A DNA stretch of 64,000 bases from Luteolibacter pohnpeiensis (GTDB taxonomy: Bacteria; Verrucomicrobiota; Verrucomicrobiia; Verrucomicrobiales; Akkermansiaceae). Positions 1-64,000 of the stretch are shown piece after piece. How positions within the stretch are numbered: position 1 is the first letter of the stretch; each line of letters starts with the position of its first letter. Below the pieces are notes generated by a model, which was given only the letters and a program-made list of their open reading frames with translations, had not been told where the DNA came from and searched no databases. The stretch spans positions 124,001 to 188,000 of the forward strand of contig NZ_JAENIJ010000001.1 of assembly GCF_016595435.1 (NCBI RefSeq). Direction: 5' to 3'. The position numbers were made by a program, and so were the translations under genes.

Positions 1-81
1 CAGGCAAAGGGTGGTGGCACCTCACTGATCCTTCCGGCCGCGCCAACTCGGATGCGCGGTTGCGGCACCTGATTCCCGAAA

Positions 82-747
82 ATGCCATTCATCAAAAGGC
101 GATTTTTGCTATCGAAGCGTCCGTGGCCCAAGCCCCGCGGAGGCCCGCATTATGCTGCCTGCCACTTTTGCGATACGCTGCATCTGGAGCGTCCGCCGAG
201 GGAGGGAATGGCGGCGCGTTGTGTGCGGTGCCATGCGGTGCTCTACCAGAATCGCCCGGCATCGCTTGCCAGAGCCAGTGCGTTGTCTTTGGCATCACTG
301 TTACTGATGGTGATTGTCTATTGGTTCCCTTTCCTCACGCTTGAATACAATGGCATCCTGACCCGGCTGAATCCGGCTCAGGCTGCTTGGGCTCTATACG
401 AGCAAGGAGATTGGCCGGTGGGGTTAGGAATCGGTTTGTTCACCGTGCTGGTGCCGCTTTTCATGGCTGGCGGTCTGCTTTACGTGTGTGGGCCGTTGAT
501 GGCCGGATACGCCGCTCCGGGTGCGCGGACGATCGCGAAATGGATGCATCGTGCAGAGCCGTGGAACATGATTGAGGTGTTTCTTTTGGGGGTATTGGTC
601 AGTTTGCTGAAACTGTGGCACATGGCGCATCTCGAGTTCGGTTCCGGCTTTTGGGCATTTGCTGCCTTGATGTTGTGCATGGCTGGTGCGCTCGCTGCGA
701 TTGATCGCAATGAGCTATGGGATCGCCTGGAGGTGGCGAAATCATGA
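82..747 (+). CDS. pqiA: PqiA-domain inner-membrane protein (first half of a split PqiA)
   Basis: Protein of 221 aa with a zinc-ribbon-like pair, CHFC near residue 28 and CVRC near residue 48, followed by four hydrophobic segments. This is the layout of one PqiA domain. PqiA proteins are inner-membrane partners of MCE proteins in lipid transport between the membranes. E. coli PqiA carries two such domains in about 417 aa, whereas here each domain has its own gene and the next gene is the second half. The start ATG at 82 is the first one giving the Cys motif, and no strong ribosome site precedes it. It overlaps the next gene by four bases (ATGA), so the two are probably translationally coupled. 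The family call is firm; the lipid substrate is unknown. Confidence 0.85.
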   Translation: MPFIKRRFLLSKRPWPKPRGGPHYAACHFCDTLHLERPPREGMAARCVRCHAVLYQNRPASLARASALSLASLLLMVIVYWFPFLTLEYNGILTRLNPAQAAWALYEQGDWPVGLGIGLFTVLVPLFMAGGLLYVCGPLMAGYAAPGARTIAKWMHRAEPWNMIEVFLLGVLVSLLKLWHMAHLEFGSGFWAFAALMLCMAGALAAIDRNELWDRLEVAKS

Positions 748-1400
748 AAAAAGACTGTCCAAAGCCATCGCGTGGAATTGAGCACGGCCTGGCGGGTTGT
801 CATTCCTGTGGCAAGGTGTCGCCGGTTTCAAAGGGGCACTGTCCACGCTGCGGCAGCCATCTTCACTTGCGAAAACCGGACAGTATTCGCCGCACCGTGG
901 CGTTTCTGATTGCTGCCGTGGCGCTCTATGTTCCAGCCAATTTGCTGCCGGTGATGGTGGTTTATGAGATTGGTGTCACCACGCCGACCACGATTGTGGC
1001 GGGGATGATCGAATTCTGGAAATCCGGTGCCTATCCCATTGCCTTGGTGATTTTTACCGCCTCGTTGTTGATCCCGATATTGAAAATCGTGGCACTGACG
1101 TGGTTATGCGCGGCAGCCTCCGGCAAACTTCATCCATCGCCCTGGGTGCTGGGGAAGGTGTATTTCCTGACCGAATTGTTCGGTCGCTGGTCGATGGTGG
1201 ATGTTTTCGTGGTGGCGATTCTGGTCGGATTGGTTCAGGTTGGCGCCTACACGACCATTGTTCCCGGCCCCGGTGTGCTTGCATTTGCATCCGTCGTGGT
1301 GATGACGATGCTGGCGGCAATGAGTTTCGATCCGCGGTTGCTGTGGGACCGTTTCGATGATTTGGATGTAGTTTCTCCTGATACCAAGAAAGATGACTGA
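744..1400 (+). CDS. pqiA: PqiA-domain inner-membrane protein (second half)
   Basis: Protein of 218 aa with CHSC and CPRC motifs near residues 19 and 33 and four membrane segments, forming a second PqiA domain. The start chosen is ATG 744, which overlaps the upstream stop as ATGA and has a good ribosome site (GGAGG at 729-733). A start 27 bases further upstream is open but less likely. It ends inside the start of the MCE gene with an eight-base overlap, so the three genes form one operon. The likely role is the membrane platform of a Pqi-type lipid transport system. Confidence 0.87.
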   Translation: MKKDCPKPSRGIEHGLAGCHSCGKVSPVSKGHCPRCGSHLHLRKPDSIRRTVAFLIAAVALYVPANLLPVMVVYEIGVTTPTTIVAGMIEFWKSGAYPIALVIFTASLLIPILKIVALTWLCAAASGKLHPSPWVLGKVYFLTELFGRWSMVDVFVVAILVGLVQVGAYTTIVPGPGVLAFASVVVMTMLAAMSFDPRLLWDRFDDLDVVSPDTKKDD

Positions 1401-3063
1401 GACGAAAGAACCTGTGATCACTCCCGCGACCCCGGAGTATAAGGCCGCCCAGCGCTGGAACATCATTTGGGTGGTCCCGATTCTGGCGATTTTGATCGGT
1501 GGCTACTTGGTGTATCGGAGCTTCGCCTCCCAAGGTCCTCTGGCCGAAGTACGCTTCGAAACGGCGGATGGAATCATTGCCGGCCAGACCGAAGTCAGAT
1601 GCCGCTCGGTTCTCGTGGGGAAAGTCGAGGATGTCAAATTGTCGAAAGATCTGAAATCAGTGATGATCTCGTTACGGATCGATCCTGAATCGGAGAGCCT
1701 GCTGCGTGACGGGACTCAATTTTGGGTAGTTCGTCCCCGGGTCTCGGTTTCAGACATCTCGGGCCTCGGGACTTTGATCACTGGTGCCTACATCGAACTC
1801 GACCCAGGCAGCGGTGGAGAGTTGAAAACCAGCTACATCGGTAGGGAGACGCCGCCAGCCACCAGCCGCAGCATCCCAGGCCGCCGCTTGGTTTTGACGG
1901 CAGATGAGGCTGGCTCCTTGATGCCTGGTTCGCCGATTTATTACCGTGGCTACGAAGTGGGACGGATTGAAAGCCGCCGCTTGGACATCGAAAACAGACA
2001 AGTCGTTTACGAAGCTTTCGTCCGCGAAGAATACGCCGGGCTGGTGCGGAGAAATACCCGATTCTGGAACACCAGTGGCGTCGATGTGTCCGTGGGAACG
2101 GATGGATTCAAGGTCAGAACCCCATCGTTGCAGGCGATGGTTTCAGGCGGTGCGGAATTCGGCATCCCGGACAGCGAACCCGCTGGGGCAGCCGTGACCG
2201 ACGGAGCTTCATTTGTGCTGCACAAGAGCTTCGACGACGCCGTGAACTCGACATTTTTGCCGAGCATGAAATTCCTGCTCTTGTTCGATCAATCAGTGCG
2301 TGGTCTTGCCGTTGGCGCCCCCGTCGAATTCCGCGGCATCCAGCTTGGTCGGGTTGCGGATATTTCGTTCAATCACAACCCGGTTCGTGGGGACCGCAGA
2401 ATCCCGGTGGTCATTGAAATCGATCCGGCATTGCTGCGATCCGAGACGCGTGAGCGATTGGATGATCCAGAGTATCAGTTCCTTGGGAATGCGGTAGAGC
2501 ATGGCATGCGCGCCGCCCTCAAAACTGGAAACCTCCTTTCCGGGGCGTTGTTTGTCGATTTGGACTACTACCCTGAGGCTCCGTCCGAAGAGATTACGAT
2601 GACCGGTGATCTCAAAACTCTTCCAACCATTTCGTCCGGTTTTGCCCAGCTTGAATCGAAGGTCACGGCCATTCTCGATAAATTGGAAGCTCTGCCACTC
2701 GACGAAACTGTGGAGAAAATCACCAAGGCCTCGGATGAGGCGGCGACCACGATTGCCGATGCCCGTGAGACGATGCATGAAATTGAGCAAACATTGGCTG
2801 CAGCTCGCGAAACTCTGGAAGACCCGGCATTCCGTGACCTTCCGAGTGATCTGAAGAAAACGCTGAACGAATTGCAGGAATCCGTCGCCAGTGTCGGGCC
2901 AAACGGCGAGGTTCAGGGGGATTTGCGCCGAACACTCGATGAACTTCGGGCATCGCTGCGGTCTATCAAGTCCTTGACCAATACCATCGATGAAAAACCG
3001 AGCTCGCTGATCTTTGGCAAGGAATCGTCCGGAAATCCAATCCCACGCGCGCCGAAAAAATAG
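1393..3063 (+). CDS. pqiB: PqiB-like MCE-domain protein (three MCE repeats)
   Basis: Protein of 556 aa with a short cytoplasmic tail, one membrane anchor at about residues 23-42 and then three MCE domains (roughly 50-140, 165-250 and 285-390). A long alpha-helical, coiled-coil-like C-terminus follows (about 400-535). Length and domain number match E. coli PqiB (about 546 aa), which forms a periplasm-spanning tube. By family, it should carry lipids between the inner and outer membranes together with the two PqiA halves upstream. No PqiC lipoprotein follows; the next gene is convergent. The call is firm at family level. Confidence 0.9.
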   Translation: MTETKEPVITPATPEYKAAQRWNIIWVVPILAILIGGYLVYRSFASQGPLAEVRFETADGIIAGQTEVRCRSVLVGKVEDVKLSKDLKSVMISLRIDPESESLLRDGTQFWVVRPRVSVSDISGLGTLITGAYIELDPGSGGELKTSYIGRETPPATSRSIPGRRLVLTADEAGSLMPGSPIYYRGYEVGRIESRRLDIENRQVVYEAFVREEYAGLVRRNTRFWNTSGVDVSVGTDGFKVRTPSLQAMVSGGAEFGIPDSEPAGAAVTDGASFVLHKSFDDAVNSTFLPSMKFLLLFDQSVRGLAVGAPVEFRGIQLGRVADISFNHNPVRGDRRIPVVIEIDPALLRSETRERLDDPEYQFLGNAVEHGMRAALKTGNLLSGALFVDLDYYPEAPSEEITMTGDLKTLPTISSGFAQLESKVTAILDKLEALPLDETVEKITKASDEAATTIADARETMHEIEQTLAAARETLEDPAFRDLPSDLKKTLNELQESVASVGPNGEVQGDLRRTLDELRASLRSIKSLTNTIDEKPSSLIFGKESSGNPIPRAPKK

Positions 3064-3095
3064 CGGCGGATGGCGGCTTTGCCTGCAGGCTGTGT

Positions 3096-3887
3096 TTAGC
3101 GAATGGGGAAGGGATTGTGCTCCCATTCCTCAGCCAAGGTGGTGGCCGGTCCATGGCCTGGCAGAATCACCGTATCCGGCGACAAAGTTGAAAGCTCTGC
3201 CCGCAATCGTTTCAGCGCCTGTTGATACGCGGCAGGATTCGGGCACCCGCCGATTGAGCCGGCGAAAAGCGCATCGCCGGACACCAGCACGGGCTGGGCG
3301 AGTCCTGTCACCAAGTAGCCATTGGACGGAGTCGCATGACCGGATAAGTCCACAGCTGTGACGATCAGCGGACCGATGCGGATCGAGGTTCCCGGTGCCA
3401 TCGCGTCTGCTCCAGAAATCCCTGCCGGACCGTGAACGGAGTTCGCCACGCCTGCTAATGCAGAAATCCCCGCGATATGGTCGGGATGGTGGTGGGTGAT
3501 AAACAGAGCTGCCAGGCTGGAAATTCCCAATTTCGCGAGAGCTTGCGGACAGGAGGTTTCGTCATCGCCGGTATCGAACAAAATGCTGGTTTCAGAATGG
3601 CGGATCAGCCACGCGTTTACGTGATCATCGCCAAAGGGTAGTTCGAGACGGACGATTGAAGGGTCCGTAACCGGTTGTGGATTGAAATCCGGGTGGCGAG
3701 AAAAGGCATCGGCTTGCAAACCGAGCACTGGGGCAAGACGGCTAGCCGTCGATTCGGAGAAATGGCCGCGTGAAAACGCCAAAACTTCAGTTTCCGGTAG
3801 CTGCGCGCGGTGCGCCGCTTCAGACGGAGAAAGCGCAAGGCCCTTGAGGGCCTTGCGCAATACATAAGTGAAATCGTCTTCCAGCAT
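3096..3887 (-). CDS. HTH-like domain fused to a metallo-beta-lactamase-fold hydrolase
   Basis: Protein of 263 aa. Residues about 70-260 form a glyoxalase-II-type metallo-beta-lactamase domain: the zinc motif THHHPDH (H132, H134, D136, H137), a later GHAT, a GD at the second metal site and a final PGHGP. Residues 1-60 are not part of that fold and resemble a small Xre-type helix-turn-helix (segments like SPSEAAHRAQL and SESTASRLAPVL). The substrate is unknown; hydrolysis of a thioester or lactone is possible. It is convergent with the MCE gene and lies just upstream (in its own direction) of the ClpP-like gene. The hydrolase fold is clear, the HTH call is tentative. Confidence 0.75.
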   Translation of the reverse strand: MLEDDFTYVLRKALKGLALSPSEAAHRAQLPETEVLAFSRGHFSESTASRLAPVLGLQADAFSRHPDFNPQPVTDPSIVRLELPFGDDHVNAWLIRHSETSILFDTGDDETSCPQALAKLGISSLAALFITHHHPDHIAGISALAGVANSVHGPAGISGADAMAPGTSIRIGPLIVTAVDLSGHATPSNGYLVTGLAQPVLVSGDALFAGSIGGCPNPAAYQQALKRLRAELSTLSPDTVILPGHGPATTLAEEWEHNPFPIR

Positions 3888-3910
3888 TGCCGGTCGATTC
3901 GAATGCGCAA

Positions 3911-5260
3911 TTAGCGCACGCGATAGTAACTGTCCGGATTGTAAAGGAAGTAGACGTCCTTCGGATTGAGGCGAGGAAGGTAGACGAAGGGATGGCCTGC
4001 TTCGTCGACTTGCTCGGTCAACTGCGCTTCAGCGTTGCGATTCGGCGTGTTCTCCTGGCTATCAGGATCACGCGTGAAGGAAGTTTCGTCGACGCCTTTG
4101 ATGATGTGATTCACCCATTTCAGCTTCACCGCTTGGTCACCGAATTCGCTCCAGTCACCGCTGGTGTTTTGCTTGTACATGCGCTTGATGAACTCATCCG
4201 TGGAAATGCCCATCTTGGTTGCAACCGGAGTCGCCAGGCGTTCCCACCAGCGGTTGCTGTCCTCGTAGAACTCCTTCTGTTGGGTCAGGTTCATGTTCGC
4301 GAAGGTAAGTTGCGAACTGATCTGGTGGTGAAGGATGATTGCGTTTGGATAAGCGTAGGATTCTTCCGCGAGGGTGGTGATGCAGGCGGCCATGGAGGCG
4401 GCGAACGATTTGACCACCACATGGATCGGAGCCTCACTGGCTTCCATGGATTTGAGAATCCGGTAGCCGGCCATCACGGAACCGCCAGGGCAGTTGTTGA
4501 TGACGATGAAAATCGGCAGCTTGCTGTCTTTGTTGTTCCAGTAGTCGATGCGGCTGGTCACGTAGTCTGCCGTGGAGGAAACGATGGTGCCATTCAGTGA
4601 GATGCGGCGATCGGAAATCACGAGAATCCCGTCGTCACGAAGCGGATGCTCCAAATAAACCGGCGTGCTGTCCGCATACTGGGACCGCTTGTCGGTGGTC
4701 TCAATGTCGGCGATTTCGCTTTGAAGGCGGGTCACCTTGAGAGCGGACTCGGCTTGGAGGGATTTCAGATCATTGGTGAGCTTTTCAGCGCGCAGTTTGG
4801 ACAGTTCGTTCTCATTCTGCAGAGCAGCTTTCTCGGTTTCAGATTCCTCGAGCTTTAAGCTCAGCTCTGCCTGGAGCTTTACGGACTGGAGAGCAAGTTT
4901 TTCGCTAATCAACTCGCGCTCCATTTTGAGACGAGTGATTTGGGCGCGGATGGCGTTGGTTTCGTTAAGAAGTCGTTCAGCGGCGAGTTTGTTTTCGGCG
5001 CTCAGAGTTTCCTGCTCGGATGTTTTTGGCTTCTCTTCTTTGGATGAGTTCGAAAGGGACTCAACCTCAGCAAGATTTTCTACAGCCGGATCCTTTTCAG
5101 GAGCTTCAGTCTCTGGTTTGGCCTCCGGGCTTGCCGGTGGGGCATCGGATACCACTGCGATGGCTTCAGGTTTCGATGGAGCAGGCGCTTCGTTATTTTG
5201 CGCGAACGCGAGAGGCGTCAGGGAAATCCCTAGGGCGGTTAGGTGGGCGAGTGGTTTCAT
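3911..5260 (-). CDS. Exported ClpP-like serine protease with N-terminal coiled coil
   Basis: Protein of 449 aa. An export signal (residues 1-20, ending AFA) is followed by a Pro/Glu/Ala-rich linker and a long charged coiled coil (about 85-190). A ClpP/crotonase-fold protease domain then spans about 205-385. Nucleophile S289 lies in FAASMAA and the base H312 in LHHQ, matching the ClpP AASMGA and HQ motifs; an N-N-C-P-G-G oxyanion-type loop is at 255-260. ClpP is normally cytoplasmic and works with an AAA+ unfoldase. An exported copy with a coiled coil must work differently, perhaps as a self-assembling envelope protease. No unfoldase is next to it. The fold is firm, the role unknown. Confidence 0.8.
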   Translation of the reverse strand: MKPLAHLTALGISLTPLAFAQNNEAPAPSKPEAIAVVSDAPPASPEAKPETEAPEKDPAVENLAEVESLSNSSKEEKPKTSEQETLSAENKLAAERLLNETNAIRAQITRLKMERELISEKLALQSVKLQAELSLKLEESETEKAALQNENELSKLRAEKLTNDLKSLQAESALKVTRLQSEIADIETTDKRSQYADSTPVYLEHPLRDDGILVISDRRISLNGTIVSSTADYVTSRIDYWNNKDSKLPIFIVINNCPGGSVMAGYRILKSMEASEAPIHVVVKSFAASMAACITTLAEESYAYPNAIILHHQISSQLTFANMNLTQQKEFYEDSNRWWERLATPVATKMGISTDEFIKRMYKQNTSGDWSEFGDQAVKLKWVNHIIKGVDETSFTRDPDSQENTPNRNAEAQLTEQVDEAGHPFVYLPRLNPKDVYFLYNPDSYYRVR

Positions 5261-5310
5261 TACAAGTTCGGATTAAGCGCTCTGGTAAGCGGTCGTTGTT
5301 TCGTATTTTT

Positions 5311-6171
5311 TCAAATACTACCGGATTCGGAACGATTTTTTTTCGCTCGAATCCCGATGAGAAGCACAATTCCTACCAATGTCAGGAAGATTGTGGCCGC
5401 AATACCGATGATTTTGAAAAACCGGGAGCTTGCGGAATCGACTTGTTCGCGGGTGATGTTATCCGATGGCTTTTCACCGGATTTACGGCGGAAAAGCACT
5501 TTATCTCCTTGGATTTCAACGCCTGTCAATTTGGCCATCGATGGACCGATCACCGCATCTTCCGTATAGCGCTGGGTGATTCGATAGGGTGACATCTGTT
5601 CCTTAAATTCTTCTGGGACGGTTTTGCCCGGAACTTTGATGGAATCGATTTCGAGGGCGATTTCTCCTTTGGCTAGCTTTGGATGGGCGACGATTTCCGC
5701 ATTCAAATAGCGTGGATCCGAATTGAACCAACCGGTTTCACCTTTTTTCGGTAGGCGCGGTTTTCCGTTGATTTTGAACGAAATGGAAATGTCCATCTCG
5801 CCATCAGCGATCTGGTCGATGTGGAATGTGCCGCGCAGTTCCTTGAGTGGTTCGTAGGCTGCGATCGCAAGGTTCATGTCCTCAGCAGATAGCAGCAATG
5901 AGGTGTCTTTCCCATCGGTCAACTGTTGCCGGAAACTTTCAAGCCGTTCAGCCAGTTGATTGAGTTCAGCATCGCGGTCTTCGACCGAGCTGACTTTTAA
6001 TGCCACCGGTTTTTCAGCGGTGAATTCTTTGATGGCGTCAAATTGACGGAATAGCGAAACGATCGAGAAAACGATCAGGAAAATCATCACCAGTCCGACG
6101 CAGATGAATATCGCGCACCCGGCTATGGGTGAGCGGGCATTTGAGGCGGTGGGATCCTTCGGTTTAGACAT
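5311..6171 (-). CDS. Membrane protein of unknown function
   Basis: Protein of 286 aa with one membrane segment near the N-terminus (about 18-40) and another near the C-terminus (about 250-272), separated by a roughly 200-residue extracytoplasmic domain. The C-terminal tail is basic (IRAKKNRSES). I do not recognise the family. It sits between tatC (upstream, 21-base gap) and the ClpP-like protease (downstream) on the same strand and is probably co-transcribed. A role in envelope protein handling would fit the neighbours, but that is inference only. Confidence 0.6.
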   Translation of the reverse strand: MSKPKDPTASNARSPIAGCAIFICVGLVMIFLIVFSIVSLFRQFDAIKEFTAEKPVALKVSSVEDRDAELNQLAERLESFRQQLTDGKDTSLLLSAEDMNLAIAAYEPLKELRGTFHIDQIADGEMDISISFKINGKPRLPKKGETGWFNSDPRYLNAEIVAHPKLAKGEIALEIDSIKVPGKTVPEEFKEQMSPYRITQRYTEDAVIGPSMAKLTGVEIQGDKVLFRRKSGEKPSDNITREQVDSASSRFFKIIGIAATIFLTLVGIVLLIGIRAKKNRSESGSI

Positions 6172-6192
6172 CTTATGTTGGGAATGAGTGGC

Positions 6193-7506
6193 TCAAGGGT
6201 CGTGGCGATCTCGCTCGCCGGATTCTGGATTCTCATGCGATGGAGGCTCCGGTAAATCCTCATTTTCTGGAGTTTCCTCGTCCCAGCCGTCGTCCTTGGA
6301 TTCGTGAGTCTCTTCAGCAACGCGCGCGGCATCCGCTTCTTCAACTTCACTTGGCTTTGGTTCGTAGGTGCCGTTGAGCAGTCCTTCCATGCGCTGCTGT
6401 GCTTCTTCAGACTCGCGTTTTGCGTCTTGCCGCTCGCTGAACCATGCCAGCCAGATGCAGATTTCGTAGAGAACAATCATCGGCCCAGCCATCAGTGTCA
6501 GGGTCAGCGCGTCCGGGGTCGGAGTCAGCACTGCAGCCACCACGAAGATGGCGACAATCGCATAGCGTCGAGTCGAAGCCATCGTGGCGTAACTGAGCAG
6601 GCCGAGTTTCACAATCACCATGACGACGACAGGCAGCTCGAACGAAAGGCCAAACAATAGGGTGAATTGAGTCGCGAAGGTAATGTATTCACCGATCCGC
6701 CAGTCGTTGGAAACCCCGAGGCTGCCGCCCCATTCAAAGAAGAATCCGAGTGCTCTCGGCAGCACCGCAAAATACGCAAAAAGGACGCCGGTGAGGAATA
6801 AGCCGAAGCCAATCGCCAAGGATGGCCATAGCACGCGACGTTCGTTGCCATGCAGTCCCGGCAGGATGAACTGCAGCAGGAACATCAGCAGGAGGGGGAA
6901 GGAAACAATGATGCCGGCGAAGAACGACAACTTCATCGAAAGCATGAAGGTTTCCGTCGGTTTCAATGCGGACATCTTCATCAGATTGCCGCGGCTGTCG
7001 GTTTCCGGGTTCGGTTCTTTGATCAGCAGGGCTGCGACCTGATCCTTCATTTCCTTGGAAATCGACTGGCGGTTCAGGAAATGGGCCTGTTTTTCTTTTG
7101 GCAAGGCTTTGGCCGCTCTGAATAATTCAACGGAGCGGGCGTGGAAGACGAGACTTGGATCGTTCAGGGATTCAAAAAAGGCCGTCCGATCCTCGCCTTG
7201 CAAGGTGGAAGCGGCGTGCTCGATCTGCTTGGCTTTCTCCCACGTATCAAAGTCCAGCGCGCGCGGTGCTTCTTTTTTGGTGGGTAGTTGGTTTTCAACG
7301 TGTGTCGTCCAGACCTTCTCCACCGGGTGGAGCAGAATCCTCATCAGATGTTGTTGGAAGGCGAAGCAGAAGATCATCGCGATGATCAAGGTGATCACGA
7401 TGCGGATGATCATGGTTCGTAGATCATCCAGGTGATCAAGGAACGGCTTCTCGTGATCCGAGCTAACGTGCTCGCGGAGTTGGAAAACTTTTTTCAGCAG
7501 GTACAT
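6193..7506 (-). CDS. tatC: TatC, twin-arginine translocase subunit, with insertion and acidic tail
   Basis: The motif EKPFLDHLDDLR near the N-terminus and six membrane segments identify TatC, the receptor for folded Tat substrates. The chosen ATG (7506) gives 437 aa against about 258 in E. coli. The surplus is a roughly 110-residue charged insertion in the first periplasmic loop (between TM1 and TM2) and an acidic C-terminal tail of about 80 residues rich in E, D and P. A longer reading frame to 7572 exists but runs into the divergent sufS leader. No tatA/B gene is in the window. The call is firm. Confidence 0.9.
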   Translation of the reverse strand: MYLLKKVFQLREHVSSDHEKPFLDHLDDLRTMIIRIVITLIIAMIFCFAFQQHLMRILLHPVEKVWTTHVENQLPTKKEAPRALDFDTWEKAKQIEHAASTLQGEDRTAFFESLNDPSLVFHARSVELFRAAKALPKEKQAHFLNRQSISKEMKDQVAALLIKEPNPETDSRGNLMKMSALKPTETFMLSMKLSFFAGIIVSFPLLLMFLLQFILPGLHGNERRVLWPSLAIGFGLFLTGVLFAYFAVLPRALGFFFEWGGSLGVSNDWRIGEYITFATQFTLLFGLSFELPVVVMVIVKLGLLSYATMASTRRYAIVAIFVVAAVLTPTPDALTLTLMAGPMIVLYEICIWLAWFSERQDAKRESEEAQQRMEGLLNGTYEPKPSEVEEADAARVAEETHESKDDGWDEETPENEDLPEPPSHENPESGERDRHDP

Positions 7507-7650
7507 GCCAGTGGGCGGGGATTGAACGCCTGCAGTGGCGGGTTCGCAAGACCAGATGCGGATTGGCCGCAATTCTTGCGTTGCGAGCGCATCAGGCGTG
7601 CTGCATCCTTCCGGCGCGGGCCCCGGGCCGCGAGGTTTTATTCATCTTTC

Positions 7651-8868
7651 ATGCTATCCTCCGAATCCATCCTCCAGAATTTCCCGATCCTTGATCGGAA
7701 GATCAACGGTCATCCCTTGGTTTATCTCGATAATGCGGCGACTACGCAGAAACCGCTGCAGGTGCTTTACGCGTCCCGCCATTACTACGAGGCGATCAAC
7801 TCCAATATCCACCGTGGAACGCATTTTTTGGCTAGGCTTGCTACCGAAGCATTTGAGCAAGCTCGCCAAACGGTCGCCTCGCACCTGAATGCGGACTCGT
7901 CAGATGAAGTGATTTTTACTTCCGGGACGACGGATGCGATCAATCTGGTATCGAGTGTGTTGACCTTGTCCGGCCAAATTGGGAAGGGGGATGAAATTCT
8001 GATTTCCACCTTGGAGCACCACTCGAACATCGTTCCCTGGCAGATGTTGTGTGTCCGAACTGGAGCGGAATTGAAGGTCATCCCCTGCGATGAGAATGGC
8101 GTTCTGGATCAGCACGCTTTCCATGAACTGCTTTCCAATCGGACCAAGGTTCTTGCTCTGGGCTGGGTTTCCAATGCCTTCGGCACGGTCAATCCGGTCC
8201 GGGAAATGACTGCGGCGGCGAAAAAAGCCGGTGCCTTGGTGCTGATCGACGCGGCACAGGCAGCCCCGCATCTCAAAATGGATGTGCAAAGCCTCGGTGC
8301 GGACTTCCTCGCGTTTTCCGGTCACAAAGTTTATGCCCCCACAGGAATTGGCGTTCTCTGGGGCAGGCGAAAAGTCCTGGAAGATCTTCCTCCTTGGCGT
8401 GGCGGCGGTGAGATGATCAAGGAGGTCACCTTTGACAAAACGACTTACAACGATCTGCCGTTCAAATATGAAGCTGGTACCCCGAACATCGAAGGCGCGA
8501 TCGCTCTGGCTTCGGCACTGGATTTTGTCAATGCGATCGGCCTCGACGAGATTTATAGCCACGAGAATGAGCTGATCGAAGCGGCGGCGGATGCCCTGAG
8601 CGACATCGAAGGGGTTCGTCTCTACGGTCCCGATGATCGGGCGGGCGCGCTTTCATTCGCCATCGAAGGAGTGCACCACTACGACCTCGGAACATTGATT
8701 GATCAGATGGGCGTCGCTGTTCGCACCGGCCATCATTGCTGCCAGCCACTGATGTCGCGCTTCGGAATCACCGGGACGACTCGGGCGTCGTTTGCGCTTT
8801 ATAACACCTTGGAGAGTGTAGCTGCGCTTGCGGCAGCAGTTGCCAAGGCATCGAAAATGCTGCGTTGA
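7651..8868 (+). CDS. sufS: SufS-type cysteine desulfurase
   Basis: Protein of 405 aa, the usual SufS length. It carries the PLP lysine in FSGHKVYAPTG, the TLEHHSN segment, and the catalytic loop cysteine in RTGHHCCQP. It removes sulfur from cysteine for Fe-S cluster assembly. The frame is open further upstream, but homology to the family starts at ATG 7651. No SufBCD or SufU gene is adjacent, so the partners lie elsewhere. coaC follows after 13 bases and is probably co-transcribed. Confidence 0.93.
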   Translation: MLSSESILQNFPILDRKINGHPLVYLDNAATTQKPLQVLYASRHYYEAINSNIHRGTHFLARLATEAFEQARQTVASHLNADSSDEVIFTSGTTDAINLVSSVLTLSGQIGKGDEILISTLEHHSNIVPWQMLCVRTGAELKVIPCDENGVLDQHAFHELLSNRTKVLALGWVSNAFGTVNPVREMTAAAKKAGALVLIDAAQAAPHLKMDVQSLGADFLAFSGHKVYAPTGIGVLWGRRKVLEDLPPWRGGGEMIKEVTFDKTTYNDLPFKYEAGTPNIEGAIALASALDFVNAIGLDEIYSHENELIEAAADALSDIEGVRLYGPDDRAGALSFAIEGVHHYDLGTLIDQMGVAVRTGHHCCQPLMSRFGITGTTRASFALYNTLESVAALAAAVAKASKMLR

Positions 8869-8881
8869 ATCACATTTCCTC

Positions 8882-9424
8882 ATGAGAATCGTCCTTGGCA
8901 TTACCGGCTCGATCGCTGCTTACAAAGCCGCTGACCTTGCTTCGCAATTGGTAAAACAAGGGCATCGGGTGAGTGTGGTCATGACTCGGGCTGCGACCGA
9001 ATTCATCACGCCGCTGACCTTGCAGGTGCTCACCCGTGAGCCGGTGCTGGTGTCTTTGGAGGATGAAAAACAATCCTGGAAGCCGGGGCATATCGAACTG
9101 GCCGATGGGGCGGATTTGTTCCTCGTTGCACCGGCCAGCGCTGATGTGCTGGGGAATTTCGCTCATGGATTAGCCCCGGATCCACTTTCGGCGATTTATT
9201 TGGCTCTGCCACCTCAAACTCCGGTGGTGATCGCCCCGGCAATGAATGGGAAAATGTGGCTTCATCCGGCGACCCAGCGCAATGTGGAACAGCTGAAGCG
9301 TGATGGCTGTCAATTCATCGAACCTGCGGAAGGGATGCTCGCCTGCGGTTACGAGGGGGTTGGCCGACTCGCCACGGTGGAGCAGATTCTCCAGGTCGTG
9401 GTGGTTTTGCTTACCCAGGAGTGA
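8882..9424 (+). CDS. coaC: Phosphopantothenoylcysteine decarboxylase (CoaC domain only)
   Basis: Flavoprotein of 180 aa beginning MRIVLGITGSIAAYKA, with PAMNGKMW and the flexible ACGYEGVGR segment near the C-terminus. These are CoaC hallmarks. It decarboxylates 4'-phosphopantothenoylcysteine in CoA synthesis. Most bacteria have a CoaBC fusion of about 400 aa; here only the decarboxylase half is present, so CoaB must be separate. The start at 8882 is chosen because the family begins exactly there. Its last 14 bases overlap the convergent uraD gene. Confidence 0.9.
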   Translation: MRIVLGITGSIAAYKAADLASQLVKQGHRVSVVMTRAATEFITPLTLQVLTREPVLVSLEDEKQSWKPGHIELADGADLFLVAPASADVLGNFAHGLAPDPLSAIYLALPPQTPVVIAPAMNGKMWLHPATQRNVEQLKRDGCQFIEPAEGMLACGYEGVGRLATVEQILQVVVVLLTQE

Positions 9425-9920
9425 GCAAATCCTGGAGCCGCAGCCGTGCGATTTCGTGAATTTCGGCGATGGCCGCTTGTTGTTCTTCTTCTGCTGAATG
9501 CAGCAATCTCTGGCGAAAAGCGGCCAGAATCCCGGTTTTGTCGGTCTTGCGGACGCAAATGATGAAGGGAAAACTGAATTTTTCGCGATAGCGGCGGTTG
9601 AGTTCCGAAAATTCGTGAAATTCCTCTGGAGTAAGCCGATCCAGCCCTGCACCGGATTGCTCCCGCATCGAGGCTTGCGTGAGATTTCCTGAAACTGCCA
9701 GCTTCCCGCCGAGATCCGGATGGGCGCGAATCAAAGTCAGCTGGGCAGCCCGCTCTGCCTGATTGACGGCCAGTTGCATCTGGTCCGCGATCTGCTCAAT
9801 CCGTTCGAATGGTCGGCCGGATGAAAGCCGCTCCGCAACCCACGGCGAGTGCTCGTAGATCCCGCCGAGGAGGGCGACAAATTCATCCTCGCCCAAGGCA
9901 TTCAGTTCGGAAATCTTCAT
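9411..9920 (-). CDS. uraD: OHCU decarboxylase (ureide pathway)
   Basis: Protein of 169 aa matching the 2-oxo-4-hydroxy-4-carboxy-5-ureidoimidazoline decarboxylase family: RAHPDLGGKLA, the helix with EFHEFSELNRRYREKFSFPFIICV, and a conserved catalytic His in IRAHPD. It completes stereospecific conversion of urate to S-allantoin. It is divergent from the uricase gene, with only 24 bases between the two start codons, so any promoters must overlap the coding starts. Its 3' end overlaps coaC by 14 bases. Confidence 0.92.
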   Translation of the reverse strand: MKISELNALGEDEFVALLGGIYEHSPWVAERLSSGRPFERIEQIADQMQLAVNQAERAAQLTLIRAHPDLGGKLAVSGNLTQASMREQSGAGLDRLTPEEFHEFSELNRRYREKFSFPFIICVRKTDKTGILAAFRQRLLHSAEEEQQAAIAEIHEIARLRLQDLLTPG

Positions 9921-9944
9921 CTATTCCAAACCCTCCACAATTTC

Positions 9945-10805
9945 ATGCCTGCACTCAAACAAAACCAATACGGCAAATCACGCGTCCGGTTTCTCAGAGT
10001 TCATCGGCGTGATCATTCCCACCACGATGTCAGCGAGCTTGAAGCAGACGTGCTCCTTTCCGGGGATCTCGAGGGCTCCTACCTCTCGGACGACAATTCA
10101 TCGATCGTGCCGACGGATACGGTCAAAAATACGCTCCATTTTCTAGCACACGAAAACCCGGATCTGTGCCGCGGTGAATTCGCGCTCGTGATCGGCCATC
10201 ATTTTCTCGCGAAATACCCGCACCTTCATCAGGTGAAGATCGAATTGCGCGAGCGTGCGTGGTCGCGCATGGAGATCGCGGACAGGTTACACCCTCACGC
10301 TTTCACCCACGATGCCAACGGCACGCCTTTTACCAAAGCGCTTTTGGTGCGCGGGGGCGAGACGACGCTATCCAGTGGAATCCGGGATCACTTGATCCTG
10401 AAAACCACGGCATCGGGGTTCACCGGCTACCATGTCTGTGACATGACCACGTTGCCGCCGACGACCGATCGGATTCTATCGACCAAAGTCACCGCAGAAT
10501 GGACGTTTTCTGACTTGGATGCCAATTTCCAAGAAGCGGATGCTGCGGCTCTAAAAGCGATTCATCGCATTTTTGCCACCACTTACAGCCCCTCGGTGCA
10601 AAGGACGCTCTACGAAATGGGGGAGGCGATTTTGCACGACGTGGAATCCGTAGCCACGGTCCAGTTGGCTTTGCCGAATGTTCATTTCCTCAATATCGAT
10701 CTCGGCAAGTTCGGTCGGCCCGGCCAAAATGTGGTGTTTTTGCCCACGGATGAGCCGCACGGTCAGATTGAGGCAACGATGGTCCGTGACGGCTTCGCTG
10801 GTTGA
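9945..10805 (+). CDS. uaZ: Urate oxidase (uricase)
   Basis: Protein of 286 aa with the cofactor-free uricase features: NQYGKSRVR at the N-terminus, IVPTDTVKNT (the catalytic Thr/Lys region), and FTGYHVCDMTTLPPTTDR. It oxidises urate to 5-hydroxyisourate. ATG 9945 is used because the earlier in-frame ATG lies antisense to uraD. The stop shares one base with the start of the XdhC gene (TGATG), so the two are coupled. Together with uraD and the XdhC gene this is a purine-degradation locus. Confidence 0.93.
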   Translation: MPALKQNQYGKSRVRFLRVHRRDHSHHDVSELEADVLLSGDLEGSYLSDDNSSIVPTDTVKNTLHFLAHENPDLCRGEFALVIGHHFLAKYPHLHQVKIELRERAWSRMEIADRLHPHAFTHDANGTPFTKALLVRGGETTLSSGIRDHLILKTTASGFTGYHVCDMTTLPPTTDRILSTKVTAEWTFSDLDANFQEADAAALKAIHRIFATTYSPSVQRTLYEMGEAILHDVESVATVQLALPNVHFLNIDLGKFGRPGQNVVFLPTDEPHGQIEATMVRDGFAG

Positions 10806-11590
10806 TGTTTTGGCAGGACTTACAGGCCCTCCATGAGAATGGCGTCGATTTTGTCGTGGTCACGGTGATTGCGACCCGCGGAAGTGTGCCGGCAGATCCC
10901 GGTGCTAAAATGATCGTTACCTCGCAAGGTCTCCATGACGGGACGGTTGGCGGTGGTAAAATTGAAGCGCGGGCGATCTCGCAGGCAGTGGAATTATTGG
11001 AATCTGACCGTGCACCGGCATGCCAGGTGCATGTGTGGAATCTGCAACGCGACATTGGAATGACCTGTGGCGGTGAAATGACATTGTTGTTTGAGTTGCA
11101 CCGCGCTCTGCCTGTTTGGCGGATTTTTATCTTCGGCGCTGGGCACGTGGTGCAGGCCTTGGTCCCGGTATTGCTCACCTTGCCATGCCGGGTTCAGATA
11201 TTCGAGGAGCGCACTGATTGGCTGGCGAAACTGCCGGAGCACCCGAATCTGGAAAAAACACCGGTTGTCGAATTCCAGGACGGCGTATCCCGGGTTACTC
11301 CAGACGGGTATGTGCTATCCATTACCCGGGGCCACTCCTCGGACTTGCCGGTTTTGCGAAAGCTTTATGAATCCATGCCTAAGTTGCCGTGGATCGGGGT
11401 GATTGGGAGTGCTGCCAAGCGTGCCGTGATTGAGCGTGATTTGCGGCAGGCCGGGGTCCCAGAGTCGGCTTATCAGTCACTCCATTGCCCGCTGGGTTTG
11501 CCGCTTGGTGGAAACACACCGGCGGAAATTGCCATCAGCATCGCGGCACAATTGCTGCAAATTCGTGATAAATCCGACAATATTGCATGA
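10805..11590 (+). CDS. xdhC: XdhC-family protein (molybdenum cofactor insertion for xanthine dehydrogenase)
   Basis: Protein of 261 aa with the N-terminal XdhC/CoxI domain ([33 protein letters not shown]) and a C-terminal Rossmann domain ([12 protein letters not shown], then [10 protein letters not shown]). XdhC proteins bind and deliver the molybdenum cofactor to xanthine dehydrogenase. The enzyme subunits themselves are not in this window. It starts on the last base of the uricase stop codon, so the two are in one transcript. Confidence 0.88.
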
Positions 11591-11648
11591 AAAGGCAACT
11601 TTGCGCTTGCATCATATCGGTCATCCCTTATCAACCGCGTCCCTAATT

Positions 11649-11918
11649 ATGGCTAAGAAAAGTTGGATCGCACGCAACGAGCGTAAAAAGCAAACCGTTC
11701 AGAAGTATGCTGAGCTTCGCCTGAAGCTCAAGAAGGAGAAAGACTATGTCGGTCTCACGCTGCTTCCTCGTAACGCAAGCCCTACACGGCTCGTGAATCG
11801 TTGCGAAATCACCGGCCGTCGCCGTGCATTCTTACGCCGTTTCAGACTTTCCCGTATCACGTTCCGTGAGCTTGCTTCCGCTGGAATGATTCCCGGCGTG
11901 ACAAAGTCCAGCTGGTAA
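11649..11918 (+). CDS. rpsN: 30S ribosomal protein S14 (zinc-free type)
   Basis: Protein of 89 aa beginning [14 protein letters not shown] with [27 protein letters not shown], the classic S14 core. The zinc-binding Cys pairs of the short form are absent, so this is the long C-minus type. It stands alone here, outside any ribosomal-protein operon. The start is ATG 11649; the frame is open upstream only by chance. A GC-rich hairpin lies after its stop. Confidence 0.95.
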
Positions 11919-11942
11919 GCTGGCACAGCTTGCGCTACTTTC

Positions 11943-11976
11943 GACGCGGGAGGGAGAACTATCCCACTCCCGCGTC
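11943..11976 (+). promoter_or_regulatory. Strong hairpin between rpsN and the FmdB-type gene
   Basis: GACGCGGGAG (11943-11952) pairs perfectly with CTCCCGCGTC (11967-11976) around a 14-base loop. No T-run follows, so it is not a standard intrinsic terminator. It ends six bases before the ATG at 11983 and covers the place where a ribosome site would be. It may protect the rpsN mRNA 3' end or limit translation of the zinc-ribbon gene. Confidence 0.6.
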
Positions 11977-11982
11977 CCCAAA

Positions 11983-12243
11983 ATGCCCATTTACGAATAC
12001 GTTTCAGAAGCAAAGGATGACCCGGAGCATTCGTGCCGCATTTGCGCGCGCGGGTTTGAGCTAAGGCGTCCCATCGACCGGGAGCCCTTGGTGGTTTGCC
12101 CGCTTTGCAAGAACCCGGTGAAAAAAGTCATTTCACGGGTCAACACACCTGTCGTCACCAAGCCGCTTTCCGTAAGCGATGCGAAGAAAGCAGGCTTCAC
12201 CGTGATGCAACGGCGCGACCAAGGTGTGTATGAAAAACTCTGA
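11983..12243 (+). CDS. FmdB-family zinc-ribbon protein
   Basis: Protein of 86 aa opening MPIYEYVS with two CxxC pairs (CRIC near residue 18, CPLC near residue 39). This is the FmdB putative regulatory/zinc-ribbon family, whose exact role is unknown. It lies between rpsN and the CorC/HlyC-type gene, with only 12 bases to the latter. The start is fixed by the conserved N-terminus; a hairpin sits directly upstream. Confidence 0.82.
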   Translation: MPIYEYVSEAKDDPEHSCRICARGFELRRPIDREPLVVCPLCKNPVKKVISRVNTPVVTKPLSVSDAKKAGFTVMQRRDQGVYEKL

Positions 12244-12255
12244 TCCCGCCCCAAG

Positions 12256-13665
12256 ATGACGGATGTTTATTCCAGTCTTCTGTTCCTTGCTAACATTCAG
12301 CCGGACGTCTCCCATGAGTCGATCTCGGGTGGTAAGGCAGCGTTGTATATTTTCGGGATTATCTTTTTCCTGTTGCTGAACGCGTTTTTCGTCGCTTCGG
12401 AATTTGCGATCGTCAAAGTCCGCCCCAGCCAGATTGAGGCGGAAACCCAGGACAATCCCGCCAAAGGAAAAGCCGCCCTGCGGGTCGTCAATAACCTCGA
12501 CGCTTATCTGTCCGCTTGCCAGCTAGGCATCACCATCGCATCGCTGTTTCTTGGTTTCCTCGGGGAGCCTTTCATTGCGGCTTTGGTCTCGCCTGTGCTT
12601 CTGCTCACTGGAATTTCAGTTTGGTGGGTGAAGATGGTTTCATTCCTGTTGGCGATTTGCTCTTTCACCTTTCTCCACGTGGTCGTTGGAGAGCTGCTGC
12701 CAAAGTCGATCGCGATCCGAAAAGCAGTAACAATGACCCTTGCTTTGGCCGCGCCTCTGCACGCCTTCTTCAAGTTCGCCCACATCGGTATTGTCATCCT
12801 CAATGGCACCGCGAACTGGTTGTTGAAGACCGTTTTCCGCATGGAGCCGGCGCGTGAGGGCGAGCATTCGCACTCAGCGGAAGAGCTGGCGCTGTTGGTC
12901 ACACAGAGTGAAAAATCTCAGGAAGTCACCGAGACGGAGCGGGAAATTCTGATCAATGCCCTGGAGCTGAACGATCTTTGGGTTCGTGACGTGATGACGC
13001 CGCGAAATCGCGTGGTGGTGCTGGATGTGGACCAGCCGTTCGAGAAGAATTTGGAAATCGCGATGCGCAGCAAGCACACGCGCTTTCCGCTGGTGAAGAG
13101 TCACTTGGATCATGCGATCGGATTGATTCATATCAAGGACCTGTTCAAACTGATGCAGGATCCGAATCCGGATCTGATGCGGGTGAAACGGGATGTGAAA
13201 ATCGTTCCCGATACCATGCCATTGGATACGCTGCTGCAGTTTTTCCTGCGCGAGCATGCTCACTTGGCGTTGGCCGTGGATGAGTTCGGCACGCCAGTCG
13301 GACTGGTATTCCTTGATAACGTGATTGAGGAGCTGGTTGGTGAAATTCAGGACGAATTCGACAATGAGCGCTCGCCCTTCAGCCGGATCAACGATGATGA
13401 ATTCGTGATCGAAGGCTCGATGACCTTGAATGATTTGGCTGGATACGTTCCGGAGTTGTTCCTGGAAAGTGGTGAAGTGACCACTGTCGGCGGTTACATC
13501 ACGCAGCAACTGGGTCGATTCCCGGAAATCGGCGAAGTTTATGAATTTCTCGGTTACGAGGCGAAAGTGACCAGCACCGATGGCCGCAGGGTGGGGCAAA
13601 TCCACTTCCGTCGGGTAAAAGACAACCATGAAAACGGCGGCGAGGCTGAAGATTCCGCGGCTTGA
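12256..13665 (+). CDS. CNNM/CorC/HlyC-type membrane protein with CBS pair
   Basis: Protein of 469 aa. A DUF21 (CNNM) membrane domain with four hydrophobic segments (about 25-200) is followed by a CBS pair (about 225-340, with the typical VRDVMTPRNRVVVLD) and a C-terminal CorC_HlyC domain. Relatives are linked to magnesium/cobalt efflux or to membrane-damage tolerance. It is followed after 20 bases by trmD and probably lies in the same transcript. Confidence 0.88.
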   Translation: MTDVYSSLLFLANIQPDVSHESISGGKAALYIFGIIFFLLLNAFFVASEFAIVKVRPSQIEAETQDNPAKGKAALRVVNNLDAYLSACQLGITIASLFLGFLGEPFIAALVSPVLLLTGISVWWVKMVSFLLAICSFTFLHVVVGELLPKSIAIRKAVTMTLALAAPLHAFFKFAHIGIVILNGTANWLLKTVFRMEPAREGEHSHSAEELALLVTQSEKSQEVTETEREILINALELNDLWVRDVMTPRNRVVVLDVDQPFEKNLEIAMRSKHTRFPLVKSHLDHAIGLIHIKDLFKLMQDPNPDLMRVKRDVKIVPDTMPLDTLLQFFLREHAHLALAVDEFGTPVGLVFLDNVIEELVGEIQDEFDNERSPFSRINDDEFVIEGSMTLNDLAGYVPELFLESGEVTTVGGYITQQLGRFPEIGEVYEFLGYEAKVTSTDGRRVGQIHFRRVKDNHENGGEAEDSAA

Positions 13666-13685
13666 TGAGTTGAACGCGATCACTG

Positions 13686-14357
13686 ATGCGGATTGATATC
13701 GTCACTTTGTTCCCGGAAATCGCGAGTGCCCCACTGAGCGATTCGATCATCCAACGAGCCCGCAATGCCGATGTGGCGGAAGTGGTCGTCCATCAATTGC
13801 GCGATTGGTCGACCGATAAGCATCGGCGCGTGGACGACACACTTTGCGGGGGAGGGCCGGGGATGTTACTCAAGCCGCAACCTTTGTTTGCTGCTGTCGA
13901 GTCGTTGAGGAAACCGGAAACTCTGGTGATCCTGATGACGCCGCAGGGGAAACGACTGGAGCAATCCGTGGTGCGCGATCTCTCCAAGCGTGAACACTTG
14001 TTGATCCTGTGTGGTCATTACGAAGGAGTGGACCACCGAGTTGTCGAAGCCTTGGTGGATCTGGAGTTATCGATTGGAGATTACGTCCTGACAAACGGAG
14101 CCATCGCGGCAGCGGTGGTGTGTGACGCGGTGATCCGCTTGCTTCCGGGGGCTTTGGGTGATGATCAATCGTCGATCGATGAGTCCTTTACGAACCCGAA
14201 GTTGCTGGAAGCTCCGGCATATACCAAACCGGCTGAATTCCAGGGAATGTCGGTGCCGGAGGTGCTGCTTTCCGGGAACCATGCAAAAATATCAGCTTGG
14301 AAAAAGGCGCAAGCTGAGGCGCGGACCCGGCAAAATCGACCGGATCTACTGGATTGA
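13686..14357 (+). CDS. trmD: tRNA (guanine-N1)-methyltransferase TrmD
   Basis: Protein of 223 aa beginning MRIDIVTLFPE, with the GGGPGM loop, LCGHYEGVDHRV, and SIGDYVL followed by TNGAIAAAVVCDAVIRLLPG. These form the trefoil-knot SAM site of TrmD, which makes m1G37. The usual SGGE of the knot reads TNGA here, a departure from the common form. No rpsP, rimM or rplS is adjacent, so the usual operon is broken up. It is convergent with the HPt gene. Confidence 0.95.
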   Translation: MRIDIVTLFPEIASAPLSDSIIQRARNADVAEVVVHQLRDWSTDKHRRVDDTLCGGGPGMLLKPQPLFAAVESLRKPETLVILMTPQGKRLEQSVVRDLSKREHLLILCGHYEGVDHRVVEALVDLELSIGDYVLTNGAIAAAVVCDAVIRLLPGALGDDQSSIDESFTNPKLLEAPAYTKPAEFQGMSVPEVLLSGNHAKISAWKKAQAEARTRQNRPDLLD

Positions 14358-14386
14358 GTTGTGCTCGTTGTGGGCGTCCTCAAGCA

Positions 14387-14776
14387 TCAGCCAAGGCCTT
14401 CGGCTTCCGCCTGATCCGCCCATGCTTCCAAGGCAGCGCGTGTGCTTTCCCAGAGTTGGGTGAGTTTTTGCAACAGAGCTTCGGGAGCGATTTGAGGAAG
14501 TTCGGGAGCTTTTTCCAGTCCCATCAGAACCACTGCGATCGCAATGCAGCCAAAGTTGAGAAGCATGCCGCGCAGTGAGTGAAGCTGAGCTCGAAATGTC
14601 TTCTCATCACCGCCAGCCAAGGCATTCGAAATGGTTGCCAGCGTGTTTGGCACGTCTTTGACGACGTCTTGGAAAATGGTACGAAATTCATCCAGTCCGA
14701 CATCGATGAAAATCGAGAGCTGATCGTAGTCGAGTAAGTTCGGATTGGAATTCAAGGCTTCGGAATCAACGGACAT
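14387..14776 (-). CDS. Histidine phosphotransfer (HPt) protein
   Basis: Protein of 129 aa, all-helical, with the HPt motif AQLHSLRGMLLNFGC; the His near residue 66 is the expected phosphate acceptor. The start lies 21 bases after the stop of the large hybrid kinase on the same strand. It is therefore almost certainly the phosphorelay partner that takes phosphate from that kinase's receiver domains. No output regulator is nearby. Confidence 0.8.
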   Translation of the reverse strand: MSVDSEALNSNPNLLDYDQLSIFIDVGLDEFRTIFQDVVKDVPNTLATISNALAGGDEKTFRAQLHSLRGMLLNFGCIAIAVVLMGLEKAPELPQIAPEALLQKLTQLWESTRAALEAWADQAEAEGLG

Positions 14777-14797
14777 GCTAAAAAATCAAACGGGTGG

Positions 14798-17700
14798 TCA
14801 GGTAGAGGTGGTTTGGGTGATTTCCATCAACGTTTTTCGAAGACCGGCTAAGGTAATCGGTTTGGAAAGGTAACCATCCATGCCTGCAGCGGCGGCGGCG
14901 TCGCGGTCTTCATGGAATGCATTTGCCGTCAATGCAATCACGTATGGCGGATGCGGTAAATTATCTGATTTAATCCGTGCGCTTGCTTCCAATCCATCCA
15001 TGACCGGCATTTGAATATCCATGAAAACAATGTCGTAATCATTGGCGTGAACCGCATCCACGGCTTGCTGGCCATCGTCGACAATCACTGGATCAATGCC
15101 CATCCGGCGTAGCAGAAGGCGAACGACTTTTTGGTTGTTCGGGTTATCCTCGGCAACGAGCACACGCAGCCCTTTCAGTCGGTCTGTTTCAGGTTCTGCA
15201 GCAGCAGGTTTGGCGCTAAGCGCGAGAGGAGTAGCCTGCGGGTCCGGGAACAAGCGTGACAGGAGGCTATGGATGGCAGTCGGCCAGACTGGCTTGCTGC
15301 AGATTTCGTCAAAGACGTCCCTGACTTCGGTTAGATAGGAATTGTCGGAACCGAGCAGGACAAAGCGGGTGTTCTTGCAGTCCTGGATCGCTTTGAGCGC
15401 ATTTACCAATTCAGCGCCGTCCATGGCCGGCATCCGATAGTCGGTGAGAATCAAATCGAAGGATGGCGATTTTTTGCAGATGGCAATCGCTTCCGCCGGG
15501 CTGTCAGCCGCTTGGCAATGGATGCCACGCAAGCTCAGGATTTCACCCAGAATCCGGCGGTTCAGATCATTGTCATCGACGATCAAGACCCGCAGATTGC
15601 TGAACCGGGAATTTGCACTCGCATTCGCGGGGCTTGATTGCGCCAACTGTGGAGCTTGGAGAAGGGTCGCAGATGCGGTGAAATTGGAACCCTCACCCTG
15701 GACGCTCGATACATGGATGTCTCCGTGCATCAGTTGTGCAAGGCGTTTGCTGATCGCGAGGCCCAGGCCGGAACCACCAAAACGGCGCGTGGTCGAGGAG
15801 TCTTCCTGGATGAACGGTTTGAACAACTTTTCCATGGAGGACGTGGCAATGCCAATCCCGGAGTCCTTGACATTGAAGATGATGTCCCAGTGGTTTTCGG
15901 AGCTTTGCCGTCCCTCAACCATGAGGCTTACAAACCCTGCGTGGGTGAACTTCACGGCATTGCCCAGCAGGTTCACCAGGATTTGGCGCAGCCTGCCTGA
16001 ATCTCCGACGAGGAATTCCGGAATGGACGGATCAATCCGGCAGATCATTTCGATGTCTTTGCCAATGGAAGCAACGCGCACCACCTCGAACACCTCGCGG
16101 CAGAGATCGGGCATCGAGAACGGTGTTGATTCCAATTCGATTTTGCCACTTTCGATGCGCGAGTAGTCGAGAATGTCATTGATGAGTTCGAGCAGGAAGT
16201 GGCTCGAACGCAGAATGGTTTCCGCGTAATCTTTTTGCTGGGTATTGAGATCCGTGGTTTCCAGCAGCGATGCGATGCCGATGACCGCATTCAGCGGGGT
16301 CCGGATTTCATGGCTCATCGTCGCCAGGAAGGTGCTTTTGGCTTTGTTGGCACGTTCTGCGGCAATCGCCGCGTGATTGGCTTCATCCCGAGCCAATCTG
16401 AGGGCATCCGATTCGCCTTGTGCCACCACTTTGAGGCCGATGTTGGCGGCTGCGGAGCGCATGATGGCAATTTCCCAAGCCTCCCAGTGGCGATCTTCGG
16501 TGCAGACGTTGAATCCAAGCATTCCCCAAAGGTTGTCACCGGCAAAAATCGGAACCATCACCAGCGATCGGATTTCACGGCTTTTCAGGCCTTTCTGTTG
16601 ATGGGCGGGGAAATCTGCTACGACGCCGGCGATGTCGTGACCGGCGGCCCACGCCTGATACCAATCGAGACAGCCGCTCGCCTGGAAATCGAACAAATGC
16701 AGCGGAGGCAGCGGCTTTATCCTGCGCAACTCGGATTTCCATTCCGCGATCTGCCTCATCATGGGCATCCCGGTCTGTGGATGAGCGTGAATGGTATAGA
16801 GATAGGATTGATCGACCATGGCGGCGTGGCCAAGTGCTTCCATGATATGTTGCCACATGGAGGCTTCGAAACTGTCTGAAAGCAGGGAGGTGCTGATGGA
16901 TGCAACGGCTTCCAAAAGGGTTGCGGATCTCCGCGAGCGGGTGATGTCGCGCTTGATCGCCATGAATCCTGTGAGGACGCCCTGATTGTCGAAGAGTGGC
17001 TGGCACTCGATGTGAACCAGGTAGCTGCGACCGTCTTTGGTGATGTTTTCGGTTTCGGTTTCGAAGCCCTGGCCCGCTGAAAGTTTGCGTTTGGCCTCTG
17101 CCAGAGCAGCGTGCGAGGCATTGGTCCTGCCTAGCAAGTGGCCTTCGGGTTTGCCGACAATTTCCTCACGGGTGTAGCCACTCATGCGGGTGAAACCTTC
17201 GTTGGCCCACTCGATTTTGCCCTGGGTATCGGTAATCAGAACGGCGTTATCGGTCCGTTTCGCAACGAAGGCCAGGCGGTCTGCTTCCGCGCGGCTCCGG
17301 CGCAATGCCAGCTCGGTGTCCTTGATGTTGGTGAGGTCGACAACGGCCAGGATAAAGCCGGCTTCCTTGCCGGATTCTTCGAGCGGAGCTTGGAATGCCT
17401 GCACGGCGACATCGGTGCCATCCGGACATTGCAAAGTCGCCTCAAAGCCGGCCCGTCCACCGGTGGCTGTCCCCGGCATGGCCATCAGGGCCCGTAGTGG
17501 CATGCCGATCAATTGGGATTCCGACCGTTTTGACATGCGGATGAAGGCGGCATTGGCGTAGGCGACGAAGCCGTCCGAGCTGACCACTGCCAGGCCGTTT
17601 GGCACGGATTCCATCACGTGCAGGGCGAAGCGGCGTTGCTTGTCGATTTCGATGCGCGAGCGGTGGCTTTCGTCAATGTTGAGAATGGTCCCGACCACCC

Positions 17701-19360
17701 GGGATTCGCCGGATTGGTGATCTTCATTGACCACACGACCGCGAAGCATGAACCAAAGCCAGCGTCCTTGGCTGTCTTTGAGGCGGATTTCAGCTTCGGA
17801 TGAAATCGATTTCTCATCTGGTTTGGAGCGAAGCAAATTCAGCAATAAGCGTCTGTCCTCCGGGTGGACTCTGCGCCAGATCTGCCTCAAGGGATTGAGC
17901 GACAGGCTGTTTGACCATCCAAGCATGGTCGAAATCCGCTCACCCATTCCCAAACGGAGGGTTTTTGGAAACCATTCCCAGGTGTCGAACTCGGCCGCTT
18001 TCATGGCGTCGGTGAGTCGCTCTGACAATTGATCCACGCGGGAAGTGTGGGAGATCGATGCGAGATGGAGCAGAAACAGGGCGAGCAGCAAGCTCGCGAC
18101 GGAAACCGTCACTCCCATGGCTGCCAATCGGCGCGCTGCATACGGACGCAGCCATTCGCTGGCCGGGTAGTCCACGCCCAGCGCCGCTACCGCCTGGCGC
18201 TTGCCCGGAGCGTAGATCGGCAAGGTTGCGGTGAACCAAACCCCCCATTCATCGGAATTTGGGCCACCAAAGAAGGAGTTGCCGCCGAGTGTATTCAGCC
18301 ATTTCTGCGGATCGGCATTCAGCGGCGATCCTGGCGGCGAAAATTCCCGCGAGGTGGGACTTTCGGCATCGACGAGAAAGACCAAGCGATCGTGCCGCAT
18401 GCCGACGAGATAAACAAACCGGGTCTTCGGCAGTGCCTGGTGAATGTTCACCAGGCGAGATCTCAGCGTCAGATACGCTTCGCTCCGAGTCTCGTCTGGA
18501 TTGCCTTCGATCGCAGGGATGAGATTGGATTCCAAGGTGGTGGCACCGAGGTTGATGGCGCTGATGAGAGTATCGACTTGTTCCTGCTGGGCTTGATTTC
18601 CCAACCAATAGGCAAGCCATGCACCGTTGGTGACGGTGATGATGGCCGCCGTCATGATGATCGTCGTGCCAATCCGTTTGCGGCGACGAAGATTGGCGGA
18701 GAGTTCCAAGTTCACCGGTTCTACCACCGGTTTCCATAGTAGGAAGGCGATCCAAAGTGAGCCTGCTGCGGCGCCAGTGAGTGCCAGGATCATCGCCGTT
18801 CTGGTCGATGATTGGCCTTTGCCGTAAATGTCGTAAGCAGTTTCGACTGTTTCCGGCAGCATGCAAATGACCGGGATGAGGCTTAAAATGACGGCAACAC
18901 TCAGCCTCGTGATGAATTTTGGTGGGTTGGGGGCGTTTTGTTGCCGCCAGCCGGGGATTCTCCAGCCAGCCGCAAAGGCCAGTAAGGAAGAGGAAATCAG
19001 GAATGCCGCAGAGTGCAGCATTTTGACGCCGAGGATGAAAAATGCCACGAACGACAGTGACACGGCGAGAAACCGGCACAGGCGCAGGAGTTTGCGCTTT
19101 TTAAGACTGCCACCCAGCGCAAAGCGAACCAGGCTGGCGCAGAAAACCGCACCATAAAGCGCGTTGAGCACGATGATGGAAGAGCGGTCCGCACCGCTTG
19201 CAAAAGTTAAAAGTCCCGACCATGTCTGAATACCTAACGCGCTGAATGCCAGTGCTAGCCATAACCAGCGGTTCAGCCGTTGTGGCTGGAAATAAACCAT
19301 GATCGCCCCTGCCGCAGCCGACAGGAGAAACAGCCCGAGCATGAAGACGAGATAATCCAT
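14798..19360 (-). CDS. Large hybrid sensor histidine kinase with two receiver domains
   Basis: Protein of about 1520 aa. In order: about seven membrane segments (about 1-210); an eighth segment, a periplasmic sensor loop (about 265-405) and a ninth segment; three PAS domains (about 445-840); a GAF domain (about 845-1010); HisKA with TMSHEIRTPLNAV; HATPase with DSGIGI and GGSGLGL; and two receivers (LTDYRMPAMDG and FMDIQMPVMDG, each with its phospho-Asp and a Lys-Pro). It resembles BarA-type relays but lacks its own HPt, which is the next gene. ATG 19360 is preferred over the frame start at 19396, because the latter falls inside a 10-bp hairpin stem. Confidence 0.88.
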   Translation of the reverse strand: MDYLVFMLGLFLLSAAAGAIMVYFQPQRLNRWLWLALAFSALGIQTWSGLLTFASGADRSSIIVLNALYGAVFCASLVRFALGGSLKKRKLLRLCRFLAVSLSFVAFFILGVKMLHSAAFLISSSLLAFAAGWRIPGWRQQNAPNPPKFITRLSVAVILSLIPVICMLPETVETAYDIYGKGQSSTRTAMILALTGAAAGSLWIAFLLWKPVVEPVNLELSANLRRRKRIGTTIIMTAAIITVTNGAWLAYWLGNQAQQEQVDTLISAINLGATTLESNLIPAIEGNPDETRSEAYLTLRSRLVNIHQALPKTRFVYLVGMRHDRLVFLVDAESPTSREFSPPGSPLNADPQKWLNTLGGNSFFGGPNSDEWGVWFTATLPIYAPGKRQAVAALGVDYPASEWLRPYAARRLAAMGVTVSVASLLLALFLLHLASISHTSRVDQLSERLTDAMKAAEFDTWEWFPKTLRLGMGERISTMLGWSNSLSLNPLRQIWRRVHPEDRRLLLNLLRSKPDEKSISSEAEIRLKDSQGRWLWFMLRGRVVNEDHQSGESRVVGTILNIDESHRSRIEIDKQRRFALHVMESVPNGLAVVSSDGFVAYANAAFIRMSKRSESQLIGMPLRALMAMPGTATGGRAGFEATLQCPDGTDVAVQAFQAPLEESGKEAGFILAVVDLTNIKDTELALRRSRAEADRLAFVAKRTDNAVLITDTQGKIEWANEGFTRMSGYTREEIVGKPEGHLLGRTNASHAALAEAKRKLSAGQGFETETENITKDGRSYLVHIECQPLFDNQGVLTGFMAIKRDITRSRRSATLLEAVASISTSLLSDSFEASMWQHIMEALGHAAMVDQSYLYTIHAHPQTGMPMMRQIAEWKSELRRIKPLPPLHLFDFQASGCLDWYQAWAAGHDIAGVVADFPAHQQKGLKSREIRSLVMVPIFAGDNLWGMLGFNVCTEDRHWEAWEIAIMRSAAANIGLKVVAQGESDALRLARDEANHAAIAAERANKAKSTFLATMSHEIRTPLNAVIGIASLLETTDLNTQQKDYAETILRSSHFLLELINDILDYSRIESGKIELESTPFSMPDLCREVFEVVRVASIGKDIEMICRIDPSIPEFLVGDSGRLRQILVNLLGNAVKFTHAGFVSLMVEGRQSSENHWDIIFNVKDSGIGIATSSMEKLFKPFIQEDSSTTRRFGGSGLGLAISKRLAQLMHGDIHVSSVQGEGSNFTASATLLQAPQLAQSSPANASANSRFSNLRVLIVDDNDLNRRILGEILSLRGIHCQAADSPAEAIAICKKSPSFDLILTDYRMPAMDGAELVNALKAIQDCKNTRFVLLGSDNSYLTEVRDVFDEICSKPVWPTAIHSLLSRLFPDPQATPLALSAKPAAAEPETDRLKGLRVLVAEDNPNNQKVVRLLLRRMGIDPVIVDDGQQAVDAVHANDYDIVFMDIQMPVMDGLEASARIKSDNLPHPPYVIALTANAFHEDRDAAAAAGMDGYLSKPITLAGLRKTLMEITQTTST

Positions 19361-19386
19361 CAATCTCGAAGGTTCGGGGGGGTGAA

Positions 19387-19413
19387 CGCATTCCACGCGT
19401 GAAGTGGAATGCG
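19387..19413. promoter_or_regulatory. Perfect 10-bp inverted repeat upstream of the hybrid kinase
   Basis: CGCATTCCAC (19387-19396) and GTGGAATGCG (19404-19413) are exact inverted copies with a 7-base spacer. The repeat lies about 27 bases before the kinase start codon on the minus strand. It could be an operator for a dimeric regulator or a leader hairpin. No known factor can be named. Confidence 0.5.
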
Positions 19414-19529
19414 CAGCTGAGTCAGTGGGGGGAACTGGTTCATCCGGATTTGCAGAGGTAATGATTTACCCTGGCGAATGTCAACGAGCTTGAGAACAGT
19501 GTATGATCTCTCGATGCCATCGCCTGCAA

Positions 19530-19545
19530 ACCGGATGCATCCGGT
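19530..19545. terminator. 16-bp perfect palindrome just after the M42 peptidase gene
   Basis: ACCGGATGCATCCGGT is fully self-complementary and begins within six bases of the M42 stop codon on the minus strand. As RNA it would give a 6-bp stem with a 4-base loop. There is no T-run, so termination is only one option; a protein-binding site is the other. Confidence 0.35.
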
Positions 19546-19550
19546 AGTCG

Positions 19551-20651
19551 CTACGGCAATGACTGAAGAGACTGTTCGAAGGTATCGTTTTCATCGAGGG
19601 ATAGCACAAACTGCGTGAGCAACTCGATAATCTTGGAGATGTCATCAAGGTGAGCGGTCTCCACAACCGAGTGCATGCAACGTAACGGAAGCGATACCAA
19701 CGCGCTAGGTACGCCATCACGGGTGTGGAAGATCTTGTCGGTGTCCGTGCCGGTAAAGCGGCTGCTGGCTTCGTGCTGGAGCGGGATTTTTGCTTCGGCT
19801 GCGACCTCGATGACGCGCTTGGTCACCAAAGGATGATTCGCAGTGCCGTGGGTGAGGGCGGGGCCTCCGTTCAGTTTCACTTGGCCATATTTCGTCGCAT
19901 CCATGCCTGGGGTGTCGGTGGCGTGAGTGACGTCTAGGCAGATGCAAACGTCCGGCATCAAGCGGTGGGTTGCCATCATCGCACCGTGACCACCGATTTC
20001 CTCTTGAATGCAGTTGAGGCAGATGAGTGAGAAATCCGGCTTCTGACCGGAAGCGGCGATTCGCTTCATGACCTGGGCAATGATGTAGCCGCCAACGCGG
20101 TTGTCCAGGGCGCGGCTGACGATCTTGTTGTTGCCGAGTTCCATCATCCCTTCCTGATAAACGGCTGGATGACCGACGCGAATGCCCAGCTCGGCGACTT
20201 CTTCTGCGCTGTCGGCTCCGACATCGATCCAGAGTTCGTGAACTTCCGGTGCATGCTCCGGCCCGGAAAGAAACCGGCGGAGGTGGATCGCGGTATTTCC
20301 AATGATGCCGGACACCGGGCCTTTATCACCGAGGATCGTGAGACGTCTGCCTCGCGCGATGGCGACGTCAGAGCCTCCCATGCGATCGACCCGGATGAAG
20401 CCTTTCTCGTCGATGTATTTGATCATGAAACCGATCTCATCGGCGTGTGCCGTGAGCATGACGGTCCGCTTGGATTTGCCCGCCAAGGTTGCCCAGGTGG
20501 AGCCGTAGGCATCGCACTGGACGTCGTCAGCATATTCGCCGATCCATTTGGCCCAGACTCGCTGGCCAGGCATTTCGAATCCGGTCGGGCTGGGGGTGAT
20601 GAGAAGGTTGTTGAGGAATTCGCGATCGTCTTTATTCACGCCCTCATTCAA
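19551..20651 (-). CDS. M42-family aminopeptidase (FrvX/glutamyl aminopeptidase type)
   Basis: Protein of 366 aa with the binuclear-metal residues of M42: TAHADEIGFM, then SRALDNRVGGYI, QEEIGGHGAM and DVTHATDTPG. These self-compartmentalising dodecameric peptidases remove N-terminal residues from short peptides in the cytoplasm. It is the third gene of a minus-strand run after add and the aminotransferase (gaps of 34 and 45 bases), probably co-transcribed. Confidence 0.9.
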   Translation of the reverse strand: MNEGVNKDDREFLNNLLITPSPTGFEMPGQRVWAKWIGEYADDVQCDAYGSTWATLAGKSKRTVMLTAHADEIGFMIKYIDEKGFIRVDRMGGSDVAIARGRRLTILGDKGPVSGIIGNTAIHLRRFLSGPEHAPEVHELWIDVGADSAEEVAELGIRVGHPAVYQEGMMELGNNKIVSRALDNRVGGYIIAQVMKRIAASGQKPDFSLICLNCIQEEIGGHGAMMATHRLMPDVCICLDVTHATDTPGMDATKYGQVKLNGGPALTHGTANHPLVTKRVIEVAAEAKIPLQHEASSRFTGTDTDKIFHTRDGVPSALVSLPLRCMHSVVETAHLDDISKIIELLTQFVLSLDENDTFEQSLQSLP

Positions 20652-20696
20652 GGAAAACCCCGGCCTGCTGGCAAGGGCGGACGGGGAATAACCCCA

Positions 20697-21800
20697 TCAA
20701 AGACTGGCCTTGAGAGCGGAAAGCAGCAGATCCACGTTGGCGACGGTCGCGGCATGTCCCATCAGCCCGATACGCCATGCTTTTCCGGCAAATGGTCCAA
20801 GCCCGGCACCGATTTCGATCGAGTAGTTTTCCAGCAGCGCCTGCCGCACGCTTGCATCGTCGATGCCATCCGGAATGTGGACGCAGTTCAGCGTGTGCAA
20901 AGAATGCTTTGGGACATAGGAAATGCCCATCGTTTCCAATCCGGCACGCAGCCGCAGGTGGACCTGGCGGTGACGCTCGATCCGATTTTCCAAACCTTCT
21001 TCCAGCACGATGGCGAGCGCCTCATATAGCGCATAGATCATGTTGACCGGTGCGGTGTGGTGGTAAGCGCGCTTGCCACTGCCACTGTAGTAGGCTTTCA
21101 GCATCGAGACGTCGAAATACCAGCTCTGAACCTTGGTTTTGCGCTTTTCCATCGCGTCCATCGCAGCGGGTGAAAACGAAACCGGTGAGAGTCCAGGCGG
21201 GCAGGAGAGACATTTCTGGGTGCCGGAGTAAATGGCATCGATTTGCCAATCATCGACTCGAACCTCGTGCCCGCCAAGTGAGGTGACGGCATCGACGACA
21301 AGCAGCATGCCAGCTTCGTGGACGATTTTGGAGACGGATTCGATCGGTTGGTGCGCGCCGGTGGAGGTTTCCGCGTGGACGATCGCCAAGGCTTTTGACT
21401 TTGGAAAGCGCTCCACCGCATCCGCGATCATCTCATCCGGAAACGTTTCACCCCAAGGAACTTCGATCGCGTGGACCGTGACTCCTGCACGCTGCATCAC
21501 GTCCACCATCCGCGTTCCGAAAACTCCGTTCACACAGACGATGGCTTCGTCGCCTGGCTCCATCAGGTTCGTCACAATGCACTCCATGCCAGCCATACCC
21601 GTCGCGGAAACGGGGAAGGTGAGGGCATTTTGGGTTTGGAACACATCCCGTAACATCACGCAGGTCTGATCCATGATCTCGACATACTTCGGGTCGAGAT
21701 GACCCAGCGTGGGCGAACCGAGAGCCCGGAGGACCCGGCTGGATACCGAGCTAGGGCCTGGTCCCATCAAAATGCGTTCCGGTGGATTGAGAGGTTTCAT
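20697..21800 (-). CDS. AGT/PucG-type class V aminotransferase
   Basis: Protein of 367 aa of the alanine/serine-glyoxylate aminotransferase family: GPGPSSVSSRVLRAL at the N-terminus, HAETSTG, VDAVTSLGG, and the PLP lysine in YSGTQKCLSCPPG. It matches alanine-glyoxylate, serine-glyoxylate and ureidoglycine-glyoxylate (PucG) enzymes. The adenosine deaminase upstream and the uricase locus 10 kb away make the PucG role attractive, but the residues that separate these activities cannot be judged here. It lies in an operon with add. Confidence 0.85.
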   Translation of the reverse strand: MKPLNPPERILMGPGPSSVSSRVLRALGSPTLGHLDPKYVEIMDQTCVMLRDVFQTQNALTFPVSATGMAGMECIVTNLMEPGDEAIVCVNGVFGTRMVDVMQRAGVTVHAIEVPWGETFPDEMIADAVERFPKSKALAIVHAETSTGAHQPIESVSKIVHEAGMLLVVDAVTSLGGHEVRVDDWQIDAIYSGTQKCLSCPPGLSPVSFSPAAMDAMEKRKTKVQSWYFDVSMLKAYYSGSGKRAYHHTAPVNMIYALYEALAIVLEEGLENRIERHRQVHLRLRAGLETMGISYVPKHSLHTLNCVHIPDGIDDASVRQALLENYSIEIGAGLGPFAGKAWRIGLMGHAATVANVDLLLSALKASL

Positions 21801-21834
21801 GGCGATATGGAGAAAGTTTTAACAGTGGTGATGA

Positions 21835-22968
21835 TCAGCTCCGGGCCTTGGCAAAGCCGGGTTTGATTTTCTCGTAGATCATCGAAATTCGGTCATCGTA
21901 TGGGGCAAACGCGCTTTTCATGGCGTTGATCGAAAGTTTTTCCAGGTCTGCGAGGCTCAGATTGAAGGTTTCCGCGGCGAGCTTGGTTTCCCGTGTCATG
22001 CTGGTGTCACTCATCAATCGATCGTCCGTATTCAGGCTAACGCGAAACCCGCGCTCGAAAAATTTGCCAAAGGGATGCTCCTCCAAAGTTGGCGTCGCCC
22101 CGGTGTGGACGTTGCTCAGTAGACACATTTCCAAAGGGATACGTCGATCCAAAATGTATTGGGCGAGGGGACCGAGCTTCAGGCTTCCGTCCGGCATGGT
22201 CTGAATGTCATCCCGCAGCCGCGTTGCGTGGCCCAGGCGATGAGCCCCGCAATACTGCAGCGCCTGCCAGATGGATTCCGGTCCGAACGCTTCACCCGCG
22301 TGAATGGTGATATAAAAATTGGCGCGCTCGATCGCTTGAAAGGCCTCGACATGTTTTTTGGGTGGAAACCCGGATTCGCCACCGGCGAGGTCAAAGCCGA
22401 CAACTCCTCGTTCCCGCCAGCGGATCGCAAGCTCCGCAGCTTCTAGAGAGCTGGACAGGTGGCGCATCGCGCAAATGATCAGCCCCCATTCCACTCCGTA
22501 TGTCTGCTGGCCGCGCTCAAGGCCGCGAATCACGGCTTCCACCACCTCATCCTGATTCAGGCCCGAATGGATGTGCAGAATCGGCGCGAAACGCACTTCG
22601 GCGTAGACGACGCCGTCTTCGTACATGTCCTCGATGAATTCAAATGCAACACGCTCAATGGCTTCAGGTGTTTGCATCACCGAGGTGGTGTGCTGGAAGC
22701 CTTCGAGATATTCCGGCAAATTTCCCCGCTGGGCACCACGGTGGAACCAATCCGCCAAATCTTTTGCATCGCGCGTGGGAAGGCCGCGATAATTTTGTTC
22801 TTCCGCCAGCTCGATCACGGTGCGCGGGCGCAGGCCTCCGTCCAGGTGTTCGTGCAGTAAGACTTTAGGTAGTTTTTGGATATCAACTACTTGAGTAAGA
22901 TTTTTTCCTCTCAGCCGCGTGAGATCAACCGCTTCAGGCGGTAGTTTGATTGCGGTGCTTTCCATCAT
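21835..22968 (-). CDS. add: Adenosine deaminase family protein
   Basis: Protein of 377 aa with the zinc and catalytic motifs of adenosine deaminase: LHEHLDGGLRP, IHAGEAFGPESIW (catalytic Glu), RLGHATRL and SLNTDDRLMSDT. It should deaminate adenosine to inosine, feeding purine salvage or breakdown. Two adjacent ATG codons start the gene. It appears to lead a three-gene run with the aminotransferase and the M42 peptidase. Confidence 0.9.
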   Translation of the reverse strand: MMESTAIKLPPEAVDLTRLRGKNLTQVVDIQKLPKVLLHEHLDGGLRPRTVIELAEEQNYRGLPTRDAKDLADWFHRGAQRGNLPEYLEGFQHTTSVMQTPEAIERVAFEFIEDMYEDGVVYAEVRFAPILHIHSGLNQDEVVEAVIRGLERGQQTYGVEWGLIICAMRHLSSSLEAAELAIRWRERGVVGFDLAGGESGFPPKKHVEAFQAIERANFYITIHAGEAFGPESIWQALQYCGAHRLGHATRLRDDIQTMPDGSLKLGPLAQYILDRRIPLEMCLLSNVHTGATPTLEEHPFGKFFERGFRVSLNTDDRLMSDTSMTRETKLAAETFNLSLADLEKLSINAMKSAFAPYDDRISMIYEKIKPGFAKARS

Positions 22969-23074
22969 GATCCAACGCGTTCAGCAGTTTCCGGTCCTGA
23001 GGCATTGAGAAAGCACAAAAAGCATAGGCTTGATTTGTAAAGATGTCCTAAATAATCTGCACGCTCTCAGAACA

Positions 23075-24007
23075 ATGGCCCGAAAGAGCACCAAAAAACC
23101 CAGCAATCGACCTGCGCCAGCCAATCAGCGGCGTTCGCGGCAACCGATTACGGAGCTATTGAGCACCGCAAACCGCCGTGCCCACGAGCGCGCAAACCGT
23201 CGCGGTGGGCGGCGGGAGTATCGATCTGTCCAGGCCGCAATCGCCGAGTCCGCACCAATGGACGACATCGGCGCACTTGAATGGACCAAGCGCCTGCTGC
23301 GCTGGATCATCGGTCTGATCCTGCTGCCAATCTGCTGGGTGACGACGTGGACCTTTCTTTCACGTTTTTCGTATGCGACCGTGCATCAAGGGTTTTGGCA
23401 AACGCCGGAGTTTTGGTATTTCGCCACCGGCATTTTATTAATGGTGGGCTGGTTTTGGTCAGGACTTCTGCGGGATTTATTTTTATATTTATATGTATTG
23501 GGCCACGAGTTGACCCATGCGATTTTTGTCATCATCCATTTTGGCAAAGTCACCGATTTTCATGTCAGCACGTCGGGCGGTTATATCACGACCAATAAGA
23601 CGAATCTGATGATCGCGCTGTCTCCTTATTTCGTACCTTTTTGGTCGGCCGTTGTGGTGCTCGCCTATTTGCTAGGAAGGTTATTTTTCGGACCAACGCC
23701 CGAACTCGAAAATCTGCTTTATGTCACAGTGGGTTATACTTGGGCGTTTCACATGCTTTGGACCTTATGGATGCTGCCGAGGGACCAGCCCGACCTTCAG
23801 GAGCACGGCGTTTTCCTTTCGTTGATCATCATCTACTTGGCGAATCTGTTGGTACTCGTTGCCTTGCTTTGCCTGGCAGATGCCCAGTTGGACAGCTTTA
23901 GCGCTTTCGGACGCGAATGGATACGCGACGCGGCGACTTGGGGTGATATGGCATGGCGCTGGGCCAACGAGCTCGCACGCACGGTGCAATCCCGGGTCAT
24001 GTTGTGA
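23075..24007 (+). CDS. M50-like membrane metalloprotease
   Basis: Protein of 310 aa: a basic, Arg-rich cytoplasmic head (1-70), then about six membrane segments with the zinc motif HELTH at residues 144-148 inside the membrane region (LYVLGHELTHAIF). This placement suggests an M50/site-2-protease-like or related intramembrane enzyme. I do not see a clear second metal-ligand motif of the NxxPxxxxDG type, so catalysis is not proven. ATG 23075 is the first ATG in frame; no ribosome site is evident. Confidence 0.65.
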   Translation: MARKSTKKPSNRPAPANQRRSRQPITELLSTANRRAHERANRRGGRREYRSVQAAIAESAPMDDIGALEWTKRLLRWIIGLILLPICWVTTWTFLSRFSYATVHQGFWQTPEFWYFATGILLMVGWFWSGLLRDLFLYLYVLGHELTHAIFVIIHFGKVTDFHVSTSGGYITTNKTNLMIALSPYFVPFWSAVVVLAYLLGRLFFGPTPELENLLYVTVGYTWAFHMLWTLWMLPRDQPDLQEHGVFLSLIIIYLANLLVLVALLCLADAQLDSFSAFGREWIRDAATWGDMAWRWANELARTVQSRVML

Positions 24008-24026
24008 TTTTTACGCTCGCAGGCTC

Positions 24027-24254
24027 ATGCAAACGTTTCAGGTAAAAGTGAAGCCGAACGCACGTGAAAGTGCTTTGACGCTTCAAGATGACGGAACCTG
24101 GAAAGCCTCGATTAAGGCCCCGCCTGTGGATGGCAAAGCGAATGCGGAATTGATCCAATTGATATCAAAGAAGTTCCATTGCTCCAAGTCTGCCATCACC
24201 ATCAAAAGCGGTGCGGGAGCGCGATTGAAATTGATACATATTTCAAATGTTTGA
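24027..24254 (+). CDS. DUF167/YggU family protein
   Basis: Protein of 75 aa with VKPNARES near the start and APPVDGKANAELIQLISKKF, the defining block of the YggU/UPF0235 family. Function is unknown. The start at ATG 24027 comes 19 bases after the M50-like gene, so they probably form a pair. The stop codon overlaps the first copy of a 12-bp direct repeat. Confidence 0.85.
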   Translation: MQTFQVKVKPNARESALTLQDDGTWKASIKAPPVDGKANAELIQLISKKFHCSKSAITIKSGAGARLKLIHISNV

Positions 24255-24288
24255 TGAGTCATTTCCTAGTTGGAAAGATGAGTCATTT
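24253..24288. repeat. 12-bp direct repeat after the YggU gene
   Basis: GATGAGTCATTT occurs at 24253-24264 and again at 24277-24288, one copy every 24 bases. The first copy overlaps the YggU stop codon. This may be a local duplication or a paired binding site. Confidence 0.6.
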
Positions 24289-24297
24289 TTAATGATT

Positions 24298-24504
24298 TCA
24301 GCCATCGATCGCTACGTGATCACGGAATGGTTGAATGGGTTCAGGTGCGATAAGTTCGCCATTGTGTAAGGGATAGCACAATGCCCATCCCCCCAAGGAC
24401 GGGTCCGCGGGTGTCGGAAAAAGGGATCCGATGCCCGCGGTCATTCCCCGACGGATTTGCTCCTCAAATGATCGGTCGGGAATTCTTTTAAAAATTTTCG
24501 TCAA
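24298..24504 (-). CDS. Possible small protein, uncertain
   Basis: Frame of 68 codons opening with TTG (24504), with an internal ATG preceded by GGGGA that would give about 48 aa. The codon choice looks coding-like and the C-terminal part reads as a soluble peptide, but no family is recognised. It occupies an otherwise gene-free stretch and points away from the ncRNA promoter next to it. It may be a remnant of a lost gene. Confidence 0.3.
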   Translation of the reverse strand: MTKIFKRIPDRSFEEQIRRGMTAGIGSLFPTPADPSLGGWALCYPLHNGELIAPEPIQPFRDHVAIDG

Positions 24505-24550
24505 ACAAACATTGGTTCGGAAATCTTAGAATTTGTTTTGTAAAAAATAC

Positions 24551-24579
24551 TTGTAGTTAAGAAATTTTTTGCATATTAT
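24551..24579 (+). promoter_or_regulatory. Sigma-70-type promoter of the ncRNA
   Basis: TTGTAG (24551-24556) and TATTAT (24574-24579) are separated by exactly 17 bases within an AT-rich stretch. Transcription would begin near 24586. No protein gene follows on this strand before the terminator at 24731-24765. Confidence 0.65.
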
Positions 24580-24585
24580 GCCGGA

Positions 24586-24765
24586 GTAGTGCTGCAACGC
24601 AGGCTTGCTTGTCGAAGCAGGGCTACCATTTCCAGATTTCGTCTGGTTCGTTCGTGAGTGACTGATATCCGGGGGGAGATTGATCGCTCACTTCGTTCAA
24701 GGCGGAACCATTTGGGGGAAATGTGCAAGGAAAGGCGCGATCCATTGCGGACGCGCCTTTTCTTT
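24586..24765 (+). ncRNA. Candidate structured non-coding RNA of about 180 nt
   Basis: It is bounded by a promoter and an intrinsic terminator, with no convincing reading frame between. Predicted helices by eye: 24586-24595 with 24617-24626 (9 of 10 pairs); CCAGA/TCTGG at 24632-24646 with a 5-base loop; GTGAGTGA 24654-24661 with TCGCTCAC 24684-24691; and CATTT/AAATG at 24709-24723 with a GGGGG loop. G-runs sit in two loops. It lacks the 4.5S RNA GGAAG signature, tmRNA ends and RNase P features. 6S RNA has a suitable length, but tandem short hairpins are unlike its rod shape. Identity unknown. Confidence 0.6.
24731..24765 (+). terminator. Intrinsic terminator of the ncRNA
   Basis: AAAGGCGCG (24731-24739) pairs perfectly with CGCGCCTTT (24752-24760), the loop itself can add three more pairs, and a T-rich tail (TTTTCTTT, 24758-24765) follows. 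This is a strong rho-independent terminator on the plus strand, 72 bases before the end of the convergent nucleotidyltransferase gene. Confidence 0.8.
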
Positions 24766-24836
24766 GTTATTTGCGATTTGATTCGGCAAAGAACCAGACG
24801 GAACCAGAGCGCTGGGCCATGGTTCCGATCATTCGT

Positions 24837-25748
24837 TCAGGCCAGAGGGGATGGGTATTCCCCGGAATCGATCAGGTTCTGAATGGAATGCACCACATGC
24901 GGCTTGTCGGCCGGATAGGTGACGCCGAACCAGTGGCTTGTGGTTTCGAGAACCTTGCAGTCGGCCTTGCCGGCGCGGATCAAGGAATCGACAACTGTCG
25001 GAATGTAGCACTCGGACTTTTCCTCGGTGCCGCGAGCTTTGAGAAAGTCGGTGAACTCGCTTTCGATATGGTCGAAGAAGCACGGGGTAAAAGCCCAGAA
25101 ATTCATCGAAACTGGCGTGCCCTCGGTGATTTCGCGGCGTTGGCCATCGAGCGCTTGGCCTCTGACGACACCGTCGGATTCGCGCAAAATTTCGACGTAT
25201 TCCTCGACCTCCGTGAGCAGATCGGCGGCGTCGTGTTTGCAAATGCCACGGTTGACATCGCCGTGATCCGAAAGGGTGTTTTCCAGCGGATATCCGACCA
25301 TCGCATAGTGGGCGACACCATTTTCCGCTGGCGGGTTGGTGAGAAATTTCGCCGCGCACTCGTAGGCGTTCTGACCGTAGAAATCATCGGCGTTGATGAC
25401 GGCGAATGGCTCTTTCACGATTTCACGAGCGGCGCGAATCGCGTGGCTGGTCCCCCATGGTTTGGAGCGGCCAGCGGGAACGCTGAATCCTTCCGGCAGA
25501 TCATCGAGCCGTTGAAAGGCGTAGTCCACTTGAATGGAATCGGCAAACCGCGCACCGACTCCTTGCTTGAAGGCATCGGCAAAATCTTCGCGGATGATGA
25601 AAACCACACGGCCAAAGCCGGCGCGAATGGCATCAAAAACCGAGTAGTCCAAGACAGTTTCACCATTCGGGCCCATTGGGTCCATTTGTTTCAGGCCGCC
25701 GTATCGGCTGCCCATTCCGGCTGCGAGAACGAGAAGAGTGGGTTTCAT
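24837..25748 (-). CDS. Sugar-phosphate nucleotidyltransferase-like protein
   Basis: Protein of 303 aa beginning MKPTLLVLAAGMGSRYGGLKQ, the nucleotide-binding loop of NTP-transferases (GlmU/RfbA/GalU fold), followed by PWGTSHAIRAA and VINADDFYG, the metal-binding Asp block. It likely transfers a nucleotide to a sugar phosphate; the sugar is unknown. ATG 25748 is chosen because the fold begins there. The gene stands alone, convergent with the ncRNA and downstream of the metal ABC transporter. Confidence 0.82.
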   Translation of the reverse strand: MKPTLLVLAAGMGSRYGGLKQMDPMGPNGETVLDYSVFDAIRAGFGRVVFIIREDFADAFKQGVGARFADSIQVDYAFQRLDDLPEGFSVPAGRSKPWGTSHAIRAAREIVKEPFAVINADDFYGQNAYECAAKFLTNPPAENGVAHYAMVGYPLENTLSDHGDVNRGICKHDAADLLTEVEEYVEILRESDGVVRGQALDGQRREITEGTPVSMNFWAFTPCFFDHIESEFTDFLKARGTEEKSECYIPTVVDSLIRAGKADCKVLETTSHWFGVTYPADKPHVVHSIQNLIDSGEYPSPLA

Positions 25749-25837
25749 GAGTGGTTGGCCGCGTGGTTCGGGACGGCACGCGCGGAGGGAATCAAGACCA
25801 GGCGTTTGGAGCAAGCCTGCAGACATTCAGGACCCGC

Positions 25838-26680
25838 TCAGTGACGCGATTTTAAAGCAAGCAACCCGTATTTTGGACTAAACAGGTAGGCGAGCACGAA
25901 CAACAGGCCCAGCACGATGACAATCGCGGGACCGGGGGTGATACCGAATTTTCCTGATAACAAAACTGCTGCAAATGAACCGATCCCGCCGACAAGGCCA
26001 CCACCCCAGAACAGCGCGGAGGTGCGATCGGTCAGCAGCGATATCGTTGCCGCAGGGGTGACCAGCAGGCCGACGGAGAGGATGCAGCCGACGGCTTGGA
26101 GTGAGGAAACCAGCGCCAGAACCAGCAGCGCGAAAATCAAATACTGGATCAATCGTACGGGCACGCCTTGTGCGGCAGCGACGTTCGGCTCGAACAAGGT
26201 CAGCAGGATCGGCCGCATCAGCAGATTCGTGACCAGCAGGATCAAGCTGCCGATGCCGAATGCGATCCAGAGATCGGCATTGCCGACTGCGATGATATCC
26301 CCGAACAACCAGTGCTCAAGTTCCTGCCGCGTATCCAGTTTTGGCAGCAGCGCCAGACCCACGGCAAACGCCGCTGTGTAGAGTACGGCCAGCGCGGTGC
26401 CTTGAGCGACCCGGTTTCCCCGTGCAACCGCAACGGAACCAAGGCCGACCAAAAGTGCTGCGAACAAGGCGCCTAGAAACGCATTCCACTGGCTCAGTGC
26501 TCCGGTCAGGAAAATACCAAGCGCGATCCCCGGTAACATGGTGTGCGAAAGCGCGGAAACGGATAGCGCATTGCGCCGCAAAACCACGAAGCCGCTAAAA
26601 AATCCGTTGCTGAAGCCGATGAATACGGCGGCAACCAGCGCACGCTGGTAGAACGGGTTGTGGAGCATTTCCAAAGGCAC
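25838..26680 (-). CDS. Metal ABC transporter permease (ZnuB/MntB type)
   Basis: Protein of 280 aa with eight to nine hydrophobic segments and ABC-3 family features (FFSGFVVLRRNALSVSALSHTMLPGIALG; later GCILSVGLLVTPAATISLL). The family imports zinc, manganese or iron. The start is GTG 26680, with an ATG four codons inside as alternative. It follows the ATPase gene after eight bases. No substrate-binding lipoprotein gene is adjacent. Confidence 0.87.
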   Translation of the reverse strand: MPLEMLHNPFYQRALVAAVFIGFSNGFFSGFVVLRRNALSVSALSHTMLPGIALGIFLTGALSQWNAFLGALFAALLVGLGSVAVARGNRVAQGTALAVLYTAAFAVGLALLPKLDTRQELEHWLFGDIIAVGNADLWIAFGIGSLILLVTNLLMRPILLTLFEPNVAAAQGVPVRLIQYLIFALLVLALVSSLQAVGCILSVGLLVTPAATISLLTDRTSALFWGGGLVGGIGSFAAVLLSGKFGITPGPAIVIVLGLLFVLAYLFSPKYGLLALKSRH

Positions 26681-26688
26681 GGCAGGGA

Positions 26689-27453
26689 TTAAAGTGTGGC
26701 AGAGACAGGTTCGTGGAAGGTCCGCGATACCAATTCCGGGGTTAAAATTTCGTCAACGGGACCGAACGCCAAGGGACGGGTCGACAAAATGAGTGCCTCA
26801 TCAAACAACAGCGGCAACGTGTTGAGATCGTGGTGCGAGGCGATGACGAGGCGGCCTTCCGTGGCGAGATTTCCCAGCAGCTTGCCGAGCAGTTGTGCGG
26901 CGTTGCGGTCTAGTCCGGTAAACGGCTCATCCAACAGCAAAACGTGAGCTTGCTGAGCGATGGCGCGAGCCAGGAATGCGCGCTGTTGCTGGCCGCCGGA
27001 AAGTTCGCGGATTTGGCGATCTTGTAGCGATACCAGGTCGAGCGCATGCAACGCACGGTCGACGGCATCGGTATCTTCCGTGGAAAATTTTCTCCACCAG
27101 CCAGTTTGTGGGTAGCGCCCCATTTCGACCAGCCCGCGCACGGTGATGGGGAAGGACCAATCGATTTCTTCGCGTTGCGGCAGGTAGGCGAATTCACGCG
27201 ACCATTTTTTCACCGCGGTGCCGCGCCATTCGATGCTGCCGGAGCTGCGCGGGACCAAACCGGCGATGGCTTTGAGAAGTGTGGACTTTCCGGCACCATT
27301 CGGGCCGATCAAGGCGACACGATTTCCGCACGACGTCGCAAGCGAGACATCTTCCAGCGCTAGAACCCTGCGGTAGGAAACCGCGAGGTCACGGATCACC
27401 AGCTCATGGTGATGGCCGTGGTGGGCGCAGCAATCATGGTGGCTCGGACTCAT
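26689..27453 (-). CDS. Metal ABC transporter ATP-binding protein with His-rich N-terminus
   Basis: ABC ATPase of 254 aa: Walker A GPNGAGKS, signature LSGGQQQRAFLARA, Walker B VLLLDEPF, and switch His in ASHHD. The first 17 residues contain seven His and two Cys (SHHDCCAHHGHHH), a probable metal-binding head that suits a zinc-type transporter. The ATG overlaps the stop of the upstream small gene by four bases, and the permease follows. Confidence 0.9.
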   Translation of the reverse strand: MSPSHHDCCAHHGHHHELVIRDLAVSYRRVLALEDVSLATSCGNRVALIGPNGAGKSTLLKAIAGLVPRSSGSIEWRGTAVKKWSREFAYLPQREEIDWSFPITVRGLVEMGRYPQTGWWRKFSTEDTDAVDRALHALDLVSLQDRQIRELSGGQQQRAFLARAIAQQAHVLLLDEPFTGLDRNAAQLLGKLLGNLATEGRLVIASHHDLNTLPLLFDEALILSTRPLAFGPVDEILTPELVSRTFHEPVSATL

Positions 27454-27839
27454 TCGGCGGAGGTTTGCAAGGGCAGTTCGAAAAGGTCGTCGATATCGCC
27501 CGGCGCATCGAACACATGCTCAATGGTTGGTTTACCCGCAGGCTCCAAGGTGAGCTTGGCAAAGCGATGCGCCCCATCGGGCGGCAGTGATTTCCACTGC
27601 ACGGTGAGAAAAATGGTCGGATTTTCTGGATCCAGATCGATCGTGCCAGCGAGGTCATGCAGGTTTCCGGGGTCGATCGTGATGCCTTCCGCTTCATCGG
27701 AAAGCATCAACCGGTAAGGCATTTGCAGGGCCGGTAGGGTTGGTTCTTGGGCCGAATGAGTTACTTTCTCCGGGGCGACGTTTCGTGTCCGGGTCACGTG
27801 CACCATGCCGAAGGCCGCTGCGATCAACGCAACGGACAT
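27450..27839 (-). CDS. Membrane-anchored protein of unknown function in the metal ABC operon
   Basis: Protein of 129 aa from ATG 27839: an N-terminal membrane anchor (SVALIAAAFGMVHV) followed by a roughly 100-residue extracytoplasmic domain rich in acidic residues. The frame continues far upstream but would run through the divergent ctaA, so the start is a compromise. Its stop overlaps the ABC ATPase start (ATGA), showing tight coupling. It may serve the transporter in place of, or beside, a classical binding protein; I do not recognise the fold. Confidence 0.55.
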   Translation of the reverse strand: MSVALIAAAFGMVHVTRTRNVAPEKVTHSAQEPTLPALQMPYRLMLSDEAEGITIDPGNLHDLAGTIDLDPENPTIFLTVQWKSLPPDGAHRFAKLTLEPAGKPTIEHVFDAPGDIDDLFELPLQTSAE

Positions 27840-27924
27840 GAGGATGGTACGAATGAGTGGTGAGCCGCGCACGGCGGCATCCTGCACGCGCGATCGTGTT
27901 AATGCAAGGAGGTTGCAGGAACAA

Positions 27925-27960
27925 ATTTTCGATGAAAATCGCGAACCAACGATTCGTTGG
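27925..27960. promoter_or_regulatory. Two adjacent inverted repeats in the divergent ABC/ctaA control region
   Basis: ATTTTC-GAT-GAAAAT (27925-27939) and CCAACGA-T-TCGTTGG (27946-27960) lie seven bases apart between the start of the metal-transport operon and ctaA. Paired dyads between divergent genes suggest one or two dimeric regulators. Neither matches the usual Fur or Zur box closely. Confidence 0.5.
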
Positions 27961-28004
27961 AATTTCTCTGGAATTGCGGGTCGGGTGGGAATCATGTTCC
28001 GGGC

Positions 28005-29051
28005 ATGCGGATGACGCTCTTTCAAAAACTGGCGACTGCAGCGCTGGTGGCATTGTTGGGTTTGATGGTGGTTGGTGCGGTGGTCCGCGTGACAGGTTCC
28101 GGATTGGGGTGCCCCGATTGGCCGATGTGCTGGGGATGCTTGATCCCGCCTTCGAGCGTCGATGAAATCAATTTCAGCAAACTGCCGATGGAGAAGTTCA
28201 AAGATGCGGCGGCCAAGGAAGGACTCGATCGCGATACCATCAATGAGCAAAGCCTGCGTGGCGAATTCAACGTCCGGCACGCCTGGACCGAATACATCAA
28301 CCGACTCTCGTCGGGACCTGTTTCATTGCTGACCCTCGCCACCTTTATCGCCGCATTCCGGCATCGGGAGCGTCCTTTGGTTTTCTGGATGGCATTTGGA
28401 GCGGTTCTCTTACTGGTGGCAAATGCATTGGTCGGCGCCGTGGTGGTCTCGACTTTGCTGAAGCCGGCGATCATCACTGGGCATCTGGCGTTGGCGATGT
28501 TGATGCTGGGGGCATTGGCATACTGTGCTTGTCGTGGCACCGAGGACCCGTGGCAGATCGAGCTTAAAGGGGGTCAAAAACCGCTCCGCATCGCTGTTTT
28601 GTTGTTGCTGGCGGTGGTGGTAGCTGAAGGTTTTTTGGGCACTCAGGTGCGTCAAATGACGGATCAAATGTCACGCGCCCACGTGCATGAGCCACGTTCC
28701 CAGTGGATTGGCGAACTGGAACAATCCTGGAAATACCTGGTGCATCGGAGTTTTTCCTGGGCAGTCCTTTTCGTGGCGATTTGGGCCTGGCTTCTCAGCA
28801 AGCGTCATCGCGTGGGCGGTCCCGGCCGGGTTGAAAAGGCGGTTCTGGGAGTCGTGATCTTCCAGATGCTGCTGGGGGTGATCATGTCCCAGATTCACAT
28901 CTACGCCTGGGTGCAAGTGGTGCACATCGGCCTTGCCTCGCTGTTATTGGCCCTGATTTGGGTCTGGTGGTTTGGCCTCTCAGCCGGGAGAAAATGGGTA
29001 AAGCCCATGATCCCGGATGTAAGCGGCAACGGTGCGCGGCAAATCGTCTGA
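28005..29051 (+). CDS. ctaA: Heme A synthase (CtaA/COX15 family)
   Basis: Protein of 348 aa with eight membrane segments. The first carries VGAVVRVTGSGLGCPDWPMCWG, the conserved CtaA signature with its Cys pair, and conserved His residues follow later (ITGHLALA, LVHRSFSW, VVHIGLASL). It converts heme O to heme A for cytochrome oxidase. The start is ATG 28005, or 28011 two codons on. Its last 72 bases overlap the convergent nadD gene. Confidence 0.92.
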   Translation: MRMTLFQKLATAALVALLGLMVVGAVVRVTGSGLGCPDWPMCWGCLIPPSSVDEINFSKLPMEKFKDAAAKEGLDRDTINEQSLRGEFNVRHAWTEYINRLSSGPVSLLTLATFIAAFRHRERPLVFWMAFGAVLLLVANALVGAVVVSTLLKPAIITGHLALAMLMLGALAYCACRGTEDPWQIELKGGQKPLRIAVLLLLAVVVAEGFLGTQVRQMTDQMSRAHVHEPRSQWIGELEQSWKYLVHRSFSWAVLFVAIWAWLLSKRHRVGGPGRVEKAVLGVVIFQMLLGVIMSQIHIYAWVQVVHIGLASLLLALIWVWWFGLSAGRKWVKPMIPDVSGNGARQIV

Positions 29052-29567
29052 TGAGCGACCGGCTGCAATCGCTTCGCGGATCTGCGTTGCCGATGCCGGG
29101 TGCTCGCCATGCACGAGATGAAACCGGAATCCCTCGCGTGGCGCAGGGGCATCGTCCCGTGCCAGAACGATGAATTGAACGATGGCTGCCAGCTTTTCCG
29201 GATGTTTCCAGCGGGGCAAAGCGGCCCATTGATCGCCTCCCATGATCCAATACAGCTCGGCATCGGGTTGCTGGCGCTGGATTTCCTCCGCAGTCCGGTA
29301 GGAAAAATTCGGGGTGCCACTGGTGAGCTCGATGTCATCAACCACCGCCCAGGGAAGGTCGGCGGTGGCGAGCTGCAGCATCTTGAGTCGATCCTCCGGG
29401 CTGGCTGGATGAGTCCCGGTTTTGTGAGGAGATATTTTGCACGGGATGAACCTCACTTCATCGAGTCCCAGAGCCTCCCATGCAAGGGTGGCCAAATGCA
29501 GATGGCCGAGGTGGACGGGATCGAAAGTTCCGCCGAAAAGGGCGATTTTCCGGGGTAGGGTAGACAC
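28980..29567 (-). CDS. nadD: Nicotinate-nucleotide adenylyltransferase
   Basis: Protein of 195 aa with GGTFDPVHLGHLHLA, the nucleotidyl-transfer HxGH site, then PCKISPHK, and a C-terminus ending YIRDHGLYPFSPG. It adenylates nicotinate mononucleotide in NAD synthesis. GTG 29567 is chosen because GGAAGG lies eight bases before it and the length then fits the family; a TTG at 29603 overlapping the phoR stop is the alternative. It overlaps ctaA by 72 bases at its 3' end. Confidence 0.92.
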   Translation of the reverse strand: MSTLPRKIALFGGTFDPVHLGHLHLATLAWEALGLDEVRFIPCKISPHKTGTHPASPEDRLKMLQLATADLPWAVVDDIELTSGTPNFSYRTAEEIQRQQPDAELYWIMGGDQWAALPRWKHPEKLAAIVQFIVLARDDAPAPREGFRFHLVHGEHPASATQIREAIAAGRSSDDLPRTVAAYIRDHGLYPFSPG

Positions 29568-29599
29568 GGCTGAATCCTTCCCCGATCTTGCGCAACCTG

Positions 29600-30805
29600 T
29601 CAACCCGACGCGGGAATGGTCATCAGGAATTTCGTCTCGATTCCCGGGACTGAGGTCACGCCGATGGTGCCGTGGTGGGCCTCAATCGCGCGTTTCACGA
29701 TCGAAAGGCCAAGTCCCGTTCCTTTGATTTCGTTACTGGAGTGGTGTTTTTCGACGCGGTAGAAGCGGCGGAAAATGTGAGGGAGGTCAGCGGATGGAAT
29801 GCCGACACCGTTGTCCTTCACCCAAATCTGGATTTGATCGCCGACTTGTTGGCAGCCGACCTGGATGCGAATGCCGGGCAGGGGGTTCTGCTTCAGGGCG
29901 TTTTCCACCAGATTGAACAACACCTGCGTCCAGTAAAAGCGGTCGCCTTCGATCCGAATTTCGGGATCGGGTAGATAAACATCAATCTCGGATTCGTTTT
30001 GGCGAATCAACGATTCGAGACGTTCCAGAATGTCATTGATGCAGGCCCGAAACAGGAATGGCTCAATGTTGAGAGCACCAGCCTCGCCGGACTCCAAGCG
30101 GGAAATGACCAGCATGTCCTCGACGATGCGCGTGATCCGCTCGGTGTGCTTGCGCATGATCAGCAGGAACCTGCGGGCGAGCGCGGATTGCTCGACCAGG
30201 TTGTCCTCGATGAGGTTTTCCAGATAACCACTGATGATGGCCAGCGGGGTTCGCAGCTCGTGCGAAGCATTGGCAACGAAGTCTTTGCGAATTTGCTCCA
30301 CTTGATGCTCCGCAGTGACATCGCGAATGATGACGCGGATATCGACGCTGGATTCCAGTTTGGCGACATCCACCGTCCAAGCGTTTTGGCCACGGGTTTC
30401 CAGATCGCCCCGTGGAGAAGTCTGCTGGCTGTTGACGATCCGGGTTTGCACGGGTTCGCCCGTGTTGAGGCAACGGCTGATGGCCTTGGAAATACTGGAG
30501 TCCAGAATCGCTTCGAGCACCGGCCGACCGCATTGGATACGGCCATCGAATAGCGAAATGGCGGCCTGGTTGGCGAAGCGGATGACCCAGTCGCCATCTA
30601 TGATGAAAAACGCATCGCCGAGCGCGTCCAGCATCCGGTCCCGTTCATCACGGGCATGCTCCAGCTGGGTCGTGTGCCTTGCGGTTTGCTCAGACATTTC
30701 CTCCTGGAAACGCTTGATGGTACGTGCCGATTTCAAGGTCGTATGAATGGAAAAGATGATCGCGATAGCAGCTATGGCGGCAACAATGACAAGAGCGGCG
30801 GTCAT
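29600..30805 (-). CDS. phoR: PhoR-like sensor histidine kinase
   Basis: Protein of 401 aa: a membrane anchor at about 2-22, a PAS domain (about 65-165), HisKA with FVANASHELRTPLAIISGYLENL, and HATPase with VKDNGVGI and KGTGLGLSIV. The layout is that of PhoR, the phosphate-starvation sensor. It overlaps the phoB-like gene by four bases. No pst or pho transporter genes are near, so the signal is inferred by family only. Confidence 0.87.
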   Translation of the reverse strand: MTAALVIVAAIAAIAIIFSIHTTLKSARTIKRFQEEMSEQTARHTTQLEHARDERDRMLDALGDAFFIIDGDWVIRFANQAAISLFDGRIQCGRPVLEAILDSSISKAISRCLNTGEPVQTRIVNSQQTSPRGDLETRGQNAWTVDVAKLESSVDIRVIIRDVTAEHQVEQIRKDFVANASHELRTPLAIISGYLENLIEDNLVEQSALARRFLLIMRKHTERITRIVEDMLVISRLESGEAGALNIEPFLFRACINDILERLESLIRQNESEIDVYLPDPEIRIEGDRFYWTQVLFNLVENALKQNPLPGIRIQVGCQQVGDQIQIWVKDNGVGIPSADLPHIFRRFYRVEKHHSSNEIKGTGLGLSIVKRAIEAHHGTIGVTSVPGIETKFLMTIPASG

Positions 30806-31479
30806 TTTTCAGCAACGCGGTATCCAAATCCGCGGATGGTTTCAACCAAGGCTCCATGTGTCCCCAGTTTTTGGCGTAAACGCTTCATGTGAGTGTCCAG
30901 CGTCCGGCTATGGACCTCATCGCTGTATCCCCAAACGGTTCGCAGCAGGTCGTTCCGGTCTTGCGACTTGCCGGAGCGTTCACAAAGAAAAAGCAGAAGC
31001 TTGAACTCGGTGGCGGTCAAATCCACCGGCTCACCCTCAATGTAAAATTTAAGGGCATTTTTATCGAACCGGAATGGTCCGTAAGTGAATTCCGCGACCC
31101 CTGGCGGCGCGTCGGTTCTCTTGATGACCGCCTGAATGCGGAGCATCAGTTCCTTTGGGGAGAAGGGTTTCGTGAGGTAGTCATCCGCACCCACTTCCAA
31201 GCCCTGAATGCGGTCTTCGGTCTGCGCGCGTGCGGTCAGCATGATGACCGGGATGTTCATGCTGCGGGCATCCCGGCGGATTTCACGAAATACCCCATAG
31301 CCATCCCGGCCGGGCAGCATCAGGTCCAGCACGATCAAGTCCGGACGTTCGCGCATGGCGATTTCCGTGCCGGAAATTCCGTCATGCGCTTTCAACGCTT
31401 CGTAACCAGCTCGCTCCAGATTGAAGGCGATAAGATCGGCGATGTCTTTTTCGTCCTCGATGATCAAGATCCTGTGCAT
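30802..31479 (-). CDS. phoB: PhoB-like OmpR-family response regulator
   Basis: Protein of 225 aa: receiver (DE of the acidic pair, phospho-Asp in IVLDLMLPGRDG, Lys in LTKPFSP) followed by a winged-helix DNA-binding domain with DLTATEFKLLLFLCERSG and SRTLDTHMKRLRQKLG. ATG 31479 is chosen at the start of the receiver. It is cotranscribed with phoR (ATGA overlap) and lies 58 bases after the beta-helix gene. Confidence 0.9.
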   Translation of the reverse strand: MHRILIIEDEKDIADLIAFNLERAGYEALKAHDGISGTEIAMRERPDLIVLDLMLPGRDGYGVFREIRRDARSMNIPVIMLTARAQTEDRIQGLEVGADDYLTKPFSPKELMLRIQAVIKRTDAPPGVAEFTYGPFRFDKNALKFYIEGEPVDLTATEFKLLLFLCERSGKSQDRNDLLRTVWGYSDEVHSRTLDTHMKRLRQKLGTHGALVETIRGFGYRVAEK

Positions 31480-31537
31480 CGCGAAGAGGTGTATTCCGGT
31501 GCGCCGTCGAAGAAAGATGCCCCTTGTGACGGTTTGG

Positions 31538-32443
31538 TCACAAGAGATCGTGAGAAATGTAGCTTCCCGGTTTGGTGGTTCGGGCAACGCCAATTTTCAC
31601 TCCAGCTTCCAGCGAAGTATTCACGCCGGTTTTGACTCCGTCACCGATGACCGCACCAAATTTCAGGCGGCCTGTATTGACCGGCTGGCCTTGGATCACA
31701 GAGGTGTGATGACGTCCGTCGTGACGGTGGTTTTCCGTGCAGGTCCCAGCTCCGAGAGTGACGTGGGTGCAGATGATTGAATCCCCCACGTAGCATTGCC
31801 GTGAAATGTAGGAGTTGTTGTAAATGATTGAGTTCTTCACTTCCGCGCCGTTTCCGACAAAGCAGTTCGAGCCGATGCTGGTCGCCCCGCGGATGTAGGC
31901 ATTGGGGCCGATCTGGCTGTTGGGGCCGATCAAAACAGGTCCCTCGATCACCGTTCCGGCGAGGATTTTTGATCCTTTCCCGAGCCGCACACAACCGCTG
32001 ATGGTGGCCAAAGGGCTGACTTCGCCGAGCAGGGAAGTTTCATCCATCATGGCCAGAACTTCCTCGTTCATCCGCAGAATATCCCACGGATAGCGGACTG
32101 GAAAGCAATCGGCCTCGGTGACGATTTTTTGCGCACAACTTTCAGGATCTTCAAAACCCTTCCAGGCCAGAAGATTGTTATCGCTATCATAAAGCCGGGC
32201 TGACTCGGGATTTCTTCCGAGCATCACCAAAGCTCCTGTCTCAATCCAGTTGTCAATCGGGATCCGCAACGTGCGCGGCGTTGCGGTCTCCGGGGTGACA
32301 ATTTCAAAACCATTGCGGATCAATTCCGCCGTCAGCAGATCCTTCATCGGCAGGTTCGCGATCGGGCACGCGCCGAGGTCGCGGTTGGCGGTGATGGGGG
32401 AGCAATAGGCAGGAAATCTGGGAGGTAACAGTATAGCTTGCAT
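31538..32443 (-). CDS. Left-handed beta-helix protein with nucleotidyltransferase-like N-terminus
   Basis: Protein of 301 aa. Residues about 130-270 show hexapeptide repeats (ILAGTVIEGPVLIGPNSQIGPNAYIRG and so on) like the GlmU acyltransferase half. The N-terminus (LLPPRFPAYCSPITANRDLGACPIANLPMKDLL) has the spacing of an NTP-transferase head but lacks its GxGTR loop and a full catalytic domain. It probably handles a nucleotide-sugar or acyl group; the reaction is unknown. It lies between the AsnC-type gene and phoB. Confidence 0.7.
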   Translation of the reverse strand: MQAILLPPRFPAYCSPITANRDLGACPIANLPMKDLLTAELIRNGFEIVTPETATPRTLRIPIDNWIETGALVMLGRNPESARLYDSDNNLLAWKGFEDPESCAQKIVTEADCFPVRYPWDILRMNEEVLAMMDETSLLGEVSPLATISGCVRLGKGSKILAGTVIEGPVLIGPNSQIGPNAYIRGATSIGSNCFVGNGAEVKNSIIYNNSYISRQCYVGDSIICTHVTLGAGTCTENHRHDGRHHTSVIQGQPVNTGRLKFGAVIGDGVKTGVNTSLEAGVKIGVARTTKPGSYISHDLL

Positions 32444-32492
32444 CGCAACATTTACCCTATCATGCGATGTGCATTGAGGCACGTTTTTTCGG

Positions 32493-33599
32493 TCAATTTT
32501 CAGAGTATTTTGCGTGCCACTCGGCGTATACCTTCGGCGAGATCTCAGATGGCTTGATTTCGGACCGGCCACCCCAGAAAACATTGGTGTAAGTGACGGG
32601 GATCCCAACGGATTCCAAATGGCGGTCAATCGCCGCTTTGTGCTCCAGCACGCGGGCTTTTTCCGTTCCGTGCATCACGCCCATGATATTGACGTTGCCA
32701 AATTGCGGGCCGCCCTCGCGCCAATACGCGTGGGTCATGCAATAATGGCGGCCGACTTGTTCGCCTGCTTCGATTTCACGACCTTTCGGCACCGCCCAAT
32801 GGAATAGCCCGTTGAAACGAGTGACCCGTTCGCCTGTCGCCGATGGCTTGACGTGTTCAAGGAAGGTGGAAAAACGGCCGATCACTTTTTTCGCATTCAA
32901 TTCCTCAGCGATCTGGCAGAACCGCTCGATGGTGACGCCTGCTTGCTCAGCACGCCCAGCCCATGGCTCATAGCCGATTTCTTCCGAGGTGAGCTCTTCC
33001 TTCAGCGCGAGCAAGATGTTCCACTCTTCGGGAGAAAGCTCGACCGTCGCAGTGGTCATCATGGAGGCCACCTCATCGGCTTTGTCTCCAGGTTCCATGG
33101 ATTTGCGGCGCACGTGGCCCACGCCGAGCGCGAACACGCCGTTTGCAGGCATTAGCAAATATTCCGTCGCCCCCGTCAGGCGCAGCAAGGTCTTGGCGTG
33201 AAAATCGAGCGACTCGCCGACAGGAACTTTCAAAGTGGTCCAGAGCCGGTAGCCAGATCCGGAAACTTCGGTATCCGTGGAGCGAATCACCACGTGGCCG
33301 GAAAATGGATCTTCCTTCGACATGAAATCGAATGCCGCGGTGAGTTTGTCTTCCGGCACTTTCCAAGCGACCAATGCTCCGTGAGCGAGTTTGGTGGATA
33401 GAAGTGTTTGCCGGACCCGGCGGATGACCCCGGCTTCAAGCATCGCGCGGATGCGCTCAATCACCGTTGGCAAATCGACTCCGGATTTCTCGGCGATCAG
33501 GTGGAAAGGATGGCGATGAAATCCAGCGATGAGATCTTCAGAAATCGCGAGAATTTTGGCGTTGATCGGGTCAGTGTGCTCGACGGGAATCGTGTGCAT
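32493..33599 (-). CDS. Two-domain AsnC/Lrp-type protein, siroheme-decarboxylase-like
   Basis: Protein of 368 aa with two consecutive AsnC-like units, each an N-terminal winged helix followed by a ferredoxin-like domain. The second unit has HYCMTHAYWREGGPQFGNVNIMGVMHG, which resembles the Ahb/NirDL siroheme decarboxylase block. In those enzymes two such units form a heterodimer or a fusion acting on siroheme on the way to heme d1 or heme. An Lrp-type regulator is the alternative. No other alternative-heme genes are nearby. Confidence 0.6.
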   Translation of the reverse strand: MHTIPVEHTDPINAKILAISEDLIAGFHRHPFHLIAEKSGVDLPTVIERIRAMLEAGVIRRVRQTLLSTKLAHGALVAWKVPEDKLTAAFDFMSKEDPFSGHVVIRSTDTEVSGSGYRLWTTLKVPVGESLDFHAKTLLRLTGATEYLLMPANGVFALGVGHVRRKSMEPGDKADEVASMMTTATVELSPEEWNILLALKEELTSEEIGYEPWAGRAEQAGVTIERFCQIAEELNAKKVIGRFSTFLEHVKPSATGERVTRFNGLFHWAVPKGREIEAGEQVGRHYCMTHAYWREGGPQFGNVNIMGVMHGTEKARVLEHKAAIDRHLESVGIPVTYTNVFWGGRSEIKPSEISPKVYAEWHAKYSEN

Positions 33600-33944
33600 G
33601 TCGGGACGCTAGAACCAGTCGTGGCGAAATGCTTGGAAAAAATAATCGATGCGGTGATTTTGGCGAGATGTGCTGAATCAGCGTGCGACCTAGGCAAATC
33701 CGAGGACGCGAATCAGTGCGAGGGGAGACCGCCACTCTGGACAGATCCGAATCAACGTCAGGACGATCCCTATTGGAAATCGATCATCCGTACCAGAAAA
33801 TGCCAAAGGCAAAGTTTCCTGTGCCGATTGTTCGGACTCGGGATTTTTCAAAGCGCATGGCGGTTTATCACTCCGCAACAAGACTGGGAAAGTATCAGCC
33901 AAGCAGGCAGAGCGGCATGGCTTGGATGCAGGATATTCGATCCA
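33600..33944. other. Gene-free stretch of about 345 bases
   Basis: It lies between the AsnC-type gene and the end of the large minus-strand cluster. Frames of about 70-90 codons exist on both strands, but none has a recognisable product. I see no tRNA, clear promoter or terminator in it. It marks the boundary between the GC-rich and the AT-richer parts of the window. Confidence 0.5.
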
Positions 33945-35714
33945 TTACTTGCTCGAATCTATGAAATTTTGAACGTCCTGTTGGGTTTGACTCGGTAAAC
34001 TTTGAATCCATTTTTGGGCGGCAGCCGGGTCATACTGCATCCACGTCGATGCGAGGTTTTTGGTTGCCCAAGTTTTAGCATCGCTATCAGGTAATTTGCT
34101 GGTCCAGTCCGTAGCAGCCTTTGGGTCGGTTTGAATCCATTGCGTCACATGGATGGAGGCAAGCATCGGCAGATTTGTGCCCGAGTTGGAATCCGTTCCT
34201 TGCGCTACAGGATTGGAGATCAGGTAATCCAAGGCTTGTCCTTTGAGCTCGGGGTCGATGCCCTCGTTTCTTGTATAGGATGATGTGAGAACATTCGCGA
34301 CGTTGCGCCGAGCATCTTCCGGAAGACTTTGGAAATCTTTGCTCAATTCAGCAATTTGCTGTTTGTTCATCTTCTGCAATGACTCCGTTAAGTAATACTG
34401 GATGTCGGAGGTTGTATTTGTATTTAACTGTTTGACTTGATCCAGCCAGTCAGAGGAGTTGGTGGTATTTCTTAACTTATACAAATCGGACTCATTGGGA
34501 TTTGAAGGAATTGCTTTTTGAGCAATCATCCGATCTTCATCGCTATCGAGCATATTGAGTAAGCCGGTTGCGGCTAATGGGTTGCTCTGGGTTGAAAAAA
34601 TGGCCTGTAGTATCGATATTTTTTGACTTGCGTCCATTGTGGATGGGTCAAGATGTTGATACCCTTCCAAGGCTTGCTTGGGATTGCTGTATGCCAGGTT
34701 ATTAATGCAGTCTAGCCGTATTAGGTTCGCGTCTGATGATGTTACGCCAGCTCCCTCAAGGTCTGCTGTCAGCCATTGATAGGCATTAGTATTGTTGAGA
34801 AAATCGGAGTTATTCTTTAAAACGGCAGCCTGCCAAGATGAGGGTAGTCTGCCAAGATTGGCCAATAGACTGTCAGAGATACTGGTCCTGGAAGTTGCAC
34901 AAGCTGCTTTGAGTTGATTGAGGCCATCAGGCTGATCGATCAACTTATCCAGTTCTGTGGCGAAAGAACGGTTGAGCTTTGCGCCGAGCAACGCCGCTTG
35001 TGCGGTTTTTTGAAATTTTCCGCCTAATTCAGCGATCTTGGCTTCCAATAGTTCTGGGGAAGATTCCGCCATGGTAGTCATCGCTGAGTTGATATAATAA
35101 TAGCCGAAGTCTGCATCTTTACCAGTTAATGATATTTCTATCAAGCGATCCATTGCCATCTCTGGATTGTTTTTGCTGATTGCGCCCAAAGCGCGTAATT
35201 CGAGATATGGTTTCGGATTCTCTTTGAAGAAATCAATGAGTGCTTGTGGATCAGATTCAGTGAGAGTTTTGAGTGCGGCTTCTGAGCCGGACGAGTTATC
35301 TTTCATCGACCAAGCCAGCAATCGTAGCGGATCTTCGTGCGATAAACGTTCAGTGGCGAGTCGGCTGAAGAGGCTGAGTTCATAGCCATCGCGGCACGTG
35401 AACCATCGTTTATCCAGCCATTCCAGCAATTCATCAGTGCTTAGCGAATTGACCAATGCCGTGGTCACTCGCATGCGTTCGGCAGGATTTTTCTCTGCAT
35501 CAATCACACGCAGTAGCCGCTTCGCGCCAGCGAGTCCTTTGTTGTTTTGATTTGATGGGCGTCTGACACGATCCGAGGTGCGATTCTGTCGTATCTCAGT
35601 GGGGGGATCACTGTTTTTTTGTGAACCTCGTTGGATCTGCCAACCTACAAATGCCATGGCACAGAATAATAGTGCTCCACCAGCAATGCGAGTTGTGTAG
35701 TTGGAGCTATTCAT
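33945..35714 (-). CDS. Membrane-anchored repeat protein (W..DP.AA type), copy 1
   Basis: Protein of 589 aa with an N-terminal membrane segment (about 10-27), a short charged linker and a long all-helical, HEAT/TPR-like domain. Repeats of about 30-35 residues carry the pattern Trp, spacer, Asp-Pro-x-Ala-Ala, spacer, Trp, then Leu-Pro (for example QTDPKAATDWTSKLP and QYDPAAAQKWIQSLP near the end). Such repeat proteins are, as I recall, common in Verrucomicrobiota and have no known role. Its start overlaps the stop of the next, related gene by four bases. A protein-interaction scaffold is likely. Confidence 0.7.
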   Translation of the reverse strand: MNSSNYTTRIAGGALLFCAMAFVGWQIQRGSQKNSDPPTEIRQNRTSDRVRRPSNQNNKGLAGAKRLLRVIDAEKNPAERMRVTTALVNSLSTDELLEWLDKRWFTCRDGYELSLFSRLATERLSHEDPLRLLAWSMKDNSSGSEAALKTLTESDPQALIDFFKENPKPYLELRALGAISKNNPEMAMDRLIEISLTGKDADFGYYYINSAMTTMAESSPELLEAKIAELGGKFQKTAQAALLGAKLNRSFATELDKLIDQPDGLNQLKAACATSRTSISDSLLANLGRLPSSWQAAVLKNNSDFLNNTNAYQWLTADLEGAGVTSSDANLIRLDCINNLAYSNPKQALEGYQHLDPSTMDASQKISILQAIFSTQSNPLAATGLLNMLDSDEDRMIAQKAIPSNPNESDLYKLRNTTNSSDWLDQVKQLNTNTTSDIQYYLTESLQKMNKQQIAELSKDFQSLPEDARRNVANVLTSSYTRNEGIDPELKGQALDYLISNPVAQGTDSNSGTNLPMLASIHVTQWIQTDPKAATDWTSKLPDSDAKTWATKNLASTWMQYDPAAAQKWIQSLPSQTQQDVQNFIDSSK

Positions 35715-37282
35715 GGATGCAGTTGTTTGATGAGCTTTAGTTGTAATTGAACCTGATCCTGAGGTAAGTCGCTATTTTTCAGCCAAGTTTCAGCAGCTTC
35801 AGGCGAGGATCTAGACCAGCGCATGATCACATTCATCAAATTGGAGTTTTTCTTACTTGAACCATTTGAATTTAAACTCCTTGTGGCTGCTTCCTCGTAG
35901 CGGCCAGTTGATAATAAAGACTGAATTGCAATATGAGTTTGTTGAGGCTTAACCATCGAATCCACTTGGTTGTCGATCCAATCCAGATAGCCGTCCAAAT
36001 CACTTCTAGCCCATTGGCTGGAAGCTTGGTATAAACTGGAGCTGTAAAAGTCCGAGTCAAGAACCTCTGGCAGCGTATTCATGAGCCTTGCAGGGTCTGC
36101 TGTCACCAAACTGGAAATCATAGTGCTGATTGCGTCGGACGCCGGATTTTCAAAGCTCATGGAAGAATTTTCAGTTTTAATCAAAATCCCTTTTTGCAAA
36201 GCATTTGGATTTTTTTCGAGAAGTTCTTCCACGGTTGTAAAAGCCAGATCGGGATTTTCATGAACGAGTTCCTGCACCACCTGGGCTACGCGTTGAGTTC
36301 TGGTGATCGGCGCGGTTGTTGCCATGGATTGTTTGAGAGCTGCTTCAGGGTCACTCTTGAGTAAGTTGCTGAACACTGCATCATCCAGTCGGTTCTTCAT
36401 TTGTCCGGGTGGAGCCAACTTCGCAAAACGCTCTATCAGTCCGGGATCCAGCTCCTGCAAGGTTTGTGCGAAAGTTCTGAACGCATCGGTATACATCCCA
36501 TTTGAGCCAGATTTGCCATTTTCCATCACCCAGGCGTAAGCAGCCCATGGGTCACGATTGGTTAAAAGCATCAGCATCTTGGATGGTATCCCAAATCCGT
36601 GATCTGTTAGAAAAGTCAGTACCTTTTCGGCATCTTCGACATCGTCCCATTTCGCCAATCCTTGCAACGCGGCGGGTTTCGACTCGTCGGGAATGTCATC
36701 AAAATGTTCCATCAACCAGTTCGGATGGAACTCGCCAATTCCGCTGGCTACCGCATTCAACTGTTCCGGATTTTGTTCCACCGCTGCATTCAAGGCGGCG
36801 ATGGGATCACTGCTGCTCCAGGCGGACCATGCCACAGCTTCGAGCTGTGAACCAGAAACCGCAGCAATCGCAGCTTGCGGATCCAAGCGCGTCCAATTGA
36901 CCAAAATCAATTCACTGATTTCGCCATCTGGATCATCCTTTGCTTGGTAGCGTTGCCAATAAGTAGCAATTTCATCTTCATTGGCATCAAGCAACCAAAG
37001 CGAGAGCCGACCATAAAGTTCGGTGGATGCGACCTCTTCAAGAGATTCCAATGTATCTGTAGAGTGAGTGAATGAAGTGTCGATCTTTGCAACAGCGGGG
37101 GACCGATCCCGACTACTCGAACGCGTTTCAGGGATCGCGCGCTTTTTTTTGTTAGGACGTTCGGGTTCGGCTGAGGCTATCGTCGTTGATTCGCGGTCCG
37201 AAGTCGCTTTACCGACTAGCGAGCCGAAAAAATATCCTCCGACACAGATGCCTAGTAAAACAAGGGCAGGGGTCCACTTCAT
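35711..37282 (-). CDS. Membrane-anchored repeat protein (W..DP.AA type), copy 2
   Basis: Protein of 523 aa from ATG 37282; the frame opens at a TTG (37369), which is less likely. One membrane segment (about 4-22) is followed by the same type of helical repeats (WTRLDPQAAIAAV, WSSSDPIAALNAA, KSDPEAALKQ, SSPEAAETWLKNSDLP). It is clearly related to the gene after it, so the two arose by tandem duplication. They are the last genes of the sulfatase/MoxR cluster. Confidence 0.7.
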   Translation of the reverse strand: MKWTPALVLLGICVGGYFFGSLVGKATSDRESTTIASAEPERPNKKKRAIPETRSSSRDRSPAVAKIDTSFTHSTDTLESLEEVASTELYGRLSLWLLDANEDEIATYWQRYQAKDDPDGEISELILVNWTRLDPQAAIAAVSGSQLEAVAWSAWSSSDPIAALNAAVEQNPEQLNAVASGIGEFHPNWLMEHFDDIPDESKPAALQGLAKWDDVEDAEKVLTFLTDHGFGIPSKMLMLLTNRDPWAAYAWVMENGKSGSNGMYTDAFRTFAQTLQELDPGLIERFAKLAPPGQMKNRLDDAVFSNLLKSDPEAALKQSMATTAPITRTQRVAQVVQELVHENPDLAFTTVEELLEKNPNALQKGILIKTENSSMSFENPASDAISTMISSLVTADPARLMNTLPEVLDSDFYSSSLYQASSQWARSDLDGYLDWIDNQVDSMVKPQQTHIAIQSLLSTGRYEEAATRSLNSNGSSKKNSNLMNVIMRWSRSSPEAAETWLKNSDLPQDQVQLQLKLIKQLHP

Positions 37283-37385
37283 GATGGGAAAGAGTTTGGG
37301 TTTTTCAATTCCAGTGTCCTCATTCCTGAAGCCCGCTTGCTGAATGTCAATTAGAATCGATGTTTGCAAACGTATCCCAACCCTC

Positions 37386-39062
37386 CTATCGAGAAGGGGG
37401 CGGTAGATTCTTTAAATGCAATTTGAGAATTCTACGGACTTCTTCGATTCCTTCGGAATTCTGGTGTGCACTATGATTTGATGGAACGATTTTTTCGGAA
37501 TTGGCACCATTTAGATGGGAACTCCAATACGGGACGACACCATCCGTGCTGATGGGTTTGGTATGGTCGAAATTCCCACCTTTCCCGCGATCACCCATGA
37601 TGGAGTGAAAAGGAATCCCCGTAGCGATCGGCAATTGGTTAATCTCGTGAACAAATGCATTCGTTGGAGAAAGTGTATCGATACTGCTGGGAGCACGGTT
37701 TAATTGGATCGCAGAGACATCCGCAGTCACCACGGACGAGACCGCAACAAGTGTATCCTGGATGAACGAGGGGAGGCGGACCAAACGTGTGCTGATTCGA
37801 CCGATCCAGTTAGATGCTATTTCCGAACCTTGATGAGGCGTCGAAATGAAGACGACGCGGCCAATGTCAGTTCGATGATTAAAGACATAGGAATCGATGA
37901 GAATTTGTCTGCTGGTGCCACGAATTTTAATCTCGTCGGGTCCATGGCCCAGAAGATTTCGAAAGATGGTTTCACCCGCATCTGTTACCATGAGCCGACT
38001 GATCACGCCGCCCATGCTGTGTCCGATCAGGACTATTTTTTGATGATCCGGGAAAACCTTGGAAATCCCGTCGAGCTCATTGCGTAATAAGGAAGCTGAA
38101 TAGGGATAGGGGTATCCACTCGGGTAACTGAATACCCAAAATTGGAAATGATCACGAATTTGCGGGTCCTCTAACAAGGTGAAATAGAGTGGCGCCCAAC
38201 TTGCCGGTGAGTCCTGCAGTCCATGCACCAAGAGCACTGGAATCCTCTTCGGATCATATGGCTGAAGTCGGGAAATACGTGCCGTGGCAGAATATTTCTG
38301 TGGATTGAGAAGCCTGATGAGCCCAAGCTTGTCCGGGCGATCGACTGACAATAAAAGCGCAGCCGGTGCGGTGAAATTTGCCGCAAGTTGGACCGAGTGA
38401 CCGTTCAATGAAATCAGGCGTTCTTCCACTGGATCATGGAATTCAAGCAGGGCAGGTCGTTGGCCGGTGAATCGGATTATCGCAGTGAGAGCAGTGTGAC
38501 TACGATGCGTCCCATAGTTGTTGCGGAAATCGGGATCTTCCTGAGAGATTGCGATCAATGGTGCTCCGATTCCTGCTCGCGTGGCGTGGTGCTCGGCGTA
38601 GGTGCCTGTGAATTCGACCGTATCGGCTGGGAGATACTTTCGTTTGTGGGTGATTCCATTCTTCTCCAGTTTTACTGCTAAAATCCAGGGTTTGAGGGCG
38701 GAAGGTAATGTGATGGATTGTTGCAAATGGATTGAGTCATCGGTTTGGAGGGCTTCGACCAATCGTGCGGTCGCGTAGTTTTCCAGAGCAGTCGCAGTTT
38801 GATCGCCAGCCAGAGATTTTGCTCTAACAAGGCGAATGCATTCGAGATAATGTGCAGCAGCATCTAATGAATCAATTGCCGCCTTTCCGGAATCAATTTC
38901 CCGGTAGGCTGCATCGAACGTTGTGCTAGGAGTGATTTCACCAGGGATGGTTGCAGACTTAATGCGGTATGAAATCGGAGCATTACACGAAACCGCAACG
39001 AAGGTTAGATAAACTAACAGATAGACTGAAGTGATTCGAGGTAAGCACTTCATGCGATCCAT
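37386..39062 (-). CDS. Lipase-like alpha/beta hydrolase lipoprotein
   Basis: Protein of 558 aa with a lipoprotein signal (lipobox AVSC, Cys26) and a C-terminal alpha/beta hydrolase domain: VLLVHGLQDSPASW (oxyanion turn), nucleophile S349 in GHSMGG, and late Asp and His candidates (DGVVPYWSS, SNHSAHQN). The 250-residue N-terminal region is unassigned. It may cleave lipids or esters at the outer membrane. It starts right after the stop of the preceding gene (TAGATG); an ATG three codons on is equally possible. Confidence 0.8.
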   Translation of the reverse strand: MDRMKCLPRITSVYLLVYLTFVAVSCNAPISYRIKSATIPGEITPSTTFDAAYREIDSGKAAIDSLDAAAHYLECIRLVRAKSLAGDQTATALENYATARLVEALQTDDSIHLQQSITLPSALKPWILAVKLEKNGITHKRKYLPADTVEFTGTYAEHHATRAGIGAPLIAISQEDPDFRNNYGTHRSHTALTAIIRFTGQRPALLEFHDPVEERLISLNGHSVQLAANFTAPAALLLSVDRPDKLGLIRLLNPQKYSATARISRLQPYDPKRIPVLLVHGLQDSPASWAPLYFTLLEDPQIRDHFQFWVFSYPSGYPYPYSASLLRNELDGISKVFPDHQKIVLIGHSMGGVISRLMVTDAGETIFRNLLGHGPDEIKIRGTSRQILIDSYVFNHRTDIGRVVFISTPHQGSEIASNWIGRISTRLVRLPSFIQDTLVAVSSVVTADVSAIQLNRAPSSIDTLSPTNAFVHEINQLPIATGIPFHSIMGDRGKGGNFDHTKPISTDGVVPYWSSHLNGANSEKIVPSNHSAHQNSEGIEEVRRILKLHLKNLPPPSR

Positions 39063-40349
39063 CTACTGCGGGTATTCAACCTGAATGGTTTTCCATCCAG
39101 CGCTAGCAAATCCAGATGCGGCGGATTCGGTGAGGATGCCAGTGTGGATTAAAACTTTTTGGGAAATTCCGAGGTCATCGCGATTGGCGAAAGCTGCAAC
39201 CTGTGCTGTCCATGTCACATAATCAACCGGTGCGGGGACTTCTAGGTTGCCTTGAGATGACACACCGCCCGGTAAGCGACCAAGGACATGGAGCTGCGAG
39301 TAGTCAGCTGCAGCTGATAATTGGCGCGAAGCCAGTATGGAAACCGCCTCTACCAAAAAGTCCGCTTCTTCCTGAGTTTGGCAGGAATTCGCAAGCACGA
39401 TCATGCTCCCACGTCCGGCTGTTTTTGGCATTGCCTTCAGACAGTTTACAATTCGGTGGCGCCGAGTGGTACTGAGTGCCTGGCTAAGCTGAAAAGTGCT
39501 GATATCTTCATCGGTGACACCCATGGCAATAAGGGTTTCCTGATCTCGTAGTGCGAGTTCACTTTCTGTTAGAGCATAGATGTCTTCGGGGATGCCAACC
39601 ATGTTTGTCGCAGCTACGGCGACACCTGCGGATAGAACGGTGGCGCCGATTCGAAGAGGCAAGCCTCCAGCAAAAAACGCCCAGGTTACTTTATCCATCT
39701 CATCCTGCAGCCGTAGATTGTCGGTGTATGGATCGACCCCGAGCTGCTTTGCCGTATCGAGTTTTGCTTTATCAAATCCTGCAGCATTTTTCGCAGCAGT
39801 GCCGATGCCTTTGCCTGTTTCCTTGGCGACTGTAGCGGAATCTACATCGTTTTCCCTGGCATCCTGAACCTGCTGATTGACTTTTTGCGCTCCACGACTG
39901 ATTGACTTGCCAACCTTGGTGAAAAAGTGACCAACCGTTTTAGGTGCTTCCTTGGCTGAATCGATAGGATGCGCCACGATGTTTTTCACCGCATCAATCG
40001 GCTGCTCGATAGAACGCCGCATGCCTTCCGCAAACAAGTCACTTTTGCTGGTCTCGACTAACCTCTTGATTGCAGCAATTTCTACAATTCGTCTTCGTGC
40101 CTGTGGAACGCCGATGGCATCAAAAGTACCAAAGTCTGAGTCGATCGAAAAGTGTGCAAGGTAGCCATCGGTGACGACGAGATCACGCACGCGGTATGCT
40201 TCTCCACGAAGAATCTCTTGCTCTAACAAATCTGATGCATGCACCACTGTTGGCTCTTCAAATGGAGGAGATGGCTGGCCTTTCGCATCGACCAGCAACA
40301 TCGGAATCAGGAGAAGAATGGACAGTTTCATGAAGCGGTTGGAGGTCAT
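39063..40349 (-). CDS. Exported protein of unknown function
   Basis: Protein of 428 aa with an export signal (about 1-24). The middle part is charged and helical (VKNIVAHPIDSAKEAPKTVGHFFTKVGKSISRGAQ), followed by a hydrophobic stretch (LPLRIGATVLSAGVAVAATNMVG) that may insert in a membrane, and a C-terminal domain without known motifs. I do not recognise the family. It overlaps the DUF4239 gene by four bases and abuts the lipase gene, so it belongs to the same transcript. Confidence 0.6.
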   Translation of the reverse strand: MTSNRFMKLSILLLIPMLLVDAKGQPSPPFEEPTVVHASDLLEQEILRGEAYRVRDLVVTDGYLAHFSIDSDFGTFDAIGVPQARRRIVEIAAIKRLVETSKSDLFAEGMRRSIEQPIDAVKNIVAHPIDSAKEAPKTVGHFFTKVGKSISRGAQKVNQQVQDARENDVDSATVAKETGKGIGTAAKNAAGFDKAKLDTAKQLGVDPYTDNLRLQDEMDKVTWAFFAGGLPLRIGATVLSAGVAVAATNMVGIPEDIYALTESELALRDQETLIAMGVTDEDISTFQLSQALSTTRRHRIVNCLKAMPKTAGRGSMIVLANSCQTQEEADFLVEAVSILASRQLSAAADYSQLHVLGRLPGGVSSQGNLEVPAPVDYVTWTAQVAAFANRDDLGISQKVLIHTGILTESAASGFASAGWKTIQVEYPQ

Positions 40350-41131
40350 GGTTGCATGGACTCGTAGAGTTCACGCAATGGTTCGTGGCTCAGAGCGACG
40401 AGTCCTTTGCGAGGCCGGTCAATGTCAGAAATCAGAGTGACGACGATGCCAACAAGGACTGGAAAAACGATTTGGTTAAATGCTGATCGCTGCTGTGTGG
40501 TGCCTGAGCTAAACCCACTGGCCCAAGCACCACAGCCTGCGACAACGATCAGCAAAATCCAAACCGCAGCTGGAACATGATTTCGTGCGGCAGCGATCCT
40601 GCTGGTTTGCAAATCGATCATTTCGTTCAATGAATTGATGAACCCCATGATTACAGGGCCAGGTTTTTCGACTGCGGAATCCATGGCAATTTGCCAAAGC
40701 TCATTTTGAATTTTGCTGGATTCCATGACCAATGATTTCATTCGATCCAGGTCCGTCGATTTTTCAATCGATTCGAGACGTAGCTCTGTATATTGGCGAA
40801 GTAATTTCTTCGCCTTCCGACTCCTGCTTTCAGTTAGGAGATCGGTCCGTAGCCAAGTGGTACCAATGGCATTCGCTTCATCGACACCGAGGGACCGACG
40901 ATTGTCATATCGTCCTACTGCCATCGCGAAGCTGAAACCAAGCAATAAACCTAACAAGCCCAGAACCGCGCCCTGTGTGCTGCCATTATTCACATCTGCT
41001 TGCGGGTTCTTTTGTTTGGCAGAATTGCCGAATCGAAACCCAATTTCTGAAAGGATTAACAGAATTCCGGTAACGATTATGAGAATGGACCATTGGTTCA
41101 TAAAGATACGTGAAACGAATTCACTAATCAT
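40346..41131 (-). CDS. DUF4239 (bestrophin-like) membrane protein
   Basis: Protein of 261 aa with two membrane segments near the N-terminus (about 13-32 and 53-75), a helical cytoplasmic stretch, and two segments near the C-terminus. The TQGAVLGLLGLLLGFSFAMAVGRYDNRR block and the ANAIGTTWLR segment fit the DUF4239 family, which is called bestrophin-like, so anion-channel activity is a guess. The ATG overlaps the DUF502 stop by four bases. Confidence 0.78.
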   Translation of the reverse strand: MISEFVSRIFMNQWSILIIVTGILLILSEIGFRFGNSAKQKNPQADVNNGSTQGAVLGLLGLLLGFSFAMAVGRYDNRRSLGVDEANAIGTTWLRTDLLTESRSRKAKKLLRQYTELRLESIEKSTDLDRMKSLVMESSKIQNELWQIAMDSAVEKPGPVIMGFINSLNEMIDLQTSRIAAARNHVPAAVWILLIVVAGCGAWASGFSSGTTQQRSAFNQIVFPVLVGIVVTLISDIDRPRKGLVALSHEPLRELYESMQP

Positions 41132-41751
41132 GGAGATTGCATAAAACGTTGATCGCTTGCGGCCGTTGAATGCGGTGAGCTCGCGAGGATAGCGCCGGAA
41201 CCTGCCCCCCATTTGCTAACGCATTTGAAAATTTCGGTGATTGGAACTTCAGCTGGATGTACCCGATGGGATGGCATGATGAAAATGGCACCAGCGAGTG
41301 GAGTGGGGGCGGACGGGATAAAAATCGTGCTAAGTCCTCCTTGATGGGATTCTACAAGCAATGCAGGTGTCAGGCAGCCGTCTTCCACTTCAGCAAGCAC
41401 CGGTTGGAAATTCGCGCAGGAACTCGAGTCTGATAATTGCCTGGCGATTGAGCGGAGAGGGGGATAGCCAGGAATTTTTTCGAGCAGGCCTTTTTCTAAT
41501 GATCTGCCGACGATTTTACCCAGTGTGGTATGAAAAAGCAGCCCAATGGCGAAACAGATCATCACAAAAAGCAAAATCGCCCATGGCAGAGGATGACTGA
41601 TTTGTTTCGGCATCGCGACACTGATGGGCCTAATCAGGATGTTTAAGTGAATCAGTAATTTGATTGCCAGCAAGATCGCAAGCCAAGCAGGTAGCACGAT
41701 GAATAATCCCGTGAGAAGAGTTGATCTGATGGCTTTTAGTAAATCCGTCAC
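41128..41751 (-). CDS. DUF502 membrane protein
   Basis: Protein of 207 aa starting with GTG. Two membrane segments (about 12-34 and 52-74) are followed by GKIVGRSLEKGLLEKIPGYPPLRSIARQL, typical of DUF502. The family has no known function and is found in many phyla. The C-terminus ends in a Ser/His-containing tail. It overlaps the DUF4239 gene and follows the His/Trp-rich TPR gene after 28 bases. Confidence 0.82.
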   Translation of the reverse strand: MTDLLKAIRSTLLTGLFIVLPAWLAILLAIKLLIHLNILIRPISVAMPKQISHPLPWAILLFVMICFAIGLLFHTTLGKIVGRSLEKGLLEKIPGYPPLRSIARQLSDSSSCANFQPVLAEVEDGCLTPALLVESHQGGLSTIFIPSAPTPLAGAIFIMPSHRVHPAEVPITEIFKCVSKWGAGSGAILASSPHSTAASDQRFMQSP

Positions 41752-41779
41752 GATGGTTATGATAGCGAATCAATCGCAG

Positions 41780-43612
41780 TCAGCTTTTGGTGAATTCCAG
41801 TCCGGGGTCGCCATCTGGCGCGCCAATGAGATTGAAATGAAAATGGTTGTCGTCGTTGAGAGTGACCGCGGAAACCATTTGTGAATCATCAGCTGTGAGA
41901 ATTAACAAGCCCTTGTCATCAAGGCCGTAAGTGCCCGAGAGTTCGTTGTCTCCGGATGGGGAAGTGTATTTCCACAGATAGTCTCCGCTTTCCTGTAGGG
42001 TGAAGAAGATCTTTCCATCTGGACCGCGATCACTCACCCAGGTGCCAACCAGTTTTTCACTTGGAATGGGTGACGGTTGACTTTCGGTGATCATGCCAGA
42101 CTCGGGTTCTCCAGCGTCAGGAAGGGAGTTTTTTGTTAGATCACGCAGTTGAAGGGCGATCGAGTCTGCGGGTTGAAGTTTTGTCGTTATCTCGAATTCC
42201 TGATAAGCTTCTTCCATATGTCCGCATACCATGTAGTGGTATCCTAACAAAAAGTGCGCATCTGCACGGTCAGGCGAGTTCTTCGCATAGGCTTCGAGTT
42301 TGCGCAGTTGGGTATCATACTCGCTTTCCGTGGGATAGAATCCAATCATCGTATCCCAGCTCCAACCAGGACCGGATGCCAGGACCGGATTGAGTATTCC
42401 AGTTGCGTCTGCGTATTTGCCCAGAGCAAAAAAGACAAGTGCCCTGAATTCATGAAGGGTGACATCTGATGGAGTATAAGCTAGTGCTTCATCAATCGCT
42501 TTTGAAGCGGCGGAATAGTCGCCGCTTTTGAAAGCATCCATCGATCGTGTCAGAGCAGTATCGGATTTTTCCTCCGCCAATGCGACTTCCCCTTCATCCC
42601 CGGGAGGATGTGAAGCGGCCGCAACGGAAACGGGCTCGGTATAAGTAATGTAAGTATTTTGAACCGGTGGCGCTGGGTAGGGATTGTGATAGCTTTGATA
42701 TCCCATGTCATAAATCATGTTGCCAAGGCTCCAAACCGCGATACCCCACATGAAACCTGAAGCAAAATCGTCGTCATTATACCACCAGTGATGGTGATAG
42801 TAGTGACTGTTCCAGCCATAATTCCAATGGCCGTGATGCCAGTCATGATAAGCTCCTGCGCCCCACCACGGACGGGATCCCCAGTAATCTGGTCGGTAGG
42901 AAAAGTTCTGATTATTCTGAAAGTGACGATCAATCTTGATGTTGATGTCGTTTCCGACGGATATTCGATTGCCCCAAACACCTTTGTTGCCTCCCCATTT
43001 GTTGGGATTCCAATCGGGCTTTCGCGCTGGAAGCGTATTTGGCCGGTTTAGTCCAACGTTCCGACGTCCGATGTTGATTTGATCGATGTGAAGGTTGTTG
43101 CGATCCCTGGAAATGTTAATCTTATCTCGGTCGAACTTGATCGTATCGCCCGGTTTTTTGTTAGATGGATGTTTGGGGTAAGTGACCATGCCAGGGAGTG
43201 TTGCTGGCTTCGTCTTACCAGGTTGCTTGATCACAGGGCGTCTATTCGGGGCTCCATCACCTCGATCCGGGATCTTACTGGTAGGTTTTTTAATGGGATT
43301 CCGATCAGGAATCTTGCTCGGGTGTGTATCAGGCTTTTGCAGTTCGGGACGCTGGATCGGCTTGGTAGCAGGTTTGGTGCTTGGACGGGTCTGCGGGCGC
43401 TGTGCGGGTTTTTGAGTGGGTTTCGTTTTAGGTCGAACGATTTTCGATCCGGTCATGGGGGACCTTCGTTGATTGCTTGATCGCTGGGGTGGGGTGGGTT
43501 TCTTGCGACTTCCATCCGCGCCCTTGAAACGGCTTTCTCCCCGAGCTTCGATTTCTGCGGACAACAGAACCAGGGAGAGGAATAGATGACCCACGGTGTG
43601 GAGAATTTTCAT
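41780..43612 (-). CDS. Exported TPR protein with KP-rich and His/Trp/Tyr-rich regions
   Basis: Protein of 610 aa. A signal peptide is followed by a Lys/Pro/Arg-rich low-complexity stretch (about 30-155), an Asn/Arg/Ile region, then about 80 residues packed with His, Trp, Tyr and Asn (about 225-305; for example HDWHHGHWNYGW). Next come three or so TPR units (about 345-490) and a C-terminal lipocalin-like beta domain with LVGTWVSDRGPDGK. The composition suggests a wall- or matrix-bound protein, perhaps metal binding. Function unknown. Confidence 0.7.
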   Translation of the reverse strand: MKILHTVGHLFLSLVLLSAEIEARGESRFKGADGSRKKPTPPQRSSNQRRSPMTGSKIVRPKTKPTQKPAQRPQTRPSTKPATKPIQRPELQKPDTHPSKIPDRNPIKKPTSKIPDRGDGAPNRRPVIKQPGKTKPATLPGMVTYPKHPSNKKPGDTIKFDRDKINISRDRNNLHIDQINIGRRNVGLNRPNTLPARKPDWNPNKWGGNKGVWGNRISVGNDINIKIDRHFQNNQNFSYRPDYWGSRPWWGAGAYHDWHHGHWNYGWNSHYYHHHWWYNDDDFASGFMWGIAVWSLGNMIYDMGYQSYHNPYPAPPVQNTYITYTEPVSVAAASHPPGDEGEVALAEEKSDTALTRSMDAFKSGDYSAASKAIDEALAYTPSDVTLHEFRALVFFALGKYADATGILNPVLASGPGWSWDTMIGFYPTESEYDTQLRKLEAYAKNSPDRADAHFLLGYHYMVCGHMEEAYQEFEITTKLQPADSIALQLRDLTKNSLPDAGEPESGMITESQPSPIPSEKLVGTWVSDRGPDGKIFFTLQESGDYLWKYTSPSGDNELSGTYGLDDKGLLILTADDSQMVSAVTLNDDNHFHFNLIGAPDGDPGLEFTKS

Positions 43613-43627
43613 AATATCATGAAATTG

Positions 43628-44530
43628 TTAGTTCTCTCCCGGTTGTGGAGGTTTGCGCACTAGTCGCAGTTCATTATCCGGTTGGACTTGTCCATCGATT
43701 AGGCGTTGTGTTGCTTTCCAAAGGATGGTGTTCTCATCTTGTGCGAACACTTCTTGGTTGGCGCTGTAGGTTTCTCCATCCGCGGTAGCTCCCTCCGATC
43801 TAACAAGCCATCCAGTTTCGGTGGAGGACCAGCTGCCTTCGATTTCTCCGCCTTCAGAATCAAAAATCCAGTAGACGATGGATCTTTTCGCAGCGTTCCA
43901 CCCGATGCGAATGTTGCTTTCCAATGCCTCTGTGTCAGGAGAACTTGTCAACATGCGGCCGATGATGAATTTTCCTGTTAGATCCCATTCAAAACTGAAC
44001 TCGATTTGCAAGTGATCGGTAGTCATGGCAGTCCAGTCACCCATGAAAGTGGCTGCCACATCAGCGAGCTGCCCGGCGGCATCGGTGATATCTTTTAGAC
44101 TGCGGCTACTTGCAATTTGCCAGGTGCCTTGGGTTCCTTTCGCCAGGACTGCGGTGTAAGCGATGGAACGTGGAGTGGCATCTTCAGCTGGTGGCGTTAA
44201 ATGGACCGTTCCGTCTTCGATCGCTAAGCCAGAACCGACAAGGCGGACTGAGGAAACCTCTATCGCAATCGTGGGGGGAAGTTCAGATGTGAAAATCTCT
44301 TCATAGTGGTGTTTGAGATCTTCACGCCCACTTATGATTTCCTCACCCGATAAATCAATGAGTTCGCCTGATGGGGTGAAAAGATTCGCGATGGATTCAG
44401 CATCTCGATGGTTGTAAGCGATGACGAATGCATTCGCTGTTTTTTTCAGCTCTTCGATGTCTGACTCTTCTTCCTGTGCTGATAGATGGAGGGGAACGAC
44501 CAGAAAAGTGAGTAGTGTTAAAAATTTCAT
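43628..44530 (-). CDS. Exported SnoaL/DUF4440-like protein
   Basis: Protein of 300 aa with a signal peptide (about 1-18, ending SAQ). An NTF2-like domain at about 25-150 (NAFVIAYNHRDAESIANLFTPSGELID) matches the SgcJ/EcaC group. A second, beta-rich domain of unknown type follows. Catalysis is not evident; such folds often bind small hydrophobic ligands. It follows the barrel gene by 21 bases if that gene's C-terminal extension is counted. Confidence 0.72.
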   Translation of the reverse strand: MKFLTLLTFLVVPLHLSAQEEESDIEELKKTANAFVIAYNHRDAESIANLFTPSGELIDLSGEEIISGREDLKHHYEEIFTSELPPTIAIEVSSVRLVGSGLAIEDGTVHLTPPAEDATPRSIAYTAVLAKGTQGTWQIASSRSLKDITDAAGQLADVAATFMGDWTAMTTDHLQIEFSFEWDLTGKFIIGRMLTSSPDTEALESNIRIGWNAAKRSIVYWIFDSEGGEIEGSWSSTETGWLVRSEGATADGETYSANQEVFAQDENTILWKATQRLIDGQVQPDNELRLVRKPPQPGEN

Positions 44531-44551
44531 CTGGTCGTTCCGTTTGGGGTT

Positions 44552-44626
44552 CTAAAACTGATAAACAAGTTTCACCCAGATGTAATCGCCTTCCAGGCGC
44601 CGAGTGGTATCGATTTCAGGTAGCTA
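44552..44626 (-). pseudogene. In-frame amber codon and orphaned C-terminal barrel strand
   Basis: The barrel gene is stopped by TAG at 44626-44624, but the same frame continues without another stop for 23 codons to TAG at 44554-44552. It encodes LPEIDTTRRLEGDYIWVKLVYQF. That ends in an aromatic residue like the closing beta strand of outer-membrane proteins. A single G-to-A change of a Trp codon (TGG) would create the amber. Either the gene was recently damaged, or the codon is read through. Confidence 0.65.
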
Positions 44627-45490
44627 CCGGATTTCTCCAACAAAGTTGGATTCGGCGCGTGGAAATAGGAATGTTAGAACGGGACCTATTCCAATCGTCC
44701 GCCCTTCAAAATCTCCTAAATTCGCCCCACCGCCGCTATCACCCGTGATTTGTTGGTAATAGAAGGCATTGAAACCTACACCTAACAGACCAGAACCCGC
44801 AGTGTATAGCTTCTGGACGCTGAACTCATTATGCCAAACCGTCCCGCTCTTGTAATCGGTATCTTTGTTTTCAGTATTGATAGAGAATCCAGTATGGAAG
44901 GAGGAATTCACTAGCGATTGGCTGCCACTATAGGATATGCCGACGGTAGGATCAAAGGTCCAATGATTCCTGCCTGGGTTGGCGAGTCGGCCTTTCTCAT
45001 ACTCTCCTGTGGGTGTGTAGATCGGCAAAGCTGCATTGTATTGCCATTCTCCACATTTCCAGCCCATCAGAAGCGGGAGGACAGCGATGTCGCCGAGTCC
45101 GCTTTCATGATCATGGATGTGAGTATTCAAAGAACCTAACGACAAGCTGGCATCTGCTTCCATCCATACCCAAGGGACGAACATACCAATGCTGTACCAG
45201 GCACCAGCAATCTGATTTTCGAATGTATGAAAACCGCCCAGTAGAAGGGCATCACTGGTGGCATCCAAATTTCCTACGAGTAGTCCACCAATGGGGATGG
45301 CCCGAGAGGCGGAGGCATCTCCCTGATAGTGGAGCCAGCTCACCTCTGTAATCCAACCTGGTGTCGTAGGTGGTAGGTCGATAAGGGTCGACATGGATCC
45401 TGGAATGTAGTGACCAGCACCACCTTCCTCGGCTTGCAACATACCGAGGCAGGTAGCCCCCATGATGGCATATGTGATTCGGTATTTCAT
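44624..45490 (-). CDS. Outer-membrane beta-barrel protein (phenol-degradation transporter type), prematurely stopped
   Basis: Protein of 288 aa with a signal peptide (about 1-20, ending LQA) and alternating beta segments typical of the MetA/SphA outer-membrane family (GGAGHYIPGSMSTLIDLPPTTPGW near the start; GDIAVLPLLMGWK; PIYTPTGEYEKGRLANPGRNHWTFDP). These barrels sit beside aromatic-compound or lipid-handling genes and may admit hydrophobic substrates. As read, the last strand is missing because of an in-frame TAG (see the adjacent feature). Its own promoter seems to lie upstream. Confidence 0.75.
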   Translation of the reverse strand: MKYRITYAIMGATCLGMLQAEEGGAGHYIPGSMSTLIDLPPTTPGWITEVSWLHYQGDASASRAIPIGGLLVGNLDATSDALLLGGFHTFENQIAGAWYSIGMFVPWVWMEADASLSLGSLNTHIHDHESGLGDIAVLPLLMGWKCGEWQYNAALPIYTPTGEYEKGRLANPGRNHWTFDPTVGISYSGSQSLVNSSFHTGFSINTENKDTDYKSGTVWHNEFSVQKLYTAGSGLLGVGFNAFYYQQITGDSGGGANLGDFEGRTIGIGPVLTFLFPRAESNFVGEIR

Positions 45491-45545
45491 GCTTAGTCTG
45501 TTTTAATACAGCATCAATATGGTGGTCCTCTTGGCGATTTGATTT

Positions 45546-45575
45546 CTCATAGGTTTTATGATTTTTTTCAGTCAA
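45546..45575 (-). promoter_or_regulatory. Possible internal promoter before the second barrel gene
   Basis: On the minus strand TTGACT (45575-45570) and TATGAG (45551-45546) are separated by 18 bases, in the 103-base gap after the FGE gene. This is one of the longer gaps of the cluster, so a second transcript start here is plausible. Confidence 0.4.
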
Positions 45576-45593
45576 TGGGTATAGAGCTTTGGT

Positions 45594-46646
45594 TCAATTG
45601 GCAGGCGTCATCGCGCAACGGAAACCGATATGACTTGTTCCGGTATCGGGTGGTGTGCCCCTACGGGCTGAAGGACGGTAGCTCTCGCAGTAATCAACGT
45701 GGCAGAGAAATGATCCGCCTTTTGTGACGCGTTCTTCTTGATAAGAGTTGACCAGAGAAAGACTTTGGCTGGGTCCTTCCGGATTATGACACGAAGGCAT
45801 CATCGCCATTCGCGCATTCGTATCCGGGCGATACCAATCACTCACCCAGTTCCATACATTGCCAGACATGTCATAAAGACCATAGCCATTCGGGGGGAAT
45901 GATTTTACTGGTGACGTTCCGATGAACCCATCTTCTTTGGTATTGAGATACGGAAATTTCCCTGTCCAGACGTTCGCCATAAATTTTCCTTCCGGCCGGA
46001 ATTCATTGCCCCATGCATAGCGTGCTTCTTCAAGACCACCACGTGCAGCGAATTCCCATTCGGCTTCGGTCGGAAGCCGTTTGCCTGCCCATTTGGCATA
46101 AGCGGCAGCATCATCCCAGGAAACTTGAACCACGGGATGATTCCATCTTCCATCCAGGTTACTCTTGGGGCCTTCTGGGTGCTTCCAATCCGCGCCATGA
46201 ATCCATGTCCACCATCCACTCATATCCTTCAGATCGACCGGGCCATCCGGTGGTGTGAAAACCAACGAGCCAGGCATCAGTTGTTCCTGTGGTGGTTTCG
46301 GAGTTCCGGGTGGTACTTGGGTTTTTAATAACTCCCAATCCACAGGTCGTTCTGCAGTGGTTTTGTATCCGGTTGCGTCGACAAACTTCTTGAACTCCGA
46401 ATTGGTGACATCATGTTCGTCGATCCAATATCCATCGACCGATGCCTTGTGTACTGGCTTTTCATCGGGCCGGACCCCTTCTTGGTCGCTCCCCATGGTA
46501 AACTCGCCACCTTTGATCCATATCATGCCGGGCGGAGATTCATTCTTGTGCTCTGATCTCTTCGGAACGTCTTCGGATGATGGCAGTAGTGAAAAGGGTA
46601 TCGCTAGTGCTAATCCACCTAACACAAATGTTGATATTGTTTTCAT
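45594..46646 (-). CDS. Formylglycine-generating enzyme (sulfatase maturase), exported
   Basis: Protein of 350 aa. An N-terminal hydrophobic signal (about 1-22) is followed by a full FGE-sulfatase domain: GGEFTMGSD, then KRLPTEAEWEFAARGG, GLYDMSGNVWNWVSDW and GGSFLCHVDYCESYRPSARRG. C315 and C320 match the copper-binding cysteine pair of true FGE (human SUMF1 has CHRSYC), so it is an active maturase rather than a generic relative. It should turn the cysteine of the neighbouring sulfatase into formylglycine using oxygen. It sits ten bases after batD. Confidence 0.9.
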   Translation of the reverse strand: MKTISTFVLGGLALAIPFSLLPSSEDVPKRSEHKNESPPGMIWIKGGEFTMGSDQEGVRPDEKPVHKASVDGYWIDEHDVTNSEFKKFVDATGYKTTAERPVDWELLKTQVPPGTPKPPQEQLMPGSLVFTPPDGPVDLKDMSGWWTWIHGADWKHPEGPKSNLDGRWNHPVVQVSWDDAAAYAKWAGKRLPTEAEWEFAARGGLEEARYAWGNEFRPEGKFMANVWTGKFPYLNTKEDGFIGTSPVKSFPPNGYGLYDMSGNVWNWVSDWYRPDTNARMAMMPSCHNPEGPSQSLSLVNSYQEERVTKGGSFLCHVDYCESYRPSARRGTPPDTGTSHIGFRCAMTPAN

Positions 46647-46655
46647 GTTTTCGAT

Positions 46656-47870
46656 TCATTGGGTGTTGAGTTTCGGAAGTGCGACTGGAAATTTGCTTGA
46701 GCGGTGTGATGGCATCGAGATCGAGATGAGTTCGGCCATGGCCGTGCCTGACCATGGTTTAGTGGTGGTATTACGGCCGTATTTCCTCCGCTGGAGCTCC
46801 TTGATTTCATGAAGCAATCGAGGGCCAGGAACGAAGTCTGGGTGAAGATGCTGAAATTTACCCCAGTATTTCAGGCTTTGATCGACACGGTTCTTACGAC
46901 AGGAACGAATCAACCGTCGTTTGACTCTCTTGCGGATCGGATAGATAATCTGAAGCGTCGTATGAACGTACTTCGCGAATTGGCTTCGGAATACGATGGT
47001 TGTCGTAATAAGTAGCAATGCAAATAAGAGCCAAGTGCGATGATTGAATGGTCGGGATAAAGTTTTGGATGATGGAGCTGACGCGGTGATGGATATCGAA
47101 GATAGTTTCTTCGATTCCATTTGTAGTGATCCGGGATTCCACCAATGAAACTCAATCCCGGGTAAGGTGTAATCACCAGATTTTTGGATGAGGTAGGTGA
47201 GTGTATCGATGCGTTCGGCTGTGGATTCTCCTCGGACGAATTGATCTTCTACTTTCGGATTTTCGTCGTAGACACGGATCCCATCGGGCGCAGTTAATGG
47301 GATAGGCATCAAAGCCATGGCTGTCATCTTCGAGGCACGCTGGGTGATGATGCGCTTCAAGATGTCACCGCTTTTCAGTGGTCCCTTTGGCTTCTCCCAC
47401 CTTTCTTCGATGATCAGAGAATCCGTAGTTATGATGGAATCGAAGTTTGCGCTGTTAGGTGGGCGCTGTATTTTTAAGCTTAACGATTCGGTTTCCTGGG
47501 AGGTGTCTAGAATTGGGCCCGTATACCCGTTTTGATGACTGAAACGTGCTCTGATTGGTGGTATTTCAAGCGAACCATTTTCCTGCCACAAAAGTAGAAA
47601 TGAATGGCGTTGGACGAAAACTTCTGTGCCATTTTGATTTTCCGAACCCAACACTGGACTTCCTGTGGGAAGAATAATCGTGTTGGATACTTCGGGTAGA
47701 TCAAATACTGGTGTCCCTTTGAAATTGCCTGGCGCACGTAGTTCAATCGCGAATGGGATGCATTGTCCGGTCCATGCGGTCGACTGATTGCACACGATCC
47801 GAGCCCCAATCAGATTCTCAGCGTAGCACTTGCATGCGAAAAAAATGAACATCGAGACGAGAGGTTTCAC
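46656..47870 (-). CDS. batD: BatD-like oxygen-tolerance protein
   Basis: Protein of 404 aa starting with GTG. A signal peptide, several beta-sandwich segments (ARIVCNQSTAWTGQCIPFAIEL; VEDQFVRGESTAERIDTLTYLIQKSGDYTLPGIEFHWWNP) and a membrane segment at about 285-305 are followed by a basic cytoplasmic tail. This is the BatD (PF13584) layout. Bat proteins act with MoxR in envelope integrity and oxidative-stress resistance. The start overlaps the TPR gene stop as GTGA. Confidence 0.82.
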   Translation of the reverse strand: MKPLVSMFIFFACKCYAENLIGARIVCNQSTAWTGQCIPFAIELRAPGNFKGTPVFDLPEVSNTIILPTGSPVLGSENQNGTEVFVQRHSFLLLWQENGSLEIPPIRARFSHQNGYTGPILDTSQETESLSLKIQRPPNSANFDSIITTDSLIIEERWEKPKGPLKSGDILKRIITQRASKMTAMALMPIPLTAPDGIRVYDENPKVEDQFVRGESTAERIDTLTYLIQKSGDYTLPGIEFHWWNPGSLQMESKKLSSISITASAPSSKTLSRPFNHRTWLLFALLLITTTIVFRSQFAKYVHTTLQIIYPIRKRVKRRLIRSCRKNRVDQSLKYWGKFQHLHPDFVPGPRLLHEIKELQRRKYGRNTTTKPWSGTAMAELISISMPSHRSSKFPVALPKLNTQ

Positions 47871-48445
47871 GGCGATCCCTCCGTTTTGATTGCCAGCTGA
47901 TAGGCGAATTTAGCTTTAAGGAAGTCGCCCGGTTTGGTCTGAACTCGCCGCAACCACAATGCTTGTGCCGATTCCGGTGTGGACGTCGTAGAATCATCAA
48001 TTTCGCTCTCCTCTCCGGCTTTATGCGATTTATCGTAGACAATTTCATCCGCGCCGACTCTTTGATCTCCCAGATCGCCTCCTGTCTGCTTTAATTGTTC
48101 GTATCTTGCTTCTGCTAAACTTAGGTTTTCTATTGCTTGAATCCAGTTGGGTCTGACTTCAAGGGCGTTGCGGTAACATTGAATTGCATCCTGATATCGA
48201 CCTAACAGGACGAAGCAGTTCCCGCGATTGTATTCAGATTCTGGAGTGTGAAATGGTGAATAGAAGGATTCAGCCTGCTCGAAATCGCCAGCTCGATAAT
48301 GAGCTGCTGCCTTCCAATTGGAGTTTTGGAATTCCTCAGCTGCTTGTTGAAACATGCGATTCTTATAATGCATGGTTGCGAGCTGATCTCGTGTGAGCCA
48401 GAGCGTAGACCAGCTAAAAGCCATCCATAGAAGCCCTGCTTTCAT
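47867..48445 (-). CDS. TPR protein of the Bat operon (BatC-like)
   Basis: Protein of 192 aa from ATG 48445: an N-terminal hydrophobic signal or anchor, then TPR units (AAHYRAGDFEQAESFYSPFHTPESEYNRGNCFVLLGRYQDAIQCYRNALEVRP) and an acidic linker. TPR proteins follow the VWA genes in standard Bat operons. Its start overlaps the BatB stop (ATGA) and its stop overlaps the BatD start. Confidence 0.8.
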   Translation of the reverse strand: MKAGLLWMAFSWSTLWLTRDQLATMHYKNRMFQQAAEEFQNSNWKAAAHYRAGDFEQAESFYSPFHTPESEYNRGNCFVLLGRYQDAIQCYRNALEVRPNWIQAIENLSLAEARYEQLKQTGGDLGDQRVGADEIVYDKSHKAGEESEIDDSTTSTPESAQALWLRRVQTKPGDFLKAKFAYQLAIKTEGSP

Positions 48446-49344
48446 TCGGTAATTTGAGCTGAGGTTTCTCGTCGGAAGGGGAGCAAGGCGAATGCACAAA
48501 TTATTGGAGTCAGATAATACCCGGCTTCTTGCCATTGCTCTTTGTTCTGCTCTACGTCTGCGATCGTGGCATGCTTCGATGACTTGATGATTTGTTCGAT
48601 GTCAGCGTCATCGCTGCTCATCTCAAACAAATCCGCATGGATCGATTTTCTCAGAGAATAGAATGACTCGGATAAAGTAGATGTTACTGCCAGGATCTGT
48701 GTTTTAGGAGAGCCTGCTTTCTCAAATGCCTTCGCGGCTAATCCATCATCTTGATTCAAACCATCTGAGAGAATCAGAAGCGTTCCTCCTGGTGAAATTT
48801 CTCCTGCGAGAGTTATGGCGAGATCCAGCCGGTCCCCCGCTGATGGGAGAATGTCTGGCGATATTTCTGCTGCCATCTCCGCGACCACGGAAGTGTCTTT
48901 AGTCGGTGGCAGAACGAGGTGAGCGCTGCCAGCGTAAACGATCAAGCCCAACGGCTGTCCTTTCCTGGCTCTTGCGAGATCTTTGATTTTCAGCTTAGCG
49001 CGTTCGATCCGGCAAGGTGCTGGGTCTGCCACCTCCATGGAGCGATCTGCTTTGAGGAGGATCATCAATGGGCTCTCATCGCCTGCAAATGAATCTGGTT
49101 TTTTCTTCCATGTTGGCCCTGCGATGGCGGAGATGGTCATAAACCAGAAAGCCAGAAGTGGCCAATTTAGCGAACGCCGTGAATTTCTGGGATAGGTAAG
49201 AGCTGCAAGTAACTCGGAATCCATTTGCCTTCGCCAACCCTCCAGTGGATCGGTCTTGATTCTCCAAAACCACCAGATTGTTAGACATATTGGCAATAGC
49301 CAGAATGCTTCCGGTCGCAGGAAATGGAAGTTCACAATTGTCAT
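48442..49344 (-). CDS. BatB-like von Willebrand A protein with degenerate MIDAS
   Basis: Protein of 300 aa with a membrane segment at the N-terminus (about 14-28), another at about 60-77, a VWA-like domain (about 90-250) and a C-terminal membrane segment. In the place of the metal-site motif DxSxS it reads K98-A-D100-R-S102 (LLKADRSMEVAD). The first Asp is a Lys and the first Ser an Asp, so metal-dependent binding is probably lost. It forms part of the MoxR-Bat module and overlaps both neighbours by four bases. Confidence 0.8.
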   Translation of the reverse strand: MTIVNFHFLRPEAFWLLPICLTIWWFWRIKTDPLEGWRRQMDSELLAALTYPRNSRRSLNWPLLAFWFMTISAIAGPTWKKKPDSFAGDESPLMILLKADRSMEVADPAPCRIERAKLKIKDLARARKGQPLGLIVYAGSAHLVLPPTKDTSVVAEMAAEISPDILPSAGDRLDLAITLAGEISPGGTLLILSDGLNQDDGLAAKAFEKAGSPKTQILAVTSTLSESFYSLRKSIHADLFEMSSDDADIEQIIKSSKHATIADVEQNKEQWQEAGYYLTPIICAFALLPFRRETSAQITE

Positions 49345-50360
49345 GGAGTTGTGAGCAATTGGCCTGTTCGTGGATCGACACGGAGCGATCGATGAATTTG
49401 TACAGGTTCTCGACGAAATCTAGTTATCCTCCACTTTGAACCCAATGATATGCATATCAAAAGTGATAGAGGCAGATGGAATAGATCAAGCTTGGGACGA
49501 TGGCTTACCGTTCTTATTTTTCGGGTCTCGACCTGATCCAATTCATGGTAAATTCCTTCGAGTTCCTCTCGGTTTGCAGCGAAGTAAAATTGGCCGTTTG
49601 TATTTTGTGCAACTTGTTCGAGTGAATCGAGATCAAGTTTGTCTTCCTCAACAGTGCCAGGGTCTCCGATCGCTACGGTGTGAATCCGAATGTCTCGCTG
49701 TGCTGCAATCCTTGCAGCTTCGATTGGAGGAACCTGGCTTTTTGTATCGTTCCCGTCGGTGAGTGCGATGATGGTTTTCGCAGGCGCATTCGATTCGTCA
49801 AAAAGATGGATTCCAAGTCCGATTGCATCGCCTAACGCGGTCCTTGGACCAGCCATGCCCACCGCAGACTCATCCAGTAAACGGCGTGATAAAGCCAAGT
49901 CAGTGCTGAATGGAGCTTGCAGAAACGGTGAATCGCCAAAAACGACGAGTCCAACTCGGTCACCTTTTCGCTTTATTACGAAATCGCCGACGATTTCTTT
50001 GACGGCGCTAAGTCGATCAACCTTCTCACCGGAAGCGTTGTTAAAATCCTCCTGGTCCATCGATCCTGATAGATCGACAAGCAGGAGTAGGTCCCGTGTG
50101 GGAATGATTTTTTCGACGGGGTCTCCTATCCATTGTGGGCGACAAAGTGCTGCCACGGCACAGACCCATATCAAAATGGGAGTAAGCCACTTGAATTGGC
50201 TTTTGACTTGTTGAGTTGGATTTGAAGCCATGGCCTGCTGAAGCCGTGCACCGAACGGCACCCAAACGGCTTGAGCCTTGTTAGAACTGGCTGGTAGGAG
50301 CCGAACCAAATAAGGAAGTGGCAGAAAAAACCAAAGCCAAGGGTGAGCAAAGATCAACAT
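49341..50360 (-). CDS. BatA-like von Willebrand A protein with intact MIDAS
   Basis: Protein of 339 aa from ATG 50360 (an ATG eight codons upstream is possible). Two N-terminal membrane segments, a VWA domain with the intact DLSGSM motif (D96-x-S98-x-S100) and ALTDGND, and a C-terminal membrane segment. BatA proteins bind partners through the metal site in the periplasm or cytoplasm and work with the AAA ATPase MoxR. The start overlaps the DUF4381 gene by seven bases. Confidence 0.85.
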   Translation of the reverse strand: MLIFAHPWLWFFLPLPYLVRLLPASSNKAQAVWVPFGARLQQAMASNPTQQVKSQFKWLTPILIWVCAVAALCRPQWIGDPVEKIIPTRDLLLLVDLSGSMDQEDFNNASGEKVDRLSAVKEIVGDFVIKRKGDRVGLVVFGDSPFLQAPFSTDLALSRRLLDESAVGMAGPRTALGDAIGLGIHLFDESNAPAKTIIALTDGNDTKSQVPPIEAARIAAQRDIRIHTVAIGDPGTVEEDKLDLDSLEQVAQNTNGQFYFAANREELEGIYHELDQVETRKIRTVSHRPKLDLFHLPLSLLICISLGSKWRITRFRREPVQIHRSLRVDPRTGQLLTTP

Positions 50361-50806
50361 GGCGTGCGATGGGTATGAATCCATTCGATCGCAAAATCGC
50401 GTAGAATGCTGACCTCGGAAAGCGCGATGGATCGTTGGTAAAGATCAGTGCCGAGGATTTTCTGAACTCTAGGTGGAACTGAAATCGATGTTTGTGCCGC
50501 TAGCCAGTCGACCCATTGGTCGTTGTAGACTGTTGCAAGAGTCGTGCGCGGTGCTATCGCAAGTGCGGTCCTTCGCAAGATGCAGGCGATGGTATTTGCT
50601 GATTCACTTATCTTGATCTGGCGAATGGCTTCCCGGCGATATGCGGAAGATTTCCAATGCCTGTATTTCTTTAAAAGAAAATAGATGCCAATGATCAGGA
50701 CGACCAATGCAAGCATAAGCCAGCCTGGTGCGAGTGGCCACCAGCCGACGGGTGGTGGCTCAACGATATCGTGCAATCGATCAAGGCTGGTGGTACGATC
50801 AGACAT
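50354..50806 (-). CDS. DUF4381 membrane protein
   Basis: Protein of 150 aa: a short head with EPPPVGWWPLAPGW, one membrane segment (about 28-46) and a helical cytoplasmic domain with YNDQWVDWLAAQ. This is the DUF4381 family, which sits between DUF58 and the first VWA gene in MoxR operons. Its role is unknown. It overlaps the DUF58 gene by eight bases. Confidence 0.82.
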   Translation of the reverse strand: MSDRTTSLDRLHDIVEPPPVGWWPLAPGWLMLALVVLIIGIYFLLKKYRHWKSSAYRREAIRQIKISESANTIACILRRTALAIAPRTTLATVYNDQWVDWLAAQTSISVPPRVQKILGTDLYQRSIALSEVSILRDFAIEWIHTHRTPC

Positions 50807-51713
50807 GGCTTCTTAAAGATTCTCTCAATTGATCGATTACGGGTTCGGATGTGCTGATTGGAAAAATCGGGATGCGTAGACCTCGGAAAATTCTGGTCCA
50901 TTTCTCAGCCAGTTGCTGAAAGGATCTCTGGAAGTTTTGTTGAAATGACCGCTCTTGAGGGATTTGCCACAGATGCCCATTCTGAGTAGCGCGCATTCCT
51001 GAGCTGCCTTTTATTTGGGCTCCTAGCGGATCGTATACCGCAGCGATGATCAGATCGTTATGAGCATTCAGATTGATGGTGAGTTGATGGGTTAGATCAT
51101 CCGCTCCTTCCAAATCTGAAATGAGAATGATTAGATAATCGTGATGTGCAATTTGGAGAACCGATTGCAGCACGGAATTCAGAGAGATTGTGGTTTCTGG
51201 TTCCCGTCTATCCGTTAGATCTTGATTGTATCGAACGATTTGCTGGAACAGACGCATCGCCTGGGAATGGCCGTGATTCGGGCGAATGGTTGTGATTTCC
51301 GAATCATTGAAAATCAAACCACCAATTCGTTCTCCCGCCTGAATGGCTCGCCATGCGACGAGTGCTGCCAATTCTGCTGCAGCGACCGACTTCATGGCAC
51401 GGCGGCTCCCGAAGAACATGGTGGCGCGCTGATCGACTATCACAAGGACAGGGCGTTCACGCTCTTCAGTGTAAACGCGGACATGAGGCGAGCGCAATCT
51501 GGCTGTCGCCCGCCAATCGATGCTTCGAACATCGTCACCTGGATGGTATAGGCGAAGCTCCTCAAAAGTAAGTCCTCGACCTCGCAAGCGTGAAGCGTGG
51601 CGTCCCGATAGAATCGAGTTCGCGGGCTGATTTTTCGTGAATGAAAATCCATGAGCATCTGCTTTCAGCCCAAGCAGATGGTTGAGAGTTATAGTTACAA
51701 GTGCTTTGCTCAT
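50799..51713 (-). CDS. DUF58 protein (VWA-like) of the MoxR operon
   Basis: Protein of 304 aa without membrane segments. It has the DUF58 signature RGLTFEELRLYHPGDDVRSIDWRATAR followed by a VWA-like core (VLVIVDQRATMFFGS). DUF58 proteins accompany MoxR ATPases and are thought to present substrates to them. It starts two bases after the moxR stop. Confidence 0.88.
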   Translation of the reverse strand: MSKALVTITLNHLLGLKADAHGFSFTKNQPANSILSGRHASRLRGRGLTFEELRLYHPGDDVRSIDWRATARLRSPHVRVYTEERERPVLVIVDQRATMFFGSRRAMKSVAAAELAALVAWRAIQAGERIGGLIFNDSEITTIRPNHGHSQAMRLFQQIVRYNQDLTDRREPETTISLNSVLQSVLQIAHHDYLIILISDLEGADDLTHQLTINLNAHNDLIIAAVYDPLGAQIKGSSGMRATQNGHLWQIPQERSFQQNFQRSFQQLAEKWTRIFRGLRIPIFPISTSEPVIDQLRESLRSHV

Positions 51714-51715
51714 GA

Positions 51716-52672
51716 CTAGAGGGCAATGACATGCTGCAAAAGTTCATCGATTACCGCAGTGCGGGATCTCCCCTCTGCTTCAGCTTCGTAGGAAAGGTGA
51801 ATCCGGTGGGACAAACACGCAGGGGCGACTGCACGAATATCATCGGGACTGACGAAATCTTGATCATGAAGCCATGCGTGGGCACGTGCGGCAGCATCGA
51901 GTGCAAGCGTTCCTCTGGGGCTTGCACCCAGGCGTATCCACCTACCGAGATCTTTGTTGATTTTTGATGGCTCTCGAGTCGCAAGTACCAGATCGACCAT
52001 GTAGGTTTCGGCAGCTTCCGCTACATGAACGGCGTTCACCTCATCGCGCGCGCTGAATGCCAAATCCTGACTGATTGGAGCGATGGGAGGTGGACTGGTC
52101 GTGGTTTCACTTCGGATAAGCCTTAAGATCGAGGCTTCGTTTTCAGCATCAGGGTAAGGGACATTCACATATAACATGAAGCGGTCCATTTGTGCCTCTG
52201 GCAGCGGATACGTGCCTTCCTGCTCGATCGGATTTTGAGTTGCCATGACCAAGAATAATTTCGGTAGTGAATGGGTTTTCCCCGAGACCGTCACCTGGCG
52301 TTCCTCCATCGCTTCTAGCAAAGCAGACTGTACCTTCGCGGGAGCGCGGTTGATTTCATCAGCAAGTATCAAATTGGAGAAAATCGGACCTTGCTGGAAT
52401 TCGAATGAAGCAGTGGGTTCACGATAGATATCCGATCCTGTGACATCTGAAGGAAGCAAATCAGGGGTAAATTGAATTCGCCCGAAACTACTTTCGATCA
52501 GTTTAGAAAGGGTTTTGATGGAGCGAGTTTTTGCCACACCGGGTAGTCCTTCCATGAGCAAATGGCCGTTGGCGAGAAGTGCTATCAGCATGCGCTGAAC
52601 GACCTGCTCTTGTCCAATGATCGCCTTGTTCATTTCGGCTTCGATCATCCGGAATGCCTCACGAGCACTCAT
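51716..52672 (-). CDS. MoxR-family AAA+ ATPase
   Basis: Protein of 318 aa with Walker A GLPGVAKT (42-49), Walker B LILADEINRAP, sensor region MATQNPIEQEGTYPLPEAQMDRF and the C-terminal helical lid. MoxR ATPases act as chaperones for metal insertion or complex assembly and depend on VWA partners, five of which (DUF58, DUF4381, BatA, BatB, BatD) follow. Its start overlaps the HAD gene stop (ATGA). Confidence 0.92.
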   Translation of the reverse strand: MSAREAFRMIEAEMNKAIIGQEQVVQRMLIALLANGHLLMEGLPGVAKTRSIKTLSKLIESSFGRIQFTPDLLPSDVTGSDIYREPTASFEFQQGPIFSNLILADEINRAPAKVQSALLEAMEERQVTVSGKTHSLPKLFLVMATQNPIEQEGTYPLPEAQMDRFMLYVNVPYPDAENEASILRLIRSETTTSPPPIAPISQDLAFSARDEVNAVHVAEAAETYMVDLVLATREPSKINKDLGRWIRLGASPRGTLALDAAARAHAWLHDQDFVSPDDIRAVAPACLSHRIHLSYEAEAEGRSRTAVIDELLQHVIAL

Positions 52673-53646
52673 TTTGAGGAGCTGGTAGGGAAAATCGTTT
52701 TCCAGTCGGATTTGATGTCCACGACCGTCCAGTATTTCGTTTCGGCATCGGTCCAGGCCTTGTCGAGTTTACCAATCGAGGAATTTCTATCATAGGCAAA
52801 TTCACGATCTTCATCATTGTGATGTAGAATCATGCCAAACCGTGCTCCTTCACTAGAGGTCGTCCAATCGAGCATTTGATAATCTCCATCAGAATTCCCT
52901 GCGGCAAAAATTGGTCGACGGCCGATGTGCAAGTGGATGCCTGCGGGTTTACCCGGTCCGTCATCAATGAAGTCAAGCTCAGGGAGTTTGACAATGACTG
53001 GTGTGCCATCACGTATTTCGTATTTTGCCTTGTTCCGAGTTCCTACGACCTGTTCCGGTGGGATTCCGTAGGTTTCTTCTGCAAATACGCGGATGAAATC
53101 AATTCCACCTCCAGAAACGATGAAGGTTTTAAAATGCTCGGCACGCAGGTAGGCCAGTAGTTCTAACATTGGCTGATAGACCATTTCGGTAAATGGCAGT
53201 CCGGTCTGCGGATGCCTGGCGGATTTTAACCAATCGCGGACAACAATTTTGAATTCGTCATCCGTTAGATTGCCGTGCGTGGCCATCGCTAATGCAACGA
53301 GCGATTTTTCGTCCGCAGACAGGATCTTCTCGGGTTCTCCGCGGAGTACGGTGGCGAATGGTTCTTGTTCGGCCCACTCCGGATGTTTGGGTGAGAGTTG
53401 TTTGATCCGATCTAACAAGAACAGTGCCTGAAAATAGACCGGTTGTTCAGCCCACAGAGTGCCATCGTTGTCGAACACTGCTATGCGCTGGCTGGGGTCA
53501 ACGTAGTCTTTTGAGCCTGCGGTTGTTACCTTTTCAACGAATGACACGATGGCTAGCTTTGATGGTGTCTGCCGCCATGAAGGTAGAGGATCAGCTTGCA
53601 ACAGGGCAGAACTGAGAACCAGACAGAGGCAAATGAAGTTCTTCAT
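52669..53646 (-). CDS. Exported HAD-superfamily phosphatase
   Basis: Protein of 325 aa with a signal peptide (about 1-18, ending LQA) and a HAD domain: nucleophile D59 in AVFDNDGTLW, the TFIVSGGGIDFIRVF motif II, and AAGNSDGDYQML for the metal site. This is the phosphoserine-phosphatase-like group. Export suggests it removes phosphate from extracytoplasmic molecules. It is coupled to moxR by a four-base overlap and follows the sulfatase by 64 bases. Confidence 0.85.
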   Translation of the reverse strand: MKNFICLCLVLSSALLQADPLPSWRQTPSKLAIVSFVEKVTTAGSKDYVDPSQRIAVFDNDGTLWAEQPVYFQALFLLDRIKQLSPKHPEWAEQEPFATVLRGEPEKILSADEKSLVALAMATHGNLTDDEFKIVVRDWLKSARHPQTGLPFTEMVYQPMLELLAYLRAEHFKTFIVSGGGIDFIRVFAEETYGIPPEQVVGTRNKAKYEIRDGTPVIVKLPELDFIDDGPGKPAGIHLHIGRRPIFAAGNSDGDYQMLDWTTSSEGARFGMILHHNDEDREFAYDRNSSIGKLDKAWTDAETKYWTVVDIKSDWKTIFPTSSSK

Positions 53647-53710
53647 CGCATTGCTGATGGATCAGGGTTTCGACCCTCCGTTGGGAGGGTCTATGGGGAT
53701 TTATAACAAA

Positions 53711-55309
53711 TCATTTTCCTTCAGCGCCTGAGCTAAGCTTGCCCATGACTTCGTCCAGATTGAATGAAGCGGGTTTTTGACGAGGAGGGAAATCCTTGAA
53801 GGTGGCAACCATCTTTCCGGCAATCGCCTGGCTGGCTCCACCAGCGAACTGCATTACACCCTCCATCCATTCGTAATACGTATTTGAATTGTGTTGCGCG
53901 CGTTCGAACGGGTCCATGCGAAGGTCGAAAATCAGGGGAATCCGCAAGGAGACAAAGGGATACATCCACACACCGAACTTGCTCGACTGTTGCTCCATGA
54001 AAACAAATTTCCAGCGATCGTAGCGCATTGCGACAAGCTGACCATCATCGTTCCAATAGAAGAATTCATGGCGCGGCCATTCTGGTGAAGTTGCAGTGCC
54101 TTCTTGATCTTTGATCACCTTCGGTGGGTCCGCTTTTGTAGGATCTAACAAAAATGGCAGAAGGTTGTAACCATCGAGATGAACTTTGTAATTCATGTCG
54201 CCAACCTTATATCCGGTGAGCAATTTCTCCTTGATGTCAGGAACTCCCACGGCCGCCATGAGGGTAGGCAACCAATCGTTGCTTCCAAAGATCCCGTTCA
54301 ATACGGCGTCTGCCGGAATTTTACCGGGCCAGCGCACGATGCATGGAACTCGATATGCGCCTTCCCAGTTTGTGTTTTTCTCGCCACGGAAGGGAGTAAT
54401 CCCGCCATCCGGCCACATATTGAAGTGGGGTCCGTTATCGGTGGTGTAAATAATGATGGTGTCCTTCGCGATTCCAAGATCATCCAGTTTTTTCAAAAGC
54501 ATGCCGATCTGGTCATCGTGTTGAATCATCCCATCGGCATAAAAATTCAAACCTGACTTGCCTTTATACTCATCTGGCGGGTGGGTGACATAGTGCATGC
54601 GTGTCGTGTTGAACCAACAAAAGAACGGCTTGTCGGCCTTGACTTGTCGCTCGATGAAGTCTCCGGCGGCATCAAGAAATTCCTGATCCACCGTCTCCAT
54701 GCGCTTTTTCGTAAGTGGGCCTGTGTCTTCGATTTTACCATCGGATGACGATCGGATCACGCCGCGTGGGCCAAATTTTTTCCTGAATTCTGCGCTTGCC
54801 GGATAATTCGGATGTTCAGGTGCTTCCTCCGCATTCAGGTGATATAAATTTCCGTAGAACTCGTCGAATCCATGATTCGTTGGAAGAAATTCATCGAGAT
54901 CACCGAGGTGGTTTTTTCCGAATTGACCGGTGGCGTAGCCGAGCGGTTTCAGTAGCTCAGCAAGGGTTGGGTCTTCTTTTTGGATGCCGAGTGTTGAGCC
55001 AGGGATGCCGACTTTCGTCATTCCGGTCCTGACCGGCATTTGACCGGTGATGAAAGCTGCGCGACCGGCCGTGCACGATTGTTCCGCATAGTAGTCGGTG
55101 AAACGGATGCCTTCATGTGCGATGCGGTCGATGTTTGGAGTTTTGAATCCCATCATGCCATTGTTATTATAGCTGAGATTCCAGTAGCCGACATCATCTC
55201 CCATGATGACAAGGATGTTTGGCTTCTTGTCCTGTCCCGAGCCTGTGGCGGCGATTGCGATCGTCGCTGCTATAATGAGTCGACCTATAATCATTGTTCT
55301 ACTTTTCAT
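53711..55309 (-). CDS. Arylsulfatase (type I, Cys-type), exported
   Basis: Protein of 532 aa from ATG 55309: signal peptide (about 1-25), then PNILVIMGDDVGYWN (metal-binding Asp pair), the formylglycine target C79 in SCTAGRAAF (CxAxR), KNHLGDLDEFLP, and YTTDNGPH. It hydrolyses sulfate esters in the periplasm or outside. C79 must be converted by FGE, encoded seven genes downstream. Longer starts exist (55360, 55420) but add no feature. The preceding 124 bases are AT-rich and may hold a promoter. Confidence 0.92.
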   Translation of the reverse strand: MKSRTMIIGRLIIAATIAIAATGSGQDKKPNILVIMGDDVGYWNLSYNNNGMMGFKTPNIDRIAHEGIRFTDYYAEQSCTAGRAAFITGQMPVRTGMTKVGIPGSTLGIQKEDPTLAELLKPLGYATGQFGKNHLGDLDEFLPTNHGFDEFYGNLYHLNAEEAPEHPNYPASAEFRKKFGPRGVIRSSSDGKIEDTGPLTKKRMETVDQEFLDAAGDFIERQVKADKPFFCWFNTTRMHYVTHPPDEYKGKSGLNFYADGMIQHDDQIGMLLKKLDDLGIAKDTIIIYTTDNGPHFNMWPDGGITPFRGEKNTNWEGAYRVPCIVRWPGKIPADAVLNGIFGSNDWLPTLMAAVGVPDIKEKLLTGYKVGDMNYKVHLDGYNLLPFLLDPTKADPPKVIKDQEGTATSPEWPRHEFFYWNDDGQLVAMRYDRWKFVFMEQQSSKFGVWMYPFVSLRIPLIFDLRMDPFERAQHNSNTYYEWMEGVMQFAGGASQAIAGKMVATFKDFPPRQKPASFNLDEVMGKLSSGAEGK

Positions 55310-55433
55310 GATGCTGTTTTTTGGATTCTTGATTGAATGAACTTGTTGAGATTGTTTCATATTTCCCGAATTTTTCGTGACTTGGAATATTGGTGATGGA
55401 TTCGAAATGGTTGTGATCATTTGCTGATTCGAT

Positions 55434-56210
55434 TTAGCTCTTGGGAAATAGGAAAGTTATGCCAAATCGCAGCCCCCATTCAGGTCCGCCGCTGGGTTTG
55501 TCTAGATAGTAGCGGACTCCGCCAAAAAACTGCACTGGCTGGTTGCCGATGGTGACCAGCTGGCTCACGACCAGATTGATTGGAACCGTCCATTCTGAAT
55601 GATTCCAATCATAGGTCGATTCGAGATTGGCCGTGTAGGTGGTTTTGGTGGATGTGATATAACTGGCAAACGGCTGGATGAATGTAGCATTCACATCGTC
55701 ACGGTTTCCGTCTCCCGCGAAGCTCCAGAGATGATTGGTTAACATTCCATAGGTCCAGGATCCAGATTGCTTCAACACTACGCCGGTAGGACCAGTGCCC
55801 CATTTTTCAGAACCAAGGACCGAATCGGTAGCGGTCGGGATTAGGAAAACCGGGCCTAGTCCCCAGATCGGATCGCTCACTTTTGGTGAGAAAAAGAAGC
55901 TTTGCACCGTATCTCCCAGGCCAAACTCATCACTGGAGCCACCAGGTGTTATCCCTTGCTGATCAATCACCGGTAGAATCGTCCGTGAGATCAGATTCCA
56001 GTGTTCCGTCAACTCGAATGGTATGACCGGCTGGATATTGGTGGTCCACCGTGTGCCATCGCCTGGACCGATGCCGAAATCATAATTGCTCTGGATTGGC
56101 AGGCTGATCAGCGAGGCAACCGGGTTTGCCAGCTGCTTTGCCAGATCTGACTCTTCACCTAAGGCGGACGTGGCAAATGCCACGAGAAGGCCATGGATCA
56201 TGGTTCTCAT
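55434..56210 (-). CDS. Outer-membrane beta-barrel transporter-like protein
   Basis: Protein of 258 aa with a signal peptide (about 1-18) and alternating beta strands (ANPVASLISLPIQSNYDFGIGPGDGTRWTTNIQPVIPF; NHLWSFAG; final LRFGITFLFPKS). It matches a family often annotated as neuromedin-U-like or transporter, which lies beside sulfatase genes in other bacteria as far as I recall. A channel for sulfated or hydrophobic substrates is possible. It follows the receiver gene by 56 bases. Confidence 0.75.
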   Translation of the reverse strand: MRTMIHGLLVAFATSALGEESDLAKQLANPVASLISLPIQSNYDFGIGPGDGTRWTTNIQPVIPFELTEHWNLISRTILPVIDQQGITPGGSSDEFGLGDTVQSFFFSPKVSDPIWGLGPVFLIPTATDSVLGSEKWGTGPTGVVLKQSGSWTYGMLTNHLWSFAGDGNRDDVNATFIQPFASYITSTKTTYTANLESTYDWNHSEWTVPINLVVSQLVTIGNQPVQFFGGVRYYLDKPSGGPEWGLRFGITFLFPKS

Positions 56211-56266
56211 AATTGAATGGCATTTTCATGCGTTTCGCCATTCATGGATATAGAACCTTGGTTTTA

Positions 56267-56659
56267 TCAATTCGAATATGTCATTGGAGGATTGCCAAAT
56301 AAATTTCCCAAAATTTCAAGAAGTGGTGCCTGATCGATGGGTTTTGTCAGATAGGCATGGGCACCTAGCTGATTGACGAGCTCGGCATTTCCAATTTGAT
56401 CGTGGCCGGTGATGACAATGATTGGAGGTGGGTTGGGGATTTTTGACATGCTTTCAAGGATATCAAATCCATTCATCACTGGCATGTGAAGATCGAGTAT
56501 GATGGCTGAAATGCATTTGTCTCCCACCGCATCAATCAAGGAAGTGCCGTTGGCGAAGAGCACAATATCAAATCCCCGGGGCGCTAGAAGCCGACGGAGC
56601 GCGATTCGCATGTTCTCTTCGTCGTCGAGAATGGCGATGACCGGCGGAAGCCTTGGCAT
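56267..56659 (-). CDS. Receiver-only response regulator
   Basis: Protein of 130 aa consisting of one receiver domain: DD of the acidic pocket (AILDDEENMR), phospho-Asp in IILDLHMPVMNG, Thr/Ser in VITGHD and Lys in LTKPID. No output domain is present, so it acts by contact, perhaps as a phosphate sink or modulator of the adjoining FixJ-type regulator and its kinase. It lies 49 bases after the FixJ-type gene. Confidence 0.85.
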   Translation of the reverse strand: MPRLPPVIAILDDEENMRIALRRLLAPRGFDIVLFANGTSLIDAVGDKCISAIILDLHMPVMNGFDILESMSKIPNPPPIIVITGHDQIGNAELVNQLGAHAYLTKPIDQAPLLEILGNLFGNPPMTYSN

Positions 56660-56708
56660 ATCTCGAGTGGATAATGTATTCTCAAGGCGATGAAAATACT
56701 ACCATCGT

Positions 56709-57335
56709 TTAATTTATCGAGTGTGCCGGTTCGATGTGCAGATCGCTCGCAGCTCTCACCAATTCGGCGACTGAAGGGAGTCCTGTTTTCTCGGTGATAT
56801 GCATGCGGTGGATTTTTACGGTTTGCTCGCTAATCCCCAGCTCTGCCGCGATTTGTTTATTCAGCCTGCCGGCAATAACATGCCGGAGGACTTCCTGTTC
56901 TCGTGGCGTCAGGCTCTCGAACCGGCCACGTATTTCGGCATGTTCATGCGCTTCGAGCCTCTCACGGTTTCTTTGAATCAGAGCGAGCCGAAGTGAGTTG
57001 AGCAATTCTCCCGCATCGACAGGTTTTGTTAGAAAGTTGATCGCGCCGCCTTTCATGGCGCGAACGGTGGAGGGAATATCTCCTTCTCCACTGAGAAACA
57101 CGACTGGCAGCAGGTTTCCTTTTTTGCGGAGTTGTTCCTGCAATTCCAATCCTCCTAGTCCCGGCATTTCGAGATCAAATACGGCACAGTCCAGTGCCGG
57201 TTCGCGGTGGTTCCAGAGAAATTCCTCCGCAGAGTGAAATCCATGAACTTGAAATCCGCGATTTGTTAGCAGCCGCCCGAGCGATTGAACGATACCAGGG
57301 TCATCATCCACAATACCGATGGTTGGTGTTTTCAT
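56709..57335 (-). CDS. FixJ-type response regulator (receiver plus LuxR HTH)
   Basis: Protein of 208 aa: receiver (GIVDDDPG, phospho-Asp in CAVFDLEMPGLGG, Lys in LTKPVD) and a LuxR-type HTH with LTPREQEVLRHVIAGRLNKQIAAELGISEQTVKIHR. It follows its partner kinase by ten bases. It should control transcription of the downstream sulfatase/MoxR genes, which run in the same direction. ATG 57335 is preferred; an ATG at 57341 is also possible. Confidence 0.9.
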   Translation of the reverse strand: MKTPTIGIVDDDPGIVQSLGRLLTNRGFQVHGFHSAEEFLWNHREPALDCAVFDLEMPGLGGLELQEQLRKKGNLLPVVFLSGEGDIPSTVRAMKGGAINFLTKPVDAGELLNSLRLALIQRNRERLEAHEHAEIRGRFESLTPREQEVLRHVIAGRLNKQIAAELGISEQTVKIHRMHITEKTGLPSVAELVRAASDLHIEPAHSIN

Positions 57336-57345
57336 GATCATTCTT

Positions 57346-58722
57346 TTAGGTTGATGCCATCGGTAACGAGATGATGAAGGATGCGCCTTCGTGTTTATTC
57401 GGTTCAGCCCATAGTCGACCACCGTGCGCGGTGATCAGGGTTCTGCAGATGCTCAATCCCAAGCCGAGGCCCTGGAGTTTGGTTGTATAAAATGGCTGGA
57501 AGATGTTTTCCGGATTGGTGGGCAGGCCGCAGCCACGATCTTGCACCGCGATGCAGACATCGCTGCCGTTTGTAAATGTCCGCAAGGTTATGGATCGCAT
57601 GGAAGGATCATTTCTTTCCATCGCATCGCAGGCATTGACGATGAGGTTGAGCAGGACTTGTTGCAATTGCACCGACTCCATCAGAACCGGCGGTAGCTCG
57701 TGGGCGAATGATGTGGTGATGGAAACTCCGCGGCGAATCAGATCGCTATTCATGATCCGAAGGACGTCTTCAGCGTTTTCGTTTACATTGAGCAGCTGCG
57801 GTTTTTTATCGCCTCGGCGAAGCAGGGCACGCAGGCGCTTGATGACATCGCCAGCACGGCAGTCTTCGCGGATGATGTCGCTGATCATCGCCCGCAATTC
57901 GCCCAGATCCGGGTGATCGGATTCTAACAAATACTCCGCCGCTTGTGCGTTGCTCAGGATGATCCCGAGGGGCTGATTCAGCTCATGCGCCAGGGCGCCG
58001 GATAGGACGCCCAGGGAGGAGATCCGGGAAAGGTGGGCCAGCTCCTGCCGGTGCAAATCCGCGGTGGCTGCGGCCTCATAGCGATCGGTGATGTCCATGG
58101 AAGCGCCGTGGGCGGAGTATCCGCGACTGTTTCCACCGGATTGGGATCTGCCATGGGAGGCGATCCAGCGGGTAGAGCCATCATCACATACGATTCGGTG
58201 TTCCAGCCGGAATCCCTGACCTGCGGTGGCTGCACCTTCGATGACTTTGGTGACCCGCTCGCGATCGTCCGGATGCAGTCGCTGATGGACCAGTTTCAGA
58301 TCGAGCGGACCAAGTGTGGGTAAATCAAAGATTTTACGGAACTGATCGGTTGCAACTACCAGGCTGGAATTTGCTTCGCGCCGCCATAGGCCGATGTGTG
58401 CCGCTTCTGCTGCCAGGGTGAGACTTTCATCCGCACGCCGGGCTTTTCTCCGCGCCGCCAGAAGTCCGATGATCAATCCCAACTGAACGATGATGATCAG
58501 CGCGACAAATAGGATCGATTCATAGTGTTCCTGCCAGAGGTTCGCCTCGTGCAGTTCACCCAGAAATGCAAATGCGGATTCGTCAGGGATTGGCTGAATG
58601 AACCAATCGGCCGATGTGCTTGAAAATTTAAGTAAGGCAGGGAACTGGGCAAAGTTCGGCCATGAATCCGCATCGGACCAATTCGGGGGGGACAGGTTTA
58701 CCCGGAGCCGAATGATGAGCAC
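57346..58722 (-). CDS. PAS-domain sensor histidine kinase (FixL-like), short N-terminus
   Basis: Protein of about 458 aa from GTG 58722; the frame opens at a TTG (58737). About 60 residues precede a membrane segment (about 70-90), then a PAS domain (about 100-215), a HisKA of the FixL type (LGVLSGALAHELNQPLGIILSNAQAAEYLL) and HATPase (DRGCGLP, GLGLGLSICRTLI). Kinases of this subgroup, as I recall, often carry a long N-terminal periplasmic sensor; here only a stub remains, so a 5' truncation is possible. It heads the cluster. Confidence 0.78.
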   Translation of the reverse strand: MLIIRLRVNLSPPNWSDADSWPNFAQFPALLKFSSTSADWFIQPIPDESAFAFLGELHEANLWQEHYESILFVALIIIVQLGLIIGLLAARRKARRADESLTLAAEAAHIGLWRREANSSLVVATDQFRKIFDLPTLGPLDLKLVHQRLHPDDRERVTKVIEGAATAGQGFRLEHRIVCDDGSTRWIASHGRSQSGGNSRGYSAHGASMDITDRYEAAATADLHRQELAHLSRISSLGVLSGALAHELNQPLGIILSNAQAAEYLLESDHPDLGELRAMISDIIREDCRAGDVIKRLRALLRRGDKKPQLLNVNENAEDVLRIMNSDLIRRGVSITTSFAHELPPVLMESVQLQQVLLNLIVNACDAMERNDPSMRSITLRTFTNGSDVCIAVQDRGCGLPTNPENIFQPFYTTKLQGLGLGLSICRTLITAHGGRLWAEPNKHEGASFIISLPMAST

Positions 58723-58732
58723 TAGCGTATCA

Positions 58733-58746
58733 TACAAAATTTTGTA
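58733..58746. promoter_or_regulatory. 14-bp perfect palindrome at the kinase start
   Basis: TACAAAATTTTGTA is fully self-complementary and overlaps the first possible (TTG) start codon of the kinase, with TATGAT directly following on the minus strand as a possible -10 box. It could be an operator for the cluster head. The divergent hisA begins 123 bases away. Confidence 0.45.
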
Positions 58747-58868
58747 ATCTGGTCGATCAAATTCTAGTAATTTTACGCATCGCCGAAATCAGGATCGATG
58801 GCTTGTTTTGATCCGATTGAAAATAGCACTTGGCCGCTGTGGAGAGGATCCGCAGTCTTTTTGCCTCT

Positions 58869-59639
58869 ATGACGCGATTTCGCCCCTGCATTGATCTCCA
58901 CGATGGCAAAGTGAAGCAAATCGTCGGTGGCACGCTCTCCGATTCCGGTCCTGGGCCGAAGGAAAATTTCGTATCGGATCAGTCACCGGCGTCGTTTGCA
59001 GAGAAATTCCGCGCCGATGCGCTGACGGGTGGCCACGTGATCAAACTGGGACCGGGAAATGATGAGGCGGCGAGAAATGCACTGGGTGCCTGGCCGGGAG
59101 GGTTGCAGATCGGTGGGGGAATTCACGCATCCAATGCCAAGGAGTGGCTGGATGCGGGGGCGAGCCATGTGATCGTTACCTCGGCTTTGTTCGATGCGAA
59201 TGGCAAATTCCTGCCGCAGGTGCTGGAGGATTTGGTGCAAACGATCGGCGCGGAACGATTGGTGATCGATTTATCCTGCCGCAAGGTGGGGGAGGGGTGG
59301 GTTGTGGCGATGAATCGCTGGCAAACGCTGACCGATTTGACCATTTCCGCCGAAACGCTCGATTCCCTGGCTCCTCACTGTGCGGAATTTCTCATTCACG
59401 CCGCAGATGTTGAGGGATTGTGCCGGGGAATTGATGCGGATCTGGTCGCTTTGCTGGGAAATTGGGGGAAAATTCCGATGACTTATGCAGGTGGCGCAGC
59501 CTCGCTGCAGGATGTGGAAGCCGTTCAGCAGGCTGGAAATGGCAAGGTGGATGTCACCGTGGGCAGTGCGTTGGACTTATTTGGCGGCACTGGAGTTCGT
59601 TACGACGAGCTGGTTGCGTGGAATCAACGCGATTTCTGA
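58869..59639 (+). CDS. hisA: HisA isomerase, eukaryotic (HIS6) type
   Basis: Protein of 256 aa starting MTRFRPCIDLHDGKVKQIVGGTL, with GGHVIKLGPGNDEAA, LQIGGGIHASNA and DLSCRK. These match the HIS6/eukaryotic-type ProFAR isomerase of fungi and plants, not the common bacterial HisA. It catalyses the ring-opening isomerisation in histidine synthesis. No other his gene is in the window. It precedes the pyruvate dehydrogenase genes by 53 bases. Confidence 0.87.
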   Translation: MTRFRPCIDLHDGKVKQIVGGTLSDSGPGPKENFVSDQSPASFAEKFRADALTGGHVIKLGPGNDEAARNALGAWPGGLQIGGGIHASNAKEWLDAGASHVIVTSALFDANGKFLPQVLEDLVQTIGAERLVIDLSCRKVGEGWVVAMNRWQTLTDLTISAETLDSLAPHCAEFLIHAADVEGLCRGIDADLVALLGNWGKIPMTYAGGAASLQDVEAVQQAGNGKVDVTVGSALDLFGGTGVRYDELVAWNQRDF

Positions 59640-59692
59640 CTGGATCGGGAAAGCGGTTGCAGCCCATGGCCGCCATGTCCTAGCCTGCTGCC

Positions 59693-60742
59693 GTGCCTCA
59701 ACCGGATAACCAATCGTTTCCTCAAGAACCCTTGATCGACCCAGAGTTTCTCAAGTCGGTTTTTCGTTCGATGCTTCGTTCTCGGATTCTCGAAAACAAG
59801 CTGTCCAGCTTGTATAAAGCCGGGAAAATCGTTGGTGGTGTTTACCTTGGAAAAGGGCAGGAAGCGGTGAGTGCCAGCTTGGGCACCGCGCTGAACCCGG
59901 AAACGGATGTATTCTCCGCCTTGATCCGGGACCAGGCGGGGCGCATCGCATTTGGCGAGCCATTGCTGGATTGCACCCGCAGCTATCTGGGTTCGGTCGA
60001 GGGGCCGATGCGTGGCAGAGATGGCAACATCCACCGCGGTCGACCCAAGGAAGGCATGCCGGCGATGATTTCCCATCTTGGCTCACAGGTTTCGTTGGTG
60101 ACCGGGATGCTTTTCGCCAAGCGGCTCAAGGACCCGACGAGCAGGGCCGTGGGCGCAACCTGCGTCGGCGATGGCGCGACCTCGACCGGTTCGTTCCACG
60201 AGGGGCTCAATGTGGCTGCGGTGGAAAAACTGCCATTGGTCGTGGTGGTGGCGAACAACCAATTTGCGTATTCGACTCCCAACTACCGCCAATTTGCCTG
60301 TGGCGATCTGGTCGAACGGGCCCGCGGTTACGGCGTGGGCGGATTTTCTGTCGATGGCACGGATTTGATCGCCTGCGCCACTGTCATGCGGGAAGCGGTG
60401 CGCCGTGCCCGCTCTGGCGACGGTCCGCAAATGGTGGTGGCACAGGTTTTACGCCTTTCCGGGCATGGTGAGCACGATGATGGCTCCTACGTGCCGGAGG
60501 ATCTTCGGTCCGGGCATTACGGTCGCGATTGCATCGAAGTGGCGATCCGGCAACTGACCGACCGAGGAATTGTGACGGTCGATGAAATCATGGCTTGGCA
60601 AGAGCAGAATGCTGAAGAGGTTCAGCGGGCGGTCGCGCAAGCGCAGCAGGAGCAAGCCCCGGATCCCTATCAGGAAGACTGGAGCGCGCTTTCCACCCGA
60701 TTTCCCCTTTGCCAATCCGGTAATCAACCCATCGCCCAGTGA
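59693..60742 (+). CDS. pdhA: Pyruvate dehydrogenase E1 component, alpha subunit
   Basis: Protein of 349 aa with a GTG start at 59693. It carries the thiamine-diphosphate motif GDG (159-161) to NN (188-189) and RGRDGNIHRG. It decarboxylates pyruvate (or a branched-chain 2-oxoacid) with the beta subunit. Heterodimeric E1 is normal outside proteobacteria. The stop overlaps the E1 beta start by four bases (GTGA). Confidence 0.9.
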   Translation: MPQPDNQSFPQEPLIDPEFLKSVFRSMLRSRILENKLSSLYKAGKIVGGVYLGKGQEAVSASLGTALNPETDVFSALIRDQAGRIAFGEPLLDCTRSYLGSVEGPMRGRDGNIHRGRPKEGMPAMISHLGSQVSLVTGMLFAKRLKDPTSRAVGATCVGDGATSTGSFHEGLNVAAVEKLPLVVVVANNQFAYSTPNYRQFACGDLVERARGYGVGGFSVDGTDLIACATVMREAVRRARSGDGPQMVVAQVLRLSGHGEHDDGSYVPEDLRSGHYGRDCIEVAIRQLTDRGIVTVDEIMAWQEQNAEEVQRAVAQAQQEQAPDPYQEDWSALSTRFPLCQSGNQPIAQ

Positions 60743-61707
60743 GTGTAACTTATATCGACGCTATCCGTGAAGCCCAGGCAAAGCTGCTGGGCGAGGACGA
60801 ACGCGTATTTCTTTACGGCCAGGACATCGCCAGTTTCGGCGGTGCGTTCAAGGCAACCAAAGGCTTGGCAGAAGCATTCCCGGGGCGCGTGTTTGATTCA
60901 CCGATTTCGGAAGACGCGATGGTCGGGCTTGCGATTGGTGCCGCGATCGAAGGCATGCGGCCGATCGTGGAAATGCAGTTCGCGGACTTTTCGTCCATCG
61001 CTTTCAACCAGATCGTCAACCAGGCGGCGACCCATTACTATCGGACCGGCGTGCCGATTCCGATCACGGTGCGATTGCCCTCCGGCGGCACTCCCGGTTC
61101 CGGACCTTTCCACAGCCAAAGCATGGAAGGCATTTACGCTCAGTATCCGGGATTGATCGTGCTGACTCCAGCCACGGTTTCCGATGCCTATCACATGCTG
61201 ATCGATGGCGTCGCCCTGGACGACCCGGTCCTCTACTGTGAGCACAAGTTTCTCTATCGCTGGCTGAAGGCGAAATCCATCAATGGCGAGCATCTGCCGA
61301 TCGGTCAGGCACGCATTACCCGCCCGGGCAAACATGCCACGGTCGTGGCGTATTCCGCGATGGTGCACGAGGCGGTCCGCGCGGCAGACCGTTTGTTGGA
61401 AGAAAGTGGCTGGGAGATCGAGGTCGTTGATTTGCGATCCGTGAAGCCTCTGGACATGGACACTGTTCTTGCATCGGTGGCCCGCACGGGACGTCTGTTA
61501 GCACTGGGCGAAGCTTTCCCATGGGGCGGAGTGACGGCGGAAGTGGTTTCCCGGGTGACCGAAGAAGGGTTCCACCTGCTGGATGCGCCACCGCAACGGC
61601 TGAATGCCCGTGACACCCCGGTGCCATACCATCCCAAACTTTGGGCTGCCCACCGGCCTACACCGGAATCGATTTGTGACGCGCTGCGTCGACTGCTTTC
61701 TTTCTGA
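60739..61707 (+). CDS. pdhB: Pyruvate dehydrogenase E1 component, beta subunit
   Basis: Protein of 322 aa with a GTG start. It has GQDIASFGGAFKATKGL, RVFDSPISEDAMVGLAIGAA (Glu that activates the cofactor), PSGGTPGSGPFHSQS and a C-terminal transketolase-type domain ending FHLLDAPPQRLNARDTPVPYHPKLW. It forms the alpha2beta2 E1 with the gene before it. The E2 gene follows after 26 bases. Confidence 0.92.
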   Translation: MSVTYIDAIREAQAKLLGEDERVFLYGQDIASFGGAFKATKGLAEAFPGRVFDSPISEDAMVGLAIGAAIEGMRPIVEMQFADFSSIAFNQIVNQAATHYYRTGVPIPITVRLPSGGTPGSGPFHSQSMEGIYAQYPGLIVLTPATVSDAYHMLIDGVALDDPVLYCEHKFLYRWLKAKSINGEHLPIGQARITRPGKHATVVAYSAMVHEAVRAADRLLEESGWEIEVVDLRSVKPLDMDTVLASVARTGRLLALGEAFPWGGVTAEVVSRVTEEGFHLLDAPPQRLNARDTPVPYHPKLWAAHRPTPESICDALRRLLSF

Positions 61708-61733
61708 AAACCTGAAATTCGAACTTTTTCGCG

Positions 61734-62975
61734 ATGCCCACCGTTCCCATCCTCATGCCCCAGCTCGGCGAGTCCATTGCCGAGGCGACCGTCGTCCAAA
61801 TGCACGTCAAGGTGGGCGACGAAGTCTGGGCGGACCAGGAAGTCATTGAGGTGGAAACGAACAAAGCCGTGATGAGCGTCACCACGCTCTGCAATGGCAT
61901 CGTTGCGGAAATCCGTGCCACTGAGGGCGAATCCTACGCCGTGGGCAGTATTCTTGGTTTACTCGAAGTGACGGAGGAAGAGGTGACGCGCACCGGCGTG
62001 GACACGATGGAGTCGCTGGAAGCGAAGCGCAGCATGCCCAGCCAGTCAGCTGCGGCCTCCGATTCGAAGGAAAGCAACCTCCACTTCGCCGTGGATGGTG
62101 ATGACTACGAGGAAGCGCCTGCAGTCGTGCCATCGGTGAAGGGCTTGCCAGTGCCGACCGGAACGATGGGTGCGCATTACATTTCGCCGCGCATGCGCGC
62201 CCGGATGGACGACATGGGACTGCGGGAGGCGGACATTTCCGCAGTCGTCGGAACCGGAGCAGGCGGTCGCGTAACCGTTGAAGATTTGGAGCGTTTCCTG
62301 GACTATCTTCAGGATTGGCCAAGCTCGACCGCCTCGCCGATGCGATTGGCGGTGGCTGATGCGATGCGCCGCAGTTGGACCCGCCCGCTGGCAAATGTCG
62401 GCATTCCAGTCTTGCTGGATCGGGTGCTGGATCATCGCCGGGCCCAATCCCCGAAACCGGGCCTCACTCTTTACTTGTTGCGTGCGTTTGCCTTGGCGCT
62501 GGCGGAGCAGCCGAAAACCGCCGGTTATTTCATCGGCGAAAAAATCGTCCATCCACGGTCATTTGATATCGGGGTGGCGGTTCAAGTCGATGACGGAGTG
62601 GTGGTTCCAACTTTGCGCAAGGTGGACCAATTGCCGCTGAAAGACCTCGTTGCGATTTACGATGATCTGGTCGATCGCGCCCGCCGCCGACGACTCACCG
62701 AGGCGGATACCAAGGGTGGTATCGCGACCGTCACCAACTTCGGCACCTTTGGACTCACTTCCGGCATGCCGATCCCGCTGCCCAATGAAACCCTGATTTT
62801 AGGAATCGGGGCAGGGGTGAAGAAACCGGTCTGGAGCGATCAGGTGGAAGCGTTCCTACCTGCGACCGAGGCCGGGTTGTTTCTCACCTTCGATCACCGC
62901 GTCGTCGATGGCGGTGGCGCAGGTTTGTTGCTCAAACGGGTTTGCGAACTGCTACAACACCCGGAATCCCTTTAA
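61734..62975 (+). CDS. pdhC: Dihydrolipoamide acyltransferase (E2)
   Basis: Protein of 413 aa: one lipoyl domain (1-80, Lys44 in ETNKAVM), a peripheral-subunit-binding domain (about 137-175, SPRMRARMDDMGLREADISAVVGTG) and a catalytic domain with the His/Asp motif DHRVVDGG (H388, D392) at the C-terminus. It transfers the acyl group to CoA. No E3 (lpd) gene is adjacent. Rex follows after nine bases. Confidence 0.92.
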   Translation: MPTVPILMPQLGESIAEATVVQMHVKVGDEVWADQEVIEVETNKAVMSVTTLCNGIVAEIRATEGESYAVGSILGLLEVTEEEVTRTGVDTMESLEAKRSMPSQSAAASDSKESNLHFAVDGDDYEEAPAVVPSVKGLPVPTGTMGAHYISPRMRARMDDMGLREADISAVVGTGAGGRVTVEDLERFLDYLQDWPSSTASPMRLAVADAMRRSWTRPLANVGIPVLLDRVLDHRRAQSPKPGLTLYLLRAFALALAEQPKTAGYFIGEKIVHPRSFDIGVAVQVDDGVVVPTLRKVDQLPLKDLVAIYDDLVDRARRRRLTEADTKGGIATVTNFGTFGLTSGMPIPLPNETLILGIGAGVKKPVWSDQVEAFLPATEAGLFLTFDHRVVDGGGAGLLLKRVCELLQHPESL

Positions 62976-62984
62976 GCCGATCTC

Positions 62985-63623
62985 GTGGAAAACCCGGACA
63001 AAATTGGTAAAATCGATATCCCGAAAAAGGCGATCTATCGCCTTTCGATTTACCACCGGTGTCTTCAAAAACTGCACGATAACAACGTCGAGACCGTTTC
63101 CTCCACGACTCTTGCCAGGGCTGCTGGCGTGAAACCGGCGCAACTGCGCAAGGACCTCGCCTATTTCGGCCAATTCGGCACCCGTGGCTTGGGATACCCG
63201 GTAGAAATCCTTTCCAACATCATCCGTGAAACGCTCGGTCGCGAGCACTTGCAGCCGGTGATTTTGGTCGGAGCGGGTAATCTGGGTTCGGCTTTGCTGC
63301 GTTATCAAGGTTTCGGTCGCGAAGGTTTCGAAGTGGTCGCCGCGTTTGACTCGATGCCTGAGGCGGCGATTGCCCGGGGGGTGATGATTCCCGTGATTTC
63401 GATCGACCGGCTGGAGGAGTTCATCGAGGAACGCGCCATCAAACTCGCCATCCTCTGCGTGCCGGTGGAGGCGGCGCAGTCCATTGCCAATCGACTGGTC
63501 AACGCCGGGGTCCAAGGCATTCTCAACTTCTCACCCATCGTTCTGGAGGTGACCGAAGAAGTGACGGTGAACAACGTCGATCTTGCACTTGAGCTGGAAC
63601 ATCTCGGATATTTCATCCGCTGA
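62985..63623 (+). CDS. rex: Redox-sensing transcriptional repressor Rex
   Basis: Protein of 212 aa with a GTG start. The N-terminal winged helix (KAIYRLSIYHRCLQKL; GVKPAQLRKDLAYFGQFGTRGLGY) and the Rossmann domain (VGAGNLGSALL) are both typical of Rex, which senses the NADH/NAD+ ratio. Its position right after pdhABC suggests it is made with, and may respond to, pyruvate-oxidation flux. The spacing to the next gene is one base. Confidence 0.93.
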   Translation: MENPDKIGKIDIPKKAIYRLSIYHRCLQKLHDNNVETVSSTTLARAAGVKPAQLRKDLAYFGQFGTRGLGYPVEILSNIIRETLGREHLQPVILVGAGNLGSALLRYQGFGREGFEVVAAFDSMPEAAIARGVMIPVISIDRLEEFIEERAIKLAILCVPVEAAQSIANRLVNAGVQGILNFSPIVLEVTEEVTVNNVDLALELEHLGYFIR

Positions 63624-63624
63624 T

Positions 63625-64000
63625 ATGAAAAAGTCCCCCGGCCAGCCCCAGAAAACGGCAAGCTCCAGCGCTCCGCCCGCGAAGGAAACGGAGATTTCCG
63701 TCGAGGCATTTGTCGGCGCTGCGCTGCAGAAATATCAGGCGGCGCTGATCAGCTACGTCATCACGATTGTGCGCGACCCGGAGCGTGCGCGGGTTGTCGT
63801 TCGCGACACGTTCATTCGCCTGTGCCAGCAGGATTTTTCGAAAGTAAAAACCGATCTCAAAGTCTGGCTTTTGATCAATGGCCGGGATGCGGCATTACAG
63901 GTTTCACAGAAAGGAAAGCCTAGCCAGCCACCGGACGAGATCCGATGGCAGCGGGTTGCCGGACCGGATTTGTCGGCAGATGAAAAGTTTCTGCAAGACG
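63625..64000 (+). CDS. ECF-type sigma factor-like protein, cut by the window end
   Basis: First 125 residues of an open frame. After a polar head (1-25) comes YQAALISYVITIVRDPERARVVVRDTFIRLCQQD and LKVWLLINGRDAAL, which fit sigma region 2 of ECF sigma factors. The 3' part with region 4 lies beyond the window. It starts one base after the rex stop. Confidence 0.6.
   Translation, partial: MKKSPGQPQKTASSSAPPAKETEISVEAFVGAALQKYQAALISYVITIVRDPERARVVVRDTFIRLCQQDFSKVKTDLKVWLLINGRDAALQVSQKGKPSQPPDEIRWQRVAGPDLSADEKFLQD

Follow-up and report, generated by a model that had tools for sequence, protein, structure and literature searches.

Conserved complementarity between a multi-copy family of predicted small RNAs, represented in Luteolibacter pohnpeiensis, and a second small RNA encoded beside it

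What kind of element lies in the gene-free DNA of L. pohnpeiensis that is flanked on one side by a YggU-type gene and on the other by a nucleotidyltransferase-like gene in convergent orientation? An earlier note on this DNA (the window, i.e., the whole stretch of 64,000 nucleotides analyzed here) had proposed a structured RNA with its own promoter and terminator, lying free of genes and convergent with the next gene. The coordinates and the setting were right, and both hairpins singled out there (24586-24626 and 24654-24691, the latter with a G-rich loop) are in the minimum free energy (MFE) fold. We refer to this element as RNA B, and find, beyond what the note had described, that it belongs to a multi-copy family and that a complementary second small RNA, RNA A, lies immediately upstream (Table 1). 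A covariance model of the RNA B core (R1) matches the window at 24625-24727 with 63.9 bits, the window sequence being one of the 24 from which the model was built; the 5' hairpin and the terminator are outside the model and are supported from homologues.

Table 1. Features of the RNA A and RNA B locus, in positions of the window
Feature	Position	Strand	Basis
YggU-type gene (Pfam DUF167), other flank of the gene-free stretch	24027-24254		
Palindrome CGTGATCACG, upstream of RNA A	24315-24324	.	By eye; possible operator
RNA A (small RNA): GTAAGGGATAGCACA, then C6, then a hairpin with loop AAAAAGGGAT	24366-24440	+	9 loci
C-run TCCCCCC of RNA A	24388-24394	+	Complementarity to RNA B
Terminator-type hairpin of RNA A	24405-24440	+	Fold, stem comparison
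-35-like box CTTGTAG	24550-24556	+	CTT[GCT] box conserved among copies
-10-like TATTAT	24574-24579	+	Read from the letters alone
RNA B, small RNA (5' hairpin to terminator tail)	24586-24766	+	Covariance model and homologues
5' hairpin of RNA B	24586-24626	+	MFE fold
P1 5' arm CATTTCC, pairs with 24717-24723	24627-24633	+	MFE fold, alignment
P2 5' arm, pairs with 24700-24707	24637-24644	+	MFE fold, alignment
P3 hairpin with UCCGGGGGGA as its loop	24654-24691	+	Alignment, loop-anchored test
Loop TCCGGGGGGA of P3	24668-24677	+	Unchanged in 33 of 40 copies
Second G-run and P1 3' arm TTTGGGGGAAATGTG, complementary to RNA A	24711-24725	+	Duplex tests
Intrinsic terminator of RNA B	24731-24769	+	Sequence, MFE fold, piecewise z
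Nucleotidyltransferase-like gene, convergent, syntenic neighbour of RNA B	24837-25826	-	Pfam NTP_transferase

The whole of RNA B folds with -78.6 kcal/mol (z -3.94), and none of 200 shuffles folded as well. Taken piecewise, the z-score was -5.40 for the terminator, -1.94 for the middle rod and -0.70 for the 5' hairpin; as most of the energy comes from the terminator, little can be concluded from fold energy alone, and the comparison of homologues decides. That comparison bore out three conserved domains, namely the 5' hairpin, a long rod (P1-P2-P3) and the terminator; the small CCAGATTTCGTCTGG hairpin (24633-24647), one of the 'at least four hairpins' read by eye, is outside the conserved fold. 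The near-constant parts of RNA B are the loop UCCGGGGGGA and the segment CUUUGGGGGGAAUGUGC; in the fold neither the G loop nor the G segment is more than weakly paired. The G-run of the segment has five Gs in the window copy and is TTGGGGGG in 36 of the 40 copies described below. A small ORF starting from GGGGGGAAATG was rejected, since in some of the homologues, L019 and L024 for example, it meets by eye an early stop after few codons.

Searches with Rfam 15 gave no match at the gathering score anywhere in the 64-kb window; at E<=10 the RNA B region had six low-scoring matches, each far under its gathering score, and the best of these (E 0.8) was on the opposite strand. The earlier note had left 6S RNA (RF00013) open on account of length, and RNA B does resemble it in its ~180 nt and rod-like middle. 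The 24480-24830 region had no 6S match at E<=10, however, and the only 6S match of the genome at E<=0.001 is on another contig (G000:C232:70226-70407, 45.9 bits, 0.5 bit under the cut-off, E 8.6e-8); the existence of this separate 6S-like locus, together with up to three RNA B copies per genome, makes a divergent 6S RNA vanishingly improbable. Among 20 related loci, the Rfam matches were an RNase P RNA and a tRNA (L128), neither on RNA B; the former (L012:913-1297) immediately precedes an RNA B copy of G237.

A blastn search of 59 genomes, the source genome and its relatives, identified five weak matches other than the window itself, and one of these (L003) has in common with it a terminator-like hairpin and a pair of G-rich boxes. 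A two-box pattern, TCCGGGGGGA-N26-48-TTTGGGG, occurred at 30 sites in 21 of the 73 genomes of the genus, versus one site for the reversed pattern, and by eye all of these sites except L041 had the same layout. The core model was built from 24 of the 30 (window included); L041, a chance match, and L021, L025, L029, L033 and L039, near-duplicates or hard to align, were left out of the alignment (A3). With this model we identified 40 matches in 27 of the 73 genomes (one to three per genome at E<=0.05 per genome), 24 of them training sequences and 16 not, and no match in the other 46. While 36 of these matches had E-values of 1.2e-6 or less, the remaining four were weaker (3.4e-4 to 0.028), and as the E-values are per genome, some of these four, which lie above 1e-4, may be chance. 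When the model was run over 336 genomes of the order, genus included, matches at E<=0.01 were found in 21 genomes of the genus and one other, a search of a size that uses stricter filters so that weak members may be missed. The one other, the Akkermansia-like G339, had two 44-nt matches (E 0.007) inside a reading frame of 425-436 residues, which we do not count as RNA B. By these sequence searches the family is restricted to the genus within the 336 genomes. A stricter pattern was also applied and, of 24 named stretches, 19 gave clear model matches and five did not (L045, L047, L060, L061 and L063); the titles of the 19 are Luteolibacter sp., Akkermansiaceae, other Verrucomicrobia and, in three cases, Akkermansia muciniphila. 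A blastn search of a phage collection returned no match.

The check for covariation that the earlier note had called for came out well above the controls. In an alignment made by sequence only, 85.5% of 427 cells were paired (71.9 +/- 1.3% when shuffled and 25-48% when slid), both sides had changed in 12 of 18 pairs, and 64 cells were changed on both sides versus 22 in the shuffled alignments. The covariation score was 0.490 compared with 0.239 +/- 0.019 for shuffles and 0.06-0.135 for slides, the structure having an advantage over the slides as it was partly read off the same alignment. The signal is unevenly spread: P1 was paired in 86.1% of cells with double changes in one of six pairs, P2 in 88.2% with double changes in five of its six modelled pairs, and P3 in 82.0% with double changes in all six. 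Thus, as judged from the alignment, P2 and P3 carry the compensatory signal and P1 is conserved mostly by sequence. An ungapped, loop-anchored test of P3 (positions 3-9, 39 distinct copies) showed 78% pairing versus 51 +/- 2% in shuffles, the highest of 2000 shuffles reaching 59%. As for the 5' hairpin, a single hairpin adjoins P1 in 37 of 39 copies examined, a count made without a control (one of the 40 copies was left out for its short upstream sequence, and two were without a single hairpin), and the 62 nt upstream of P1 are mildly low in energy (mean z -1.55, with z<=-1.5 in 21 of 40). Together these comparisons indicate that RNA B is a conserved structured RNA, of which the window holds one copy.

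The neighbourhood of the copies bears on whether RNA B might instead be the cis terminator or an antisense tail of the convergent nucleotidyltransferase-like gene. Homologs of that gene (63-76% protein identity) are convergent behind six other copies, as such a role would have it, their stops lying 154-255 nt past the P1 start in G004, G022, G032 and G240 (216 nt in the window) and ~720 nt past it in G136 and G288. Other copies beside unrelated genes nevertheless keep the same structure and terminator, and we regard a cis element as highly improbable. The gene was compared directly, as our gene clustering had passed over it in the window in favor of a longer overlapping frame. Further shared neighbours, named by eye, are a DnaG-like gene, seen in three genomes, and an unannotated family of genes, seen in four; shared neighbours of this kind imply that copies stay in place across species and were also duplicated. 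In G113 two contigs (L010 and L011) start inside RNA B copies, with bases 1-119 identical, which makes them recent duplicates or an assembly repeat.

The terminator that had been read in the window, AAAGGCGCG...CGCGCCTTT followed by TTCTTT, is present, and a simple terminator scanner failed to report it. By a criterion of E<=-18 with at least four Ts in nine, a terminator follows the end of the model in all 40 copies, versus 4 of 250 random 70-mers. The proposed promoter, TTGTAG-17-TATTAT, fared less simply. It agrees with the consensus at 8 of 12 positions, a consensus promoter scan of 24000-25500 gave no site at a threshold of 9, and the best sigma-70-like scores upstream of 39 copies equalled those of shuffles (7.69 versus 7.70), so a classical sigma-70 promoter was not upheld. 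What did stand was its position: the window TTGTAG overlaps a conserved CTTG box, and 36 of 37 copies have a CTT[GCT] box at 36-56 nt upstream of the 5' hairpin, an interval picked after inspection, in which shuffled sequences gave 9.8 +/- 2.6 (maximum 16 over 500 shuffles); in 32 copies the distance is 37-39 nt. With terminators in 40/40 and the box in 36/37 copies, RNA B has, by its sequence, the own transcription unit looked for in a trans-acting small RNA (sRNA), and we infer that it is transcribed as one.

In addition, two TGGCCG-like repeats ~20 bp apart (in a loose form) precede 18 of the 40 copies, the window copy being without them. In eight genomes the strict double repeat occurs at six places, of which four are at known RNA B copies, one is at a second copy in the source genome and one adjoins a different small RNA that shares the loop. 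Every strict site thus adjoins RNA B or a same-loop small RNA, and on this basis we rejected IS21-like ends or a mobile repeat and take the repeats as a shared operator. The second, weak copy of the source genome (L116:1308-1409 on the reverse strand, G000:C177, 21.8 bits), with the double repeat and a TATAAT box above it, was found only via these repeats.

RNA A was found at nine distinct loci, the window and eight others, and at each of them an RNA B copy follows directly downstream. Its parts are GTAAGGGATAGCACA, a run of Cs accompanied by AAAG, which reads AAGG in the window copy, and a hairpin whose loop is of the AAGGGAT type; the hairpin stem was paired in 117 of 117 cells, with double changes in four of 13 pairs. 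The hairpin is followed by T6 at four of the nine loci and by a shorter T-rich tail at four, the window copy being the one without, and the C-run is predicted to lie partly within a small GCCC/GGGC hairpin. Among 240 loci examined an exact 14-mer of RNA A occurred only beside RNA B; within those loci RNA A is known solely as a neighbour of RNA B, and there may be genomes with RNA B and without RNA A. RNA A had no Rfam match, and 12 stretches of viral contigs with a 15-mer of it were rejected, as none goes on as RNA A. A palindrome near ACGCGATCGCGT recurs at the same place upstream of other RNA A loci and may be an operator.

The segment CUUUGGGGGGAAUGUGC of RNA B is complementary to the 5' part of RNA A. 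In seven of eight neighbour pairs examined there is a perfect 10-nt complement, CCCCCCAAAG:CUUUGGGGGG, which in most pairs continues with at least GCACA:UGUGC and at the longest with UAGCACA:UGUGCUA; this comparison left out one RNA A locus, L085, whose RNA B was missed by the pattern and which is included in the 14-copy duplex test. In the eight pairs the duplex of RNA A with the RNA B segment beat 1000 shuffles of RNA A at p<=0.004 in seven, with energies of -25.6 to -32.4, compared with -18.6 (p 0.025) for the window pair. Across the nine genomes with RNA A, 12 of 14 RNA B copies (nine neighbours and five paralogues elsewhere) were significant at p<=0.003, the exceptions being both copies of the source genome (neighbour p 0.032, second copy p 0.024), and against one RNA A, 26 of 27 RNA B copies from other genomes had p<=0.01. 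The longest complement of the window pair is 7 nt, and its departures (CAAGG in RNA A, ATTTG5 in RNA B) do not compensate each other. Co-folding beat shuffles at p<=0.03 in five of eight pairs (40 shuffles each), with no gain for the window pair (ddG 0.0 versus a shuffled mean of -2.2), and for duplexes of RNA A with the whole of RNA B the energies overlap the range of shuffles. The complementarity, as far as sequences and duplex energies tell, is conserved between RNA A and RNA B and is at its weakest in the source genome.

Neither Hfq (PF17209; control found in 5 of 14 named genomes) nor CsrA (PF02599; control found in 3 of 14) was detected in any of the 73 genomes, that of L. pohnpeiensis being 98.8% complete, which makes routes through these proteins unlikely; direct RNA-RNA pairing is then the most economical reading. 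We consider it somewhat probable that RNA A and RNA B are a pair of sponge and sibling sRNAs working by RNA-RNA pairing without Hfq. RNA B would be a multi-copy sibling regulatory sRNA of ~180 nt that base-pairs via its G-rich sites. Its CUUUGGGGGGAAUGUGC(UA), half of which is within P1, would pair in the cell with (UA)GCACA-N-CCCCCCAAAG, the C-rich 5' portion of RNA A, and this pairing would open P1 of the siblings, so that RNA A, encoded upstream in some copy lineages, would be their antagonist (sponge). The direction could also be the other, with the RNA B siblings titrating RNA A as regulator rather than target; the two may, on the evidence of their complementarity, control each other, with mRNA targets presumably downstream. 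Pairing with RNA A would also explain why the G-run and the P1 3' arm are constant beside variable P2 and P3.

An arrangement of this kind has a counterpart in Caulobacter, where the sponge CrfA is one sRNA complementary to the sibling sRNAs SisA-D, with Hfq involved (PMC12559287). RNA A is likewise one sRNA complementary to a sibling family. It differs from CrfA, as there described, in that no Hfq was detected in the 73 genomes here, and in that RNA A is encoded beside a sibling and matches a G6 segment; its role as a sponge is our reading. We found no description of the RNA A/RNA B family in the openly licensed literature or in Rfam, and next to nothing in that literature on sRNAs of Verrucomicrobiota. 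Siblings with a complementary sRNA are of a known kind; as far as these searches go, the novelty lies in this family, in its G-rich module and in a setting where Hfq was not detected. The manner of sRNA pairing in bacteria lacking Hfq is an open question, for which a conserved set of siblings beside its complementary RNA makes a compact test case in which partners, pairing site and natural sequence variants can all be named.

RNA B might instead pair chiefly with C-rich sites of mRNAs through its G-rich loops, RNA A being secondary. The exposed state of the G loop and G segment would suit this, and there is precedent in Rhizobiales RFMSmelA075/A099, sRNAs with a repeated loop motif, CCUCCUCCC, on variable stems, described as an anti-Shine-Dalgarno motif matching ribosome-binding sites (PMC3927594). 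RNA B resembles these, as described there, in having a constant loop on sequence-variable hairpins, and differs in that its loop is the G-rich UCCGGGGGGA, not CCUCCUCCC. The heptamer TCCCCCC is not enriched in the window, however (7 occurrences versus 10.65 expected, 64 kb being a small sample), and the match to RNA A, at 15-17 nt, exceeds a G6 seed; we therefore hold mRNA sites as chief targets to be improbable.

The loop UCCGGGGGGA, or a close variant of it, is present in all 40 RNA B copies, and the same cap recurs on hairpins with unrelated stems. A search for the 11-mer ATCCGGGGGGA in 28 genomes gave 104 matches or, with one duplicate contig end removed, 103 distinct sites that were examined. 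With shuffled flanks as the control, hairpins with z<=-3 were found at 18 of the 69 sites that lie in 12 genus genomes and in g19 (a genome of another genus), versus 0 of 34 sites in other genomes of the family and order; the count is conservative, since this threshold is missed by several loops of RNA B itself, among them that of the window copy (z -1.9). This test replaced the enrichment of the 11-mer itself (30 versus 1 for its reverse), which was dropped because other genera also had 0-11 sites versus 0-1 in the control, and a permissive stem score and a count of spans each discriminated poorly. A count of contiguous helices discriminated better, with at least eight pairs at 14 of 70 sites versus 0.76% of 5956 background sites. 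Among single interruptions G.U outnumbered A.C by 17 to 2, a count biased by the choice of helix and given no weight here.

A near-constant loop on varying stems, usually with a mismatch directly beneath its UCC/GGA, is what the sites of one RNA-binding protein might look like. CsrB/RsmZ-type RNAs are sponges of this sort, being sRNAs with GGA-containing hairpin loops, and RNA B has repeated GGA in its UCCGGGGGGA loop and GGGGGGA segment. RNA B would then be the sponge of a protein as CsrB is of CsrA, with the other UCCGGGGGGA-capped hairpins as further sites, and the same cap in unrelated RNAs, terminator hairpins among them (18/69 sites in the genus and g19, 0/34 in other genomes of the family and order), speaks for it. 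Against it, CsrA, the partner of the CsrB/RsmZ type, had no match in the 73 genomes, and the second constant segment is accounted for by RNA A without a protein; we consider a protein sponge unlikely. If RNA A and RNA B work by pairing, as we favor, the capped hairpins may be further G6 partners of RNA A, or they may yet be protein sites. We can put forward only tentatively, and as somewhat doubtful, that the C6 of RNA A and RNAs exposing G6 (one to three RNA B siblings and unrelated capped sRNAs or terminators) form a modular G6/C6 pairing network, in which the hairpin cap would be an interchangeable docking module. Such a network would work in a lineage without detected Hfq or CsrA, and the UCCGGGGGGA cap is a handle toward the rest of it or toward a new RNA-binding protein.

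Several other capped hairpins were observed in the course of these searches. Terminator-like hairpins of unrelated sequence are capped by ATCCGGGGGGA at L125:1501, L148:1501 and L187:1501. At L119 (~1580-1740) and L128 (~1430-1530) there is a small RNA of another type, in which TCCGGGGGGA caps two hairpins and the second resembles a terminator; a second hairpin similar to it occurs in G013 (three sites), G023 and G205, all without an RNA B match. The source genome has a pair of another capped small RNA (L142 at ~466 and L146 at ~1501, both on the reverse strand; G000:C209 and C218), adjoining similar small protein genes on short contigs, possibly a repeat or phage-like region. Lastly, one type of long capped hairpin is shared by L124, L149, L096:5034, L219 and L221, and in L149, L124 and L096 it lies between two convergent genes, which by eye are zinc-ribbon-like and for a membrane protein.
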